Assembly (NCBI RefSeq): GCF_021049285.1
Contig: NZ_CP088017.1
Span: 2,367,380-2,431,379 of the forward strand
Length of the DNA stretch: 64,000 nucleotides
Reading direction: 5' to 3'
From: Ruania halotolerans
GTDB taxonomy: Bacteria > Actinomycetota > Actinomycetes > Actinomycetales > Beutenbergiaceae
Below, one piece after another: positions 1-64,000 of this stretch (positions within the stretch are counted from its first letter, which is position 1; every line of letters begins with the position of its first letter). A program made the translations under genes and the position numbers. The notes beneath the pieces were generated by a model that ran no database searches, was not told the DNA's origin, and was given only the letters and a program-made list of their open reading frames with translations.

Positions 1-823
1 GGTGCCGGAATTGACCAACCCGGTGTTCCCGAACTTCGCACAGAAGATCGAGTCGGCACTGGCGCACGCGGGATACACACCGCTGCTGTGCACCCAGTCC
101 CCGGGCGGTATCACTGAGGACGAATACGTCGAGATGCTCCTCGAGCACGGCGTGGACGGCATCATCTTCGTCTCCGGGCTGCACGCCGACACCCAGGTGA
201 CCAAGGACCGTTACCACCGGATCGTCGGCCTGGGCACCCCGATCGTGCTGGTGAACGGGTTCGCCGGCGAACTCGACGCCCCGTTCATCTCCTCCGATGA
301 CGTAGCCAGCATGGACCTCGCTGTCCGGCACCTCGCCTCGCAGGGGCACACCCGGATCGGCCTGGCCGTGGGCCCGGAACGGTTCATGCCCGCGGCGCGC
401 AAGGTGGCTGGGTTCACCCAGGCGCTGCTCGAGCGGTTGGACGTCACCGAGGCGAAACCGCACATCGCCACGTCCCTGTACACCCTCGAAGGCGGGCAGG
501 CTGCCGCCACCCAACTGCTCGATCGTGGCCACACCGCCATCGTGTGCGCATCGGACCTCATGGCACTCGGCGCGATCCGGGCGGCCCGGGCACGCGGCCT
601 GAGCGTCCCCGAGGACGTTTCGGTGATCGGGTATGACGACTCCCCGCTCATCGCCTTCACCGATCCGCCGCTGACGACGATCAGGCAAAGCGTGGACGCG
701 ATGAGCACGGCGGCGGTGACCTCGCTGCTCGCCGAGATCAGCGGTCAGCCCGCCCCGCGCACCGAACTGCTGTTCACCCCCGAGTTGATCGTTCGAGGAT
801 CCACCGCTGCCTGCCCGTCCTGA
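1..823 (+). CDS. LacI-family transcriptional regulator, 5' end cut by window edge
   Basis: This is the C-terminal part of a LacI/GalR repressor. The visible 273 residues form the periplasmic-binding-protein-like effector domain. They open at the strand that in the family follows the hinge helix (VPELTNPVFP). Near residues 180-215 come the typical stretches CASDLMALGAIRAAR and IGYDDSP, followed by PPLTTIRQ. The N-terminal helix-turn-helix and hinge (about 60 residues) lie before base 1, so the GTG at position 2 is almost certainly internal. Such proteins usually repress sugar-uptake or catabolic genes, but no target is visible here. The gene converges on the dihydrouridine synthase with only two bases between stops. 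Family is certain; effector unknown. Confidence 0.9.
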   Translation, partial: VPELTNPVFPNFAQKIESALAHAGYTPLLCTQSPGGITEDEYVEMLLEHGVDGIIFVSGLHADTQVTKDRYHRIVGLGTPIVLVNGFAGELDAPFISSDDVASMDLAVRHLASQGHTRIGLAVGPERFMPAARKVAGFTQALLERLDVTEAKPHIATSLYTLEGGQAAATQLLDRGHTAIVCASDLMALGAIRAARARGLSVPEDVSVIGYDDSPLIAFTDPPLTTIRQSVDAMSTAAVTSLLAEISGQPAPRTELLFTPELIVRGSTAACPS

Positions 824-825
824 CG

Positions 826-2019
826 TCAGCCGCCGGAGACAGACGATTCGGCCTGATGCAGCATGACGCGGAGTTCGTCGTCGATATCGCGGGAGTCCAG
901 CCACCCCGTCGGCACATGCGGCACCTTCGCACTCCCGGCACGACCACGCGGTCCTTCGGCGCCCTCACCCGGGTAGGGCTGATCCAGTTCGAGTCCGCCA
1001 AGGCGCTCGTCGAGCTCGGCCAACGTGCTCACCAGCCCCAGGGCCGCGCGCGCCTGACCGCCCACCACATACCCTTTGAGATACCAGGACATGTGTTTGC
1101 GGAGCTCGCGCAGTGCCTTCAACTCGTTGCCGAAGTGCTCCACCATCAATTCGGCGTGCCGGCGGATCACCACCGTCACCTCCCCGAGGCCCGGGCGCAC
1201 TCGCAGGTCCGATCCCGCGAATGCCGCCACCAGGTCGGTGAACAGCCACGGCCGCCCCTGGCAACCACGACCGACCACCACGCCATCGCACCCGGTGTGG
1301 GCCACCATCGCGAGCGCATCCTCGGCAGACCAGATATCCCCGTTGCCCAGGACCGGGACGTCGGTGACCGTCTCCTTGAGCCGGGCGATCGCGTCCCAGT
1401 GGGCGGTCCCCGAATAGTAGTCGGCCGCGGTACGCGCGTGTAGTGCCACCGAGGCCACCCCGGCGTCCTGGGCGCGCAACCCGGCGTCGAGGTAGGTGAG
1501 GTGGTCGGCGTCGATGCCCATCCGCATCTTCACCGTCACCGGAATGCCGCTGCCGGCGGCCTCCTCACAGGCACCGGTGACGATGGCGGAGAATAGCTCG
1601 CTCTTCCACGGCAGCACCGCTCCCCCGCCCTTGCGGGTGACTTTGGGCACCGGGCAGCCGAAGTTCAGGTCGATGTGGTCGGCGCGCTGCTCGGTCACGA
1701 GCATCCGTACGGCCGCCCGCACGGTGGCAGGGTCCACCCCGTAGAGTTGGACGCTCCGCACGCCCTCCCCAGCGTCATGGGAGATGATCCGCAGGGACTC
1801 CGGAGTGCGTTCCACCAGCGCGCGTGAGGTGACCATCTCAGCGACGTACAGGCCTGCGGGCGCGGGGCTCGCGCCCAGCTCAACGGCGCGATCGGCGGGC
1901 AGGCCGGCAGCACCCGCCTCCCGGCAGAGCCGGCGGAAGGGAGCGTTGGTCACGCCGGCCATCGGCGCGAGCACCACGGGGGTGCCGACGGCGATCGGTC
2001 CGATTTGCAAGACACTCAC
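826..2019 (-). CDS. dus: tRNA-dihydrouridine synthase (DusB-like)
   Basis: An FMN-dependent enzyme that reduces specific uridines of tRNA to dihydrouridine using NAD(P)H. The 397-residue product has the TIM-barrel Dus fold. It starts with LAPMAGVTNAPFR (FMN/active-site loop), has NFGCPVPKV with the catalytic Cys near residue 120 and a K in VKMRMG, and ends with the FMN-phosphate motif GNGDIWSAEDA followed by VVVGRGCQGRPWLF. The C-terminal helical tRNA-binding domain is present. The start is GTG; a -10-like GACAAT ends 6 nt upstream, so the mRNA may be leaderless. A proline/arginine-rich insertion near 350-375 is unremarkable. Which Dus subclass and which tRNA position is modified cannot be decided from sequence alone. 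Confidence 0.93.
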   Translation of the reverse strand: MSVLQIGPIAVGTPVVLAPMAGVTNAPFRRLCREAGAAGLPADRAVELGASPAPAGLYVAEMVTSRALVERTPESLRIISHDAGEGVRSVQLYGVDPATVRAAVRMLVTEQRADHIDLNFGCPVPKVTRKGGGAVLPWKSELFSAIVTGACEEAAGSGIPVTVKMRMGIDADHLTYLDAGLRAQDAGVASVALHARTAADYYSGTAHWDAIARLKETVTDVPVLGNGDIWSAEDALAMVAHTGCDGVVVGRGCQGRPWLFTDLVAAFAGSDLRVRPGLGEVTVVIRRHAELMVEHFGNELKALRELRKHMSWYLKGYVVGGQARAALGLVSTLAELDERLGGLELDQPYPGEGAEGPRGRAGSAKVPHVPTGWLDSRDIDDELRVMLHQAESSVSGG

Positions 2020-2094
2020 CTGCCTATTGTCTCAGGCGCCCAGTGCCGCACACGTTCGTGCCGCAGGCATTCGATATCTGACAGGCCCGGTGTG

Positions 2095-3285
2095 CTACGG
2101 GTTCGATGTTTCGGGCGGGCTGCCGGCCTTCACGGACTCCTGGTGTTTACCCGGGGCCGTACGCACCAGCACCGCGGCCAGCGCCGTGGTGGCGGGGATG
2201 GCCAGCACCAGTCCGATTGAGGAGACGAGAGTGCGTACCACTTCCTCGGCGATCTCCCCCGCCGTCAGGGTGCTGGACAGGGAGCGGTCATAGAGCATCA
2301 CGATCATCAGTGTCGGCAACGCGGTACCCACATAGGCAAAGGCGAGCGTGTACACGGTCGAGGCGATGTGATCGCGACCGATGCGCATGGCGCGGGCGAA
2401 GACCCGGGCGCGGGACGTCGTCGGGGAGGCCGCATGCAACTCCCACACGGCAGAGGCCTGCGTGATGGTCACGTCATTGAGGGCACCGAGACCCGCGATC
2501 ACGATCCCGCACAGCAGCAGTTCACGCAGGCCCACACCCGGCAACATCGTGTTGAGCATGATGGAGGCGTCCGTGCTGCCCCCGCTCAACTCGGCGGCAT
2601 TGGTGGACCACCCCGCCAGCAGCGTGGTGACTGCCAACCCCACGAATGTGCCGAGCAGCGCCGTCGTGGTCCTGATCGAGACCCCGTGTGCGAGATAGAC
2701 CGCCACGAACATCATCGCGCTCGCGCCCACCAGCGTGACCGGCAACGGCGGACCGCCGGACATCAGCGCCGGAACGAGGAAGACCACCACCACAGCGAGT
2801 GAGAGCAACAACCCCCCGATCGCCATCAGCCCGCGCCAGCGCGCCACGGCGAGGACGAGCAGCGCATACACGACCGCCAATAGCACCAGTGGCACATTGC
2901 GCACGAAATCGACGAAGACGTACGGACTGCCCGAGCCCATCGCGCTGGCGGTGAAGAACACCCGGATCTCGTCACCGGGGTCGATCCCGCCGGCCATGAT
3001 CTCCGGTGCCACCTGCACCGGGACTACGTCCCCGGAACCGTCCTGGAGTTCGGCCCGGATCTCTTCACCGACCTCCCCGGTCACCTCCACCACGGTGGCC
3101 ACGGCGAAGTTGGGCCCGTCCACCGGGTTCGGCTGCGAACCCACCGGGGTATCGCCCCGCGGCCACAGCACCGCCATCCCGACCAGCGTGCCGATCAGCA
3201 GCGGGAGCGTGATCGCCAGCAGAATGCGCCGAGCGCGGCGAGCCTCGCCCTGATCCAAGTGCAGCTCACCGTGGTCGTGACTCAT
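2095..3285 (-). CDS. YibE/F-like family integral membrane protein
   Basis: A 396-residue YibE/F family membrane protein. There is a short cytoplasmic N-terminus, one membrane segment (about 22-43), an extracytoplasmic domain (about 50-130, containing GDEIRVFF and similar beta-strand-rich sequence), then a run of about seven hydrophobic segments. The conserved family region GALNDVTITQASAVWEL lies near residue 270. The family's function is unknown; it is widespread in Firmicutes and Actinobacteria and has been guessed to be a transporter. It sits 23 nt downstream of glyS on the same strand, so it may be co-transcribed with it. Confidence 0.85.
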   Translation of the reverse strand: MSHDHGELHLDQGEARRARRILLAITLPLLIGTLVGMAVLWPRGDTPVGSQPNPVDGPNFAVATVVEVTGEVGEEIRAELQDGSGDVVPVQVAPEIMAGGIDPGDEIRVFFTASAMGSGSPYVFVDFVRNVPLVLLAVVYALLVLAVARWRGLMAIGGLLLSLAVVVVFLVPALMSGGPPLPVTLVGASAMMFVAVYLAHGVSIRTTTALLGTFVGLAVTTLLAGWSTNAAELSGGSTDASIMLNTMLPGVGLRELLLCGIVIAGLGALNDVTITQASAVWELHAASPTTSRARVFARAMRIGRDHIASTVYTLAFAYVGTALPTLMIVMLYDRSLSSTLTAGEIAEEVVRTLVSSIGLVLAIPATTALAAVLVRTAPGKHQESVKAGSPPETSNP

Positions 3286-3308
3286 CGCAGCAGGGTCGTC
3301 GCCGGTTC

Positions 3309-4697
<1,389 letters not shown>

Positions 4698-4720
4698 AGC
4701 GAGAACTCCTGGGTCGGTGG

Positions 4721-4743
4721 GCCCGGACCTGGCTGGTCCGGGC
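4721..4743 (-). other. Hairpin in the glyS leader
   Basis: A perfect 9-bp inverted repeat (GCCCGGACC / GGTCCGGGC) with a 5-nt loop lies about 11 nt upstream of the glyS Shine-Dalgarno. It has no T-run on either strand, so it is not a classical terminator. It could be a 5'UTR structure or chance GC-rich symmetry. Confidence 0.4.
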
Positions 4744-4833
4744 ATGACGCAGGAGAAAGGCTACCGGTCCCCCGCACAGCTACTGTCATCGCAGCTCCGC
4801 CTCCGCCCGCGTGCAGGACCTCAGTGGCGCCTT

Positions 4834-4862
4834 TTGACAGCCCTGACCGCCGGAGTGAGAAT
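4834..4862 (+). promoter_or_regulatory. znuC promoter (-35 TTGACA, -10 GAGAAT)
   Basis: A consensus -35 TTGACA (4834-4839) is followed after exactly 17 nt by GAGAAT (4857-4862). Transcription would begin about 4869-4870, which is the A of the znuC ATG, so the message should be leaderless. The Zur-box-like palindrome overlaps the -10. Confidence 0.75.
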
Positions 4863-4870
4863 CGTTTGCA
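4856..4870 (+). promoter_or_regulatory. Zur operator candidate
   Basis: TGAGAATCGTTTGCA matches the Fur/Zur-type palindrome TGAAAATGATTTTCA at 11 of 15 positions. It spans the -10 hexamer and the first base of znuC. The operon it controls encodes zinc ABC-transporter parts and a Zur-type repressor, so zinc-loaded Zur blocking polymerase here is the natural reading. Confidence 0.7.
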
Positions 4871-5745
4871 TGACAATGGCCGCCGGCTCAGCCGATCACA
4901 GCGCTCGGGCGCCCCGCGCGCAGAGCTGTCCGTCGATCGAGTTCACCGGCCCCAGCGGATCATCGGGGTCGAACGGTGAGGTAGTCCTCGAGGCACGAGA
5001 CCTCGACGTCGCCTATCAGAGCGCGCGCGTTCTGCGCGGAGTCACTCTCACCGTCCACGCCGGCGAGGCGGTGGCACTGCTCGGCGCGAACGGTTCAGGC
5101 AAGTCCACCCTGATGCGCGCGCTTCTCGGGATGGCCCCGATCACCGGCGGGCAGGTGCGCTTGCTCGGCCACCCCGTGGAGAAGACCGGTGCCGTGCCGT
5201 GGCACCGAATCGGCTACGTCCCTCAGCGCGCGCCCGCCTCCACCGGCCTGCCTGCCACCGCCCTGGAAGTGGTGCTGACCGGATTGCTGCAACGGCGCCG
5301 ATTGTGGCTGCCCCGGCAGGCCCGCACCCGCGCACTGCACGCCCTGGACACCGTCGGGCTCGCCGACCGTGCGAGCAGTGCCCTGCACGAACTCTCCGGG
5401 GGGCAGCAGCAGCGCGTCACCATCGCCCGGGCTCTCGTCCGAGATCCTGACCTGCTCGTTCTCGACGAGCCGGTCGCAGGTGTGGATACGGCCACCCAGC
5501 GCACCTTCGCCCGGCTCCTGCAACAGTTACACCTCGGCGGCACCACGGTGGTGGTGGTGCTCCACGAGATCGGCGAGATGCGCGGCCTGCTGCAGCGGGC
5601 CGTGGTCCTTCGGCACGGTCAGGTCGCGCACGATGGCCCCGTTCCCGAGCCCACGGCGGATCATGCGGGCGCGGGTCATGAGCACGTCCATGCCGACCAT
5701 GGGAGCCGACCGGAACCGGCCACCATCCAACGGAGCCTGCCGTGA
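4870..5745 (+). CDS. znuC: Zinc/manganese ABC transporter ATP-binding protein
   Basis: ATPase subunit that drives metal import. The 291-residue product has Walker A GANGSGKST (about 73-80), the Q-loop VPQRAP, signature LSGGQQQRVTIAR (about 175) and Walker B LLVLDEPVAGVD. The C-terminus is short and His-rich (HEHVHADH near 270), as seen in some zinc ABC ATPases, and may sense or buffer zinc. The ATG at 4870 coincides with the predicted transcription start; a second ATG follows two codons later. The stop overlaps the znuB start (GTGA). No substrate-binding protein gene (znuA) is present beside it, so the binding protein must be encoded elsewhere. Metal specificity is inferred from the linked zur. 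Confidence 0.92.
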   Translation: MTMAAGSADHSARAPRAQSCPSIEFTGPSGSSGSNGEVVLEARDLDVAYQSARVLRGVTLTVHAGEAVALLGANGSGKSTLMRALLGMAPITGGQVRLLGHPVEKTGAVPWHRIGYVPQRAPASTGLPATALEVVLTGLLQRRRLWLPRQARTRALHALDTVGLADRASSALHELSGGQQQRVTIARALVRDPDLLVLDEPVAGVDTATQRTFARLLQQLHLGGTTVVVVLHEIGEMRGLLQRAVVLRHGQVAHDGPVPEPTADHAGAGHEHVHADHGSRPEPATIQRSLP

Positions 5746-6668
5746 TCGACTGGCTCACCGAGATCGCCGACGCACTGACGAGCCCGCTGCTGCAGCGGGC
5801 GCTGATTGCCGCGTTCATCGTGGGACTGACCGCCCCGGTCGTGGGGACGTTCCTGGTGCAGCGGCGCCTCTCCCTGCTCGGCGACGGTGTCGGCCACGTG
5901 GCGTTGACCGGGGTCGCGATGGGGTGGCTCGTCGGCAGCTGGACCCACGCCACACCGAACGATGCTTACGCACTCATCGGGGCCGTCGTCGCCGCGATCA
6001 TCGGGGCATTGCTGATCGAGGTGGTCAGCGCCCGCGGGCGCACCAACGGCGATGTGGCGCTGGCCCTACTCTTCTATGGCGGTATCGCCGGTGGTGTGGT
6101 GATCATCAGTCTGGCCGGAGGCACCAACGCGAACCTGATGGCCTATCTGTTCGGTTCCCTGTCCACGGTCTCCACGGGCGATCTGGCGACGACGGCCGTC
6201 ATGTCCGGGCTGATCCTGGTGGTGGGTCTGGGGTTGCGTACCGCTCTGTTCGCCGTGAGTCAGGACCAGGAGTTCGCCCGATCTGCCGGGGTCCCGGTCC
6301 GGTTGCTCACGGTGGCCATCGCCGTGGTGGCGGCCCTCACCGTGACCGCCTCGATGCGGGTGGTGGGCCTGCTGTTGGTGAGCGCGTTGATGATCGTACC
6401 CGTGGCGATCGCACAGCAGCTGACCACCTCGTTCCAGCGCACCATGACCGCGGCCATGGGGATCGGTGCACTCGTCTGCGTGGCTGGACTCCTCATCACC
6501 TTCACCGAGCCGCTCGCACCCGGTGCCACGATCGTGGTGCTCGCCGTGACCGTCTACGCTGGTGTCGCTGCCCTGCGTGCCCTCATTCGGCCACGCCGGG
6601 GCCGTGACGTCGATCCGCATCCCGATGTGGCGGACGATGTTCAGCTCGGACCCGCCACCGACGGATAG
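5742..6668 (+). CDS. znuB: Zinc/manganese ABC transporter permease
   Basis: Membrane channel subunit of the ABC-3 family, 308 residues, with about eight to nine hydrophobic helices. The early region RALIAAFIVGLTAPVVGTFLVQRRLSLLGDGVGHVALTGVAMG is typical of the family, as is the later stretch around AALTVTASMRVVGLLLVSALMIVPVA. Starts at a GTG overlapping the znuC stop by 4 nt, which indicates translational coupling. The C-terminal tail is charged and probably cytoplasmic. It pairs with ZnuC; zur follows 12 nt downstream. Confidence 0.93.
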   Translation: MIDWLTEIADALTSPLLQRALIAAFIVGLTAPVVGTFLVQRRLSLLGDGVGHVALTGVAMGWLVGSWTHATPNDAYALIGAVVAAIIGALLIEVVSARGRTNGDVALALLFYGGIAGGVVIISLAGGTNANLMAYLFGSLSTVSTGDLATTAVMSGLILVVGLGLRTALFAVSQDQEFARSAGVPVRLLTVAIAVVAALTVTASMRVVGLLLVSALMIVPVAIAQQLTTSFQRTMTAAMGIGALVCVAGLLITFTEPLAPGATIVVLAVTVYAGVAALRALIRPRRGRDVDPHPDVADDVQLGPATDG

Positions 6669-6680
6669 GAAGGACTGGCG

Positions 6681-7097
6681 ATGCAAAGGATGACCCGCCA
6701 GCGGGCGGCGGTGAGCGACCTTCTCGCTGGTACCGAGGACTTTCGCAGCGCCCAACAGCTGCACGAGATGCTCCGCGATCGTGGTGAGGGCATCGGTCTG
6801 GCGACGGTGTACCGGACCATGCAGGCACTTGCCGAGAGCGGTGACGTGGACGTGCTGCGCAACGCCGAGGGCGAATCGCTCTACCGCCGTTGCGAAAGTC
6901 GCGGGCATCACCACCATCTGGTCTGCCGCCGATGCGGAGCCACGGTGGAACTCGACGCCGCCAGCGTGGAGCGGTGGGCAGCCACAGTCGGAGCCGAGCA
7001 TGGTTTCACCGCGGTCGAGCACACCGCCGAGCTGTTCGGAATCTGCGCTGCATGCCGCGCCGCCGCCGAACGAGACCAGGCCGACGACGGCCGGTGA
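6681..7097 (+). CDS. zur: Fur-family zinc-uptake repressor Zur
   Basis: A 138-residue Fur-family metalloregulator. The N-terminal winged helix contains SAQQLHEMLRDRGEGIGLATVYRTMQAL (recognition helix). The dimerisation domain has the metal-ligand run GHHHHLVCRRCG (about 74-85) and a second CxxC pair (CAAC, about 124-127) forming the structural zinc site. Together with the adjacent znuCB genes and the operator at 4856-4870 this supports Zur rather than Fur or PerR. It is preceded by GGAAGGA and its stop overlaps the GTG start of the DedA gene. Confidence 0.92.
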   Translation: MQRMTRQRAAVSDLLAGTEDFRSAQQLHEMLRDRGEGIGLATVYRTMQALAESGDVDVLRNAEGESLYRRCESRGHHHHLVCRRCGATVELDAASVERWAATVGAEHGFTAVEHTAELFGICAACRAAAERDQADDGR

Positions 7098-7699
7098 CCA
7101 CTCCGGACGCCGTCGCCGCTGCGGTGAGTCACATGCCTGACGTCCTCACCGACCTGCCATTCGTCGTTGTGTTCCTGACCCTCTCCGTCGGGGCGTGGCT
7201 TCGAGGCCAGTTGCTGTACTGGCTCGGCCGCGTGCCCACTGATCAGGCGTTGCGGCGCACCCACCCCGCCGACGGCTGGCGCAAACGGATCCACGACTGG
7301 CTCGCCGGTGGTGGCGCCGATGCCGGGATCGTCGCGATCCGCCGATGGGGCCTGGTGGCAGTGCCGGTCTGCTACGTGACCGTCGGCTTCCAGTCGATGG
7401 TGCAGGCTGCGGCGGGCATCCTGCGGATCACCTGGTGGAAGTACGCGCTCGTGCAGATCCCGGGCGCATTGGCCTGGGGGGCGATCTACTCCACGATCGG
7501 CTTCGTCGTGTGGGAGTCCGCGCTGGCGGCCGCGGCGGGCAGTCCGGTGGGGATCGCCGTCATCGCCGCGCTCATCCTTGCCGCCGTAGCCGCGATCGTG
7601 CTCCTTCGGCGGCGCCACACCCGACGCCACACGCGAGAGCGCGAGGGGGCCGAAGCTGCTGATCAGGTCGACCGCGGAGCGTCCACGGCGGCGCCATAG
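7094..7699 (+). CDS. DedA-family membrane protein
   Basis: A 201-residue integral membrane protein of the DedA/SNARE-associated family. Its members include undecaprenyl-phosphate and phosphatidylethanolamine flippases. Hydrophobic segments fall near residues 17-40, 75-110 and 120-170; the family region [30 protein letters not shown] precedes the later helices. The C-terminus is Arg-rich. The GTG at 7094 overlaps the zur stop (GTGA), making it the fourth gene of the zinc operon; an ATG at 7134 is an alternative start. Its last 37 nt overlap the convergent uppS gene. A link to isoprenoid-carrier recycling beside uppS is tempting but only inferred. Confidence 0.75.
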
Positions 7700-8445
7700 C
7701 GGCGGTCCCGGCGGGCGTACTCTTCGGCGGCGCGCCACAGGTCCCGTCGGTCGCAGTCCGGCCACGGCTTGTCCACGAACGCCAATTCGGCGTACGCGGA
7801 CTGCCATAGCAGGAAGTTCGAGATGCGTTGCTCCCCGGACGTGCGCAGGAACAGGTCCACGTCCGGCATATCCGGCTCGTCCAGATACCGGGCTACCGTG
7901 CGTTCGGTGATCCGGTCCGGATGGAGTCGACCCTGCGCCACCTCTCGGCCGATCGAACGCACCGCATCGACGATCTCCGCCCGGCCGCCGTAGTTCACGC
8001 ACATGGTCAGGGTGCAGGTGGTGTTGCCCGCCGTGAGTTGTTCGGCGGTCTCCAGTTCAGCGATCACCGAGCGCCACAGCCGCGGCCGCCGGCCAGCCCA
8101 CCGCACCCGCACGCCCCAGTCGTTCATCTCGTCCCGACGGCGGCGCAGCACATCCCTGTTGAAGCCCATCAGGAAGCGCACCTCACTCGGTGATCGCTTC
8201 CAGTTCTCGGTGGAGAACGCGTAGGCACTGATATGGGAGATACCGAGCTCGATCGCCCCAGCCACGACGTCGAGGAGTACGGCTTCACCCGCGGCATGGC
8301 CCTGGTTGCGGGTCAACCCACGCGCATTCGCCCACCGGCCATTGCCGTCCATCACGATCGCCACATGTCGCGGCACCAGAGAGGCCGGGATCGACGGCGC
8401 CCGCTCACCGGAGGGATGGGGAGGCGGGGGGATCCTCGCGCTCAC
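7663..8445 (-). CDS. uppS: Isoprenyl transferase / undecaprenyl diphosphate synthase
   Basis: cis-Prenyltransferase that makes the C50/C55 lipid carrier for cell-wall synthesis. The 260-residue product shows the full set of family motifs: [13 protein letters not shown] with the catalytic Asp, the RxxGHxxG-type segment [18 protein letters not shown], and near the C-terminus [21 protein letters not shown] with the EF/VDKPWPD end. I place the start at the GTG at 8445, which overlaps the recO stop by 4 nt; in-frame codons further upstream lie inside recO. The 3' end overlaps the convergent DedA gene by 37 nt. Chain length of the product cannot be told by eye. Confidence 0.95.
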
Positions 8446-9173
8446 GCTCGTTCCACGAGGCGCAGGGAACGGAGCTGGCGTTCGAGGTGCCACTGTGTGT
8501 ACACAGCCACGAGGCCGGAGGCCTCCCGCCGGTACTTCTGTGCACTGGCCTCGGCCACCGGCCACTCCCCGGTGAGCAGCGCACTGAGCAACGTGAAGGT
8601 TTCCGCGGCCGGCGCCGCCGCCCCAGGTGGGCGGCACTTCCCACACACGGCACCGCCCGCGGGTGCGGAGAAGGCGCGGTGCGGGCCGGGGTCGGCGCAT
8701 CGGGCGCATTCGGCGAAGGATGGCGCCCAGCCGGCCACTGCGAGGGCACGCAGCAGGTAGGAGTCCAGCACCAGAGTGGCGGGGTGGCGTTGCTCGGCCA
8801 GGGCGCGCAGCGCACCGGAGAGCAACAAATACTGCTGGGTGGCCGGCTCCCCCGGCACTTCGGTGAGCCGCTCCGCGGTCTCCACCATCGCCGTGGCCGT
8901 GGTGTATAAGCCGTAGTCCGCACCGAGCGCCCGCCCGTGCGGGGCCATGGTGTCCACCTGTGTGACCACATCGAGGTTCCGCCCGCTGTAGAGCTGCACG
9001 TCCACCACCGCGAACGGCTCAAGCCGGGCACCGAACTTCGAGGACGTGCGGCGCACACCTTTGGCCACGGCACGCACCTGCCCGCGCATCCGGGTGAGCA
9101 ACGTGACGATCCGATCGGCCTCACCGAGCTTATGGGTGCGCAGCACGATGGCTTCGTCCCGGTAGAGCTTCAC
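8442..9173 (-). CDS. recO: DNA repair protein RecO
   Basis: Recombination mediator that helps RecR/RecF load RecA on SSB-coated DNA. The 243-residue protein has the N-terminal OB fold ([26 protein letters not shown]) and a helical C-terminal domain with a zinc-finger-like cysteine set (CARC near 150 and CGKC near 173). The start is set at the GTG at 9173 because family members begin [12 protein letters not shown]; a GTG at 9191 is the alternative. It lies between leuA and uppS, the usual actinobacterial arrangement, with uppS translationally coupled through a GTGA overlap. Confidence 0.93.
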
Positions 9174-9232
9174 CTGACCATTCTCGCGCACGCCAGTGAC
9201 ATCGCACCCTCGGCGCGCCGCGAGGGCACCTC

Positions 9233-9274
9233 ACGAGGGCGCCACCCGGCCAAATGGGCCAGGGGCGCCCTCGT
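9233..9274 (-). terminator. Probable rho-independent-like hairpin between leuA and recO
   Basis: A perfect 11-bp outer stem (ACGAGGGCGCC / GGCGCCCTCGT) encloses a GGCC/GGCC inner stem. It lies 60 nt upstream of recO and downstream of leuA. There is no U-tract, as is common in actinobacterial terminators. It may reduce read-through from leuA into recO. Confidence 0.55.
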
Positions 9275-9407
9275 TCCAGCGCGCGGGTGTGCGACGGGGT
9301 CGCCGTCATCATCGCCGTTGCGCCGGCCCGCCGATCCTCGTGGTGGGTGGACCGGACGGGAGCTCTCCCGGGCTCGCCGGACCGGCTCGCCCGTGGTTGT
9401 CAGGGGC

Positions 9408-12996
<3,589 letters not shown>

Positions 12997-13005
12997 GATG
13001 CCTCC

Positions 13006-14322
13006 TCAGTGCTGCATCTCGTGGTCGGCGCGCGCTGCGAGCCGGTCGGCGGTGGACCACAGACCTGCCGACGGTGTGGAGATGAAGAAGACCCGTTCGC
13101 CGTCTGGCATGGTGTTCCAGCCGTCCTGCATCACGGCCGGGTCGTAGCGGCGTAGGGCCTCATCGATATCGAGGTAGCCGTAGCCGACCGACTCCACCTC
13201 CTCCTGGGTGAGCTTGCCCGGCGCATACGTGATCTGGAACCGGCCCTCGGCACTGCCGTGCACGAGGTGTGCGGTCGCATGCGGAATATCCTGCATATCG
13301 GCTTCCGTGGCGTACTTGGCCAGCACCTCGTCCTTACTCAGATATCCGTACTTGCGGATCAGGGCGTCCACCTCGGGCTGCTCGCCGAACCGCTCCACGC
13401 CGGGGGCAATGATGAGCAGCTCGCCACCGTCTGCCATCGCCATCCGCGTGCGGTAGACGGCCTTATTCGCCACCCAGGTGGCATGGAACTCGTCCGCCTG
13501 CATCACGGCCACAATCTTGTCCACCGGCTCGGCGAACTCGGTGATGTTCTGGGCCATGCTGGCGCGGGCCGCACTGAGGTAGGTGTCCAGGTCGTCGCCC
13601 ACGTAGACGCCCGTGTGCACCAGCGAACCGGAATCGTCATAGGCCATCACCACCTGCAGGTAGACATCGGGCAGGTCACCGAGGAACTGCTCCTCAGCCC
13701 AGTTGAAGCACGCCCGCACGGGCGTGAGCAGGTTGCCGAGGTTGTTCTCGATGCCGTATACGGCCGAGGCCATGTGCGCGGCGCCCAGGGTGCGCTTGCC
13801 GCCGAGGCCGATGAAGTAGTTCTTGTTGTGGTTGGCGAAGCCGAGTACCTCGTGCGGCACCACGTGGCCGACGTTGATGATCAGGTCCCACTCCTGCGTG
13901 ACCGTCATCGTGTTCAGATCGATCGGCATCTCCCAGGTGACGGCTCCCCCGGTGCGCTCGGCCACCACGTCGGCGGGCACGGTGCCCACATGGGTGACGC
14001 CGTCTCTCCAGTCGTGGGCGTGGATCCGCTCGTCCGGGATGGACCCGAACATCCAGGCGTTGTCCTGCGCCGAGTGCGGCACGTGCTGACCCAGGGTCGG
14101 GATCACGTGCACCTCAGCGCCGGCCTGGTCCAGGCGGTGATACAGGTATTCGGTTATCCAGCCGACCCCGGCGTGCGCGCGGGTGATGTCCGGTGGTAGC
14201 AGCAGCACCCGGCGCAGCTCCGCGATGCCGAGGCGCGTCTTCGCCTCCTCGACGAGAGACTCGCAGAGCCCCTCGATCGTGGACCGTTCGATGGACGCAT
14301 CTTCGTGAGAGAACCACACCAT
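13006..14322 (-). CDS. LarA-family (DUF2088) nickel-dependent racemase/epimerase homologue
   Basis: A 438-residue homologue of lactate racemase LarA. LarA uses a tethered nickel-pincer nucleotide to racemise alpha-hydroxy acids, and the wider family includes epimerases of other hydroxy acids. Visible family features are PDITRA (counterpart of DxTRP), a His-rich turn GQHVPHS near 90, NVGHVVPHEVLGF near 165 followed by GLGGKRTLGAAH with the Lys expected to tether the cofactor, and a later His/Lys-containing region. The substrate is unknown. The hexuronate genes uxuB/uxaC lie 47 kb away, so a mannonate-type substrate is only a thought. larB, larC and larE are not in the window. TAGGCT ends 7 nt before the ATG (possible leaderless start). 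It sits oddly between the transglutaminase and an FHA gene. Confidence 0.8.
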   Translation of the reverse strand: MVWFSHEDASIERSTIEGLCESLVEEAKTRLGIAELRRVLLLPPDITRAHAGVGWITEYLYHRLDQAGAEVHVIPTLGQHVPHSAQDNAWMFGSIPDERIHAHDWRDGVTHVGTVPADVVAERTGGAVTWEMPIDLNTMTVTQEWDLIINVGHVVPHEVLGFANHNKNYFIGLGGKRTLGAAHMASAVYGIENNLGNLLTPVRACFNWAEEQFLGDLPDVYLQVVMAYDDSGSLVHTGVYVGDDLDTYLSAARASMAQNITEFAEPVDKIVAVMQADEFHATWVANKAVYRTRMAMADGGELLIIAPGVERFGEQPEVDALIRKYGYLSKDEVLAKYATEADMQDIPHATAHLVHGSAEGRFQITYAPGKLTQEEVESVGYGYLDIDEALRRYDPAVMQDGWNTMPDGERVFFISTPSAGLWSTADRLAARADHEMQH

Positions 14323-14426
14323 GCTTCTGAGCCTATCCGTAGCGATGACGCCGCTTCGCTGAACGCCCCACTCTCTTGACCAGCGGTATCAGCCGGCGCT
14401 GGCACGGCAGGACCTAGGCGGGCGCC

Positions 14427-16745
14427 TCAGCGGCGCCGGCGCAGGGATCTCCAGGAGGCCAGTGCCCGCAAGCGCGCCTTCCGGCCGACGGCCTCCCGCA
14501 CCCGCCGCAGACTGCGGCGCACATCCTCCCAGTAGTGGCCGACGTGCTCATCGCCGGGAGTCACCGGAGCGAACACGGCCTCATCGGCACGCTCGGCGAG
14601 CAGCACGACACCAGCGGCCGGGAAGCGCTCGGCGAGCCCGATCGCCGACTCTCGCCGGGTCAACCCCCGCGGCACCGCCACGCCGAGATCGACCAGCTGG
14701 TCCTGCATCTCGTCCCACCCCTTGGCGAGGCGTTCGTGCGTGCTCCCACGGTTGCGACGTCTGGATCGGCGGATCGCCTTGAACAGCGCGATCAGCAGCA
14801 ACGGGATGCCCACCAGGAGCACTGGCACGGACCCGATCAGAACCCCGACCACCCATGGGTTGGGCGTGACGACCTTCTCCAGGCCGAGCGCATCGACATC
14901 CGCATCGTCCCGGTCCTGGGGCGGAACGTCGGCCGGCTCGCGCGGCGGCGGTGGCGGTTGCAACACTTGCGGCTGGGGTTGATCGACCTTCTCCGGAGTC
15001 TCCTCCTGCGGAATCTGGTCCTCCGGCGGGGTCGGGAAGAACGGGAGCCAACCGGCATCCTCGAACGGGACCTCGACCCAGGCGATCATGTCGTCGCCGG
15101 TGAGGGTGACCGTGCCGGCATCGGCAGTCTCGAAACCCATCACCACCCGAGCCGGGTATCCGAGAGCACGCACCATCAGTGCCATCACGGCGGCGTACTG
15201 TTCCTCATCACCCACCATCTCCTCGCCGTCGAGCATCTGCGCAAGCCGGGCCGAACCGTGCCCCGGGCGCGAGGTCGTCTCCCCCTCGAGCCCGTGGGAG
15301 AAGAAGCCACCATTGCGCAGTGAAGCGGCCACGGCCTCGATCCGCGCATACGGCGAATCGGCCTCGTCTGCGTACTGACTGGCCAGACCGCCCACCGCGT
15401 CCGGTACGCCGCGTGGTTCGGGCAGGTCCACAGGGCTCACTGTCAGCTCAGTGACGTCGGTGGGATCGACCTGGGCAGCCGGGTCGGCGATCACCTCGTA
15501 CCGGTCTCCGCTGCTGAGGCCGGCGGTGACCAGGCCGGTATCGGTGACGGTGTTGTAGTAGAAGGTCTCGGTCAGCTCCGCCACGTCAGGGCCGACGAAT
15601 GACACATCGGCGCTTCCACCGCCGTTGAGCACCCACACGTCCGAGTAGGCGCTCACACTGACGTCCAAGGTGTAGGACTGCGGCGGGACCTCCACCTCGA
15701 TCCGTTCGCCAATCCGGCGGAACACTCCTGTGCCCGGTGTGGAGGTGCCCGTCACGTTCCAGACCGTGCCGTCATAGGAGTCGAGGGCAGCGAGCCGCAG
15801 CAGCGTTTCCTCGGCCGGCACCCCGGTCACGGTGAACAGATCCTCATCGCTGAGCCGGTCCGCGTAGGTACGGAATCCGGCGAGCGGACTGGCCAGGTCG
15901 CGCGGGTCCGGCGGGGGCTCCACATAGTCGCGCAGCACCACCCGGGGATTCTCCGGCGGCGCCGCCAACGAGGCGGCAGTCCCCCCGACCGCCGCGACTG
16001 CCAAGACGATCGCGATCGCCAGCACCCGGTGCAGTTCGAGCCGGCCGGCCCGCCACGCCAACCACGTCAGCGCCACCACGCCACCGACCACACCGACCAC
16101 ACCTGCGAGGACGGACAGATGCGTACCGAACAGAATGGCGGCCACCAGCACCAGTGGTGGAATGAGCAGCATGAGGCCGTAGCGACGGCGCGCCCGCAAC
16201 GAGATCGTGACGGCCAGTAGGGATCCGAGGAAGGCGAGCAGGTACGGCAGCAGCAGGACCGCACCGATCGTGCCCAGCGGTGGCGTGACGGTGAGCACCT
16301 GCTTCCACACGGTGACCACGCCGATGCCCATCAGCTGCCAGGTGGTGGGTGTGGGAAGCACCCCGAGCAGGGCGCTCTCCGGAGCGGCCAGTGCGCCGCA
16401 GAGGAAGAAGACCACCACCGCAGCCGACGTCGTGGTGATGATGCCGAGCCGGAAGATGGCCCCGGCGACGGCGATGGCGGCGCCGAGAAGCAGGCCGCCC
16501 AACACGCTCACGTACAGACCGCTGTCCAGATAGACGGCGTCCAAGGGAAGCAAGGCAACGGCGAGCAACACCAGCGGCACGAGCGTGTTGGCCGCACGCG
16601 GGATCGTCCACCACACCCGGAACTGCCGCAGGAGCCCACGAGAACCCGGCGGGCCCGCCTGGGCGCCGGCGGTGCGGGCGCCCGACGAACGGGTCGCCTT
16701 CTGGGCTGCCTCCTGCTGTCGCCGGCCCCTGCGCGTCTCGTTCAT
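14427..16745 (-). CDS. TgpA-like (DUF3488) transglutaminase-domain membrane protein, catalytic triad lost
   Basis: A 772-residue protein with about six to seven membrane helices in residues 40-270, an extracytoplasmic transglutaminase-like domain (about 430-580), another membrane helix near 640-665 and a cytoplasmic tail. The usual Cys-His-Asp triad is missing. The Cys position reads E514 (GDEEQYA where GDCEQFA-like is expected), the His position reads I554 (IAWVEV instead of HAWVEV), and the acidic position reads F570 (WLPFFPTP instead of WVPFDPTP). The fold is otherwise recognisable, so it is probably a non-enzymatic binding module. The ATG at 16745 overlaps the DUF58 stop (ATGA). The gene order MoxR-DUF58-TgpA is a conserved unit in many bacteria. 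Confidence 0.88.
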   Translation of the reverse strand: MNETRRGRRQQEAAQKATRSSGARTAGAQAGPPGSRGLLRQFRVWWTIPRAANTLVPLVLLAVALLPLDAVYLDSGLYVSVLGGLLLGAAIAVAGAIFRLGIITTTSAAVVVFFLCGALAAPESALLGVLPTPTTWQLMGIGVVTVWKQVLTVTPPLGTIGAVLLLPYLLAFLGSLLAVTISLRARRRYGLMLLIPPLVLVAAILFGTHLSVLAGVVGVVGGVVALTWLAWRAGRLELHRVLAIAIVLAVAAVGGTAASLAAPPENPRVVLRDYVEPPPDPRDLASPLAGFRTYADRLSDEDLFTVTGVPAEETLLRLAALDSYDGTVWNVTGTSTPGTGVFRRIGERIEVEVPPQSYTLDVSVSAYSDVWVLNGGGSADVSFVGPDVAELTETFYYNTVTDTGLVTAGLSSGDRYEVIADPAAQVDPTDVTELTVSPVDLPEPRGVPDAVGGLASQYADEADSPYARIEAVAASLRNGGFFSHGLEGETTSRPGHGSARLAQMLDGEEMVGDEEQYAAVMALMVRALGYPARVVMGFETADAGTVTLTGDDMIAWVEVPFEDAGWLPFFPTPPEDQIPQEETPEKVDQPQPQVLQPPPPPREPADVPPQDRDDADVDALGLEKVVTPNPWVVGVLIGSVPVLLVGIPLLLIALFKAIRRSRRRNRGSTHERLAKGWDEMQDQLVDLGVAVPRGLTRRESAIGLAERFPAAGVVLLAERADEAVFAPVTPGDEHVGHYWEDVRRSLRRVREAVGRKARLRALASWRSLRRRR

Positions 16746-18019
16746 CGTTGCAGCCTCCGGAACCCGCGAGGCAGGTCCTCCAACCGGCCGAGTTCCAACA
16801 TGGTGACGGCGCCCAGGCGCCGTGCGGAGAACTGCACTCCGGTGCGGCATTGCACGGCCAGAGCGCGCACGCCGACGGGGAGCACGGCACCGGCCGCACG
16901 CAGCTGGTCGTGGCTGACTCCCCCACCGCACACCAGGATCGCCACGGTGGCGCGGGTGATGTCCCGGGTCACCACCCGGGCCAGGTCGGGCAGCCGCCCC
17001 GGCCGGCGCACGGTGTCCAATCGGGTGAGCGAGTCCAGCAGATCCCTCGGGCCGCGGGTGCCGATGGCGCCCAGCTGGGTGAGTGCGCTCAGCTCGGACT
17101 CCGAACGGAGCGTGTGCAGGCCGAGGGAGCCGACGACGCTGACGGCCAGTTCGAATTCGTCGGCGTCCTCATAGTCGTGCCCGTGCACCGAGAGAGCGGT
17201 GACCAGGTGCGTACGCCGGGTCTCTTCGAACTGGCGCACCATGAGCTCACCCACCCGGGCAGAGGAACGCCAGTGCACGTACCGGCGATCATCGCCCGGG
17301 ACGTACTCGCGCAGCGCATGGAAGGAGAGGTCGCTGTTGGTGACGTCCTTGGAGGCCAGGCCCTCAAGATCATGCAGCGACCCGGCAGAGGCGGAGCCGA
17401 GCGGGATCGTGCGGGGGTGGACGTAGAGTTCCTCCGGCTCCGTCCACTGCACGGCACGGCGGATCAACCCGAACGGGTCACCGCGCACCGAGCGCACCGG
17501 TCCCACCACCAGCACTGCGCGCCGCTCGGTCGGGATCGCGAAGAGTTCGTCGTGCTCGCCGCCGGGCGCCAGTGCAGGAAGTGCGAATCGGGCCAGGCTG
17601 GGCCCCACCGGCAGCTCCATCCGGGCGGGCATCACCGGTGCGGATCCGGTGTTGCGCACTTCGATACCGCCCATCGCGCGTTCCCCGGCCACCACCCGCC
17701 CCTCCCGCAGGCGCAACGTGATCGCGTACGGGTGGCGGCCGATCGCGAAGAATCCGCAGACCACGAAGGTGGCCACCAGGGCGGCGCCGAGCACCACGAG
17801 TTCCATCCAGCCGAGCACCGAGCCGGCGATCCAGGAGATCACACCGACGGCGAGCACCACCCAGGCGGGCAGGGTGATCCAACTCAGCGCGGACGTGGTC
17901 CGCCGCATCGATCCGCGCAGCGATTCCAGGCCGCGGGTGATCGAACTGGTGCTCAGTCCGAGCCGAGTGGTGCCGACGCCGGGGCTTTCCCAGGCACGTT
18001 CTCGTGCAGGTGTGCTCAT
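16742..18019 (-). CDS. DUF58 domain protein
   Basis: A 425-residue protein with two adjacent membrane helices near residues 45-95, an extracytoplasmic or membrane-proximal beta-rich region, then the DUF58 signature around residues 240-265 (LREYVPGDDRRYVHWRSSAR, G-D-x-R-x-I-x-W-x-x-x-A/S type). DUF58 proteins are linked to a VWA-like fold and are nearly always encoded next to MoxR ATPases. It overlaps moxR upstream and the transglutaminase gene downstream by 4 nt each, indicating coupled translation. Its biochemical role is not established; a chaperone-type assembly function with MoxR is the common hypothesis. Confidence 0.88.
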   Translation of the reverse strand: MSTPARERAWESPGVGTTRLGLSTSSITRGLESLRGSMRRTTSALSWITLPAWVVLAVGVISWIAGSVLGWMELVVLGAALVATFVVCGFFAIGRHPYAITLRLREGRVVAGERAMGGIEVRNTGSAPVMPARMELPVGPSLARFALPALAPGGEHDELFAIPTERRAVLVVGPVRSVRGDPFGLIRRAVQWTEPEELYVHPRTIPLGSASAGSLHDLEGLASKDVTNSDLSFHALREYVPGDDRRYVHWRSSARVGELMVRQFEETRRTHLVTALSVHGHDYEDADEFELAVSVVGSLGLHTLRSESELSALTQLGAIGTRGPRDLLDSLTRLDTVRRPGRLPDLARVVTRDITRATVAILVCGGGVSHDQLRAAGAVLPVGVRALAVQCRTGVQFSARRLGAVTMLELGRLEDLPRGFRRLQR

Positions 18020-19020
18020 GAGGGTGTCGCGGTACCCCGTTGCGTGGGCGGAGCCACCTCCGAGACGATCCGAGCGATCATGGCTGAGGGGTCGGCACCC
18101 TCGAACTCGGCTTCGGCGTCGAGCACGATCCGGTGCGCGAGCACCGGCTCGGCGAGGGCCTTGATGTCGTCAGGGATCACGTAGTGACGCCCATGTGCCG
18201 CTGCCCAGGTCTTCGCACAGCGCACCAGCGCGAGGGCCCCACGCACGGAGACGCCCAACGCCGCCTCCGGGGCGGTCCGGGTGGCCTCCGTGAGGGTGGT
18301 GACGTAGCTGAGGATCGCTGCATCCACGTGGACGGCGGAGGCCAGGTTGGCCATGTCCGTCACCGCTGCCCCGGCGATCACCGGGCTCAGCGTTGCCGCA
18401 CGGTCGCGGACGGCGGACCCGGCGAGGATCCGTACGGTCGCCTCAGAATCGGGGTAGCCGAGTGAGGAGCGCATCAGGAAGCGGTCCAACTGCGCCTCGG
18501 GCAGCTTGTACGTCCCGGCCTGCTCGATCGGGTTCTGGGTGGCGAGTACGATGAACGGCTGCGGCACGCTGTGGGGCTCGCCGTCGATCGTGACCCGGCC
18601 TTCCTCCATCACCTCCAGCAGCGCAGACTGCGTCTTCGGAGACGCACGGTTGATCTCGTCGGCGAGCACCACCGAGGCGAAGATCGGGCCCTGGTGGAAC
18701 TCGAACGCCTTCGTGGCCTGGTCGTAGATCGTCACGCCGGTGACGTCCGAGGGCAGCAGGTCCGGGGTGAACTGGATCCGGCTGTGACTGGCCTGCACCG
18801 TGGCCGCCAACGAACGCGCCAACGACGTCTTCCCCGTTCCCGGGTAATCCTCGAGGAGCATGTGCCCACCGGAGAGCAGGCAGGTGAACGCCAGGCGCAC
18901 CACATGCGATTTGCCCAGCACGGCAGCCGAGACGTTGGTGACCAGGCGCTCGAACGTCTCCGAGAACCAGGCGGCCTGGTCAGGAGTGAGTTGCGCAGGC
19001 GCAGTGGTGGTGGCGGTCAT
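18016..19020 (-). CDS. MoxR-family AAA+ ATPase
   Basis: A 334-residue AAA+ ATPase of the MoxR clade, thought to act as a chaperone in assembling protein complexes. Walker A is EDYPGTGKTSLAR (about 75-87). Walker B is VVLADEINRASPKTQSALLEVMEE (about 135-158), with sensor 1 ATQNPIEQAGTYKLPEAQLDRF and the C-terminal lid domain following. The start codon is preceded by GAAAGGCACCA. It lies 25 nt after the giant repeat protein and overlaps DUF58, so the giant protein, MoxR, DUF58 and transglutaminase appear to be one transcription unit. Confidence 0.93.
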   Translation of the reverse strand: MTATTTAPAQLTPDQAAWFSETFERLVTNVSAAVLGKSHVVRLAFTCLLSGGHMLLEDYPGTGKTSLARSLAATVQASHSRIQFTPDLLPSDVTGVTIYDQATKAFEFHQGPIFASVVLADEINRASPKTQSALLEVMEEGRVTIDGEPHSVPQPFIVLATQNPIEQAGTYKLPEAQLDRFLMRSSLGYPDSEATVRILAGSAVRDRAATLSPVIAGAAVTDMANLASAVHVDAAILSYVTTLTEATRTAPEAALGVSVRGALALVRCAKTWAAAHGRHYVIPDDIKALAEPVLAHRIVLDAEAEFEGADPSAMIARIVSEVAPPTQRGTATPS

Positions 19021-19045
19021 TGGTGCCTTTCGTTGAAGTCGTGCG

Positions 19046-22000
19046 CTACCACGACGAGTTTTGTGCGTAGCCGCCGTTCGGGCTGATCGTCAGGTTCACG
19101 GTGCCCCCACAGGTCGCTCCGAAGTGTGGTGGGGTGTAGCCCGCGTGTCCGATCTCGGTGTTTCCGTTCGCCGAGTTGATGTTCTCGGGGTATCCGCTCC
19201 GGGAGAAGCCACCGCATCTGTCGCCTGTGATCGAGAACGACACGTTATAGCTCCCCCGGTCCGCGCTGGGGATGTCCGACCAGTTCAACTGGAGCGTCCG
19301 GCAGCCTGAACCACCACTGTCACAGTTGATCTGGCGACCCTGGGTAACCCACACGCGGGGCGGGTCGGGTGGCGGCGGTGGATTGGGGTCAGCTTCGGCT
19401 CGTCGAGTATTCGCAGAACTCGGTCCGACATCGCCGTGGTTGTTCACCACCCGTACTTCAATCTCGTATGATTCTCGCCATCCGCCGGTACGGGTCACCC
19501 GGTCCGAAGGGCTGGCATTGCTCCAAGAACTCCAACTGCCCCAGTTGCCTCCGTCCGGCTGGCTCCGGATCCGATACTGACTGCGCTCAATCGTCGCGCC
19601 ATTGCCGTCGGGCGCCTCCCAGGTGAAAGTCACCTCGCGCAAGTTTGCCGATGACCTGACGTTCGGTCGACCAGGTGGACCATACGTCGAGAAGTTCGCC
19701 GACGCCTGGCTCCAATCACCGCAGTAGGTGTTGCAGGCTCGGACACGCACCTGATAGCTCTGTCCGTCCTGCGGCACGCTGATGGTGCCGCTTCCCGGCA
19801 GCGCCTGTGCGTCACCTCCGCTGAGGCTGTACTCATAGCGACTGATCGCTTGACCGTTGTTGTTCGGCGCGGTGTACCTCACCGTGGCCTGGTTGTCGTT
19901 CCCGGTCGGTGCGGCGCTGACCCCCGACGTCTGCCCGGGAGCACCGAAGGATCGCACTTCCCTCGATGCAGGCGACGTCTCCGAGTCCCCGGAGCGGTTG
20001 ATCGCCACGAGCGTGAAGTAGTAGTCGTGCGCGTTCTCCACCTGCACTTCACGGGAACTGTCCGCGCCGCCGGGAGTGAACGTTTGAGCGAGTGACCCGT
20101 CCTGGTACATCCGCAGTTCGTAGGACTGGATCGGATCACCATTGTCGCCCGGAGCCGTCCAGGAGACCTGAAGGCGCCCGCCCGCGGAGTCATCGATTCG
20201 GGTCGCGTTCGGTGCTGCGGGCTGTAGCGGCGGACCCGAAGGGTGCTCAGGAGCGGACCACGCGCTCCACTCACCAGGATCGGGAGCATCGTTGATCGCG
20301 CGCACGCGGAACGTGTAATCCTGCCCGTTACGCAGACCATCCCAGGTGAGCGTGGTGCCGTTGACCTGCTGCTGGCCGGCACCATCCGCCGGGGAGATCT
20401 GCACGTCGTAGTGCGTGATCGGAGTGCCCTCGTTCCGCGGGGCGGTCCAGTCCACGTCCAACTCACCATCGCCGAACGTCAGGGTCGGAGCCGCCGGCGC
20501 CTCGGGGCGCACATCCGGCGTGGCCTCGGCCGAGGATCCGCTGGCAGGTGAGTCGCCCACCTCATTGGTGGCCGTAACGGCGAAGGTGTACGTGGTCCCG
20601 TTGGACAGTCCGGTGATCGTGCAGGTGGTGGTGGGGCACGCCTGGGACCCGCTGCCGTACTCGACCGTATAGCCACTGATCGCGGCGCCGTTATCTTCCG
20701 GTGCGGTCCAGCTCAACGTCACCTCACGGTTGGCGACGTCTTCGACCAGCGGGATCGTGGGAGCCTCCGGCACGCCGAGAACGGCGGCCGTGATCTGCCC
20801 CTCCACGGCGCGGTCCGGTTCCCCGGTCACATCCACCACCGTGTAGGTCGCGGTCAGGCGCCCCACGAAGTCTCCCGCAGGAGTGAGCGTCACCTGGTCG
20901 CCGTCGATGGAGATCGACCCGTTGCCGTCGCTCATCGCAACCGAGAGAATCTCCCGCGGCTCCCCAGGGAACGGGTTCGAATCGTTCGCCAGCACCGGAA
21001 CGGTCACCGAATCGCCCTGGTGCACCTCTCCCACGTCGTCGGAGTTGGTGGCGATCAGCGGACGGTTGCTCGCGGTCGCGCGCAGCACGATCACTGCCCG
21101 GACCGGATCGCTCTCACCATCAGTCACCTCGATCACGAGGTCCACCGACGATCCCGCCGGAGTGTTCTCATGTGCACTGGCGGTGAGGATGTACCCGTCC
21201 AGGCTGGCGTCGAAACCACTCGCTTCCTCGGCGATCCGGTAGGAGAGATCGGTCGAGCGCCCGTCCGGGTCCTCGGCCAGCCGGGCGATGTCGAGGGAAA
21301 CGGACTCACCGCCCTGTTCGGCCTCCAACGAGCCGTCCCGCATCCGCGGGGGCTGGTTCTCCTCCGACACCACCAGGATGTCCAGGGTCAGCACGGACGT
21401 GAGGATGTCGTTGTCGTTGATGTCCTCCGCGTCGGTCACCTCGAAGGTGAGCGTGGCGGGACCGACGTAGTTCGGATCGGAGGTGTATTGCAGGGTGTCG
21501 CCGTCCACCACGGGTGAGGAGCCGTCGGAGTTGGTGGCGCGAACACCGCTGGTGTCGGACAGTTGCACGGGCTGCCCACTGAGGGCCACCACGTAGTCGT
21601 TGATCTCGATGGTCTCGCTCTCGCCGGCGAGCACCTCGATCACCTCGGTGTCCGGGCGCAGCACGGGACCGGTGTCCTCGGTGCCAGGCACGTCGATGAA
21701 GGCGTAGGAGGACAGATCGTCCTGGTCGGTCACCCGATAGGTGATCACTTGCCGAGTGGGCGCAAGGGTCACGGTCACGGTCTCGCCATCGACGGAGCGC
21801 GCGTTCTGCTGACCGTCCGGGACGTCCACGGTGAGACTCTCCACGCTCCCGTCCGGATCGCCGTCGTTGGCCAGCACGTCCACCTCGACCTCGTCACGCT
21901 CGAGAATGGCCGCCGGGGGCACCACATCGTCCACGGCCACCGGAGGCAGGCGGGGACTATCGGGATCCACGGTGACCGTGAGCAGACCGCTGGCTGTACC

Positions 22001-25000
22001 ACCGTGCAGATCGCTCACGTGGTAGGTGACCAGGTGCTCTCCGACGCTGGAGGGCGCGAGGAAGGTCAGTTTGCCTTCACGTACGCGCACATCCTCGATG
22101 GCGCTCTCGGAGACGGCGGGATCGTCGAACGTCAACAGATCACCATCGGGATCGGTGTCGTTCGCGAGGACGTCCACCTCGATCGGCCGCTCCGGCGGCA
22201 CAGTGATCTCGTCGTTGACGGCCACCGGGGATCGGTTCTCCGCCGGGGGCGGGATCACCCCGACCAGGACCTTCGCCTCGGCGATGGCCCCCATCCGATC
22301 GCGCACACTGTAGGTGAACTCGTCCGGGCCGGCTGAGTCAGTGAACGCCTGATAGTCGATGTAGGAAGGTCCGACCTCGACGATCCGGCCCAACGCCGGC
22401 GGTTCGTCCACGCCGAGCAGTTGTACGGAGTCACCGTCCGGGTCGATCCCATACAGCTCGATGGGGATCCGGATCCGCTCCCCGGAGAAGGCACGAGTGT
22501 CCACATCGCGCGGCTCCGGTGGCGTGTTCGCATCCTCGGCGCGAGCCTGCACGTACACCCGGATCGTGGCGGAGTCCTGCCTGCCGTACTCATCGGTGAT
22601 GGAGTACACCGCGGTGAACGTGCCCGCCTCGTCCGGGGCCTGGTAGCGGATCACCTCACCAGCGGTGAACATCAAGCCGTCCTGAGGTTCTTCCGAGAGC
22701 TGGGGATCGAGGGAGAACTCAAAACCGTTCGGGTGCGTGTCATTGCTGAGCACCGGGATGGTCACGTGGTCGCCGGCACGCACCCGCGTCTCATCCGGTA
22801 CAGCAACTGGTGCTCGGGTGCCGCTCTCGGTGTCCATTGGCTGCACCAGCACCTCACCCACAGCCGAGCGGGTGCCGTTGGAGACGGTGTACTCGATGGT
22901 GACCGGTTCGGTCAGGGTGCGGTCGGAACTGATCCGCAGGATCCGGTGCTCCAGCACCGCCACGCGCAGGCCGTATCCGGAGGGCACCTCGATCTGCTGG
23001 ACGCCCAGCACACCGCCGGCCGGATCCTCATCGTTGGCGAGCACATCCACGAGAGTGGTGCCCCCCGGCGGGAGGAAGGCCGTGTCCGTGGCGGCAATCG
23101 GATCCAGGTTCTCGGGTGCGAGCACGCGGACCCGGATCAGGCCGGTGGCGGAGAGACCATCATCATCGGCCACCACGTAGAGCAGGTAGTAGTCGCCGGC
23201 GGAGGACGCACTGAACGTGAAGGTGGAATCGTGTTGACGCACGGTCGCGCCCTCCACGGACTGCACGTTGGCGAGCCGCAGCGGCCGGTCATTGGGATCG
23301 TGATCGTTGGCGATCGGGTCGATCTCGATCGACTGATCCACGAACGTGGTGGCGTAGTCGAACACGGCGGTGGGCGGCTGGGCAGCGTCCGGAAGCACCT
23401 CTACATCGATCTGGATCTCGGTGCTCGCCTGCCCGTCGGTGACCTCAAGGAAAACCGACTTGGTGCCCGTGGACCCACCTGGATCGGTGATCGAGACGAG
23501 ACCGTCAGGCTGAGGCCGCACCTGCAGGCCGGCAGCGTCAGTGGTGCCCGCCACGTAGATCGCGTCCCCGTCGGGGTCGATGACATCGTCGATGACGTTC
23601 ACCTCGACCGATTCACCGGCGGCGATCTGGGTGGTGATCTCCTTGAGTTGCTCCGGCGGGTTGTTCGTCCCCGGCGGGACCACGTCCAACCGGACGGCGG
23701 CCTCGTCAGTGCCACCTCGTCCGTCGTCAGCCATGTACTGGAACGAGGCGCGGCCGCTCGCGGTGGGGCTGACCCGGATCTGCAGGGCACGTCCGCCGTG
23801 GACCGCTTCCACCGTTCCGAAGGACTCCGGGATGTTCTCGCTCACTGAGGCGGTGAGCAGGTCACCGTCGGCATCGGAATCGTTGTGCAGCACGGGAAGA
23901 ACCACGATGCGTCCGGCGCGCACACCGAACTGGTCATCGACGGCCACCGGCGGGCGGTTCTCTGCCTCCCGGTCGAGTTCAACCTCGCGCTCCTCGAGGT
24001 CCTGAGATTCCTCTTCTTCCTGCTCGTCCTCGTCCGTCGGCGGGGTGGCGTCCTCCCAGTTGTCCACCAGGATCAGCGCATCCTCGACCATCCAGGAGTT
24101 CCCGGTGGAGAGTTCGTTGAGCACCACATAGGTGCGATTCACCCGGAAGGCCAGATCCCCGCCCGTGGCGCCTGGGACATCCAACGTCTCCGGCATCGCG
24201 TCACCGCACTGGCGCAGGTAACCGGAGGGTCCACCGGCCCACGCACTGTGGACGCATCCCGCCACCTGCACCGGCTGTGCCGGTGCGCCGGCTGCGGGTG
24301 AGGGGTGCATCACCGGGTCCGAGCCGTCCAGGGGCACTGTCACCAGCGCGTCGGTCGTGGCCAGCGCCACTTTGCTGCCGCCCGTGCTGGGCGCCTGCAG
24401 CCGCGCCGAAGCACCGTCGACGCCCAGATCGGTCAAGGAGATCGGCTCCTCGCCCGGGCGGACCAGGGTGAGCTCGTCGGTGGTGGGTTCATAGGTGAGC
24501 GCGACCGGTTCGTTCCCGACCACGGTCAACTGAGTCGTGGCGTCGGTGAACAGGGCCGGATCGATCTCGAGGACCTCCGGCTCCTCCCGATTGCCCGGGG
24601 CGAAGCTGAGCAGTTCGCCATCGGCGGCGTTCAGCCCATAGGCCGTTCCGTCGTCGGCGATCGCCTGGGCCGCACCGGCCCCCAGCACGGCCTGAGGGTC
24701 CTCGCCGGCCTCACTGAGCACATTCAACTGATCCAGGCCCAGCACTCGCCATTCACCGGTCTCCTCGACGAGTACACCCACGGTGTTGTCACCGAGTTGG
24801 ACGTCCGAGCCGGTGGGCAGCGGGACGGCCGAGCCACGTACTGCGACGGACACCGGGTCCACCTGCTGCAGCGTGCTCCCAGCACGGTCACGGATGAGCA
24901 CGGTGTCCTCGCGCTGGAGGAGGTCGACATCCTGGCTCAGCGCGGCCAGCGTGGCGTCGATCTCCTCGACCGGGTAGTTCAACCGACCGACGAGGATGGA

Positions 25001-25165
25001 CTCATTGTTCGAGACCCAGACGCCACCGTCATTGAGATCGACGTCAGCAGTGGCGACGCCCTCGTAGTTCAGGCTGAGGGCCACCACCGTGCCGAGGACG
25101 AGCGACATCACGGTGGTGCTGGCCACGGTGCGCTTGTTGCGGCGCAGGCCAGCCTTCCAGCTCAC
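19046..25165 (-). CDS. Giant exported Ig-like/fibronectin type III repeat protein (2039 residues)
   Basis: Largest gene of the window. An Arg/Lys-rich N-terminus and one hydrophobic helix (about 15-36) form a signal peptide or membrane anchor. Residues 40-370 are beta-strand-rich with repeated short motifs, possibly a propeller. A very acidic linker (about 372-402) follows. Then come about eleven cadherin-like/Big-type modules (about 403-1460), most opening with PPVAVDD-like strands and carrying calcium-type loops such as NDTDPDGD. Five FN3 domains (about 1465-1915, cores like VTLSWTAPEDNG) precede a final Cys-containing module. No LPXTG or C-terminal anchor is seen. GTG start with GGGGAA 6 nt upstream. 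Probable surface adhesin or envelope-spanning scaffold; ligand unknown. Confidence 0.9.
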   Translation of the reverse strand: MSWKAGLRRNKRTVASTTVMSLVLGTVVALSLNYEGVATADVDLNDGGVWVSNNESILVGRLNYPVEEIDATLAALSQDVDLLQREDTVLIRDRAGSTLQQVDPVSVAVRGSAVPLPTGSDVQLGDNTVGVLVEETGEWRVLGLDQLNVLSEAGEDPQAVLGAGAAQAIADDGTAYGLNAADGELLSFAPGNREEPEVLEIDPALFTDATTQLTVVGNEPVALTYEPTTDELTLVRPGEEPISLTDLGVDGASARLQAPSTGGSKVALATTDALVTVPLDGSDPVMHPSPAAGAPAQPVQVAGCVHSAWAGGPSGYLRQCGDAMPETLDVPGATGGDLAFRVNRTYVVLNELSTGNSWMVEDALILVDNWEDATPPTDEDEQEEEESQDLEEREVELDREAENRPPVAVDDQFGVRAGRIVVLPVLHNDSDADGDLLTASVSENIPESFGTVEAVHGGRALQIRVSPTASGRASFQYMADDGRGGTDEAAVRLDVVPPGTNNPPEQLKEITTQIAAGESVEVNVIDDVIDPDGDAIYVAGTTDAAGLQVRPQPDGLVSITDPGGSTGTKSVFLEVTDGQASTEIQIDVEVLPDAAQPPTAVFDYATTFVDQSIEIDPIANDHDPNDRPLRLANVQSVEGATVRQHDSTFTFSASSAGDYYLLYVVADDDGLSATGLIRVRVLAPENLDPIAATDTAFLPPGGTTLVDVLANDEDPAGGVLGVQQIEVPSGYGLRVAVLEHRILRISSDRTLTEPVTIEYTVSNGTRSAVGEVLVQPMDTESGTRAPVAVPDETRVRAGDHVTIPVLSNDTHPNGFEFSLDPQLSEEPQDGLMFTAGEVIRYQAPDEAGTFTAVYSITDEYGRQDSATIRVYVQARAEDANTPPEPRDVDTRAFSGERIRIPIELYGIDPDGDSVQLLGVDEPPALGRIVEVGPSYIDYQAFTDSAGPDEFTYSVRDRMGAIAEAKVLVGVIPPPAENRSPVAVNDEITVPPERPIEVDVLANDTDPDGDLLTFDDPAVSESAIEDVRVREGKLTFLAPSSVGEHLVTYHVSDLHGGTASGLLTVTVDPDSPRLPPVAVDDVVPPAAILERDEVEVDVLANDGDPDGSVESLTVDVPDGQQNARSVDGETVTVTLAPTRQVITYRVTDQDDLSSYAFIDVPGTEDTGPVLRPDTEVIEVLAGESETIEINDYVVALSGQPVQLSDTSGVRATNSDGSSPVVDGDTLQYTSDPNYVGPATLTFEVTDAEDINDNDILTSVLTLDILVVSEENQPPRMRDGSLEAEQGGESVSLDIARLAEDPDGRSTDLSYRIAEEASGFDASLDGYILTASAHENTPAGSSVDLVIEVTDGESDPVRAVIVLRATASNRPLIATNSDDVGEVHQGDSVTVPVLANDSNPFPGEPREILSVAMSDGNGSISIDGDQVTLTPAGDFVGRLTATYTVVDVTGEPDRAVEGQITAAVLGVPEAPTIPLVEDVANREVTLSWTAPEDNGAAISGYTVEYGSGSQACPTTTCTITGLSNGTTYTFAVTATNEVGDSPASGSSAEATPDVRPEAPAAPTLTFGDGELDVDWTAPRNEGTPITHYDVQISPADGAGQQQVNGTTLTWDGLRNGQDYTFRVRAINDAPDPGEWSAWSAPEHPSGPPLQPAAPNATRIDDSAGGRLQVSWTAPGDNGDPIQSYELRMYQDGSLAQTFTPGGADSSREVQVENAHDYYFTLVAINRSGDSETSPASREVRSFGAPGQTSGVSAAPTGNDNQATVRYTAPNNNGQAISRYEYSLSGGDAQALPGSGTISVPQDGQSYQVRVRACNTYCGDWSQASANFSTYGPPGRPNVRSSANLREVTFTWEAPDGNGATIERSQYRIRSQPDGGNWGSWSSWSNASPSDRVTRTGGWRESYEIEVRVVNNHGDVGPSSANTRRAEADPNPPPPPDPPRVWVTQGRQINCDSGGSGCRTLQLNWSDIPSADRGSYNVSFSITGDRCGGFSRSGYPENINSANGNTEIGHAGYTPPHFGATCGGTVNLTISPNGGYAQNSSW

Positions 25166-25204
25166 TCGAGTTCCCCGATTCGTCGCCCACCAGATCCGTC
25201 GGTC

Positions 25205-25210
25205 AGTTTA
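25205..25210 (-). promoter_or_regulatory. -10 element candidate for the giant-protein operon
   Basis: TAAACT in the 97-nt gap before the giant gene would place a transcription start near 25198 and a 5'UTR of about 33 nt. No convincing -35 is seen, so this is weak evidence for a separate promoter inside the cluster. Confidence 0.35.
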
Positions 25211-25262
25211 CGGTCTCCGGCGCCATGGTGGGAGGGAGAGAACTGCCCATGCGCATGAAGCG

Positions 25263-25970
25263 TCAATCGGAGCCCTCAGCATGGCGTTCGGCATTGGCCT
25301 CCAGCAGTTCCAGGTCGGCAGCGACGACCAGCCGAGACGCCACCGCGTGCTCCACCAGCCGCGCGCGCCGGTTCACGGCGAGCTGCCCGGGCGCACCGCG
25401 CAGGCCACGCACCCCGAACCGGGCGAGCTTCTCGCAGACATTGTCGAGTTTGCGGTTGAACCGGGTGATCGCCCATCCCAGGCGAGCAGCCGCCTGTGCG
25501 GAGGTAGGGATGGAGGCCGTCGAGCCGCGGCCCCGCAGCACCGGTTCGGCGAGTGCGATGATCAACAACTTCTGAGTCTCGGTCATCGTGACCGGGCCGA
25601 TGGTGGTCTCCCCCACCTGTGTGGTGGAGGGTGAAGAGGCCTCGAAACTCGGCGAATCGCCCACGATGCCGAGTTCATAGGTGGTCGGGCCTGCGGTGAA
25701 CAGCACGGAAGTGTGCGCGAACACCAAGGGAAGCCGGGCCCCCGGGGCCAGCCAAGCCTGCATATTGCCGTCCGAGTCCGCCACGGTCGCTGAGATCCGG
25801 CTTCCGACGTTCTCCAGCCACCAGAGATCGTCGTGGAAGGAGATCGTCAGGAAGCGGCGGTGCAGGTAGGGGTTGTCGTCGATCTCGAGATCACCCTCGC
25901 GGCCGATCTGGAATGTGTGCCCATCGGCAACGTCGAACCATTCCCCACAGAACTCCACCTGGATGTTCAT
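25263..25970 (-). CDS. FHA-like protein with C-terminal helix-turn-helix
   Basis: A 235-residue protein. Residues 1-95 look like an FHA beta-sandwich: FQIGREGDLEIDDNPYLHRRFLTISF keeps the GR of the first loop, but the canonical S-x-x-H and the N of the NGT loop are replaced, so phosphothreonine binding is doubtful. Residues 125-235 are helical and include SAQAAARLGWAITRFNRKLDNVCEKL, a winged-helix/HTH-like segment. The ATG at 25970 has GGAGGAAC upstream. It lies between the kinase and the giant repeat protein, suggesting a DNA-binding or adaptor output of the kinase, but no target site is apparent. Confidence 0.72.
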   Translation of the reverse strand: MNIQVEFCGEWFDVADGHTFQIGREGDLEIDDNPYLHRRFLTISFHDDLWWLENVGSRISATVADSDGNMQAWLAPGARLPLVFAHTSVLFTAGPTTYELGIVGDSPSFEASSPSTTQVGETTIGPVTMTETQKLLIIALAEPVLRGRGSTASIPTSAQAAARLGWAITRFNRKLDNVCEKLARFGVRGLRGAPGQLAVNRRARLVEHAVASRLVVAADLELLEANAERHAEGSD

Positions 25971-25992
25971 CCCTGCGTTCCTCCCTGCCGCC

Positions 25993-27522
25993 TCATACGC
26001 ATTCCTCCGGGCTGTCCGCCGCATCCGAAGTCTGCCTGGTCTCATTGATGCTGAGCACCCGGATGCACACCCGGTCGGCCTCGTCGGTGACCGTCACCGA
26101 GGTCTGATCACCCACCGAGGTCAGGCCCCCTGCCGAGTCCCCTTCGGTCACCTCGTAGGCATACTCCAGGGAGCCATCGTATGCGGGGGCGCGCCACACC
26201 GCGCTGATTTCGGACCCCTCCCGTTCGAGCGTGAGGCCATCCGGCGGGGGCGGCACAGGTAGGGCACTCACGGTCGGCGCCGACGTGGGCTCGGTCGTGG
26301 GGCTGGTCGGGTCGATCGGGTCGCCCGAGTTCAGGGCGCCGTAGGTGATCACCGTCACCGTGGCGGCCACCACGATCGCGGCCGCTCCGGCAATCAAGGC
26401 CGTGCGGGTACGGGTCCGCAGGGGTGTTCCTTGGCGCTCTGGCTCGCCGGGTGCCTGGGCGTCAGGGACGTGAGCGGCGGGCTGCCCGTACCCGGCCGCA
26501 GGTGCGTGTGGCGCGACGTCGGCGACGCCACGCAACCGGGTGGCATCTGCCTGCGCCGACGGCGGACGTTGCGGCACCGTACTGATCGATCGGACACGAG
26601 TCTGATCACCCTCGATCGGATCCGATGACGACCCCATCCAGGAGGTGTCCGGGATGTCCAGGGCAGTCGGCGTCAGGTGCAGTTCCTGCTCCACTTGGTG
26701 GATCGCCCGGGCGAACTCCGCCGCCGAGCCGTACCGCCTGGCCGGATCCTTGGCCATCCCGCGCGCCAGCACCGCCTCCAGGGACGCCGGAACGTCATCA
26801 CGCCCGATCGGTGGCACCCGATCACGTTCGATCCGGGTGATCAGATCCAAGGCAGTGTTGGATTTGCCCGGTAGCTCGAACGGTGAACGCGCAGCCAGCA
26901 GCGTGTAGATCGTGGCAGCCAGCGCATAGACGTCACCAGGAATGCCACGCTGGGCGTCCTCGGCGAAGAACTCCGGAGCCGCCCACGGGATCGACATCCC
27001 AGCCTGCTCACGATCATCAGCCGCACCGGTGCCGGTGGCCACTGAGATGCCGAAGTCGGTGAGCGCTGGCCACCCGTATGCGGTGGTCAGCACGTTCGCA
27101 GGCTTGATGTCCCGGTGCAGAATCCCGGCCCGGTGCGCCGTCTCCACAGCGCCGGCCAGGCGTACCGCAATCCGCAGACTCTCGGCCACGCCGATCCGCT
27201 CGTTGCGGTACCGGACCGAGAGGTTCGGGCGCGGGCAGTACTCCATCACCAGGTACGGACGTCCATCCTCGGTGGTGGCCGCGTGGAAGACCGTCACGAT
27301 CGAGGGGTGCGTGGAGAGCTGGGCCATCAGGTTCGCCTCGGCCGTGAACTGCTCCAGGCCGTCCTCGGTGACGGCGCTCGCGAGCAACGCCTTGACCGCC
27401 ACCTCACGCCGGGGCATGTGCTGGTGGTAGAGGAAGACATCGGCGAACCCGCCGCTGCCGAGTAGACGTTCGTAGGTGTATCCGGGAATGTCCGGGGGGC
27501 GAGAGGGAGGTCGTCGTGTCAC
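25993..27522 (-). CDS. Transmembrane Ser/Thr protein kinase (PknB-like)
   Basis: A 509-residue receptor-type Hanks kinase. Catalytic domain about 13-275: Gly loop LLGSGGFADVF, Lys in VAVKAL, HRDIKPANVL catalytic loop, TDFGIS and APEFF. A Pro/Ala-rich juxtamembrane linker follows, then one membrane helix (about 378-400). The extracellular domain of about 100 residues is fibronectin III-like (LTLEREGSEISAVWRAPAYDG), ending with two Cys. Typical PASTA repeats are absent. The GTG start overlaps the upstream FHA gene stop (GTGA). Along with PP2C and three FHA-type proteins it forms a phosphorylation circuit. The outside FN3-like module resembles those of the giant protein, hinting at contact between them. 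Confidence 0.92.
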   Translation of the reverse strand: MTRRPPSRPPDIPGYTYERLLGSGGFADVFLYHQHMPRREVAVKALLASAVTEDGLEQFTAEANLMAQLSTHPSIVTVFHAATTEDGRPYLVMEYCPRPNLSVRYRNERIGVAESLRIAVRLAGAVETAHRAGILHRDIKPANVLTTAYGWPALTDFGISVATGTGAADDREQAGMSIPWAAPEFFAEDAQRGIPGDVYALAATIYTLLAARSPFELPGKSNTALDLITRIERDRVPPIGRDDVPASLEAVLARGMAKDPARRYGSAAEFARAIHQVEQELHLTPTALDIPDTSWMGSSSDPIEGDQTRVRSISTVPQRPPSAQADATRLRGVADVAPHAPAAGYGQPAAHVPDAQAPGEPERQGTPLRTRTRTALIAGAAAIVVAATVTVITYGALNSGDPIDPTSPTTEPTSAPTVSALPVPPPPDGLTLEREGSEISAVWRAPAYDGSLEYAYEVTEGDSAGGLTSVGDQTSVTVTDEADRVCIRVLSINETRQTSDAADSPEECV

Positions 27523-28940
27523 GTCTGCTGCGCCTGCTCCGGTGCCTCGATGGTGCCGGAGACCCCGTCGCCGAGATCGATGAGGGTGCCGATCGGTACC
27601 GGCACCGCTTCTCCGGCGTGCAGGCGCCTCGGTAGGCCGCCAGGGACCACCACGAGTGTGCCGTTGGTGGAGTTCAGATCGGTGACCAGGAGGTGATCGC
27701 CTTCCACGCGGAGCTCCACGTGCGTGCGGGAGATGTCCTGCTCGGGGCTCGGCACCGTGACCAAGCGGGGCTCCACGTTCACGCCGAATCTGCTGGATTC
27801 GGGCGCGCGCCCGATGAGCACCGGACGATCCAACACGATGCGTGCCCCAGTGGATAGGACCAGCGTTCCCATGGCCGAACCAGGCCCCGTACCGGTGAAG
27901 TCCTCGGCGTCGCCCGGGCCCGGCACGATCGTGGCATCGCGCATGCTCGCGAGATCGGAGACCATCACGGTGGACCCGTCATGGTCTCCCTCGAGACCCG
28001 TCGGGATCGCCGCCGCAGCCTCGGCGCCGGCTGGTGTCTCGCCCGATCTGCGACCACGGATCGGTGCCCGCACCGTGTGATCGTCAATCTCACTGAGGTT
28101 GCCGCCTGCGCCATCGAGATCATCCTCGGCGGCAGGTTCCGGCGCGTGGTGCTGTGCGGCGGGCGCGCCACCTTGCCGGGCAACCTCGGCCACCGCCCAC
28201 GGCACCGAGTCGATGATCCCCGAAGCGGGTTTCGGTGGGACGGCGGGGTGCACCGTGGATTCGGACACGCCCGCCTCAGTGGAGCGCACCTCGTCTGGGT
28301 CGTCCTCAGCGGCGATGGCGACGTGGCCGGCCTCGGATCCGCCGCCCTCCGCCATGTCTGGTTCATCGGTTGCCACGGGCGCGTCAGCGGGTGGGGTGGC
28401 CGGCTGCGCCGGTTCTGTCACCGCTGGTGACGTCTCGGCAGGTGCGCCCGTCAACGATTCTCTCGCGGAACGGCTCCCGCCGGTGGAGCGCTCTTCGGTG
28501 TCCACAATGCCCACCGATTCGGCGGCCACGACGCCGACCGACCAGGGCAGGCCGTCCTCGTCAAGGTGACGGCCGCCGTCGGCGGATCCCGCCTCGAGCC
28601 GGAACGCTCCGGCCGCCAGGACGGCCTCGCGCCACGTGCTCATTCCGCGACCATGCAGTTCCTGATCGGCGCAGACCACCACCACGTCACCGCGTGCCAG
28701 CACCCGGAGCTGAGTTCCGGACCGCTCGACCAGTGCGAAGTCCGCGAGGCTGGTGAGCCCGCCCCCTGCGAGGATCTCCAGCCAGGAGCTGAGCGGACGC
28801 CCGCCGGCCATCGCATCCCACAGCGTGCGCACGTGCACGGTGCTGAACGACGGGTGCAGCAGGGCTGCACCGGCGTCGGTCATGATGGCCGACCACGAGC
28901 CCGGGAGATACCGCGCGTGTGCTTGCGTCATTGCTGTCAT
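27519..28940 (-). CDS. FHA-domain protein
   Basis: A 473-residue cytoplasmic-looking protein. Residues 1-125 form a conserved N-terminal domain (PGSWSAIMTDAGAALLHP, LADFALVERSGTQLRVLARGDVVVV) that I do not recognise as a named family. The middle (about 135-355) is an acidic, Pro/Ala-rich low-complexity linker containing many Thr. The C-terminal FHA domain (about 365-465) is intact: LIGRAPESS, DISRTHVEL and NSTNGT. It binds phosphothreonine, presumably on the kinase or on itself. Its start overlaps the PP2C stop and its stop overlaps the kinase start, giving a tightly coupled PP2C-FHA-kinase module. Confidence 0.85.
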   Translation of the reverse strand: MTAMTQAHARYLPGSWSAIMTDAGAALLHPSFSTVHVRTLWDAMAGGRPLSSWLEILAGGGLTSLADFALVERSGTQLRVLARGDVVVVCADQELHGRGMSTWREAVLAAGAFRLEAGSADGGRHLDEDGLPWSVGVVAAESVGIVDTEERSTGGSRSARESLTGAPAETSPAVTEPAQPATPPADAPVATDEPDMAEGGGSEAGHVAIAAEDDPDEVRSTEAGVSESTVHPAVPPKPASGIIDSVPWAVAEVARQGGAPAAQHHAPEPAAEDDLDGAGGNLSEIDDHTVRAPIRGRRSGETPAGAEAAAAIPTGLEGDHDGSTVMVSDLASMRDATIVPGPGDAEDFTGTGPGSAMGTLVLSTGARIVLDRPVLIGRAPESSRFGVNVEPRLVTVPSPEQDISRTHVELRVEGDHLLVTDLNSTNGTLVVVPGGLPRRLHAGEAVPVPIGTLIDLGDGVSGTIEAPEQAQQT

Positions 28941-29782
28941 GACGATGCATCCCTTCCCTGCGAGAGCCGATTGCCTCTCGGCACGGTATCGGCGACGTCG
29001 TCATCCGCGCGCGCCCGAGGTGCCGTCATCGAGACGTCCGCACCCTCCAGATCGACCACGATCACCGACACGTTGTCCCTGGCGCCGCCCGTGAGCGCGT
29101 CGTTCAGCAGCCGCTCTGCCGCCGCCGTGGCTGCCGGTTCTGCGGCGAGCACGGCCGCAATGGCCGCATCGGTGAGCTCACCGGTCAGACCGTCGCTGCA
29201 GATCACCAGCCGATCCCGGGCCCCGGCGTGCAGTCGCCAGAAGTCGGCCTCGGCGTCGGAATTGGTATCCACGGCGCGCGTGATCACGTTGCGCTGTGGG
29301 TGCTCCCGTGCGGTCACGTGATCGATGGCACCGGATTCGATCAGCTCCTGCACCAGCGAGTGATCGACGCTGATCTGCGTCAGAGTCTCGTCGCTGTAGC
29401 GATAGACCCGCGAATCGCCGACGTTGAATACCAGCCAGAACGGGGCTCCCTCGTGCACGGTGATGAGTGCACCGGCCACGGTGCTGCCCGCCGTCACCGG
29501 CTCAGCCTGCGGCTCGGCCTGACCCTGCAGGGCCGCCCGCATCCGGTTCTGCGCGGTCCGGATCGCCTGCTGGACCTGGTCGGGACGAACTTCCTGGTCC
29601 GGGTCGAACTCGCCGACGAACTCCTCGAATGCGCGCACCACCGCGGCCGAGGCGATTTCGCCGTGGATGTGTCCGCCCATCCCATCGGCCACCAAGAACA
29701 GCGGTGGCCGTGCCAGCACGGCGTCCTCGTTCACGGCACGCCGACCACCCGCGTCGGTCCCGACTCCCCACGCCACCTGCAC
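28937..29782 (-). CDS. PP2C-family Ser/Thr phosphatase
   Basis: A metal-dependent protein phosphatase of about 281 residues, the likely counterpart of the adjacent kinase. Motifs: VNEDAVL (first Asp), LVADGMGGH (metal ligands), NVGDSRVYRY, DHSLVQELIESG, LVICSDGLTGEL, and ARDNVSVIVVDL at the C-terminus. I choose the GTG at 29782 (VQVAWGVGTDAG) since family members begin at this strand and an AGAGGA lies 12 nt upstream; the exact start is uncertain by a few codons. It overlaps the FHA gene by 4 nt and is first in the cluster, following the hydrolase gene by about 60 nt. Confidence 0.92.
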   Translation of the reverse strand: MQVAWGVGTDAGGRRAVNEDAVLARPPLFLVADGMGGHIHGEIASAAVVRAFEEFVGEFDPDQEVRPDQVQQAIRTAQNRMRAALQGQAEPQAEPVTAGSTVAGALITVHEGAPFWLVFNVGDSRVYRYSDETLTQISVDHSLVQELIESGAIDHVTAREHPQRNVITRAVDTNSDAEADFWRLHAGARDRLVICSDGLTGELTDAAIAAVLAAEPAATAAAERLLNDALTGGARDNVSVIVVDLEGADVSMTAPRARADDDVADTVPRGNRLSQGRDASS

Positions 29783-29844
29783 CGGTTCGCCACATCCTCT
29801 CTTCCCCAGGCACCCGGCCCGAGTTCCGCTTGATCCTACGGTGG

Positions 29845-31344
29845 TCAGAACAGGGTCGGGAACACCCCCCAATAGGCGGCGATCACCAGGAGCGAGGTCG
29901 CACCCAGGTGGGCACTCCACCAGATCACCGCGTGGCCGGCGCTGAAAGCCGTGCGGCCGAGTGTGCGCCGCGCGTTCGCTGCAGCATCCACCGAACGGAC
30001 CCCGACAGCCACGGCAAGGATGCCGAGCGCGTGCAGAGCAACCCACCCCCCATGCACCACCAGATCATCAGTGCGGTAGTTCAGTGCGAGGGATGCCACG
30101 TAGGCGACGTAGGCAACGAAGACCACCATGATCGCCACTGCGCTCATCATGGTGGCGGCCGTGAATCGGGCCAATGGGGGCGGGAAGGTGTGCGGACGTT
30201 GCCCGCGCAGGCGAGCCACCCCGCGGCCCACCGCCCAGACGGCAGGTGCTACCAGAAGAAGGACGAACGCACCCAGTAGTGTCCAGACCAACATGTCGCC
30301 ATCGGCATACCAATGCGGATGGTCCAGGGGCGCTGCCCGGAATCGCTGCTCTGGTTGGTCCCCGGCGATCCGTGGTTCGGCGTCGGCCGTGACCGGCAGG
30401 CCGAGTGTCCATCGCGCGAGCACGTCCAGGAATCCCTCGGCCAGCTCACCGTTGACGCGGACACCGTGGTTGGCACCCTCGAAGTAGCGGACCGTGTAAT
30501 CCGCGTTGCCGGCCGCGGCCATGTCATCAATGACCGCCAACGGCCCTTGCACGATCGGCATCGACGCGTCATCGGTGCCGTAGATCATCAGCACTGGCTG
30601 GGTGAGCTGACGCTGCCACGGTCCGGCGTCGAAGTCCGCATACTCGAAACCGCCTCCGGGTGGGTGAGCGCCCACCCCCCGGGGGATCGCGCGCAACAGC
30701 GCCTCCGGCACGCCCACGTTGCGCAGGTACGAATCCGCGGCGAAGGCCATCTGTTCACGAGGCGGCACCACGGGAGCGGAGACGAGGATCACGAAACCCA
30801 CCGCAGGTTCCTCAGCGGCGGCGATCGGTGCGATCCATGCGCCTTCACTCTCGCCGTAGACGCCCACCATGTCCGGGTTCACCCCCGGCCAATCACGCAG
30901 CACGGCCCACGAGACCAGGTAGTCCTGCGCCATCGCGGGATAATCCCGGCTTGCGGTGGTGTACGTGTCCAGTCGCTTCTCCGGCACCAGCACGTATACC
31001 CCGGCGCTGGCCAAGGCCACCGCCTGATCCGCGAAGTTCGTGTGTGCACCGGTACCGGCCCCGTGCATGAAGAGCACACCTGGTCGCTCGCCGGGCGCGC
31101 CCACCGGAGCGGTGAGAGTGGCGAGTACGTGGGCGCCACCGAGTTCGATCTCGAAGACATCCTGCTCGATCTCGTACGTGCCGACCGGGTCGGTCATCAC
31201 CTCCGACCCGATCGCGACATCCGAAGTCGCGGGGACGATCGTCTGCTCAAGCGGCTGCGGCGTCCAGCGCGGGCCGGAGAGGGATCCGATCATCCCGAAG
31301 GCGATGACGATGACGAGCGTCACCACGAGTTTTCGGTACTTCAC
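29845..31344 (-). CDS. Alpha/beta hydrolase with C-terminal membrane domain
   Basis: A 499-residue membrane-linked hydrolase. An N-terminal signal or anchor helix (about 8-25) is followed by an alpha/beta-hydrolase domain: oxyanion region FMHGAGTG, nucleophile elbow YGESEGAW (Ser about 165), Asp in IYGTDDASMP and His in EGANHGV. The C-terminal 150 residues contain about four membrane helices. The start is GTG with GATAAT 8 nt upstream. Substrate is unknown; similarity is to dienelactone-hydrolase/BAAT-type thioester or ester hydrolases. Same strand as the phosphatase cluster but with its own apparent -10. Confidence 0.8.
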   Translation of the reverse strand: MKYRKLVVTLVIVIAFGMIGSLSGPRWTPQPLEQTIVPATSDVAIGSEVMTDPVGTYEIEQDVFEIELGGAHVLATLTAPVGAPGERPGVLFMHGAGTGAHTNFADQAVALASAGVYVLVPEKRLDTYTTASRDYPAMAQDYLVSWAVLRDWPGVNPDMVGVYGESEGAWIAPIAAAEEPAVGFVILVSAPVVPPREQMAFAADSYLRNVGVPEALLRAIPRGVGAHPPGGGFEYADFDAGPWQRQLTQPVLMIYGTDDASMPIVQGPLAVIDDMAAAGNADYTVRYFEGANHGVRVNGELAEGFLDVLARWTLGLPVTADAEPRIAGDQPEQRFRAAPLDHPHWYADGDMLVWTLLGAFVLLLVAPAVWAVGRGVARLRGQRPHTFPPPLARFTAATMMSAVAIMVVFVAYVAYVASLALNYRTDDLVVHGGWVALHALGILAVAVGVRSVDAAANARRTLGRTAFSAGHAVIWWSAHLGATSLLVIAAYWGVFPTLF

Positions 31345-31413
31345 CGCTTCACATTATCCGGCCCGCACGGCACCGCCGCACACTCACGCGCCCGGGGAGT
31401 ACCACATCAGCGC

Positions 31414-31428
31414 CGGCGATGATCGCCG
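31414..31428 (-). terminator. Small hairpin downstream of era
   Basis: A 6-bp stem (CGGCGA / TCGCCG) with a 3-nt loop immediately after the era stop. There is no T-run. It is a weak terminator candidate separating the era operon from the hydrolase gene. Confidence 0.35.
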
Positions 31429-31430
31429 CA

Positions 31431-32366
31431 TCAGAACCCGAGGCGCTGCAGGTGCTTGGGGTCGCGCTGCCAGTCCTTGGCCACTTTGACATGCAGGTCC
31501 AGGTAGACCGCGGCGCCGAGCAGTGCTTCGATCCCGTGCCGCGCGCGGGTGCCGACATCGCGCAACCTGGCCCCCTTACTGCCGATCACGATGGCCTTCT
31601 GCGAATCGCGTTCCACGAACAGGTTCACATGCACATCGAGCATGTCCCGGCCGTCCTTCGCGGGCCGCTCACGAGGCACGATCTCCTCCACCACCACCGC
31701 GAGTGAGTGGGGCAGCTCCTCACGCACGCCCTCCAGCGCAGCCTCGCGCACCAATTCGGCCACCATCACGTGCTCGGGTTCATCGGTGAGTTCACCGTCC
31801 GGGTAGAGCGGCGGCGATTCGGGCATGTGGCCGCGCAGTACCTCGACGAGTTCGTCGAGCTGATAGCCGGTGGTGGCGGCCACCGGGATGATGTCAGCCC
31901 ACTCGCCCAACTCGGCCACCTTCATCAGGTGCTCCGTCAGCCGCGGGCGGCCTACGGCGTCGGATTTGGTGGCCACGGCCACCACCGGGGTTCGGGCCTC
32001 CGCGAGTCGGGCCGCGATATAGCGGTCACCTGGGCCGACCAACTGATCGGCGGGAAGGCAGAAAGCGATCGCGTCCACCTCAGCAAGCGTGCCGATCACG
32101 AGCTCGTTCAGCCGTTCCCCGAGCAAGGTACGAGGCCGGTGAACACCCGGCGTGTCCACCAGGATCAGCTGCGCATCATCGCGGTGCACGATGCCGCGGA
32201 TCGCATGCCGGGTGGTCTGTGGGCGGCCGGAGGTGATGGCGACTTTCTGTCCCACCAGCGCATTCGTCAGCGTGGACTTACCGGCGTTCGGGCGCCCCAC
32301 CACGCAGATGAATCCGGCACGGTGCTCACGGGAGCCGCCGTTGCTCGCCACATCGCGGGGGCTCAT
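31431..32366 (-). CDS. era: GTPase Era
   Basis: Essential GTPase that binds 16S rRNA during 30S ribosome maturation. 311 residues: G1 [15 protein letters not shown]3 DTPGVHRP, G4 as ATKSD (the usual NKxD position) and a C-terminal KH domain with [22 protein letters not shown]. The ATG at 32366 overlaps the ybeY stop (ATGA); the CBS-domain (CorC-like) gene often found between them in relatives is absent. Confidence 0.96.
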
Positions 32367-32815
32367 CGAGCAGCCAGGAAGGTCAGGAGGAGTTGGCGTT
32401 GCAGACCGAACATTTCCTTCTCCTCTTCCGGCTCGGCGTGATCGAACCCGAGCAGATGCAAGATGCCATGCGTGGTGAGCAGCAGCATCTCCTCTTCGGC
32501 GGAGTGACCAGCCGCCCGGGCCTGATCCTGGGCCACGTCTGGGCATACAACGATCGACCCGAGCATGCCCTCCTCGCTCGGTTCTCCCTCCAAGCCGGGG
32601 CGCAACTCGTCCATCGGGAAGGAGAGCACATCGGTGGGCCCCTCCTCATCCATCCAGCGCACGTGCAGCTGCGACATCACCTCGGCGTCGGCGAACCGGA
32701 TCTCCAGTTCAGCCTGCGGGTGCACATGCATCGCATCGAGTACGTGGCGGGCGAGCGCAGCGAACTCGGCCTCGTCCAGGCGGTGCCCGGACTCGTTGGT
32801 GATCTCCACGCTCAT
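32363..32815 (-). CDS. ybeY: Endoribonuclease YbeY
   Basis: Metal-dependent RNase for 16S rRNA 3' maturation and ribosome quality control. 150 residues with the zinc-site motif [11 protein letters not shown] near residues 115-125 and the conserved [10 protein letters not shown] segment. The start is the ATG at 32815 ([10 protein letters not shown]) with AGGAAGG upstream; longer readings are disfavoured. Coupled to era by a 4-nt overlap and preceded by phoH. Confidence 0.95.
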
Positions 32816-32852
32816 GAGTGGCCTTCCTGATCCGGCCGTTCCGGCACCCCAC

Positions 32853-33923
32853 TCATCGATGGCCGTCCTGGTTGCCGCGCGCGCTTCGGGTGCCGCGTAC
32901 ACCGTGGCCCCCGTGCTCAGCGCGCGTGACCCCGGTGGGCCGATGGGTCTCGAACCGGGAGTAGGCATCGATGATGTCGGCAACGAGACGGTGCCGCACC
33001 ACATCTGCGCTGGTGAGCCGGCAGAAAGCGACGTCGTCGAGATCGGTCAGGATGTCCTGCACTACCCGCAGACCAGAATCCGCGCTGCCCGGCAGGTCGA
33101 CCTGCGTGACATCGCCAGTCACCACGATCCTGGACCCGAAGCCGAGCCGGGTCAGGAACATCTTCATCTGCTCGGCCGAGGTGTTCTGCGCCTCATCGAG
33201 GATGATGAACGCATCGTTGAGAGTACGCCCGCGCATGTACGCCAGCGGTGCCACCTCGATCGTGCCTGCAGCCATCAGACGCGGGATCGACTCCGGGTCG
33301 ACCATGTCATGCAGTGCGTCATAGAGCGGGCGCAGATACGGATCGATCTTGTCGTTCAGCGAACCCGGCAGGAACCCGAGCCGCTCCCCCGCCTCCACTG
33401 CCGGGCGGGTGAGCACGATCCGGTTGACCTGCTTGGCCTGCAGGGCCTGCACGGCCTTGGCCATGGCCAGGTAGGTCTTGCCCGTCCCGGCCGGCCCGAT
33501 CCCGAAGACGAGGGTGTTGCGGTCAATCGCCTCCACGTACTCCTTCTGCCCGAGAGTCTTGGGGCGGATCGTCTTGCCCCGGTTGGACAGGATGTTCATG
33601 GTGAGCACCTGTGCGGGGCGCTCCGAGGTGCTGTCGGTGAGGATCTTGATCGCACGCTCGACGGCGTCGGCAGTCAGCGGCGTGGTCGAGGAGGCGATCT
33701 CACTGAGTTCGTCCACGAGTCGTTCAGCGAGCGCAACCTCACCGGGCCGCCCGGTCAACGTCACGACATTGCCGCGCACATGAACGTCCACGGCAGGGAA
33801 CCCGGTCTCGATCGCGCGAAGTACCTCATCGCGTTGCCCGAGCAAGGCCACCATGGGGACGTGCTCAGGAATGGTCACCTGGTGCCGGACGGCGTCGTCG
33901 GCGGGAGTACTGGAACTTGTCAT
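32853..33923 (-). CDS. phoH: PhoH-family ATPase
   Basis: Cytoplasmic P-loop ATPase of the PhoH/YbeZ family, commonly encoded next to ybeY and thought to act with it in RNA or ribosome handling. 356 residues: an N-terminal KH-like region (about 20-90), Walker [16 protein letters not shown], Walker [24 protein letters not shown], and [12 protein letters not shown]. The ATG at 33923 ([10 protein letters not shown]) fits the family. Its C-terminus carries a short Arg/His/Gly-rich tail. Confidence 0.95.
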
Positions 33924-34024
33924 GGGCGGGGCCGGTGGCCCGAATCTTCCCCTCGTGGGTGGTGTGGACAACGCAATCCTACCGAGGGAGCCCGTGGTGC
34001 GCCGAGTCGATATCCACGCTGGTC

Positions 34025-34795
34025 TCAACCCCAGCGACCGAGCTGCTGGGCGAGCAGCGCAAGCGCGATAGGGCCAGCGGTTGAGGTACGCAGGACGTGC
34101 GGGCCGAGTCGGACCGCGTGTGCGCCGGCCGTGGTCAAGGCCTTGACCTCGCTCTCGGTGAGGCCGCCTTCGGGACCGACCACCACGAGCACCTGCTCAG
34201 CCGTGGCCGTGATGGGTGCCTCGCCGATCGGGACGGAGGCTTCCTCATGCAACACGAGCACCGGATTTCCTGCCTCCACCGCGGCTGCCGCCTGCTCCCG
34301 CAACTGCGCGCCAACCACGAGGTCCGAGACGGCTGGGACCTGGGCACGGCGGGACTGTTTCGCAGCAGCGAGGGCCACCTGCTGCCAGCGCGCCACGCCT
34401 TTGCGGGCCTTCTCACCTCGCCATTGCGAGACCGACCGTTCAGCCTGCCATGGCACCACACGGTCCAGCCCGACCTCGGTCCCTGCCTCCACGGCGAGCT
34501 CATCCCGCCCGCCCTTGGCGAGCGCCTGCACAAGCACCAACTCCGGCGTAGCGCGCACCTCCTGCGTGAGGGTCTCGGCGGTCAGGGTCACTGCGGCGTC
34601 GGTGCCCCCGGCAACGTCCGTCACGGTCCCGGTCACGCGCAGGCCTGCGCCGTCGATGAGGTCGATCACCTCGCCCACCCGCACCCGGCGAACTGTCGCA
34701 GCGTGGCGGGCATCGGCACCGGTCAGCGTGACGGGCGCACCGGCCCGGGCAGTGTCGAGGCTGCCGGGCCCGGCGTGGAAGACCGGCCGGCTCAC
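34025..34795 (-). CDS. rsmE: 16S rRNA (uracil1498-N3)-methyltransferase
   Basis: SPOUT-class methyltransferase modifying U1498 of 16S rRNA with S-adenosylmethionine. 256 residues: an N-terminal PUA-like domain (DARHAATVRRVRVGEVIDLIDG) and a C-terminal knot with the SAM site VVVGPEGGLTESEVKAL and LGPHVLRTSTA. The GTG start overlaps the dnaJ stop by 4 nt, as in many actinobacteria. Confidence 0.95.
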   Translation of the reverse strand: MSRPVFHAGPGSLDTARAGAPVTLTGADARHAATVRRVRVGEVIDLIDGAGLRVTGTVTDVAGGTDAAVTLTAETLTQEVRATPELVLVQALAKGGRDELAVEAGTEVGLDRVVPWQAERSVSQWRGEKARKGVARWQQVALAAAKQSRRAQVPAVSDLVVGAQLREQAAAAVEAGNPVLVLHEEASVPIGEAPITATAEQVLVVVGPEGGLTESEVKALTTAGAHAVRLGPHVLRTSTAGPIALALLAQQLGRWG

Positions 34796-35907
34796 CGCCC
34801 CTGGAACTTCTCTCGCAGGCGGGAGAACACGCCATTGCCCGCGGGAGCGAGCCGTGCCTCCGGCCGCTCCTCGCTGCGCAGACCGGCGAGCTCACGCAAC
34901 AAGCGCTCCTGCTCCTCGTCCAGTTTGGTGGGCACGCTGACCTGCACGTGCACGTGCAGGTCACCCCGGCCACCACCGTTGAGGTGCCCGACGCCAAGGC
35001 CCCGCAGCGTGACCACCTCGTCCGGCTGGGTGCCGGGCCGGATGTCCAGCTCACGGGCACCGTCCAGGGTGTCCAACTCGAGTACGGTGCCCAGAGCCGC
35101 GGCTGTCATGGGCAGCTCGGTGGTGCAATGCAGATCGTCCCCGCGGCGGGTGAACAACGGGTGCCGCTTCTCCCGGACCTCAACGTAGAGATCGCCAGGA
35201 GGCCCGCCCGCGGGGCCGACCTCACCCTGCCCAGTGAGCTTGATCCGGGTGCCGTCGTCGACGCCGGCCGGGACATTCACCCGGACCGTGCGCTGCGTGC
35301 GCACACGCCCCTCCCCGGCACACTCGGTGCACGGGTCGGTGATGATCGAGCCGAAACCGGAGCAGTTGGCGCAGGCGGTGGTGGTCATCACCTGACCGAG
35401 GAAGGAGCGGGCCATCCGCTGAACGGAACCGCGCCCGTGACACACCTCGCAGGTTGTCGGACTGGTGCCGGGGCGGCAGCACGACCCCTGGCACGTGGTG
35501 CACAGGACGGCCGTCTCCACCTCGATGTCCTTGGTCACGCCGAAGGCGGCCTCGCTCAACTCGATGCTGATGCGCAATAACGCGTCCTGCCCGCGGCGCG
35601 CACGGGATGCGGGACCGCGAGAACCCCCGCCACCGGCCGCCGCCTGGAAGAACGTCTCGAAGATGTCGGAGAAGCCGAAACCGGCACCCGCACCGCCCAT
35701 CCCGGGCTGGCCACCCATGTCGTACATCTGCCGCTTCTCCGGGTTGGAGAGGGTCTCGTGCGCGGCAGCGATCTCCTTGAACTTGTCTTCGCTGCCCGGG
35801 CCGGCAACGTCCGGGTGGTGTTGCCGAGCGAGCTTGCGGTAGGCGCGCTTGATCTCCTCGGTCGAGGCGTCACGGGAGACGCCCAGGGTCGCGTAGTAAT
35901 CGCTCAC
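34792..35907 (-). CDS. dnaJ: Chaperone DnaJ (DnaJ2-type)
   Basis: Hsp40 co-chaperone of DnaK. 371 residues: J domain (DYYATLGVSRDAS to HHPDV with the HPD tripeptide near 32), Gly/Phe-rich linker, zinc-finger region with four CxxC repeats (CTTCQGSC, CEVCHGRG, CANCSGFG, CTECAGEG), and the substrate-binding C-terminal domains. The first finger has Cys where the usual last Gly is, a harmless variant. It lies behind hrcA in the usual order, so expression is expected to follow the CIRCE/HrcA heat-shock control. Confidence 0.96.
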   Translation of the reverse strand: MSDYYATLGVSRDASTEEIKRAYRKLARQHHPDVAGPGSEDKFKEIAAAHETLSNPEKRQMYDMGGQPGMGGAGAGFGFSDIFETFFQAAAGGGGSRGPASRARRGQDALLRISIELSEAAFGVTKDIEVETAVLCTTCQGSCCRPGTSPTTCEVCHGRGSVQRMARSFLGQVMTTTACANCSGFGSIITDPCTECAGEGRVRTQRTVRVNVPAGVDDGTRIKLTGQGEVGPAGGPPGDLYVEVREKRHPLFTRRGDDLHCTTELPMTAAALGTVLELDTLDGARELDIRPGTQPDEVVTLRGLGVGHLNGGGRGDLHVHVQVSVPTKLDEEQERLLRELAGLRSEERPEARLAPAGNGVFSRLREKFQGR

Positions 35908-35940
35908 GTGTGGCTTTCTGGTTCGGAGGTCACGGTGGTC

Positions 35941-36987
35941 TCAGCCGCCGAGGAAGCGGGAGAGGTAACGGGCGACGGCGCGCACGGCAGCCATCGTGGA
36001 GGGGTAGTCCATCCGGGTGGGACCGAGGATGCCGAGCTGCCCCACGGATTCGGTGCCATCGCCACCGTATCCGCTGGCAACGATGGAAGTCTCCAGCAGG
36101 TTCTCGTGATGAGTCTCACTCCCGATGCGCACAGCGAGCGGGTGGTCTCGCCGAACGGCCGCCTCAGCGTCTCCGGCAGCCATCTCACTGAGCAACCGCA
36201 GGAGCACGACATGCTCCTCGAGTGCTTCCAGGACGGGCCCGATGGTGCCGGAGAAGTCGACATCGGAGCGGGCCAGGTTGGCCGTGCCGGCCATCACGAT
36301 GCGTTCCTCGGCATCTTCGGAGAGCGTATCCATGATGGTGCCCAGCACGCCGGACACCAGTGGTTGGTCCACCGGTGCGAACGCCTCTTCCACGCCGGCG
36401 AGCACGGTGCGCAGCCGGGCGGCGTTGCGACCAGCCACCTCAGCATTCACTCGGGCGCGAAGCTCGGCCACCATCGTCTCGTCGAGATCGGTGGCTGATT
36501 CCACAGTGCGTTGTTCCACCCGGCCATTCGCGGTGATGATCACCACGAGGAGGTGCCTCGGCCCGGTGGGGATGAGCTCCACGTGCCGCAGGGCGGAGCG
36601 CCGCAGTGAGGGGTATTGGACGACCGCCACCTGCTGGGTGAGTTGGGCGAGCAGCCGCACGGTGCGCTCGAGGACGTCATCGAGGTCGACGGCACCGTCG
36701 AGCAGCTCACCGATCGCTCGACGTTCCACACCGGAGAGCGGTTTGATCACCGAGATCTGGTCCACGAACAGGCGGTATCCCTTGTCCGTGGGGATGCGCC
36801 CTGCCGAGGTGTGCGGCTGGGCGATGTAACCGCCCTCCTCGAGTGCGGCCATATCGTTGCGGATGGTGGCGGGTGAGACGTTGAGATTGTGCCGGTCCAC
36901 CAGGTTGCGTGAGCCGACGGGTTCCCGGCTGCGCACGTAGTCCTGCACGATTGCGCGCAAGACCTGCAACTGTCGCTGCGAACTCAC
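35941..36987 (-). CDS. hrcA: Heat-inducible transcription repressor HrcA
   Basis: Represses CIRCE-controlled heat-shock genes; GroE aids its folding, which links repression to chaperone load. 348 residues with an N-terminal winged helix ([32 protein letters not shown]), a GAF-like middle domain and a C-terminal dimerisation part. The GTG start has a strong GGGAGGTGAT Shine-Dalgarno. A CIRCE element begins 20 nt upstream, showing autoregulation of hrcA-dnaJ. Confidence 0.97.
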
Positions 36988-37006
36988 CAGATCACCTCCC
37001 TGAGGA

Positions 37007-37033
37007 TCAGCACTCGACGTCGGTGAGTGCCAA
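37007..37033 (-). promoter_or_regulatory. CIRCE operator (HrcA binding site)
   Basis: TCAGCACTC, nine bases, GAGTGCCAA: each arm matches the TTAGCACTC-N9-GAGTGCTAA consensus at 8 of 9 positions. A -10 TAGAAT (37038-37033) abuts it, so the hrcA transcription start falls inside the operator. Confidence 0.93.
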
Positions 37034-37038
37034 TTCTA
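37033..37038 (-). promoter_or_regulatory. -10 element of the hrcA promoter
   Basis: TAGAAT (5 of 6 consensus bases) on the minus strand, directly upstream of CIRCE; the predicted start is about 37026. Confidence 0.6.
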
Positions 37039-37107
37039 CGCGGTGGACTCGGCTGCTCTCCCGCGTGGCTGCCGACCCTTGCGCGCCGCCGCCTCTACCC
37101 TCGCATC

Positions 37108-37962
37108 GTGACCCAGGATCGATATGGCTCCGACGTGCTCTCCCACGACCCTCACGAACGCACCCGGGTGCGCACCCAGGACACGCCGGCAGCGCCGGGC
37201 CTGGTGGTCGAGGATGTGCAGTCGGGGTGGGTCGGCGCCGTGGTGAGAGTGGAGAAGAGCGGTGGCCAGCAGGTGGTGGTCCTCGAAGATCGCAAGGGCC
37301 GCTCGCGCACCTTCCCACTCGGCGCCGGCTTCTGGGTCGAGGGAAAGCCGGTACGCCTGGTACCGCACCGGCCGGCCGTCACCGCTCAGGGCCGGACCCG
37401 GACGGCGTCCGGTTCGCTGGCCGTGGCCGGAGCCCGCGCTCGCGTGGCCCGGGGTTCGCGGATCTGGGTGGAGGGACGGCACGACGCCGAACTGGTCGAG
37501 AAGGTCTGGGGAGACGACCTGCGCATCGAGGGCGTCGTGGTGGAACTGCTCGACGGCGTGGACAATCTCGACGAGCGGCTCACCGAGTTCGCACCGGAGC
37601 CGGGGCGGCGTGTGGGCGTTCTGGTGGACCACCTCGTCTCCGGAAGTAAGGAGTCCCGGGTCGCTGCGGACATCGTCCGGCGCTTCGGCGAGGAGAACGT
37701 CCTGGTGGTCGGACACCCGTATGTGGACGTATGGCAGGCCGTCAAACCTGGCCGTCTGGGTCTGCAGCAGTGGCCGCATGTGCCCCGGGGCACCGACATC
37801 AAGGTCGGAACTCTCACGGCGCTCGGCTGGCCGGCGCGAGACCAGGCAGATATTGCACGAGGCTGGAAGCGCATCCTGGGCACTGTGCGCGACTACCGGG
37901 ATCTGGAGCCCAGCCTGCTGGGCCGGGTGGAGGAGCTGGTGGACTTCGTCACCGCGCCCTGA
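37108..37962 (+). CDS. DUF3097 family protein
   Basis: A 284-residue conserved actinobacterial protein of unknown function, normally found beside hrcA. N-terminal half is a small beta-rich domain (VQSGWVGAVVRVEK, VVLEDRKGRSRTFPL); the C-terminal half contains SRIWVEGRHDAELVEKVWGDDLR and VGVLVDHLVSGSKESR, which resemble Toprim-like nucleotide-handling sequence (E in the first, D-x-L in the second). I infer but cannot show nucleic-acid binding. The GTG at 37108 lies 6 nt after TACCCT, so the message is probably leaderless. Confidence 0.85.
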   Translation: MTQDRYGSDVLSHDPHERTRVRTQDTPAAPGLVVEDVQSGWVGAVVRVEKSGGQQVVVLEDRKGRSRTFPLGAGFWVEGKPVRLVPHRPAVTAQGRTRTASGSLAVAGARARVARGSRIWVEGRHDAELVEKVWGDDLRIEGVVVELLDGVDNLDERLTEFAPEPGRRVGVLVDHLVSGSKESRVAADIVRRFGEENVLVVGHPYVDVWQAVKPGRLGLQQWPHVPRGTDIKVGTLTALGWPARDQADIARGWKRILGTVRDYRDLEPSLLGRVEELVDFVTAP

Positions 37963-38000
37963 TCGACGGCCGGCGCCAGGCCGGCCCACACCGACGGAAT

Positions 38001-38038
38001 TCAGCGTGCTCCGCGAAACGGCCCACGGAGCACGCTGA
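38001..38038. terminator. Bidirectional terminator between DUF3097 and the proline-rich membrane protein
   Basis: A perfect 13-bp inverted repeat (TCAGCGTGCTCCG / CGGAGCACGCTGA) with a 12-nt loop lies between two convergent genes. Its position and symmetry fit termination from both sides, although no T-run is present. Confidence 0.75.
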
Positions 38039-38044
38039 CCGGAA

Positions 38045-39250
38045 CTACCGCAATGCGGGGGTCCGTCCCAGGTTCTGCTGGTACATCCAGGCGGTGGCCA
38101 TGACGCTCAGCGGAACGGTCACCAGGGAGCCGATTCCGCAGGTGATGCTCGCGGCCATCGCCGCCACGAAGGTGAGCAGGATCAGGATGATGGTCTGCCC
38201 GACGCTGCCGATCGCCATCTTGATGGTGTTGCCGATCGCGTCAGCGGTGTTGTCGCGGCGGTCGATCAGGAAGAAGTTGGCGTAGACCGCGAAGAACATC
38301 ACGACCAGCGGTCCCACGACGAGGACGGACGACAGGGACGCCGTCAGCGAGATCAGGATGGTCGTGAGCAGGACGTGACCGGCGTTCGGGATCTTGAAGA
38401 AATCTCCGACCGATACCTGTTCGCCCCGCACCACCTTGATCGCAGCATGGGCCACACCTGCCGCGGCAAAGACGCTGACGAGCACGACGACGACGATGAA
38501 CAGCAAGATGCTGAAGAAGCCCGCTCCGGTGAGCGCGACGAGCGCCGCTTCGTCTTGCATTCCCGATCCGAACACACCGATAGCACCGAGAATGACGAAC
38601 CACAGCACCGAGACCACCGCGATGATCGCGGCCCACGCCAACTGACCCAGGACGAACGTGGACCAGTGGGCCTTGAATGCGCCCCAGGCCCAGCTGAATG
38701 CGTCCGTCGCCTGAGGTTCAGTCGGGATCGGTGCGTACTGGCCCTGCGGCTGACCGTAGGGTCCCGGCTGCGGCTGACCGTACCCACCCTGCTGGGGCTG
38801 CCCATACGGGACACCCTGCGGCGGTTGGCTGTACCCGCCGTGCTGCGGCTGCGCAAAGCCCCCGGGCTGCGACTGGCCGTACGGAATGCCCTGCGAGGGC
38901 TGGCCATGCGCACCGCCCGACGGCGGGGGCTGAGTCGGTCCGGACGCCGGAGGCTGGGCCGGTCCGGAAGGCGGAGGCTGGGCCGGCCCGGACGGCGGAG
39001 GCGGCTGCGCAGGGCCGGACGGAGGAGGCGGCTGCGCAGGGCCGGATTGCGGCGGCTGGCCGTACGGCGCGGGCGGAGGCTGCGTCGATCCCGCGCCGAA
39101 GGCCGGCGCCGATCCTGCGCCAGCCTCAGCCGAACCGTAGTCCTCGGGCTCCGGTGCGGGCGGCGCCTGCTCCTGAGGTGTGTCTGCGCCCTCCCCCGTG
39201 GGGTGTTCATTGGGATCGGAGGCATTCTGCCAAGGTTGTTGATCGCTCAT
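38045..39250 (-). CDS. Proline-rich multi-pass membrane protein, paralogue 1
   Basis: A 401-residue protein of two parts. Residues 1-175 are Pro/Gly/Gln-rich, with about five tandem SGPAQPPP-type units followed by YGQPQ-type repeats, probably disordered. Residues 180-400 hold about five to six membrane helices in a compact domain (AWGAFKAHWSTFVLGQLAWAAI, then FFKIPNAGHVLLTTILI, then SVGQTIILILLTFVAA). The next gene encodes a paralogue with the same arrangement. The family resembles actinobacterial DUF4013-type membrane proteins; function unknown. The Pro-rich half could bind SH3-, WW- or EVH1-like partners or just be a spacer. Confidence 0.8.
   Translation of the reverse strand: MSDQQPWQNASDPNEHPTGEGADTPQEQAPPAPEPEDYGSAEAGAGSAPAFGAGSTQPPPAPYGQPPQSGPAQPPPPSGPAQPPPPSGPAQPPPSGPAQPPASGPTQPPPSGGAHGQPSQGIPYGQSQPGGFAQPQHGGYSQPPQGVPYGQPQQGGYGQPQPGPYGQPQGQYAPIPTEPQATDAFSWAWGAFKAHWSTFVLGQLAWAAIIAVVSVLWFVILGAIGVFGSGMQDEAALVALTGAGFFSILLFIVVVVLVSVFAAAGVAHAAIKVVRGEQVSVGDFFKIPNAGHVLLTTILISLTASLSSVLVVGPLVVMFFAVYANFFLIDRRDNTADAIGNTIKMAIGSVGQTIILILLTFVAAMAASITCGIGSLVTVPLSVMATAWMYQQNLGRTPALR
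38935..39060 (-). repeat. Tandem coding repeat (SGPAQPPP units)
   Basis: About five imperfect copies of a 27-30 nt unit encoding S-G-P-A-Q-P-P-P(-P) within the N-terminal half of the membrane protein. Copy number differs by whole codons between units, so variation by slippage would keep the frame. Confidence 0.75.
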
Positions 39251-39302
39251 GGGAACGAACGCTACTGGTCAGCACCGGGGCGCGCGCAAGCCCGGACACG
39301 GC

Positions 39303-39334
39303 GACGGCGGCCCGGAACGTCCCGGGCCGCCGTC
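39303..39334 (-). terminator. Hairpin terminator between the two membrane-protein paralogues
   Basis: A perfect 13-bp GC-only-type stem (GACGGCGGCCCGG / CCGGGCCGCCGTC) with a 6-nt loop lies 22 nt after the stop of paralogue 2. It implies that the two paralogues are transcribed separately. Confidence 0.7.
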
Positions 39335-39355
39335 GACGGTTGGTGCGAGTGAGCC

Positions 39356-40390
39356 TCAGACCTTGGGTGCGATCGGCTGACCGCTCAAGGACCGGTAGGT
39401 GTAGGTGATCGCCACGACGCCCATCGGGGCCGTCAGGAACACCCCCAGGCCACAGGTGATGACAGTGGCGATGCCGAGGACGATAAGGAGCACGACCAGC
39501 AGCAGAGTCGGGCCCACGTTCTGCTGGACGAGTTGGAGGGAGGTCTTCAGCCCATCCATCCAGGAAACACCGCGGTCGATAATCGCCGACATCGTGAAGA
39601 TCAGCGCGATCGAAGCGACCAGGACCACCAGCGGACCGAGAACCGGGATCAGGTTGACCACACCGGAGCCAACGCCCCAGATCACGGCCCAGATGAGCGC
39701 GTTCTGCATATTCGGGACCTGGAAGACGTCACCGAAGCTTGGCTTGTTGCCCGCAGTCTCCCGCAGGCCGGCGTTCTGTGCGACGGCCTGGACGAATCCG
39801 AGGACGAGTGCGGAGAGGATGCCCGCAATCAGCCCCATCGCCGTGAACGACTGGGTGGCGGCGACATTGAAACTCCCGTTGGCGGCATCGAACACGGCCT
39901 GAGCACCCGGGTTCAACAGACTGACCAGCAAGGAGACGATGACGACCAGCACGGTCCCGAGGATCCACACGACGGGGTTCTGGATCACCGTCTTCCACGC
40001 ATAGCCCAGCACTGCGCCGAAGTTGAACTGCTGTGCAGATCCGGCGCCGTAGCCGCCCTGACCGTACTGCCCGGGGTTCACACCCGGTGCCGGCGGAGGG
40101 CCGCCGTATCCCGGGCCCGGCTGTCCGTACTGACCGGACTGCCCTGGTCCCGGCGGAGGGGGCGTCTGGAAGCCACCCTGCTCCGGCGACGGGTAGGCAC
40201 TCGGCGGCTGACCAGCCGCGCCGTAGGTCGGCGGCTGCTGGGGTGCCGCCGGCGGCGCCTGCGGGGGTTCCTGCTGCCCTGGTCCCGGCGGCGGCGGGGT
40301 ACCCGGCTGCTGCGGCGAACCGTCCGGCTGGGCGCTGTTCGGCTTATCGTCGGGACCCTGCGGGCCCTGCTCCGGTGGTTGCTGGCTCAT
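39356..40390 (-). CDS. Proline-rich multi-pass membrane protein, paralogue 2
   Basis: A 344-residue paralogue of the gene at 38045-39250. The N-terminal 120 residues are Pro/Gly/Gln-rich (PPPGPGQ and YGQ(P)G motifs) without the clear tandem array of its partner. The C-terminal domain has about five to six membrane helices: FGAVLGYAWKTVIQNPVVWILGTVLVVIVSLLVSL, a middle FGDVFQVPNMQNALIWAVIWG that matches the KIPNAGHVLLT segment of paralogue 1, and TLLLVVLLIVLGIATVITCGLGVFLTAPMGVVA. The ATG has GGGGAGAT upstream. Unknown function; probably one ancestral duplication. Confidence 0.8.
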   Translation of the reverse strand: MSQQPPEQGPQGPDDKPNSAQPDGSPQQPGTPPPPGPGQQEPPQAPPAAPQQPPTYGAAGQPPSAYPSPEQGGFQTPPPPGPGQSGQYGQPGPGYGGPPPAPGVNPGQYGQGGYGAGSAQQFNFGAVLGYAWKTVIQNPVVWILGTVLVVIVSLLVSLLNPGAQAVFDAANGSFNVAATQSFTAMGLIAGILSALVLGFVQAVAQNAGLRETAGNKPSFGDVFQVPNMQNALIWAVIWGVGSGVVNLIPVLGPLVVLVASIALIFTMSAIIDRGVSWMDGLKTSLQLVQQNVGPTLLLVVLLIVLGIATVITCGLGVFLTAPMGVVAITYTYRSLSGQPIAPKV

Positions 40391-40506
40391 ATCTCCCCAG
40401 ATCTGACTACGTCGGTTCCGTCACGGTGACGGCGACCACACCGTACCGGTTCCCCGCCTCTCGGGGCCATGGCCATGGTTTGACCACCACCTGGCGTGTC
40501 GGCCGC

Positions 40507-41715
40507 TCAGGTCAGCCGCCGCACCACGGTATCGGCGAGCAGGCGCCCGCGAAGCGTCAGGACCGCGCGCCCGCCAGCGGCTGCCTGAGCATCGATCAAC
40601 CCGTCGGCCACCAGATCAGGAAGCCGGGCGAGTAACTCCCGCCCCACCTCGAGACCGTCCGCCAGCCGCACGCCAAGGAGGATCCGCTCCACCTCACGAT
40701 CGTCGCGACTGAGGGTCTCACTGCCCGCCACAGGGAGCCGGCCACCGGCGAGCTGGGCCGCGTACGGCCGCGGGTGCTTGACGTTCCACCAGCGATGTCC
40801 GCCCACGTGCGAGTGCGCGCCAGGGCCGATCCCCCACCAGTCGGCGGAGCGCCAGTACGCGATGTTGTGCCTGCACCGGTCCGACGGTGTACGCGCGAAG
40901 TTGGAGATCTCGTACCAGTCGTAGCCGGCCCGGGCCAGGAGGGCGGCAGCGAGCTCGTACTTGTCCGCCTCATCGTCCGGGTCCGGCATCGGCAGCTCAC
41001 CACGGCGCACCTGTGCGGCCATCTTCGTCCCCTGCTCCACCACCAGGGCATACGCGGAGACGTGATCCGGTTCCAGCGCCACCACTGCGTCGATGGACCG
41101 CTGCCACTGCGCCAGGGTCTCCCCCGGCGCCCCGTAGATCAGGTCCAGGGAGACCGACAGCCCGGCCGCGCGTGCCCACCGGACCACCTGCGGTACCCGC
41201 TCCGGATCGTGCGTCCGATCCAGGGTGGCGAGAACCTCAGGCACCACGGACTGCATGCCGAACGAGACCCGGGTGAACCCGGCCTCGGCCAGCGCGGCGA
41301 GATCGCGGGCATCCACCGAGTCCGGGTTCGCCTCGGTGGTCACCTCGGCATCCGGTGCCACACCCCAGGTGCGCTCGACCGCCTCCAGCATCGAGGCCAA
41401 CTCACCCGGCGCCAGCAGCGTCGGTGTCCCCCCGCCCACGAACACCGTCCGCACCTCGCGCTGGGGCAGACCCGCCCCAGTCAGCGCCTGGGCCGCCAGC
41501 TCGATCTCCGTGATCGCCGTTGCCGCATAGTCCGAACGGCTGGCCCCCTCGCCGAGTTCGTCGGAGGTATAGGTGTTGAAATCGCAGTACCCGCACCGCA
41601 CCCGGCAGAACGGCACGTGCAGGTAGATACCGAAATCTCGCTGGTCGCCACCCTCGGCGACCGAGGGCGGAAGGAAACCCTCCACGGCCATCCCAGCGGC
41701 CGCCGTCGGGCTCAT
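40507..41715 (-). CDS. hemW: Radical SAM heme chaperone HemW
   Basis: A 402-residue radical SAM protein of the HemN/HemW group. HemW binds heme and passes it to target proteins; it is not the coproporphyrinogen oxidase itself. The iron-sulfur motif is CRVRCGYC (C-x3-C-x2-C, about 37-44), then [17 protein letters not shown] and [10 protein letters not shown]. The C-terminal domain includes [20 protein letters not shown] (HNxxYW heme-related motif of HemW). It overlaps lepA by 4 nt, as in many actinobacteria. Confidence 0.93.
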
Positions 41716-43577
41716 TTCTTGGATTCCTTGCCTCCCGCACCATCGGAGGAGAGTGCGGCGATGAAGGCCTCCTGAGGCACGTCCACCCGGCCGATGCTCT
41801 TCATCCGCTTCTTCCCCTCCTTCTGCTTCTCCAGGAGCTTGCGCTTACGGGAGATGTCACCGCCGTAGCACTTGGCGAGCACGTCCTTACGGATGGCGCG
41901 CACTGTCTCCCGGGCGATGATCCGTGATCCGACCGCGGCCTGAATGGGGACCTCGAACTGCTGCCGGGGAATGAGTTCCTTGAGCTTGGCGGTCATCATC
42001 ACGCCGTAGGAGTAGGCCTTGTCCCGGTGCACGATCGCGGAGAAGGCGTCCACCTGCTCGCCCTGCAACAGGATGTCCACCTTCACCAGGTTCGCCTCCT
42101 GGACCCCGGCCACGTCGTAGTCGAACGAGGCATACCCGCGGGTGCGCGACTTCAGTTGGTCGAAGAAGTCGAAGATGATCTCTCCCAGGGGCAGTGTGTA
42201 ACGCAACTCCACGCGTGACTCCGAGAGGTAGTCCATCCCCTCCATCGAACCCCGCCGGTTCTGTGCGAGTTCCATCACCGCACCCACGAACTCACTCGGA
42301 GTGAGGATGGTGGCCTTCACGATCGGCTCACGCACGGACGAGATCTTCCCGGCCGGGAACTCGCTCGGGTTGGTCACCACATGCTCAGTGCCGTCTTCCA
42401 TCGTGACGTCGTAGATCACGCTGGGTGCGGTGGAGATGAGGTCGAGGTTGTACTCACGCTCCAGGCGTTCCCGCACGATCTCCACGTGCAGCAGGCCCAG
42501 GTACCCGACCCGGAAACCGAACCCGAGCGCCACCGAGGTCTCCGGCTCGTACACGAGTGCCGCATCGTTGAGCTTGAACTTGTCAAGCGCATCGCGCAGC
42601 ACCGGGTAGTCGGAGCCGTCGATCGGGTAGAGACCGGAGTAGACCATCGGCTGCGGCTCCGCGTAACCACTCAGCGCATCGGTGGCCGGCTTGTGCGCGT
42701 TGGTGACCGTGTCACCCACCTTGGACTGGCGCACATCCTTCACACCGGTGATGAGGTACCCCACCTCTCCCACGCCCAGTCCCTTCGTGGGGTGCGGCTC
42801 GGGGATGGACGCACCGATCTCGAGCAGCTCGTGGGTGGCGCGGGTGCTCATCATGAGGATCTTCTCCCGCGGGGAGAGCTGGCCATCGATCACCCGGACG
42901 TAGGTGACCACACCGCGATAGGTGTCGTAGACGGAATCGAAGATCATCGCTCGGGCCGGGGCATCCGGGTCCCCCACCGGCGGGGGGATCTGCGCCACGA
43001 TCTGATCCAGGAGTTCGGTCACTCCGTCCCCCGTCTTACCGGAGACCCGCAGGCAGTCCTCCGGCTCTCCGCCGATCAGGGAGGCCAGCTCATCGGCGAA
43101 CCGCTCCGGCTGCGCGGCAGGGAGGTCGATCTTGTTCAGGACCGGGATGATCGCGAGATCGTTCTCCAACGCCAGGTACAGGTTCGCCAGGGTCTGAGCC
43201 TCGATGCCCTGCGCGGCGTCCACCAGCAGGATGGCGCCCTCACAGGCGGCCAGGGAGCGGGAGACCTCGTAGGAGAAGTCGACGTGCCCGGGGGTGTCGA
43301 TCATGTTCAGTGCGTAGGCCTGATCCTCGACCTGCCAGGGCATCCGCACGGCCTGGGACTTGATCGTGATGCCGCGCTCGCGTTCGATGTCCATCCGGTC
43401 CAGGTACTGGGCGCGCATGGCACGATCGGTGACCACGCCGGTCAACTGGAGCATCCGGTCGGCGAGGGTGGACTTGCCGTGATCGATGTGCGCGATGATG
43501 CAGAAGTTGCGCAGCAGCTCCGGCGCCGTGGCGCTGGGCGTGATCTGGGTGGCGGCGGCCGGCGTCGCGATGGGCAC
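41712..43577 (-). CDS. lepA: Elongation factor 4 (LepA)
   Basis: Ribosomal GTPase that can back-translocate stalled ribosomes and assists 30S biogenesis. 621 residues: G1 [10 protein letters not shown]2 region RGITIKS, G3 DTPGHVDF, G4 NKIDLP. EF-G-like domains follow, and the LepA-specific C-terminal domain is present ([23 protein letters not shown] and the Lys-rich end [25 protein letters not shown]). GTG start with GAGG upstream; divergent from the small membrane protein at 43703. Confidence 0.97.
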
Positions 43578-43702
43578 GGGAGGGTCAACCTCGATCGGGT
43601 CGGTCAGTGGTCAGGGCTCTGCCTATCGTCCCATGGTTGGAGAGGCGGCCCCACATCGCCTGGTTAGGTGCCCGTCGGGCTCACGGGTGTGATGATGGGG
43701 TG

Positions 43703-44353
43703 GTGAGTGCACTTCCGGATTCCATCGGTGCCTTCGCCCGCGGTGTGGGGCGCGTCCTGCGGGTGCCCACCGGCGCGATGCTCGTGCTGGCGACGGCGGC
43801 CCTCACCCTGGCCACGCTGCTCGCCGTGGTCAATGCCGTCACCGCCGACACACTCACGGCCGGGCACGTGGTGGTACTGGCCCTGCCGGTAGTGCTGGCC
43901 GTACCGGTGGTGGTCTTCGCGATCCGCCGACGGCGGTGGTTCCGTCTGACCACTCGCTCGACCGGGCCGGTGGTCAGTACCGAGATCCTCAGCCCGGACG
44001 ATCTCGCCGACCGGGTGGAAGAGCAGATGCGCGGCCAGCCGGGTGCCGAGGATGTGCAGGTGGTGCTCGATGCGTTCACCGAGAGCCAGCTCCCGGCCGG
44101 CTACGGCGGCGGGCGGCGAGGGAGGGTGAACCGGTGGCTGGGTTCGGGCCGGCTCGGCGTCGTGGGCTACGCCCTGGGCCGGGTGGAGAAAGCCCAGCGC
44201 GCGCTGCTGGTGGCGGCAGGTGGCCCGGTGCAGGCGCCGTATTTGAGAGACGATCTGCGAATCAGCGGCCTCGCGCTGATCGGCACGCTCCTGGCCATCC
44301 CCCTGGCATCGCTCCTGGCAATCATCCTCGCGCTGGTGCTGCTCAGCAGCTGA
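43703..44353 (+). CDS. Small membrane protein of unknown function
   Basis: A 216-residue protein I do not recognise. Two membrane helices lie near residues 19-42 and 47-65, a soluble middle of about 110 residues contains LSPDDLADRVEEQMRG and VVLDAFTESQLPAGYGGGRRGRV, and a strongly hydrophobic C-terminal helix (about 190-214) ends the protein. GATGAT ends 6 nt before the GTG at 43703, so a leaderless start is likely; the GTG at 43700 is the alternative. Divergent from lepA and convergent with the transglutaminase gene (35 nt gap). Confidence 0.7.
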   Translation: MSALPDSIGAFARGVGRVLRVPTGAMLVLATAALTLATLLAVVNAVTADTLTAGHVVVLALPVVLAVPVVVFAIRRRRWFRLTTRSTGPVVSTEILSPDDLADRVEEQMRGQPGAEDVQVVLDAFTESQLPAGYGGGRRGRVNRWLGSGRLGVVGYALGRVEKAQRALLVAAGGPVQAPYLRDDLRISGLALIGTLLAIPLASLLAIILALVLLSS

Positions 44354-44388
44354 TGAACGAGGCGGGCCGGGCGGGTGTGCAGCGTGCG

Positions 44389-45231
44389 TCAGGCCTCTTG
44401 CGTGATGGTAACCTCCACGTGCTGGGTCGACTTCCCGCCCCCGGCGTACACGCCGCGGATCGGTGTGACATCGGGGTACTCCCGGCCGCGGCCCACCAGC
44501 ACATGGTGCTCCTCGACGGCGATCAGGTTCGTCGGGTCGAAACCGATCCACTCCCCGCACCAGTACTCGATCCACGCGTGGGATTCGCCGGTCACCGGGA
44601 CGCCGAGTTGCGCGCCATCGGTCTGCGGGTGCAGATAGCCGGAGACGTACCGCGTGGGGATATCCATATGGCGTAGCGCGCCGGCCACCAGATGCGCCAG
44701 ATCCTGGCACACGCCGTTGCGCGCGGCCCACGCCTCCGCTGCCCGCGTGTGCACCCCGGTGACGCCCGGCACATACTCCATCGCCTCGCGAACGCTCGTC
44801 GCCACCGCGGGCGCTGCCTCGGCCGGATCGCGGCTGCCGGCGGCAGCCCGCGCGAGCTCCATCAGATCGGGTGCGGGTTCGGTGGTGGCGGTGGTGGCGA
44901 GGTACTCGCTCATCCGGTCCCGAACCTCAGGTGATCGCAACGTGGCCCATCCTGCGGGGCTCGCCGATCGCACTGGGGCGATCACCTCCACCCGTGAGTC
45001 AGCCACGACCTCCAGGTCCTCGTGTGCACCGAGCGTTTCGAACGCCGTCACCGCCGAGCCCCAGTAGTCCCGGTACTCGGAGCTGTAGGTCGAGGGCGTC
45101 GCTCGCAGGCTCGCCTCCAGCACAGCCTGCCCGGGGAGCGTGGCGGGCCGCATCCGCACCTCGTTATAAGAGGCGGTGACCGTGCGGGCGTACTCGAATG
45201 TGGTGCGGTGCACGATGTGAAGTCGGCTCAC
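44389..45231 (-). CDS. Transglutaminase-like cysteine peptidase (third gene of ATP-grasp/alpha-E trio)
   Basis: A 280-residue cytoplasmic transglutaminase-fold protein with the intact triad: Cys in NGVCQDLAH (about 175), His in ESHAWIEYW, and Asp in GFDPTN. An N-terminal beta domain (LHIVHRTTFEYARTVTASYNEVRMRP) is standard for the family. It is encoded with an alpha-E protein and a circularly permuted ATP-grasp, a widely conserved trio proposed to make or cleave a peptide-like product. Its start overlaps the alpha-E stop by 4 nt. Confidence 0.9.
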   Translation of the reverse strand: MSRLHIVHRTTFEYARTVTASYNEVRMRPATLPGQAVLEASLRATPSTYSSEYRDYWGSAVTAFETLGAHEDLEVVADSRVEVIAPVRSASPAGWATLRSPEVRDRMSEYLATTATTEPAPDLMELARAAAGSRDPAEAAPAVATSVREAMEYVPGVTGVHTRAAEAWAARNGVCQDLAHLVAGALRHMDIPTRYVSGYLHPQTDGAQLGVPVTGESHAWIEYWCGEWIGFDPTNLIAVEEHHVLVGRGREYPDVTPIRGVYAGGGKSTQHVEVTITQEA

Positions 45232-46160
45232 AGTCGGTCTCCAATCCAGTCCTCGGCCACATCCGAGGGAAAGTAGCGCAACCGGATGGCATCGCTCGCC
45301 TCGGAGCAGCCCTCCTGTACCTGAACCATCTCGTCTGTGAGCGAGTTCAGCAGACTCAGCAACGGCTGATACTCCAGCCTCGAGCGGACTCGCCCGAGCA
45401 CCTTGCGGGCGTCTTCCTCACGCAGTCCGCGGCCGTCGATCGGGGCCAGCCGGTCCAGGCACCGCTCGGCCTGGTCCAGGGAGAACAGCACAGAACGCGG
45501 GAACAACCGGTCCAGGAGCAGGAATTCGGCTGCCAGTGCCTCAGAGTCCCGGCCTCGGTAGGTGCGCAAGAACGCCTCGTGTGCACCGCAGGAGCGCAGC
45601 AGCGTGGTCCAGCCAGGTCCGCTTCCCCCGGCGAGGGTGTGGCTGGCAACGAGGCGGGCGGTCATATCGGCGCGTTCGATGCTGCGCCCGAGCAGCAGGA
45701 ACTGCAGGGTCTCGTCCCGCCGGGTGGCGGCATCGGTGATCCCGCCCACGATCGCGGCGCGTTCACGTACCCAGGAGAAGTACTCGTGCGGGCTAGAGGC
45801 GCGGATCCGGCCGGGAAGTGCGTTCCAGGTGGAGTTCAGGCACTCCCACAGCTCCGAGGACAGCACCTCCCGGGCTCGACGGGCGTTCTCCCGCGCGGCC
45901 GCGAGCGCACCGGCGATGGAGCCGGGTGCGGTGCGGTCGTAGGCCAGCATGTCGAGCACGGTGGAGCGGGTTGCCTCCAGATCCTCCGGCGGTGACGGCG
46001 CACCCATCACGGTGAGCAGGGCACGGCAGGCGCCGTCCTCTTCCATCCAGGGGTCCTCAAGCAGATACTGCAGGTGCGCGTCAACGATGCGCGCCGTATC
46101 GTCCGCGCGCTCGACGTACCGGCCGATCCAGAACAGCGACTCCGCGATTCGGCTCAGCAT
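45228..46160 (-). CDS. Alpha-E domain protein
   Basis: A 310-residue all-helical alpha-E family protein. The N-terminus MLSRIAESLFWIGRYVERADDTARI is the family hallmark, with further conserved segments RDETLQFLLLGRSIERADMTARL and SVLFSLDQAERCL. Role unknown; it is always encoded near an ATP-grasp ligase and transglutaminase. The ATG at 46160 overlaps the ATP-grasp stop by 7 nt. Confidence 0.9.
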   Translation of the reverse strand: MLSRIAESLFWIGRYVERADDTARIVDAHLQYLLEDPWMEEDGACRALLTVMGAPSPPEDLEATRSTVLDMLAYDRTAPGSIAGALAAARENARRAREVLSSELWECLNSTWNALPGRIRASSPHEYFSWVRERAAIVGGITDAATRRDETLQFLLLGRSIERADMTARLVASHTLAGGSGPGWTTLLRSCGAHEAFLRTYRGRDSEALAAEFLLLDRLFPRSVLFSLDQAERCLDRLAPIDGRGLREEDARKVLGRVRSRLEYQPLLSLLNSLTDEMVQVQEGCSEASDAIRLRYFPSDVAEDWIGDRL

Positions 46161-47755
46161 CCGGGCCTCCGCGCGGTGAAGCGCCGCATCGGCGCCTGTT
46201 GTTGCTGCTGGTTCTGCTCGCGCACCTCGGTGTCGGTCGGATTGGCATCCTGACGGGTCCCTGCGGGTGTGCCCTGATCCGAGTGGGTACCGGCTGGTGG
46301 CACGGCGGGCCGAGCGCCCCGGCGTGCGGCACCGAGCACCCAGGTGTCCTTGGACCCGCCGCCCTGGGAGGAGTTGACCACCAGTTGGCCCTCGGCAAGT
46401 GCCACGCGGGTGAGCCCTCCGGGGAGCACCCAGACGTCGTCGCCGTCGTTGACGGCGAACGGGCGCAGGTCCACATGTCGTGGCCGCAGGGAGTCTCCGG
46501 CGAGGGTGGGCACAGTGGAGAGTTGCACCACGGGTTGCGCGATCCATCCGCGAGGATCGGCGCGCAACCGCGATCGCGCCTCATCCAGCTCAGCACGGGA
46601 GGCAGCCGGACCGATGATGATGCCTTTACCACCGGAGCCGTCCACGGGTTTGACGACGAGCTCATCGAGGCGGTCCAGCACCTCGGCGAGGGCTTCTGGT
46701 TCCTGAAGGCGCCAGGTGTCCACGTTGTTGAGCAGGGGCTCCTCACCGAGGTAATAGCGGATCAGATCCGGCAGGTAGGTGTAGGTGAGCTTGTCATCTG
46801 CGACCCCGTTGCCGACGGCGTTGGCGATGGTGACCGATCCGGCGCGGGCCGCGCCGAGCAGGCCGGGGCAGCCGAGCAACGAGTCCGGGCGGAAGACCAC
46901 CGGATCGATGAAGTCGTCGTCGACCCGCCGGTAGATCACGTCCACGCGGCGGCGCCCCTCAGTCGTGCGCATGTAGACCTTGCCGCCGGCGCAGAACAGG
47001 TCGCGGCCCTCCACGAGCTCGACCCCCATCAGCCGGGCCAGCAGGGAGTGCTCGAAGTAGGCGGAGTTGTACACCCCGGGTGTGAGCACCACCACCACCG
47101 GTTCATCTACTCCGGAGGGTGCGGCGGCGTGGAGCGCGTGCAGGAGGCGCCTGGGGTAGTCGGCCACGGGACGGATCCGCATGGTGGAGAACAACTCGGG
47201 GAAGGTTTGTGCCATCGCGCGCCGGTTGGAGAGCACGTAGCTGACCCCGCTCGGCACGCGCACGTTGTCCTCGAGGACGCGCCAACCACCGGCGCTGTCG
47301 CGGATCACGTCGACCCCGCTCACGTGCACCCGCACACCATTCGGTGGCTCGATTCCCCGGGCCGCCCGGGCGAAGTGCCCGGAGGAGACGATCAGGGAGC
47401 GGGGCAGGACGCCGTCGGCAATCGCCTGCTGGGGCCCGTACGCATCGGCGAGGAGCGCTTCCAGCCCGCGCACGCGCTGGGCGATCCCCGGTGCGAGCTC
47501 ATCCCACTCCTCGGCCGCGATCACCCGGGGTACGGAGTCCAGCGGGAACGGACGCTCCTCCCCACCGACGTCGAAGGTGACCCCCTGGGCGAGGTAGGAG
47601 CGCGCCAGCGCGTCGGCACGCACCCGTAGTTCGCCAGCGTTGAGGCTCCCCATGGTGCGATGCACGTGCTGGTAGGGGCCCCGCACCTGGTGCCCTGGTT
47701 CGACCATTTCGTCCCATGCCACGCCCTCGGGGTAGCCCTCGAACAGATCCGCCAT
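46154..47755 (-). CDS. Circularly permuted ATP-grasp protein
   Basis: A 533-residue circularly permuted ATP-grasp enzyme. Hallmarks: YRRVDDDFIDPVVFRPDSLLGCPGLL near 280-305, NAVGNGVADDKL, VVKPVDGSGGKGIIIGP (nucleotide-binding loop), ADPRGWIAQPVVQLST and RPFAVNDGDDVWVLPGGLTRVA. Such ligases form amide-type bonds using ATP; the substrate is unknown. The final 60 residues are low-complexity with a short Gln run. TAGCGT ends 7 nt upstream of the ATG, suggesting a leaderless message; the promoter is divergent from the PemK-like gene. Confidence 0.9.
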   Translation of the reverse strand: MADLFEGYPEGVAWDEMVEPGHQVRGPYQHVHRTMGSLNAGELRVRADALARSYLAQGVTFDVGGEERPFPLDSVPRVIAAEEWDELAPGIAQRVRGLEALLADAYGPQQAIADGVLPRSLIVSSGHFARAARGIEPPNGVRVHVSGVDVIRDSAGGWRVLEDNVRVPSGVSYVLSNRRAMAQTFPELFSTMRIRPVADYPRRLLHALHAAAPSGVDEPVVVVLTPGVYNSAYFEHSLLARLMGVELVEGRDLFCAGGKVYMRTTEGRRRVDVIYRRVDDDFIDPVVFRPDSLLGCPGLLGAARAGSVTIANAVGNGVADDKLTYTYLPDLIRYYLGEEPLLNNVDTWRLQEPEALAEVLDRLDELVVKPVDGSGGKGIIIGPAASRAELDEARSRLRADPRGWIAQPVVQLSTVPTLAGDSLRPRHVDLRPFAVNDGDDVWVLPGGLTRVALAEGQLVVNSSQGGGSKDTWVLGAARRGARPAVPPAGTHSDQGTPAGTRQDANPTDTEVREQNQQQQQAPMRRFTARRPGC

Positions 47756-47848
47756 GCCTTCGACGCTAACGCCCCGATGTGTCCGGCGCGTGTCGAACGA
47801 GGAGGGCGCAGGCTATTCCATGCTCGTGCGCCGATAGCCTGGGCTGCC

Positions 47849-48421
47849 ATGAGCATGCTGAGTCGCGCAGTGCGAGCGGTCGCCGGTCTCGCCGTGGAGA
47901 CGATCCGGCAACAGAATCGGCGGCGCCCGGTCCGTGACGGACCTCGACGAGGGCCCAGGGCCGGTGGATCATCCGGAGACGGTCGCTCCGGAGCTGGCCA
48001 GAGTCGCGCAGGGGTGCGCGAGTTCGACGGTGCACTGCCTGAGTTGAGCTACACACCCCGTTCCGAAGGCCGCCCTGATCCCGGCGAGGTGGTCTGGGCG
48101 TGGGTGCCCTATGACGAGGACGACCAGCGCGGCAAGGACCGGCCCGTCCTGATCATCGCCGAGCACTCGGGTGGCCTCCTCGGTCTGCAGCTGACCTCGA
48201 AGGACCATGACCGGGATGCCACTCAGGAGGCCCGCTGGGGCCGCTCCTGGGTCGATGTGGGTAGTGGCGGCTGGGACTCGCAGCGCCGCCCCTCGGAGGT
48301 ACGTCTGGACCGGGTGCTCTGGCTCGCCGACGACGCTGTCCGGCGCGAAGGCGCCGCATTGGAGCGTGCGCGCTTCGATGACGTGGCCGCGGCACTGCGT
48401 GAGCACCGACACGGCGACTGA
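47849..48421 (+). CDS. PemK/MazF-like protein without adjacent antitoxin
   Basis: A 190-residue protein whose C-terminal 120 residues match the PemK/MazF mRNA-interferase fold: PDPGEVVWAWVPYDEDDQRGKDRPVLII (start-proximal strand and the R-P-V motif) and GLQLTSKDHDRD. The N-terminal 65 residues are basic and low-complexity (RRGPRAGG-type), unlike small toxins. No antitoxin gene precedes or follows it; the neighbours are the ATP-grasp gene (divergent) and rpsT. It could be a domesticated regulator rather than a toxin. TAGCCT ends 8 nt before the ATG. Confidence 0.72.
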   Translation: MSMLSRAVRAVAGLAVETIRQQNRRRPVRDGPRRGPRAGGSSGDGRSGAGQSRAGVREFDGALPELSYTPRSEGRPDPGEVVWAWVPYDEDDQRGKDRPVLIIAEHSGGLLGLQLTSKDHDRDATQEARWGRSWVDVGSGGWDSQRRPSEVRLDRVLWLADDAVRREGAALERARFDDVAAALREHRHGD

Positions 48422-48434
48422 TTGGCCCCATGGC

Positions 48435-48443
48435 TGCTAGAAT
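48435..48443 (+). promoter_or_regulatory. rpsT extended -10 promoter
   Basis: TGCTAGAAT forms an extended -10 (TGn + TAGAAT). The transcription start would be near 48450, giving a 5'UTR of about 155 nt before rpsT, long enough for S20-linked leader regulation. The leader holds no recognised element beyond a 5-bp TTCGC/GCGAA hairpin at 48572-48585. Confidence 0.6.
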
Positions 48444-48604
48444 CGGGGGCTGGACATCAGCGCGGGATCACCGATGCTCGCGCGATAGCCGCCCATCGAC
48501 CCACCACTGGGCATCCCCACGCTCGGTCGGCGCGGTCATGGGACGCCCTCTACGACGTCATCAATGAGAGTTTCGCGCGAGCGAACGCACGAGAGAGTCA
48601 ACAC

Positions 48605-48865
48605 GTGGCAAACATCAAGTCCCAGATCAAGCGGATCCGCACCAACGAGAAGGCTCGCCTTCGGAACAAGAAGTACCGTTCCGAATTGAAGACCTACGCC
48701 CGCAAGGTGCGCGAGGCCGTGGCGGCCGGTGAGAAGGAGACCGCGGACGACGCACTGCGGACCGCAACCCGCAAGCTGGACAAGGCCGTGAGCAAGGGCG
48801 TGATTCACAAGAACCAGGCCTCGAACCGCAAGTCGGCCCTGGCCAAGCAGGTCGCCTCGCTCTGA
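48605..48865 (+). CDS. rpsT: 30S ribosomal protein S20
   Basis: 86-residue S20, a helical protein that binds 16S rRNA. The sequence begins [21 protein letters not shown] and ends in the usual Lys/Ala-rich helix ([19 protein letters not shown]). The GTG start has GAGAGAG upstream. Length and sequence are standard. A set of three 14-nt repeats follows the stop codon. Confidence 0.97.
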
Positions 48866-48905
48866 GTCACCAGCACTAAGTCAGCAGCACTGAGTCACCA
48901 GGACT
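48864..48905 (+). repeat. Three tandem 14-nt repeats after rpsT
   Basis: Units GAGTCACCAGCACT, AAGTCAGCAGCACT and GAGTCACCAGGACT run head to tail, beginning inside the rpsT stop codon. They differ at two positions or fewer from one another's consensus. Function unknown. Confidence 0.7.
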
Positions 48906-48962
48906 GTCGCCGGGCCTGAACGCCAGGTGGGTGTCGAGACAGACCGGTGATCGGTGCGCCGT

Positions 48963-48993
48963 CGGCGCCGTACCCCGTGGGGGTGCGGCGCCG
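48963..48993. terminator. Bidirectional terminator between rpsT and the glycosyltransferase
   Basis: A 14-bp GC-rich stem (one G-U pair) with a 3-nt loop lies between convergent genes. A pyrimidine-rich TTCGCTTGTCT follows on the plus strand. Confidence 0.75.
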
Positions 48994-49032
48994 TTCGCTT
49001 GTCTGAGCCCTCGCAGGTCCGGCAGATCGCGC

Positions 49033-50151
49033 TCAGCGAACCGTCATCGGCTGGGCCACGCTGTCGTAGTGCTGGACCAGTTGATCGCACAGCGCCTGCC
49101 AGCTGCGCGGAAGGATGGCACGCCGGCCTGCTTCACCCATCCGGGCACGCATTCCCGGGTCCTGCACCAGGCTCCCGACTGCCCCCTGGAGCGCCGAGGC
49201 GTCGTGCGGGGTCACCAGGAACCCGGTCTGCCCCGCCTCCACCAGATCGAGCGGACCGCCGACGGCTGGAGCGACCACGGGCAGGCCGGAGGCCATCGCC
49301 TCCTGCAGCGTCTGCCCGAATGTCTCCGACGTGCCGGTGTGCACGAAGACGTCGAAAGCGGCATAGGCGGCGGCGAGCTCCGCACCCTCCAGCCGGCCCA
49401 GCAGCACCGCATCAGTACCGCGTAGCGTGCGTTCGAGTACCGGGCGGTCGGGACCGTCGCCGACGACGACGAGCCGCGCACCGTGCATAGCCGCCAGCGG
49501 GGCAAGCTCACTGACGTTCTTCTCCGGCGCGAGCCGGCCGACGTATCCGATCAGCGCCGCACCGTCCGGGCTGAGCCGCTCCCGTAGCGCTCGTCCCGCA
49601 GGGCTGGTCCGCCATTTCGGGTGGTACAGGGTCGAGTCCACACCTCGCCCCCACCAGGCGGTACGCTCCACCCCGGCTGCGGCCAGATCCTCGAGGGAGG
49701 ACCGTGACGGTGCCAAGGTGATATCGGCAAGGCCGTGCACATACTTGATCCACCGCCATGCAGCATGGTGCGTCAGCGACAGCCCGTAGGACCGCGTGTA
49801 CCGCGCCACATCCGTCTGGAAGACGGCCACCGATCCGATCCCCTGCCGGCGCCCCAGGGCCAGAGCCTGCGCGCCGATGCCGAACGGGGCCGCCGCGTGG
49901 AGGATATCTGGGCGGAAGTCGAGCACTGTCTTGGTCAGGCGCCTGCTGGGGACCGCAGCGCGGAAGCCGCGATAATCCAGCGAGGGCACTGGGTGCACCG
50001 GGAAACCGGCGTATTCGCGCGGAGACGGCCCGGGGCAGACGACCACCGCCTCATGCCCTTCGGCGCGCAGGTGGTCCAGCACCCGCAGCACCGAGGTGGT
50101 CACGCCGTTGAGGCTGGGAAGAAAGGACTCGGTCACCACAGCGACTCGCAC
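49033..50151 (-). CDS. GT4-family glycosyltransferase (alpha-mannosyltransferase-like)
   Basis: A 372-residue GT-B retaining glycosyltransferase, closest in look to actinobacterial GDP-mannose-dependent enzymes such as MgtA/PimB-type. The N-terminus is VRVAVVTESFLPSLNGVTTSVLRVLDHL (Rossmann acceptor domain). The donor half has YVGRLAPEKN, VVVGDGPDRPVLER and the E-x7-E motif in SETFGQTLQEAMASGLPVV. I use the GTG at 50151, where homologues begin. Sugar and acceptor cannot be deduced; membrane glycolipid or lipoglycan synthesis is likely. Confidence 0.88.
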   Translation of the reverse strand: MRVAVVTESFLPSLNGVTTSVLRVLDHLRAEGHEAVVVCPGPSPREYAGFPVHPVPSLDYRGFRAAVPSRRLTKTVLDFRPDILHAAAPFGIGAQALALGRRQGIGSVAVFQTDVARYTRSYGLSLTHHAAWRWIKYVHGLADITLAPSRSSLEDLAAAGVERTAWWGRGVDSTLYHPKWRTSPAGRALRERLSPDGAALIGYVGRLAPEKNVSELAPLAAMHGARLVVVGDGPDRPVLERTLRGTDAVLLGRLEGAELAAAYAAFDVFVHTGTSETFGQTLQEAMASGLPVVAPAVGGPLDLVEAGQTGFLVTPHDASALQGAVGSLVQDPGMRARMGEAGRRAILPRSWQALCDQLVQHYDSVAQPMTVR

Positions 50152-50252
50152 GGTCTCCACCGTGCCCGGTGGGGATGTCCACACCGCGGCTTCGACACGA
50201 CGACCAGGTAACGCTCAGGTGACCGTTCGTCGCGGCTCCGGCGCGCTCCAGG

Positions 50253-51275
50253 TCAGGCGCGGCTTTGCCGGGCAGCGACCACACGCAAGACGGCACGCTC
50301 GACGGCGAATCGGGCGTCGCGCCCTTCGCCCTTGACCTGAGCGTCAGCGTCGGCCACCGCGACGATCGCTGCGGCCAACCCCTCGGGGCTCCACCCGCGC
50401 AGGTCGCGACGGGCACGGTCCACCTGCCAGGGCGCCATCCCCAGATCTGCGGCCGAGCCGCTCCCCCGCGCGGCCGCCACCTTCGCCAGGGTGCGCAACT
50501 TCATCGCGAGCACCGCCACCAGAGGCACCGGGTCGACCCCCGTCTCCAGGGCATGCCGGAGCAAGGTGACTGCCTGGGTGCGCTCGCCCGCGACGGCCGC
50601 ATCAGCAACGCGGAACCCGGTCGCCTCGACGCGCCCCCCGTAATATCGCTCCACGACATCCGGGGTGATCGTGCCGGTGGTGTCGGAGATCAGTTGAGAG
50701 CAGCCCGCGGTCAGTTCGCGCAGATCGGAGCCGAGGGCCTCGACGAGCGCCTGCACGGCCTGGCGGGTCGCCCGGCGGCCCGCGTCGCTGAATTCGGCAG
50801 CGGCGAACTCCAGTTTGTCCGAGTCTCGCTTGATCGCCTCGCACGTGACCACCGGGTAGCCGGCTTTGGCGATGGCATCGAGCAGCTTCTTCCCGCGGGT
50901 GCCCTTCTCGTGTCGAATCACCATCGTCACATCGGTGACGGTCGGCCCGGCGGCGGCCAGATAGGTCAGGGCATCCTCAATGAATGCCTCCGATGCGGTC
51001 TCCGCACCGGAGATCACCAGGTGACGATGCTCACCGAACAATGAGGGGCTGGTCAGGGTGTCCAGCTGGCCGCGGTCATAGGCAGCCGCTTCGATCTGGG
51101 TGACCTCGGCCTCGGGATCGTGCTGGCGGACCAGGCCAGCGAGCCGGGCAACGGCGCGGTCCACCAGCACCCCTTCAGTTCCGCGCACCAGCACGATCGG
51201 GGCGAGCGGGACATCTCGCCAGGTGGGCCCAGCAGGACCGGTGGGACTGGATCGACGAGCGGGAGGCACAGGCAC
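50253..51275 (-). CDS. holA: DNA polymerase III subunit delta
   Basis: Clamp-loader delta subunit that opens the beta clamp. 340 residues: PLAPIVLVRGTEGVLVDRAVARL at the N-terminus, then LTSPSLFGEHRHLVISGAE, the AAA+-like lid and a helical collar domain (AVERAVLRVVAARQ at the end). It has no functional Walker A, as usual for delta. Located between comEC and rpsT in the standard order leuS-comEA-comEC-holA-rpsT. Confidence 0.93.
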   Translation of the reverse strand: MPVPPARRSSPTGPAGPTWRDVPLAPIVLVRGTEGVLVDRAVARLAGLVRQHDPEAEVTQIEAAAYDRGQLDTLTSPSLFGEHRHLVISGAETASEAFIEDALTYLAAAGPTVTDVTMVIRHEKGTRGKKLLDAIAKAGYPVVTCEAIKRDSDKLEFAAAEFSDAGRRATRQAVQALVEALGSDLRELTAGCSQLISDTTGTITPDVVERYYGGRVEATGFRVADAAVAGERTQAVTLLRHALETGVDPVPLVAVLAMKLRTLAKVAAARGSGSAADLGMAPWQVDRARRDLRGWSPEGLAAAIVAVADADAQVKGEGRDARFAVERAVLRVVAARQSRA

Positions 51276-51313
51276 AGCCTGCCACTACCCGCCGACAACG
51301 CCGAACACTGGCC

Positions 51314-52900
51314 TCACCGATGGCGAGAACTGCGCCACACCAGCATGGTCACGATCAGGAGCGCCACCGCCGCGACGGTGAAGCCGGAGGTCTCCACGCG
51401 TGCGGCCGGGAACTCGGCAAAGGTCAGCGCCACCGATGAGATCCAGGCGGTGAACCAGGACGCTGCCCTGGCTATCGTGGCGGCCGGCGCCGGTGCGACC
51501 GGGGCGAGGCCGGCCGCGAGGAGGCCGAGGATGGTGGCCGGGGCGACGGCAGGACCGGCCAGCAGGTTCGCTGGGACGGCATACATCGGCACGGCGGGGT
51601 CAAGCAGCAGCAGCACCGGCGTGCACGCCACCTGGGCGGCCGCCGGCACGGCGACGGCCCACGCCACAGGCCGCGGCAGCCAGCGCTCCAGCCGGCCGGC
51701 AAGGACGCCGGTACCTGCCAGCAGACCGCCCGTGGCAAGCACCGAGAGTGCGAAACCGAAGGAACGCGCCATCCACGGGTCGACGGCGAGGAGCACGATC
51801 ACCGCCGTGCACAGGGCCGGCATGGCCGCGCGAGGTCGGCGCAGGCATAGCCCCACCAAGAGCACGCCACCCATCACCGCCGAACGCAGGACGCTTCCGT
51901 CGGGACGTACCAGAGCAACGAAGGCGACCAGCACCAGTGCGCCGGCGCCAGCCCGGACCACCCGTGGAGCCCAGAACAGGGCGAGCAGGACGAGTGCGAG
52001 CACGAGTGCCACGTGCGCACCGGAGACGGCAGTCAGGTGGGTCAGACTCGTGTCTTGCATAGCCTGCTGCAGCTGTGGCGGCAACGCCCGGTCGTCACCG
52101 AGGGCGATACCCGGGACTAGCCCGCGTGCGGCCGGTGGGAGGGACGCGCTCGCTTGCACCAGGCCGCCACGCAACTGCGCCACGAGGTGGCGCCACCCCT
52201 GGGGTGGCTCACGTTCCCCCGCCCCCGATGGGAAGACGAGGAGTGCGCGGCTATCACCGGGCTCGGTGGCGGCCAGCCTTGCCGGTACGCGCACCTGCGC
52301 TCCGACGGGAAGGTCGCGCCAGCGCTCGTCGGCGAGCACCAGCACGGGGAGATCAAGAACCTCGCCGTTGACCTGCAGGAGGCGGGTGTCGATGCGCACC
52401 CCTGGGCGCCCATCGAGCGGCACCGGCTCCTTCGTCAGTCGAAGCCACACCTGCGCGGTCTCACCGTCCAGCGCGCTGACCCACGCGGTGCGGCGTTCCA
52501 CCTGTACGGCAGTCGAACTCCACGCGACGGCAGCGATCAGCAACCCCAGCAGCGCGCCGGCGAGCACGGATTGCCGCAGCCGGGCACGATCATGCCAGCG
52601 CCGTCGATCCGGGCTGCGACACCGTGACGCCTGCGGGTACCGGCGCAGCAGGCGGCGCAGCACGATCGCTGCCACCGCCAATACACAGAAGACGACCAGC
52701 CATGTCAGTGAGGCGGGAAGCGCCACGGCGGCCCAGCACCCCGCCCAGGTGAAGACCGCGGCAGGAGCCAGCCGCCAGTCGTGCTCGCGGCCCGGACGGT
52801 GAGTGTCCGTGGTGTTCCCGGAGCGCTGACCGGTCGCAACCGAGGGACGCGATGGTGGGGCCGTGTCGTCGAGTGACCGGGCGGCGGGTGACTCGTTCAT
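51314..52900 (-). CDS. comEC: ComEC/Rec2-like DNA-uptake channel protein lacking the metallo-beta-lactamase domain
   Basis: A 528-residue ComEC homologue: an N-terminal pair of membrane helices, an extracytoplasmic DUF4131-type region (about 120-240), and the Competence domain with many helices from about 250. It includes the family stretch GLVPGIALGDDRALPPQLQQAMQDTSLTHLTAVSGAHVALVL. The protein ends shortly after the last helix without the C-terminal metallo-beta-lactamase-like nuclease domain found in full-length (about 750 residue) ComEC. Start overlaps the comEA stop (ATGA). Confidence 0.88.
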   Translation of the reverse strand: MNESPAARSLDDTAPPSRPSVATGQRSGNTTDTHRPGREHDWRLAPAAVFTWAGCWAAVALPASLTWLVVFCVLAVAAIVLRRLLRRYPQASRCRSPDRRRWHDRARLRQSVLAGALLGLLIAAVAWSSTAVQVERRTAWVSALDGETAQVWLRLTKEPVPLDGRPGVRIDTRLLQVNGEVLDLPVLVLADERWRDLPVGAQVRVPARLAATEPGDSRALLVFPSGAGEREPPQGWRHLVAQLRGGLVQASASLPPAARGLVPGIALGDDRALPPQLQQAMQDTSLTHLTAVSGAHVALVLALVLLALFWAPRVVRAGAGALVLVAFVALVRPDGSVLRSAVMGGVLLVGLCLRRPRAAMPALCTAVIVLLAVDPWMARSFGFALSVLATGGLLAGTGVLAGRLERWLPRPVAWAVAVPAAAQVACTPVLLLLDPAVPMYAVPANLLAGPAVAPATILGLLAAGLAPVAPAPAATIARAASWFTAWISSVALTFAEFPAARVETSGFTVAAVALLIVTMLVWRSSRHR

Positions 52901-53886
52901 ACGCGCACGCGTTCACGCAGGCGCTCCAGCGTGGCCGGCCCGATCCCGGACACCTCCAGGAGCTGATCCACTGAGGAGTACTCGCCCTCTCGTTCGCGCC
53001 AGGCGATGATCTCGGCGGCACGAGCGGGCCCGATACCGGGCAGAGTTTCCAGGGCGGCAGCATCGGCAGTATTCAGGTCCACCAGGGGTGCGCCGTCCTG
53101 TTCGGTGGTGCCGCTGGTCGCGGGGGCAGGTGCGCCGGTCCCTGCCGGTGGCGCGTCCTCAGCCTCCGTGGGCAGATAGACCTGCGCACCGTCCGTCAAT
53201 GGCGCGGCAAGGTTCACCGCATCGAGATCAGCATCGGCGAGGGCACCTCCGGCCGCATCGATGGCCTCCGCCACCCGCGCGCCTGCGGGAAGTCTGACGA
53301 CACCGGGTTCGCGGACTGCGCCGGCAACATGCACCACGACGTCCGCGGGCGGTGCGTCCCCCTGATCGGCGTCGCCGATCGGGTCCGTCGGCGCAGCGGG
53401 CTCCGTGTCCGACCCGGTCGGTGGGTGGGCCGCACCGGGGTCGCCCCGAGGTGCATCCCCGGCCTGGTCCTGCACAGTGGCGCCAGGCACGGGCAATGGC
53501 ACCTCAGCCGCTTCGGGGCCCGACGGACGCACGGCGAGCACCGCCGTCGTGAAGATGCCGACGACCAGCACGAGCACCGCCACCCGGGCAGCGGTGACCA
53601 CCCGCACTCCGGCGATGCGGGCGGCGTGGCGGGGACGGGCCGTCTCCCGTGGTGTGCCCTCACCGTCCACACGCGAGGCGACGAGGGTGTCGAATCGATC
53701 CCCCGCTGACGGCCCCGACTCCGGAATCGGCCCGATCTGCGTCGTTCCCGAGAGCGCCGCTCCCGCCTGTCCCGTCCCCGCCTGGCCCGCCACCGCCTGT
53801 GCCGGGCCGCCGCCGTACGCCGCGACCATGGCGCGTCGTAACCGCTCCCGAGGTTCTCGTGATTCCACACCGGCGACGGTAGGCAC
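52897..53886 (-). CDS. comEA: ComEA-like helix-hairpin-helix DNA-binding protein
   Basis: Putative DNA receptor of the competence system. 329 residues from the start chosen: a cytoplasmic Arg-rich N-terminus, one membrane helix (about 100-122, ARVAVLVLVVGIFTTAVLAV), a Pro/Asp-rich linker, an SLBB-like domain (VVHVAGAVREPGVVRLPAGARVAEAIDAAGG), then the C-terminal helix-hairpin-helix pair (LETLPGIGPARAAEIIAWRE and LLEVSGIGPATLERLR). The start is uncertain; GTG codons at 53886 and 53877 and the reading up to 53979 are all possible, since the protein's first 30-40 residues are poorly conserved. Confidence 0.88.
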   Translation of the reverse strand: MPTVAGVESREPRERLRRAMVAAYGGGPAQAVAGQAGTGQAGAALSGTTQIGPIPESGPSAGDRFDTLVASRVDGEGTPRETARPRHAARIAGVRVVTAARVAVLVLVVGIFTTAVLAVRPSGPEAAEVPLPVPGATVQDQAGDAPRGDPGAAHPPTGSDTEPAAPTDPIGDADQGDAPPADVVVHVAGAVREPGVVRLPAGARVAEAIDAAGGALADADLDAVNLAAPLTDGAQVYLPTEAEDAPPAGTGAPAPATSGTTEQDGAPLVDLNTADAAALETLPGIGPARAAEIIAWREREGEYSSVDQLLEVSGIGPATLERLRERVRV

Positions 53887-54005
53887 CTGCTCGAGAGCCC
53901 CGCACGCGCCCGTGAACGGGTTGTGGATGCACGTACATCCGACGTAGCGCTTGGGGAGACACCACACCGGAGGCTCCACATCCGATCCGGCTACGCTCAG
54001 CGTTC

Positions 54006-55811
54006 ATGGAAGAGAACCACACAGCGGATCTGGCGGCGTTGCGGGCGGCGGCCGCAGCGGCAGAGTCGGCGGCCGCTGAAGCTGAGGCGGTGGCGGCGCA
54101 GGCACGCGCGGCGGCCGCGCAAGCCGCGCTGGAGGCCGCCGAGCACGCTGCGGCCTCACCCGCTGCACCCGAATCTGCCGCATCCGGATCCGCTGCACCT
54201 GAATCCGCTGCCGCGTCCCCGCCACCGGCAGGCGCGTCAGAGCAGGCGGCGACCATCGCGGCGGGGTACCGCGCTGACGTGCCACAGTTGGCTCTGGGTG
54301 CCCTGATGGAGCGTGACCGTCCCGTGCCCGGAATCACCATCGGCGTACCTCTTGCCGCGCTGAATCGGCACGGGCTGGTGGCGGGCGCCACCGGGACCGG
54401 GAAGACCCGCACTCTGCAGGTGATGGCCGAAGGGCTCTCCGAGGCCGGGGTGCCGGTGTTCCTCGCTGACATCAAGGGAGATCTCTCGGGCCTCGCGGTA
54501 CCTGGGCAGGGCAGCGAGAAGTTGCTCGAACGCACCAACGGCATCGGGCAGGACTGGAGCCCGGCCGCCTATCCGGTGGAGTTCTACAGCCTGGGCGGGA
54601 TCGGGCGTGGGGTGCCGATCCGTACCACGGTGACCGACTTCGGGCCGTTGCTGCTCGCCAAGGTGCTCGATCTGAACGAGACCCAGGAGTCAGCTCTCAC
54701 GTTGATCGTGCATTGGGCAGATCAGCAGGGCCTGGCGCTCCTCGACCTCAAGGATCTGCGCTCGGTGATCGCCTATCTCACCAGCGACGAGGGCAAAGGC
54801 GAACTCAAGGGTATCGGCGGAATCGCCACCGCGACCGCCGGGGTGGTCCTGCGGGAGATCTCCGCCCTCGAGGCACAGGGAGGGGACGTGTTCTTCGGCG
54901 AACCTGCGTTCGCCACGGCGGATCTGCTCCGGCGCACTGACGATGGCCGCGGAGTGATCTCCGCCTTGGAGCTTCCTGCCCTGCAGGATCGCCCGGCGGT
55001 GTTCTCGACGTTCCTGATGTGGCTGTTGGCGGACCTGTTCGGTGAGTTGCCCGAGGTAGGTGACGTCGAGAAGCCGAAACTGGTGTTCTTCTTCGACGAG
55101 GCACACGTGTTGTTCACCGGTGCGTCGAAGGCGTTCACCGAGCAGGTGGTGCAGACAGTCCGCCTCATCCGTTCCAAGGGCGTCGGCATCTTCTTCATCA
55201 CGCAGACCCCGAAGGACGTCCCCGACGATGTGCTGGCGCAACTGGGCAGCCGGGTGCAGCACGCGCTGCGGGCACACACTCCCAACGATGCCACGGCATT
55301 GCGCGCCACGGTGCGCACCTACCCGACGTCGGAGTACGACCTTGAGGAACTTCTGACCTCGCTGGGCACCGGTGAGGCCGTCGTCACCGTGCTGGACGAC
55401 GACGGCGTCCCCACACCGGTGGCGTGGACCCGGATGCGCGCCCCGCGTGCCTCGATGGACCCGGCTCCCGAGCAGACCATGGATCAGGTGATCACTGCCT
55501 CCCCTGGCCAGGCGGCCTACGGCACCGCCGTGGATCGCGAGTCCGCTTTCGAGTTGCTCACGCAGCGCATCGAGGCGGAGGACAGGGCCGCCGAGGAGGC
55601 TGCCGCCGCCGCTGCGAAGGCTGAGGAACTCCAAGAGATGGAGACCGCGCTCCGCAAGGAGGCCGAGGCGGCCCGCAAAGCCGAGGAGCGTCAGTCGCAG
55701 CAGAGCGCCCAAGCGGGCCGCTCGGTCCTCACCTCGGTGCTCCGGACCGCCGGGACCACGCTCGCACGCGAGGTCACCCGCTCCCTGTTCGGCACCCGGC
55801 GCCGCCGCTGA
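54006..55811 (+). CDS. HerA-like ATPase (DUF853 helicase-like protein)
   Basis: A 601-residue FtsK/HerA-superfamily ATPase. The first 85 residues are an Ala/Glu-rich predicted coiled coil. Walker A is VAGATGTGKTRTLQVM (about 120-135), Walker B is KLVFFFDEAHVLF (about 360), and the family stretches FLADIKGDLSGLA and FFITQTPKDVPDDVLAQLGSRVQHALRA are present. A charged coiled coil (about 515-570) and a short basic tail end it. HerA proteins act on DNA ends or in defence, but for this DUF853 clade the role is unknown. TACGCT ends 8 nt before the ATG. Confidence 0.85.
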   Translation: MEENHTADLAALRAAAAAAESAAAEAEAVAAQARAAAAQAALEAAEHAAASPAAPESAASGSAAPESAAASPPPAGASEQAATIAAGYRADVPQLALGALMERDRPVPGITIGVPLAALNRHGLVAGATGTGKTRTLQVMAEGLSEAGVPVFLADIKGDLSGLAVPGQGSEKLLERTNGIGQDWSPAAYPVEFYSLGGIGRGVPIRTTVTDFGPLLLAKVLDLNETQESALTLIVHWADQQGLALLDLKDLRSVIAYLTSDEGKGELKGIGGIATATAGVVLREISALEAQGGDVFFGEPAFATADLLRRTDDGRGVISALELPALQDRPAVFSTFLMWLLADLFGELPEVGDVEKPKLVFFFDEAHVLFTGASKAFTEQVVQTVRLIRSKGVGIFFITQTPKDVPDDVLAQLGSRVQHALRAHTPNDATALRATVRTYPTSEYDLEELLTSLGTGEAVVTVLDDDGVPTPVAWTRMRAPRASMDPAPEQTMDQVITASPGQAAYGTAVDRESAFELLTQRIEAEDRAAEEAAAAAAKAEELQEMETALRKEAEAARKAEERQSQQSAQAGRSVLTSVLRTAGTTLAREVTRSLFGTRRRR

Positions 55812-55858
55812 GCCACGATTCCCCACTCCCAGGGGCAACACCGGGGGTCGAACGTGGC
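55812..55858. terminator. Convergent-gene hairpin between the HerA-like gene and leuS
   Basis: GCCACG (55812-55817) pairs with CGTGGC (55853-55858), with an inner CCCC/GGGG stem. It lies in the 64-nt gap between convergent stops and probably terminates both transcripts. No T-run. Confidence 0.5.
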
Positions 55859-55875
55859 GTCCTCGGGGCGTCAGA

Positions 55876-58374
55876 TCAGGCGGGGACGATGTTGACCAGC
55901 TTCGGTGCACGCACGATGACGGTGCGCACCCCGGCGCCGTCCAGCGCACGCTGCACCCCTGGTGCGGCCAATGCCAAAGCCTCCAGCTCGCCGTCGGAGA
56001 TCGACGGGGAGACCTCCAGGCGATCGCGCACCTTGCCCTTGACCTGCACCACGCAGGTGACGGTGTCTTCCACCAGCAGCGCCTCGTCCACCTCCGGCCA
56101 GGACGTGCGCGCGATCGTGGGTTCGTGGCCCAATCGCTCCCACATCTCCTCGGCGGTGTACGGCGCCACCAGGGAGAGCAGGATCGCGACCGTCTCAGTC
56201 GCCTCCCGCACGGCCGGGTCGGTCCCGCCGCAACCAGTGTCGATGGCCTTGCGGGTGGCGTTCACCAGTTCCATCGTGCGGGCGACCACCACGTTGAATC
56301 GGTGCGACTCCATCAGCCCGGTGACCTCGTGCACGGTCTTGTGGGTCACCTTACGAAGGCCGGCATCGCCCTCGACGGGATCGCTGCCGACGGCGGAGGT
56401 CACGTCTCCGGCCAGGCGCCAGGCCCGCTGCAGGAACCGCAGCGAACCAGCCGGGGACATGTCCGCCCAGTCGATGTCGTCCTCGGGCGGGCCGGCGAAC
56501 ACCAGCGTCAGGCGGACGGCATCCACCCCGAACTCGTCCAGTTGCTCGCCCAGGTTCACACCGTTGCCCAGGGACTTGCTCATCTTCTTTCCCTGGTTGA
56601 TCACCACACCCTGGTTCAGCTGCGCGGCGAACGGCTCACGCACGTTCAGCAGACCCATATCGGCGAGCACCTTGGTGAAGAACCGCGCATACAGCAGGTG
56701 CAGCACCGCGTGCTCCACGCCGCCGACGTAGATGTCGGCCGGCATCCAGGCCTTGGCCAGCTCCGGATCGAACGCCTGGGTGTCCTCGTTCGGGGAGGTG
56801 TACCGCAGGAAGTACCAGGAGGAGTCCACGAAGGTGTCCATCGTGTCCGTGTCCCGCGTCGCCGGAGCGTTGCACTCCGGGCATGGCACATTGACCCACT
56901 CGGTGGCCGTGGCAAGCGGGGAGACGCCCTTGGGCTTGAGATCGGCACCGCGCATATCCGGCAGCGTTACCGGCAACTGGTCTTCGGGTACCGGCACCGC
57001 CCCGCAGGTCTCACAGTGGATGATCGGGATCGGGCAGCCCCAGTAGCGCTGCCTGCTCAGCAGCCAATCGCGCAGCCGGAAGTTCACCGCACCGGTGCCC
57101 GTACCAGCCGCCTCCAGCCGCTCCACGATCCGGCTGATCCCGGTGGCCTTCTCGGTCAGGCCATCCAGGTCGCCGGAGTTGACGTAGGTGCCGTCGCCGG
57201 TGGTCGCGATCCCGGAGTCCTCCGGGTTGTCCGCACCGGTGTCGATCACCCGGCGCACCGGTAGCCCCATGGCCCGGGCGAAGTCCAGGTCGCGCTGGTC
57301 ATGCGCGGGCACTGCCATGATCGCGCCGGTGCCGTAGTCGGCCAGCACGTAGTCCGAAGCCCACACCGGCACCTGTTCACCGTTGACCGGGTTGGTGGCG
57401 GTGACCCCCAGGTCGATACCAGTCTTCGGGCGCTCGGTGGACATCCGGTCGATATCGGAGGCCTTGCGCGTCTGCGCCAGATACTCCTCCTGCGCTGCGC
57501 GCCGGTCCGGGGCCACGAGCTCTGCTGCCAGCGCTGCATCGGCGGCCACCACCATGAACGTGGCGCCGTACAGGGTGTCCGGCCGGGTGGTGTACACCGT
57601 GACAGTTCGATCGGTTCCGTCCGCCAGGCGCACGGCGAAGTCCACGTGGGCACCCTCGGAGCGGCCGATCCAGTTCCGCTGCGCGGTCACCACCCGGTCC
57701 GGCCAGGTGGGCGCCAGCGTATCCAGATCGTCGAGAAGCTCCTGGGCATACTCAGTGATCTTGAAGTACCACTGGTTCAGCTCACGTTTGGTCACCTCGG
57801 CGCCGCACCGTTCGCACGCCCCGTCGATCACCTGCTCGTTGGCCAGCACCGTCTGATCATTCGGGCACCAGTTCACCGGGGAGTACTTCTGATACGCCAG
57901 ACCACGCTCGCGCAGCTGCAGGAACAGCCACTGAGTCCAGCGGTAGTACTCCGGATCGGAGGTGTGCAGCCGGCGCGACCAGTCAAAGCTGATCCCGAAC
58001 TTCTTGAACGAGGCAGCCTGGGTCTCGATGTTGGCGTAGGTGTAGGTGGCCGGATGCTCGCCACTGCGGATCGCGGCGTTCTCCGCCGGTAGTCCGAAGG
58101 AGTCCCACCCCATCGGGTTCATCACCTCGAACCCACGCAGCCACCAGTACCGTGCCATCACGTCATGCAGCGCCGTGACCTCGGCGTGCCCCATGTGCAG
58201 ATCGCCCGAGGGGTAGGGAAACATGGTGAGCGCGTACTTCTTCGCACGCTCCCCGGCGAGCACGGCAGCGTTATCGGCACGGAAGGGCTCGAGTTCCTCC
58301 CACACCGGCAGCCATTTGGCCTCCATCGCATGGGCGTCGTAACCGGCGGGTTCGGTGCTGCGTGTCTCGCTCAT
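55876..58374 (-). CDS. leuS: Leucyl-tRNA synthetase
   Basis: Class Ia synthetase of 832 residues, the usual bacterial length. HIGH-type motif [16 protein letters not shown] (about 52-67), editing (CP1) domain with [14 protein letters not shown] (about 265), and KMSKS in [13 protein letters not shown] (about 600); the anticodon-binding and C-terminal domains are complete. ATG at 58374 with GAGAGATGAG upstream. The 115 nt before it contain a leucine-rich leader peptide and a canonical intrinsic terminator, so expression is probably controlled by leucine-dependent attenuation. Confidence 0.97.
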
Positions 58375-58408
58375 CTCTCATCTCTCGTGATCGGCTCGGC
58401 CCGGGCAC

Positions 58409-58433
58409 AAAAAAGCCCCTCTCGCAGAGGGGC
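58409..58433 (-). terminator. Intrinsic terminator in the leuS leader (attenuator)
   Basis: GCCCCTCT, loop GCG, AGAGGGGC followed by six T on the minus strand. It is the clearest rho-independent terminator in the window and lies between the leader peptide and leuS, where it would end transcription before the gene unless prevented. Confidence 0.9.
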
Positions 58434-58434
58434 A

Positions 58435-58462
58435 GCCGCGGCGGTGACGTTACCGTCGCGGC
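58435..58462 (-). promoter_or_regulatory. Leader stem upstream of the leuS terminator
   Basis: GCCGCGACGGT (58462-58452) can pair with ACCGCCGCGGC (58445-58435), 11 bp with one mismatch. The leader stop codon TAA (58452-58450) overlaps the start of its loop. The stem lies directly beside the terminator; how leader translation switches the structure is not clear by eye. Confidence 0.55.
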
Positions 58463-58488
58463 CCGGTAAGGAGCAGGATCTGATGCAT
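58450..58488 (-). CDS. leuS leader peptide (leucine attenuation)
   Basis: A 12-residue frame, MHQILLLTGPRR, with consecutive Leu codons CTG CTC CTT and a TAA stop. TACCAT (58500-58495) lies 6 nt before the ATG, the distance expected for a leaderless start. Followed by the 11-bp stem and the intrinsic terminator described separately. The combination of leaderless Leu-rich peptide, terminator and leuS strongly suggests ribosome-mediated attenuation. Confidence 0.72.
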   Translation of the reverse strand: MHQILLLTGPRR

Positions 58489-58636
58489 GCACTCATGGTA
58501 GCGCCCTCTGGTCACTGTCCTCCGCTGGCGAACGCGCCGCACTCACCGCGCGGGTCCGGACTCGCCCACTTAGCATGAGAATCACAGGGGACATCGACCC
58601 GGCGCCGCCTCCATGCGGCCGGACGAAAGGACGAAT

Positions 58637-59089
58637 GTGACGACGCAGCACTCAGCACCCGAGGCCGTGACGACCCGCCTCCAGGCCGCTCTCGTGGACC
58701 TGATCGACCTGGCGTTGCAGGGCAAGCAGGCGCACTGGAATCTGCAGGGACCGCACTTCCGTTCGCTCCACCTCCAGCTCGACGAAGTGATCGCCGACCT
58801 GCGCGGCTGGTCCGACGACGTCGCCGAACGTCTCGCAACATTGGGCACCACACCGGACGGGCGGGCTGCCACAGTTGCTGGCGAGTCTCAGGTTCCTGAC
58901 CTCGACGGCGGCCCGGTCGGGACGGACAAGCTCATCCGCCTGTTCGACGATCGGCTGCAGGGCGCCAGCGACCGGATCAAGGACGGGCTCGAGGCGCTCG
59001 AGGTGGACTTGCTGAGCCAGGACCTTCTCATCGAGGTGGCCACGGGGCTGGAGAAGCACGCCTGGATGTTCCGCTCCGCGGAAGCCTGA
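58637..59089 (+). CDS. dps: Dps-family DNA-binding ferritin-like protein
   Basis: A 150-residue Dps/ferritin-like protein that oxidises and stores iron, protecting DNA during starvation or oxidative stress. The inter-subunit ferroxidase residues are visible in KQAHWNLQGPHFRSLHLQLDEV and WSDDVAERLATLG. A GTG start with AAGGA 7 nt upstream; the alternative in-frame ATG at 58613 lacks a ribosome site. The 262 nt before it hold the leuS attenuator and a weak TAGCAT -10; I see no clear IdeR or OxyR box. Confidence 0.92.
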   Translation: MTTQHSAPEAVTTRLQAALVDLIDLALQGKQAHWNLQGPHFRSLHLQLDEVIADLRGWSDDVAERLATLGTTPDGRAATVAGESQVPDLDGGPVGTDKLIRLFDDRLQGASDRIKDGLEALEVDLLSQDLLIEVATGLEKHAWMFRSAEA

Positions 59090-59142
59090 GGGCCCGAGTC
59101 CCAGGGGCGCTGAGTCCCTCCTGTGCTGGAGCCATGCTCCGC

Positions 59143-59715
59143 TCAGGAGGGCTGGTGTTCCCGATGGGCGAGCGCGAGATGCGCGGCTTCCCGGCCCGCA
59201 CGCTCCACCCGGCGCGCGAGGTCTGGTTGCAGCGCTCCGGCCACGCCGAAATCGTCGGTGGCAGCGTAGACGGCCGTCGGCGCGATCAACGCGCCGAAGT
59301 AGGCGAACAGGGGCCGCATGGACTGGTCGATCATCAGTTGGTGCCGGGAGCTGCCGCCCGTGGCGCTGAGGAGTACCGGCTTTCCACGCATTGACACGGG
59401 TTCGATCAGGTCCCAGAAGCCCTTGAACAGACCCGCATAGGAACCTCGGAACACGGGAGACCCCGCGATCACCAGATCGGCGCGCTCGACTGTGCGCAAT
59501 GCCTCATCGAGAGCGGCCGACGGTAGGCCGAGCACGGTCGCGTCGGCGATATCCGAGGCCAGGCCTCGTACATCGATGGTCGTCGAACGCACTCCTGGCG
59601 CGGACGCTGCAACCTCCCGCACCAGGGCGTCGGTGAGCGATCGGGTGGTGGAGGGAAACCCCACTCCCCCGTTCACGGCGACCACCTGGATCTCGGTGCT
59701 GCCCGGCTCACTCAT
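59143..59715 (-). CDS. NADPH-dependent FMN reductase
   Basis: A 190-residue flavodoxin-like FMN reductase (SsuE/MsuE-related, CE1759-type). Features: VVAVNGGVGFPSTTRSLTDAL (FMN phosphate loop), LVIAGSPVFRGSYAGLFKGFWDL and LLSATGGSSRHQLMIDQSMRPLFAYFGA. Probably supplies reduced flavin to the LLM-family oxidoreductase in the same operon. ATG at 59715 with GAGGAGGA upstream; it overlaps the marR stop by 8 nt. Confidence 0.88.
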   Translation of the reverse strand: MSEPGSTEIQVVAVNGGVGFPSTTRSLTDALVREVAASAPGVRSTTIDVRGLASDIADATVLGLPSAALDEALRTVERADLVIAGSPVFRGSYAGLFKGFWDLIEPVSMRGKPVLLSATGGSSRHQLMIDQSMRPLFAYFGALIAPTAVYAATDDFGVAGALQPDLARRVERAGREAAHLALAHREHQPS

Positions 59716-60289
59716 GCTGGTCCTCCTCTCTGTCGTCGCCACGTGCCGGTCTGGGAGTGCTCGTCCGCTTCGGCAGTGAGGTTCCCCGCTCGGAGGAACG
59801 GTGCACCCTGCCTCCGACGGCGGAGGTTGCCTCCGCACGGATGGGGGTGGCCGACTGGATGGGGGTGGCCGACTGGAGTTTGGTGCAGATCCGCGCCAGT
59901 TCGGCGTGTTCGGCTTCGGTCAGCGCGCTGTCAAACATCCCGGTGATCGAACGCACGTGCCGCCGGCCGACCCGGCGCTGCAACTCGACCCCACGGTCGG
60001 TGAGCGCGACCACCACACCGCGACCATCGCCGTCAGCGATCCTGCGCTCCAGCAGACCGTCCGCTGCCAGCCGATCAACCATGCGGGACAGACTCGGCTG
60101 ACTGAGCAGCAGATGCGGGGTCATATCCCGCATGCGTGCCGCACCTCCGCATCGGGAGAGGGTGAACAGCACGTCGTACTCTCTGGAGCTGAGCGGCGCG
60201 AAGTCCTTACTCGCCTCGAAGTGGCGCATCAGGTGCACCTGGGCGCGGAACAGTGCCTCCCACGCGGGGGCCGCCGTCGTGGCACTCAT
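59708..60289 (-). CDS. MarR-family transcriptional regulator
   Basis: A 193-residue MarR-family repressor. The winged helix includes LSSREYDVLFTLSRCGGAARMRDMTPHLLLSQPSLSRMVDRLAADGLLERR and the wing DGRGVVVALTDRG. Residues near 145-155 hold a duplicated SATPIQ from an exact 18-bp tandem repeat; the tail is Arg-rich. It lies between the LLM oxidoreductase and the FMN reductase, and the palindrome at 61526-61543 before the operon is its likely operator. ATG at 60289 with GAGGGAG upstream. Confidence 0.88.
   Translation of the reverse strand: MSATTAAPAWEALFRAQVHLMRHFEASKDFAPLSSREYDVLFTLSRCGGAARMRDMTPHLLLSQPSLSRMVDRLAADGLLERRIADGDGRGVVVALTDRGVELQRRVGRRHVRSITGMFDSALTEAEHAELARICTKLQSATPIQSATPIRAEATSAVGGRVHRSSERGTSLPKRTSTPRPARGDDREEDQHE
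59841..59876 (-). repeat. 18-bp exact tandem duplication within marR
   Basis: ATGGGGGTGGCCGACTGG occurs twice head to tail (59841-59858 and 59859-59876), adding six in-frame residues to the MarR linker. It looks like a recent slippage event. Confidence 0.9.
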
Positions 60290-60347
60290 TCGTGCTCCCT
60301 CTGCTCGGGGTTGCGAGGCATCGTCAGGCATATCGTCCACTGCATGG

Positions 60348-61484
60348 TCACCGGGCCACCGCGCTCCCGGACATCGGATCGACCGCGAACTGCGGAGTCA
60401 GGTCGACTGCTCCCCCGTTCGCTTCCACGCGGGCTGCGTGCGTGGGCCCGTCCGGCACGTGCGCGGGCCGGTTCTTCGCCAGTTCGCGCCGCAGCACCGG
60501 CACCACCTCACCGCCGAGCAGGTCCAGCTGCTCCAACACCGTCTTCAGCGGCAGGCCCGCATGATCGATGAGGAACATCTGGCGCTGATAGTGCCCGAAG
60601 GTCTCGGTGAACGTGAGCGTCTTGTCGATGACCTCCTGCGGGCTGCCCACTGTCAGCGGAGTCGCCTCGGTGAACTCCTCCAGGCTGGGTCCGTGCCCGT
60701 AGACGGGGGCGTTGTCGAAGTACGGCCGGAACTCGTTGACCGCGTCCTGGGAGTTCTTCCGCATGAACACGTGGCCGCCGAGCCCCACGATCGCCTGATC
60801 GGCGCTGCCGTGCCCGTAGTGCTCGAACCGCTCGCGGTACAGCCCGATCAGCTGCTGGAAGTGCTCCTTGGGCCAGAAGATGTGGTTGGCGAAGAATCCG
60901 TCGCCGTAGAACGCTGCCAGCTCGGCCACCTGCGGGGTACGGATGGATCCATGCCACACGAAGGGAGCAACGCCGTCCAACGGGCGCGGGGTCGCAGTGA
61001 AGCCCTGCAGGGGCTTACGGAATCGACCTTCCCAATCCACCACCTCCTCATCCCAGAGGCGGCGCAGCAGCTGATAGTTCTCCACCGTCAACGGCACGGC
61101 CTGCCTTGGGTCCTGCCCGAACCAGGGGTAGACGGGACCGTGGTTGCCACGCCCGAGCATGAGATCCACCCGACCGTCGGCCACGTGCTGCAGGAACGCG
61201 TAGTCCTCGGCGATCTTCACCGGATCGTTCGTGGTGATGAGTGTGGTGGCGGTGCTCAGGATGATCCGCTCGGTCTGCGCGGCGACGTAGCCCAGCAGGG
61301 TGGTGGGCGAACTCGGCACGAACGGCGGATTGTGGTGCTCCCCGGTGGCGAACACATCCAGGCCCACATCCTCGGCGTGCGTGGCGATGGTCAGCATCGC
61401 CTTGATCCGCTCGTGTTCGGTGGGTGTGCGACCGGTGGTCGGGTCCGTGGTGACGTCCCCGACGCTGAAGATTCCGAACTGCAT
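60348..61484 (-). CDS. LLM-class flavin-dependent oxidoreductase
   Basis: A 378-residue luciferase-like monooxygenase-fold enzyme of the CE1758 type, using reduced FMN or F420 (not distinguishable here). Features: MQFGIFSVGDVTTDPTTG, GLDVFATGEHHNPPF, LSTATTLITTNDPVKIAEDYAFLQHVADGRVDLMLGRGN. Operon order LLM-MarR-FMN reductase fits a two-component monooxygenase with its own regulator. ATG at 61484 with GAGAGGGAC upstream. The substrate is unknown. Confidence 0.9.
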   Translation of the reverse strand: MQFGIFSVGDVTTDPTTGRTPTEHERIKAMLTIATHAEDVGLDVFATGEHHNPPFVPSSPTTLLGYVAAQTERIILSTATTLITTNDPVKIAEDYAFLQHVADGRVDLMLGRGNHGPVYPWFGQDPRQAVPLTVENYQLLRRLWDEEVVDWEGRFRKPLQGFTATPRPLDGVAPFVWHGSIRTPQVAELAAFYGDGFFANHIFWPKEHFQQLIGLYRERFEHYGHGSADQAIVGLGGHVFMRKNSQDAVNEFRPYFDNAPVYGHGPSLEEFTEATPLTVGSPQEVIDKTLTFTETFGHYQRQMFLIDHAGLPLKTVLEQLDLLGGEVVPVLRRELAKNRPAHVPDGPTHAARVEANGGAVDLTPQFAVDPMSGSAVAR

Positions 61485-61525
61485 GGCGTCCCTCTCGTCT
61501 GAACCCGCTGTTCTCACCGGGTCGA

Positions 61526-61543
61526 TTCATGCGTTTGCATGAA
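61526..61543. promoter_or_regulatory. Probable MarR operator
   Basis: TTCATGC, four bases, GCATGAA: perfect 7-bp inverted repeat about 42 nt upstream of the LLM gene that starts the marR operon. Size and symmetry fit MarR sites. Confidence 0.6.
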
Positions 61544-61607
61544 CTTCTGAGAGGGTCAACGCATAGCGTGCCCAGGTATTCCCCCGCTCCACCAAGGACG
61601 AGGTCGG

Positions 61608-63029
61608 TCAGGCGGTGATGGCCTCGACTTGGTCCACCACAGCGCCCACCAGCTCCGCGTCCTCGCCCAGCCCGGGCTGCAGAGTCTCCAGCACGGCCGG
61701 GACCACCTGCGCCACCGACCCGGCGTTGGCGGCTGCCTGGGCCGGCCCCGCGCCAGCATCGTGCACCGGCGCGCCGATTCCGCGTAGGTGCAGCACCCAG
61801 CCGGCGAGCGTCGTGGCACATCCCACGGGCAACCGCCCGGCGGCCCGGTCGGCGTTCAGAGTCGGGAGGGTGCGCACCGGGAGCTTCTGGGAGCCGTCAT
61901 AGGCGATCTGCGCGGTGAGGTGGCGCACCCGCGAGTTCTCGTACCGGGCGATCAGCGCGGCGCGATAGGCCTGCACTTCCTCGGCGGGTAGGCCGAGGTT
62001 GCGTTCCGCCTCGTCCCAGTACTGCTCCACCCATGCCCGGCACTGCGGGTCCGCGATGGCCGCATCGATCGTCTCGTGCCCGCGGGCACTACCCACATAG
62101 GCGAGTTGGGAGTGCGAGCCGTTCAGCAACCACAGCTTGCGGCGCTCGTGCGGAGCCACGTCATCGACGATCTGCACGCCTGCGTCTTCCCACCGCGGGC
62201 GGCCTGCCGGGAACTCCCCGGAAATCACCCACTCGGAGAACGGTTCGGTAGGGACCGGTGAGGCGTCCGCATACCCCAGCTTTTCAGCCACCAGGGTGCG
62301 GTCCGCATCGGTGGTGGCCGGGGTGATCCGGTCCACCATCGAGGTCGCGAAATCCACGTGGGCGTCCACCCATTCCACCAGTGTGGGGTCCACGGCCGCG
62401 GCACCGTCGCGCACCAGGGTGCGGGTGACGTCGCCATTGTCCGGCAGGTTGTCGCACGGCAGGATCGTGATCGCCCCGGCCCCGGCCCTGCGCCGGGCCA
62501 GCAGCCCGGCCACCAGCTTCATCGGTGCCGAGGTCACCGCAGCGCGTGGGTTCTGCGCGAGTGCGGCCACGTCAGCGGCCACGTCCGGCGCGGTCAGATC
62601 GAGATTTCCGACGGCGTTCCTGCGGTAGCCATGCTCCGTCACTGTCAGGCTCACGACGGCGAGGGCCGGTTCGGCCAGATAGCCCAAGTAGGTCTCATGG
62701 TCGGAGGCCGCATGCACGGCCACGATCGAGGAGATCACCTCGAGTTCGTCCCCAGCGGCGGACTTCGTGATGAGCGTGTAGAGCCCGTCCTGCGGAGCGA
62801 GCGCCTCGGCCTGGTCAGGCCGCCGTCCGGTGAACGCGGCGATTCCCCATGCCTCGGAATCGGGTGCGCAGTGGGTGTACCAGGCCTGGTGGGCGCGGTG
62901 GAAGTTGCCCACACCCAGGTGCACGATCCGTACCGGTGCCGATCCTGCCGGGAGGTTCGGCGCGTCTCGGCGCAGTCGTGGTCGTTCCGTGGTCCCGCCG
63001 GAGGTGGCCTGGGTGGTCGAGGAGGTCAC
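61608..63029 (-). CDS. uxuB: Mannitol dehydrogenase-family protein, probable fructuronate reductase
   Basis: Reduces fructuronate to mannonate with NADH in glucuronate catabolism, inferred from its coupling to uxaC. 473 residues of the long-chain mannitol dehydrogenase family: VRIVHLGVGNFHRAHQAWYTH (Rossmann nucleotide site), TVTEHGYRRN, ILPCDNLPDNGD, and the C-terminal domain with RKLWLLNGSHSQLAYVG containing the catalytic Lys region. GTG start overlaps the uxaC stop (GTGA). Mannitol, altronate or tagaturonate dehydrogenase activities are the alternatives. Confidence 0.88.
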   Translation of the reverse strand: MTSSTTQATSGGTTERPRLRRDAPNLPAGSAPVRIVHLGVGNFHRAHQAWYTHCAPDSEAWGIAAFTGRRPDQAEALAPQDGLYTLITKSAAGDELEVISSIVAVHAASDHETYLGYLAEPALAVVSLTVTEHGYRRNAVGNLDLTAPDVAADVAALAQNPRAAVTSAPMKLVAGLLARRRAGAGAITILPCDNLPDNGDVTRTLVRDGAAAVDPTLVEWVDAHVDFATSMVDRITPATTDADRTLVAEKLGYADASPVPTEPFSEWVISGEFPAGRPRWEDAGVQIVDDVAPHERRKLWLLNGSHSQLAYVGSARGHETIDAAIADPQCRAWVEQYWDEAERNLGLPAEEVQAYRAALIARYENSRVRHLTAQIAYDGSQKLPVRTLPTLNADRAAGRLPVGCATTLAGWVLHLRGIGAPVHDAGAGPAQAAANAGSVAQVVPAVLETLQPGLGEDAELVGAVVDQVEAITA

Positions 63030-64000
63030 AGCTTGAACACCTTTCGGGGGTTGGCCACCACAAGGTCGTGAATGGCCTCATGGGCCTCGTCCTCGGCGAG
63101 CCGGTGCTCGACCACCAGGTCGGCCAGATAGCCGGCATCGAGCCGGCGGCTCATGTCGTGCCTGGCCGGGATCGAGCAGAACGCGCGGGTGTCGTCGATG
63201 AATCCCGAGGTGCGGGAGAAACCGGCCGTCTCGGTCACCGCGGACCGGAACCGGCGGATCGCCTCCGGCGCATCGATGAACCACCACGGCACACCCACAT
63301 ACACCGAGGGATAGAACCCGGCCAATGGCGCCAGCTCGCGGGAATAGACGGTCTCATCGATCGTGAAGAGCACGAGGTGGAAGTTCGGATGCGTCCCGTA
63401 GGCGTTCAGCAGCGGTCGCAGCGACTCGGTGTACTCCACCGAGATCGGGATGTCGCAGCCGACGTCGGGGCCGTAGGCCTCGAAGGTGGGGGTGTGGTGG
63501 TTGCGCCGCACCCCGGGGTGGATGGTCATCACGAGACCGTCAATGGTCGACATCCGCGCCATCTCGGTGAGCATGTGCCGCCGCAGCGCGGTGGCCTCGT
63601 CCTCCGTTGCGGTTCCGGCGCGGGCGGCGGTGAAGATCCGGCCCGCCTCGTCCGGCTCCAGGATCACGGTGACGGCGTCGATCACGCCATGGTCGGCAGA
63701 GACGGCCCCACGGGAGACGAAGTACCGGCGCCGTTCCTCGAGTGCGGCGACGTAGCCCGGGTAATCACCGGTGTCGATACCGGTGACCTCACCGAGCCGG
63801 TCCACGTCTGCGGCCCAGGTGGGCAGGGCCGGGTCGAGGTACTTGTCGGGCCGGAAGGTCGGCACCACGCGATGATCGAATGACTCGTCCGCGGCGAGGG
63901 CGGCGTGCTCGTCGAGGCTGTCACACGGATCGTCGGTGGTCGCGAGCACGTCGATACCGAAGCTGTCCATCAGCGCCCGGGGCCGGAACTCGGGGGTGGC
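63026..64000 (-). CDS. uxaC: Glucuronate isomerase, 5' end cut by window edge
   Basis: Uronate isomerase converting D-glucuronate to fructuronate (or galacturonate to tagaturonate). The visible 324 residues continue off the right edge. At the boundary the frame reads TPEFRPRALMDSFGIDVLATTDDPCDSL, the family segment that precedes the central barrel; later features include GADVDRL-like and GCDIPISVEYTESLRPLL, and the C-terminal VWSHR-type end is replaced by typical AEDEAHEAIHDLVVANPRKVFKL. The first 130 or so residues, including metal-binding His, lie outside. Coupled to uxuB. Confidence 0.93.
   Translation of the reverse strand, partial: ATPEFRPRALMDSFGIDVLATTDDPCDSLDEHAALAADESFDHRVVPTFRPDKYLDPALPTWAADVDRLGEVTGIDTGDYPGYVAALEERRRYFVSRGAVSADHGVIDAVTVILEPDEAGRIFTAARAGTATEDEATALRRHMLTEMARMSTIDGLVMTIHPGVRRNHHTPTFEAYGPDVGCDIPISVEYTESLRPLLNAYGTHPNFHLVLFTIDETVYSRELAPLAGFYPSVYVGVPWWFIDAPEAIRRFRSAVTETAGFSRTSGFIDDTRAFCSIPARHDMSRRLDAGYLADLVVEHRLAEDEAHEAIHDLVVANPRKVFKL

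Follow-up and report, generated by a model that had tools for sequence, protein, structure and literature searches.

Reading along the minus strand of a 64,000-nucleotide stretch of Ruania halotolerans DNA (contig NZ_CP088017.1; ‘the window’ in what follows, meaning the whole stretch that was analysed), we see that the gene for leucyl-tRNA synthetase, leuS, is preceded by a short open reading frame rich in leucine codons and by two hairpins set side by side, the first a GC-rich stem and the second an intrinsic terminator. In the order in which a transcript would run, the features are as follows:

58495..58500, minus strand: -10-like hexamer TACCAT, 6 nt 5' of the leader ATG (sequence)
58450..58488, minus strand: leader peptide frame MHQILLLTGPRR, leaderless-looking, 12 codons and a stop codon (sequence, parser)
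58468..58476, minus strand: regulatory Leu codons CTG CTC CTT, the last being a rare codon (parser and codon counts)
58452..58463, minus strand: stem 1, 5' arm GGCCGCGACGGT (stem search, folding; the helix covaries)
58434..58445, minus strand: stem 1, 3' arm ACCGCCGCGGCT, abutting the terminator (stem search, folding; the helix covaries)
58415..58433, minus strand: intrinsic terminator hairpin, 8 pairs, loop of 3 (terminator scan, folding; the helix covaries)
58409..58414, minus strand: T-run of the terminator, 6 T (terminator scan)
55876..58374, minus strand: leuS, leucyl-tRNA synthetase of the short type, 832 aa (TIGR00396 match)

The element begins, at the leader ATG, 114 nt 5' of leuS, the product of which (832 aa) scores 932.5 bits against TIGR00396 leuS_bact, for a cut-off of 548.4. 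From 58488 the leader reads ATG CAT CAG ATC CTG CTC CTT ACC GGG CCG CGA CGG TAA, and the window terminator scan gives the terminator as GCCCCTCT-GCG-AGAGGGGC followed by TTTTTTGTG. A preliminary description of the locus had placed a Leu-codon frame and both hairpins ahead of the gene; sequence, terminator scan and relatives all bear this out, coordinates included. It had also started the stem at the leader stop codon, which is not the case: the 5' arm of stem 1 lies within the leader frame, running from 4 nt past the last Leu codon to the first base of the stop codon. Taken from 58486 to 58405, the RNA folds 2.96 standard deviations better than its dinucleotide shuffles, with 1 of 200 equally good.

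The spacing of the -10-like hexamer predicts that the start codon is also the first codon of the transcript. A consensus scan of the window returned 0 promoter-like sites, missing the leader's own as well, and so says little. An Rfam scan of the window found no family at gathering score, on which ground a T-box or another known RNA family was rejected. Upstream of the leader lies a divergent gene (58613-59089, plus strand), which by eye we take to be Dps/ferritin-like.

To place the element in a wider context, sequences upstream of leuS were assembled from 30 loci of relatives (L026-L030 carrying the long LeuS type) and 80 loci of named genera (Nocardioides, Arthrobacter, Kribbella, Kocuria, Actinomadura, Planobispora and others), and searched with a parser that needs TANNNT 5-8 nt before an ATG or GTG, a short frame, and farther downstream a hairpin followed by a T-run. 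The same arrangement is present before leuS in 87 of the 110 loci, which are not independent, L008 and L063 being one locus and some rows being identical. The start codon is ATG in 68 and GTG in 19 of the 87, and lies 6 nt from the -10 hexamer in 77 and 7 nt in 10; since the hexamer itself is present by construction of the parser, the preference for a spacing of 6 is the only genuine result here.

Among the 23 loci missed by the parser, L025 and L081 offer too little upstream sequence; in L014, L017, L023, L024, L044 and L047 a leader is visible by eye, in some with a poor terminator; and the remainder (L008, L012, L016, L022, L026-L028, L063, L069, L073, L082, L083, L085, L094 and L110), three Kocuria records among them (L069, L073 and L083), seem by eye to be empty or to have lost the element. 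At the Actinotalea caeni locus (L063 = L008), the short leuS directly follows a frame that by eye ends like a LeuS C-terminus, and another LeuS-like match, in the same orientation, lies some 2.4 kb upstream. This locus probably holds two leuS genes in tandem, with no leader found before the second. Five Arthrobacter or Glutamicibacter records (L066, L079, L080, L093 and L097) combine a short stem with one or two Leu codons, the rare CTA among them; in L097 there is practically no stem.

Within the 87 leaders, leucine fills the last three codon positions in 231 of 261 cases when read in frame (87 of these being the last Leu, hence by construction), versus 61 and 3 of 261 in the two other frames; 63 leaders have three Leu codons at these positions, 18 have two and 6 have one. 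The last Leu codon is CTT in 73, CTC in 7, CTA in 5 and CTG in 2, so that CTT or CTA occupies it in 78/87. Across the leuS genes of 80 loci (L031-L110), CTT makes up 2.2% and CTA 0.4% of 5268 Leu codons, 2.6% together. The first two Leu positions vary synonymously among leaders. This choice of rare codons suggests to us the sensing of particular tRNA-Leu isoacceptors. Stem 1 begins 5 nt past the last Leu codon in 63/87 loci, and the first base of the stop codon has two main places, 2 nt before the start of the stem (38 loci) or 7 nt after it (22 loci); both these start positions and the stem 1 loop lengths, which span 3 to 50 nt among loci, come from a search confined to the vicinity of the Leu codons and the terminator.

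For covariation, we used an alignment of 84 rows, 82 of them distinct, from which L076, L086 and L097 had been excluded beforehand and in which rows L066, L079, L080 and L093 align badly. Counting stem 1 and the terminator together, double changes occur at 14 of 16 pairs, and 93.0% of paired cells can pair versus 85.3% in shuffles, 0 of 500 shuffles being as good; as a control, sliding the columns by 1-3 positions lowers the figure to 41.4-59.1%. The comparison of relatives proposed in the preliminary description thus comes out in its favour, the Leu-codon frame being kept in 87/110 loci and both helices covarying.

The spacing between the two hairpins is tight. With the stem search run over the whole stretch and the closing A-U pair of the terminator counted, the linker measures 1 nt in 52 loci, 0 in 19, 2 in 6 and 3 in 2; that is, 0-1 nt in 71/87, with an overlap of 1-3 nt in 8/87 and no shared base in 79/87. 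Among 25 further leuS elements of the class, the linker is 0-1 nt in 20 and 4 nt in 1, with no terminator call in the other 4 (L161, L166, L179 and L180). Three of the eight overlaps (L102, L104 and L106) arise through another stem that begins in the Leu codons. The earlier suggestion of a stem extended into the terminator was rejected for the window, where the best stem reaches right up to the terminator and leaves no base free for an extension.

How a translating ribosome would act on these hairpins was modelled with a partition function, placing it on the first Leu codon, on the last Leu codon or on the stop codon, with assumed footprints of 9, 11 and 13 nt and with the trp leader of Escherichia coli, at 13 nt, as positive control; the coverage geometry assumes that the ribosome protects 11 nt past the first base of the A site. 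With the 11-nt footprint, a ribosome on the first Leu leaves the 5' arm of stem 1 less than 50% covered in 86/87 loci, and coverage of at least 50% is reached in 1/87 from the first Leu, 29/87 from the last Leu and 84/87 from the stop codon. When the terminator 3' arm is absent, stem 1 forms (P > 0.5) at this footprint in 78/87 loci for a ribosome on the first Leu, in 4 for one on the last Leu and in 0 for one at the stop. The outcome for a ribosome on the last Leu depends on the footprint, since stem 1 then forms in 71, 4 and 3 of 87 loci at 9, 11 and 13 nt.

The same calculations speak to the antiterminator, about which the preliminary description had been doubtful; the doubt was justified. 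The terminator 5' arm is held by upstream RNA (P > 0.5) in 2, 2 and 1 of 87 loci for a ribosome on the first Leu and in 25, 17 and 15 for one at the stop (9, 11 and 13 nt), and in 3/87 for one on the last Leu (11 nt). Sequestration of this arm is accordingly commoner at the stop than on the first Leu, the reverse of a classical switch. For the window itself the values at 13 nt are 0.0004 (first Leu) and 0.27 (last Leu), whereas the trp control gives 0.71 with the ribosome on Trp versus 0.01 at the stop, such that the known switch is recovered. An antiterminator pairing with the terminator's 5' arm was thus not found in the window and is rare among the 87 loci; since at most 2/87 exceed 0.5 when the first Leu is occupied, compared with 0.71 for the trp control, we reject a classical overlapping antiterminator. 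Once finished, the terminator is stable in every modelled state (mean P 0.96-0.99; below 0.5 in at most 2/87). As modelled, then, the position of the ribosome controls stem 1, yet stem 1 is no competitor for the bases of the terminator. It follows that, should starvation raise leuS as it does at other attenuators, stem 1 must obstruct its neighbouring terminator by some means other than base competition.

We believe that leader, hairpin and terminator together probably turn leuS up when leucine-charged tRNA runs short. The reading we favour, and hold to be likely, is that of a ribosome-mediated transcription attenuator of leuS which responds to charged tRNA-Leu, and chiefly to the isoacceptor or isoacceptors reading CTT and CTA, and in which a stalled ribosome allows stem 1 to form and polymerase to read through. 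A leaderless transcript would begin at the leader ATG. With Leu-tRNA sufficient, the ribosome would reach the stop codon and mask the 5' arm of stem 1, whereupon the terminator would form and leuS would be off. With Leu-tRNA scarce, the ribosome would wait on the Leu codons, stem 1 would form ahead of it and polymerase would read into leuS; that a waiting ribosome raises leuS is itself something we infer. At the most speculative step, a stable stem lying 0-1 nt from the 5' base of the terminator would not fit the RNA exit channel, and the terminator stem could then not close at its base.

On the side of such an attenuator we count features directly observed here—the parts and their conservation, the covariation of both helices, the codon bias and the presence before both LeuS types—together with the coverage geometry and the switching of stem 1, as computed from assumed footprints, and the mapped leaderless start of LeuL2 in Streptomyces lividans (PMC8079986). 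Counted against it are the lack of a base-pairing antiterminator, the stability of the finished terminator throughout, the footprint-dependent result on the last Leu, and the 6/87 leaders with a single Leu in the last three codons; also counted against it is that the relevant passages of PMC1262725, PMC8079986, PMC11857589 and PMC8355165 contain no leucine-response experiment on leuS. The proposal that abutment hinders the terminator is further weakened by tandem hairpins after gyrA of Mycobacterium smegmatis, which, according to the passage describing them (PMC8355165), terminate better than a single one, the opposite effect.

That precedent is one reason for keeping a rival in which the wiring is reversed, the other being that the last-Leu outcome depends on the footprint. 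Here stem 1 and the terminator would act as a tandem terminator: a stall on the last, rare Leu codon would block stem 1 and give read-through, and a ribosome leaving the stop codon quickly would permit both hairpins and termination. It is the last Leu codon that is most biased, and it sits 5 nt before the stem in 63/87 loci; a ribosome on it prevents stem 1 at 11 and 13 nt, where the stem forms in 4 and 3 of 87, and the described M. smegmatis gyrA pair does outperform a single hairpin (PMC8355165). Set against this, the terminator is stable alone (mean P 0.96-0.99), which makes a helper stem look unnecessary, stem 1 still forms in 71/87 at 9 nt, and the 5' arm is also covered once the ribosome has come to the stop codon (84/87). 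We think this reversed arrangement improbable. Both it and the rival taken up next share with the favoured reading the claim of an attenuator, and the confidences that we attach to the three are not exclusive.

Slightly less probable still is a ‘fast’ attenuator of the Corynebacterium glutamicum ilvBNC type, in which an adjacent antiterminator and terminator compete for a few boundary bases only. A trinucleotide GCC shared by two hairpins has been tested by mutation in ilvBNC, as the part of that study dealing with it reports (PMC11857589), and the best leuS stem overlaps the terminator by 1-3 nt in 8/87 loci; in the window, judged by eye, GGG before CCGCG could pair into the GCCCC of the terminator in another register. 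Yet 79/87 best stems, the window's among them, share no base with the terminator, many elements have by eye TAG, CAG or GAG before CCGC and hence no complement to a terminator base, and sequestration exceeds 0.5 in at most 2/87 with the ribosome on the first Leu. The last alternative is that a small leaderless gene, ending in a terminator of its own, stands before leuS by chance, and that leuS is transcribed from another start (for which a consensus scan with no promoter anywhere leaves room between terminator and gene). We regard this as very improbable, given that the Leu codons, fixed spacings and covarying stem persist across many named genera and accompany both LeuS types, dissimilar as these are.

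Placed among known systems, the favoured attenuator reading has direct precedent. The preliminary description had pointed out the attenuator layout here for a tRNA synthetase; this is not new, for leuS attenuators are already in print for Streptomyces, having been predicted in 2005 for S. coelicolor and S. avermitilis in an account that, in the part bearing on them, calls an antiterminator (PMC1262725). For S. lividans TK24, the section of a 2021 RNA-seq study concerned with LeuL2 MRAVRLLLSEPR gives a leaderless frame, then a hairpin and uridines before leuS (PMC8079986), and the likeness to the window extends to a leaderless 12-residue frame, three Leu codons, and a hairpin with a uridine stretch. 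Five of our loci from one genus (L138, L142, L163, L164 and L168; genomes of 6.4-9.9 Mb) have exactly MRAVRLLLSEPR, with stem 1, terminator and a 0-1 nt linker; these precede the long LeuS type, whereas the window represents another genus and the short type. The window element belongs to the leuL2-type actinobacterial leuS leader-peptide attenuators, a kind already described.

With ilvBNC of C. glutamicum, as portrayed in the pertinent part of PMC11857589, the leuS element has in common that transcript and leader begin at the same point or next to it, and that the hairpins stand side by side; it differs in that a GCC trinucleotide is common to both ilvBNC hairpins, whereas 79/87 leuS elements share none. 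The abutting design is, on that portrayal, close to the shared-boundary model of ilvBNC yet distinct from it. With trp of E. coli it shares codons for the sensed amino acid, a stop near the switching stem and an intrinsic terminator, and the cognate codons, as at trp, stand in a leader predicted from its sequence to be translated; at trp, however, the stalled ribosome leads to sequestration of the terminator 5' arm (0.71 versus 0.01), which in the leuS elements it does not. The LEU element before actinobacterial leuA likewise has a Leu-codon leader peptide, but the 2005 account gives it no typical terminator and proposes that a pseudoknot forms and that the Leu codons pair with the Shine-Dalgarno box (PMC1262725); the leuA leader is also leaderless in S. 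lividans, in the corresponding section of PMC8079986.

A covariance model built from the element has matches at an E-value of 0.001 in 113 of 246 class genomes (128 matches) and, in a sample of the phylum, in 21 of 198 genomes, 12 within the class and 9 outside it. The window's own site scores 76 bits in a 4.27-Mb genome, in part by construction, as it is one of the model's 84 rows. Its genome holds a sole other match at E up to 1, outside the window (L113; G000:C1:1481119-1481235, plus strand; 22.5 bits, E 0.056): a leader MFTQTIVVVLTGRAPAAV with IVVVL, a similar layout and, by eye, an ilvB-like gene downstream. We opened 70 of the 128 class matches (30 fetched and 40 chosen, weak second matches included), which with L113 makes 71 loci. 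LeuS lies downstream in 51 of these, from 50 genomes, 26 with a LeuS closer to the long type and 25 with one closer to the short type; genome G261 has both types, as dissimilar genes, and each of the two is preceded by a separate Leu leader, stem and terminator (L129 and L151).

Of the other 20 opened loci, one (L167) is cut by a contig end and 19 have a similar layout with other codons; their linker is -1 to 2 nt long in 16 cases and 3-4 nt in the remaining 3 (closing A-U of the terminator counted). Ile-codon leaders precede citramalate-synthase-like genes in 8 of the 19 (L146, L147, L150, L152, L153, L157, L162 and L181), an identification that for L157 rests on TIGR00977 (478.5 bits, cut-off 450) and for the other seven was made by eye; at L143, Ile codons stand before a small protein that has no NCBIfam match. 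MTHWMIII and VQSALIIT are examples of Ile-codon leaders, each with an abutting GC stem and terminator. To judge by their codons and position, the leaders before citramalate-synthase-like genes make up an apparent isoleucine attenuator; no description of such a version before citramalate synthase was found in open-licence papers. Leaders with Ile, Val and Leu codons precede an ilvB-like gene in 9 of the 19, L113 included, that of L148 being so assigned by the best NCBIfam matches of a cut fragment, below cut-offs, and the others by eye. The last, L160, has the leader VPLFLMVIT and a similar layout, and the frame downstream looks by eye like what we presume to be a threonine dehydratase.

These loci lead us to a broader proposal, which we put forward tentatively and with clearly less confidence than the attenuator itself: that this is a distinct, modular actinobacterial design in which the switching hairpin abuts the terminator and control may be steric, exerted within the RNA exit channel, in place of competition for base pairs. 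The common chassis would consist of a leaderless leader, a stop near the foot of the stem, a GC stem, a linker and a terminator, and would come in codon versions: Leu for leuS, Ile for citramalate synthase, and Ile/Val/Leu for ilvB.

As to what the element means for the family, a prediction made for two Streptomyces species gains covariation support over many genera, and the element is found before two dissimilar LeuS types. It raises the testable question of an attenuator that works without base competition between its two hairpins, and the Ile-codon version before citramalate synthase would carry the design to another pathway.
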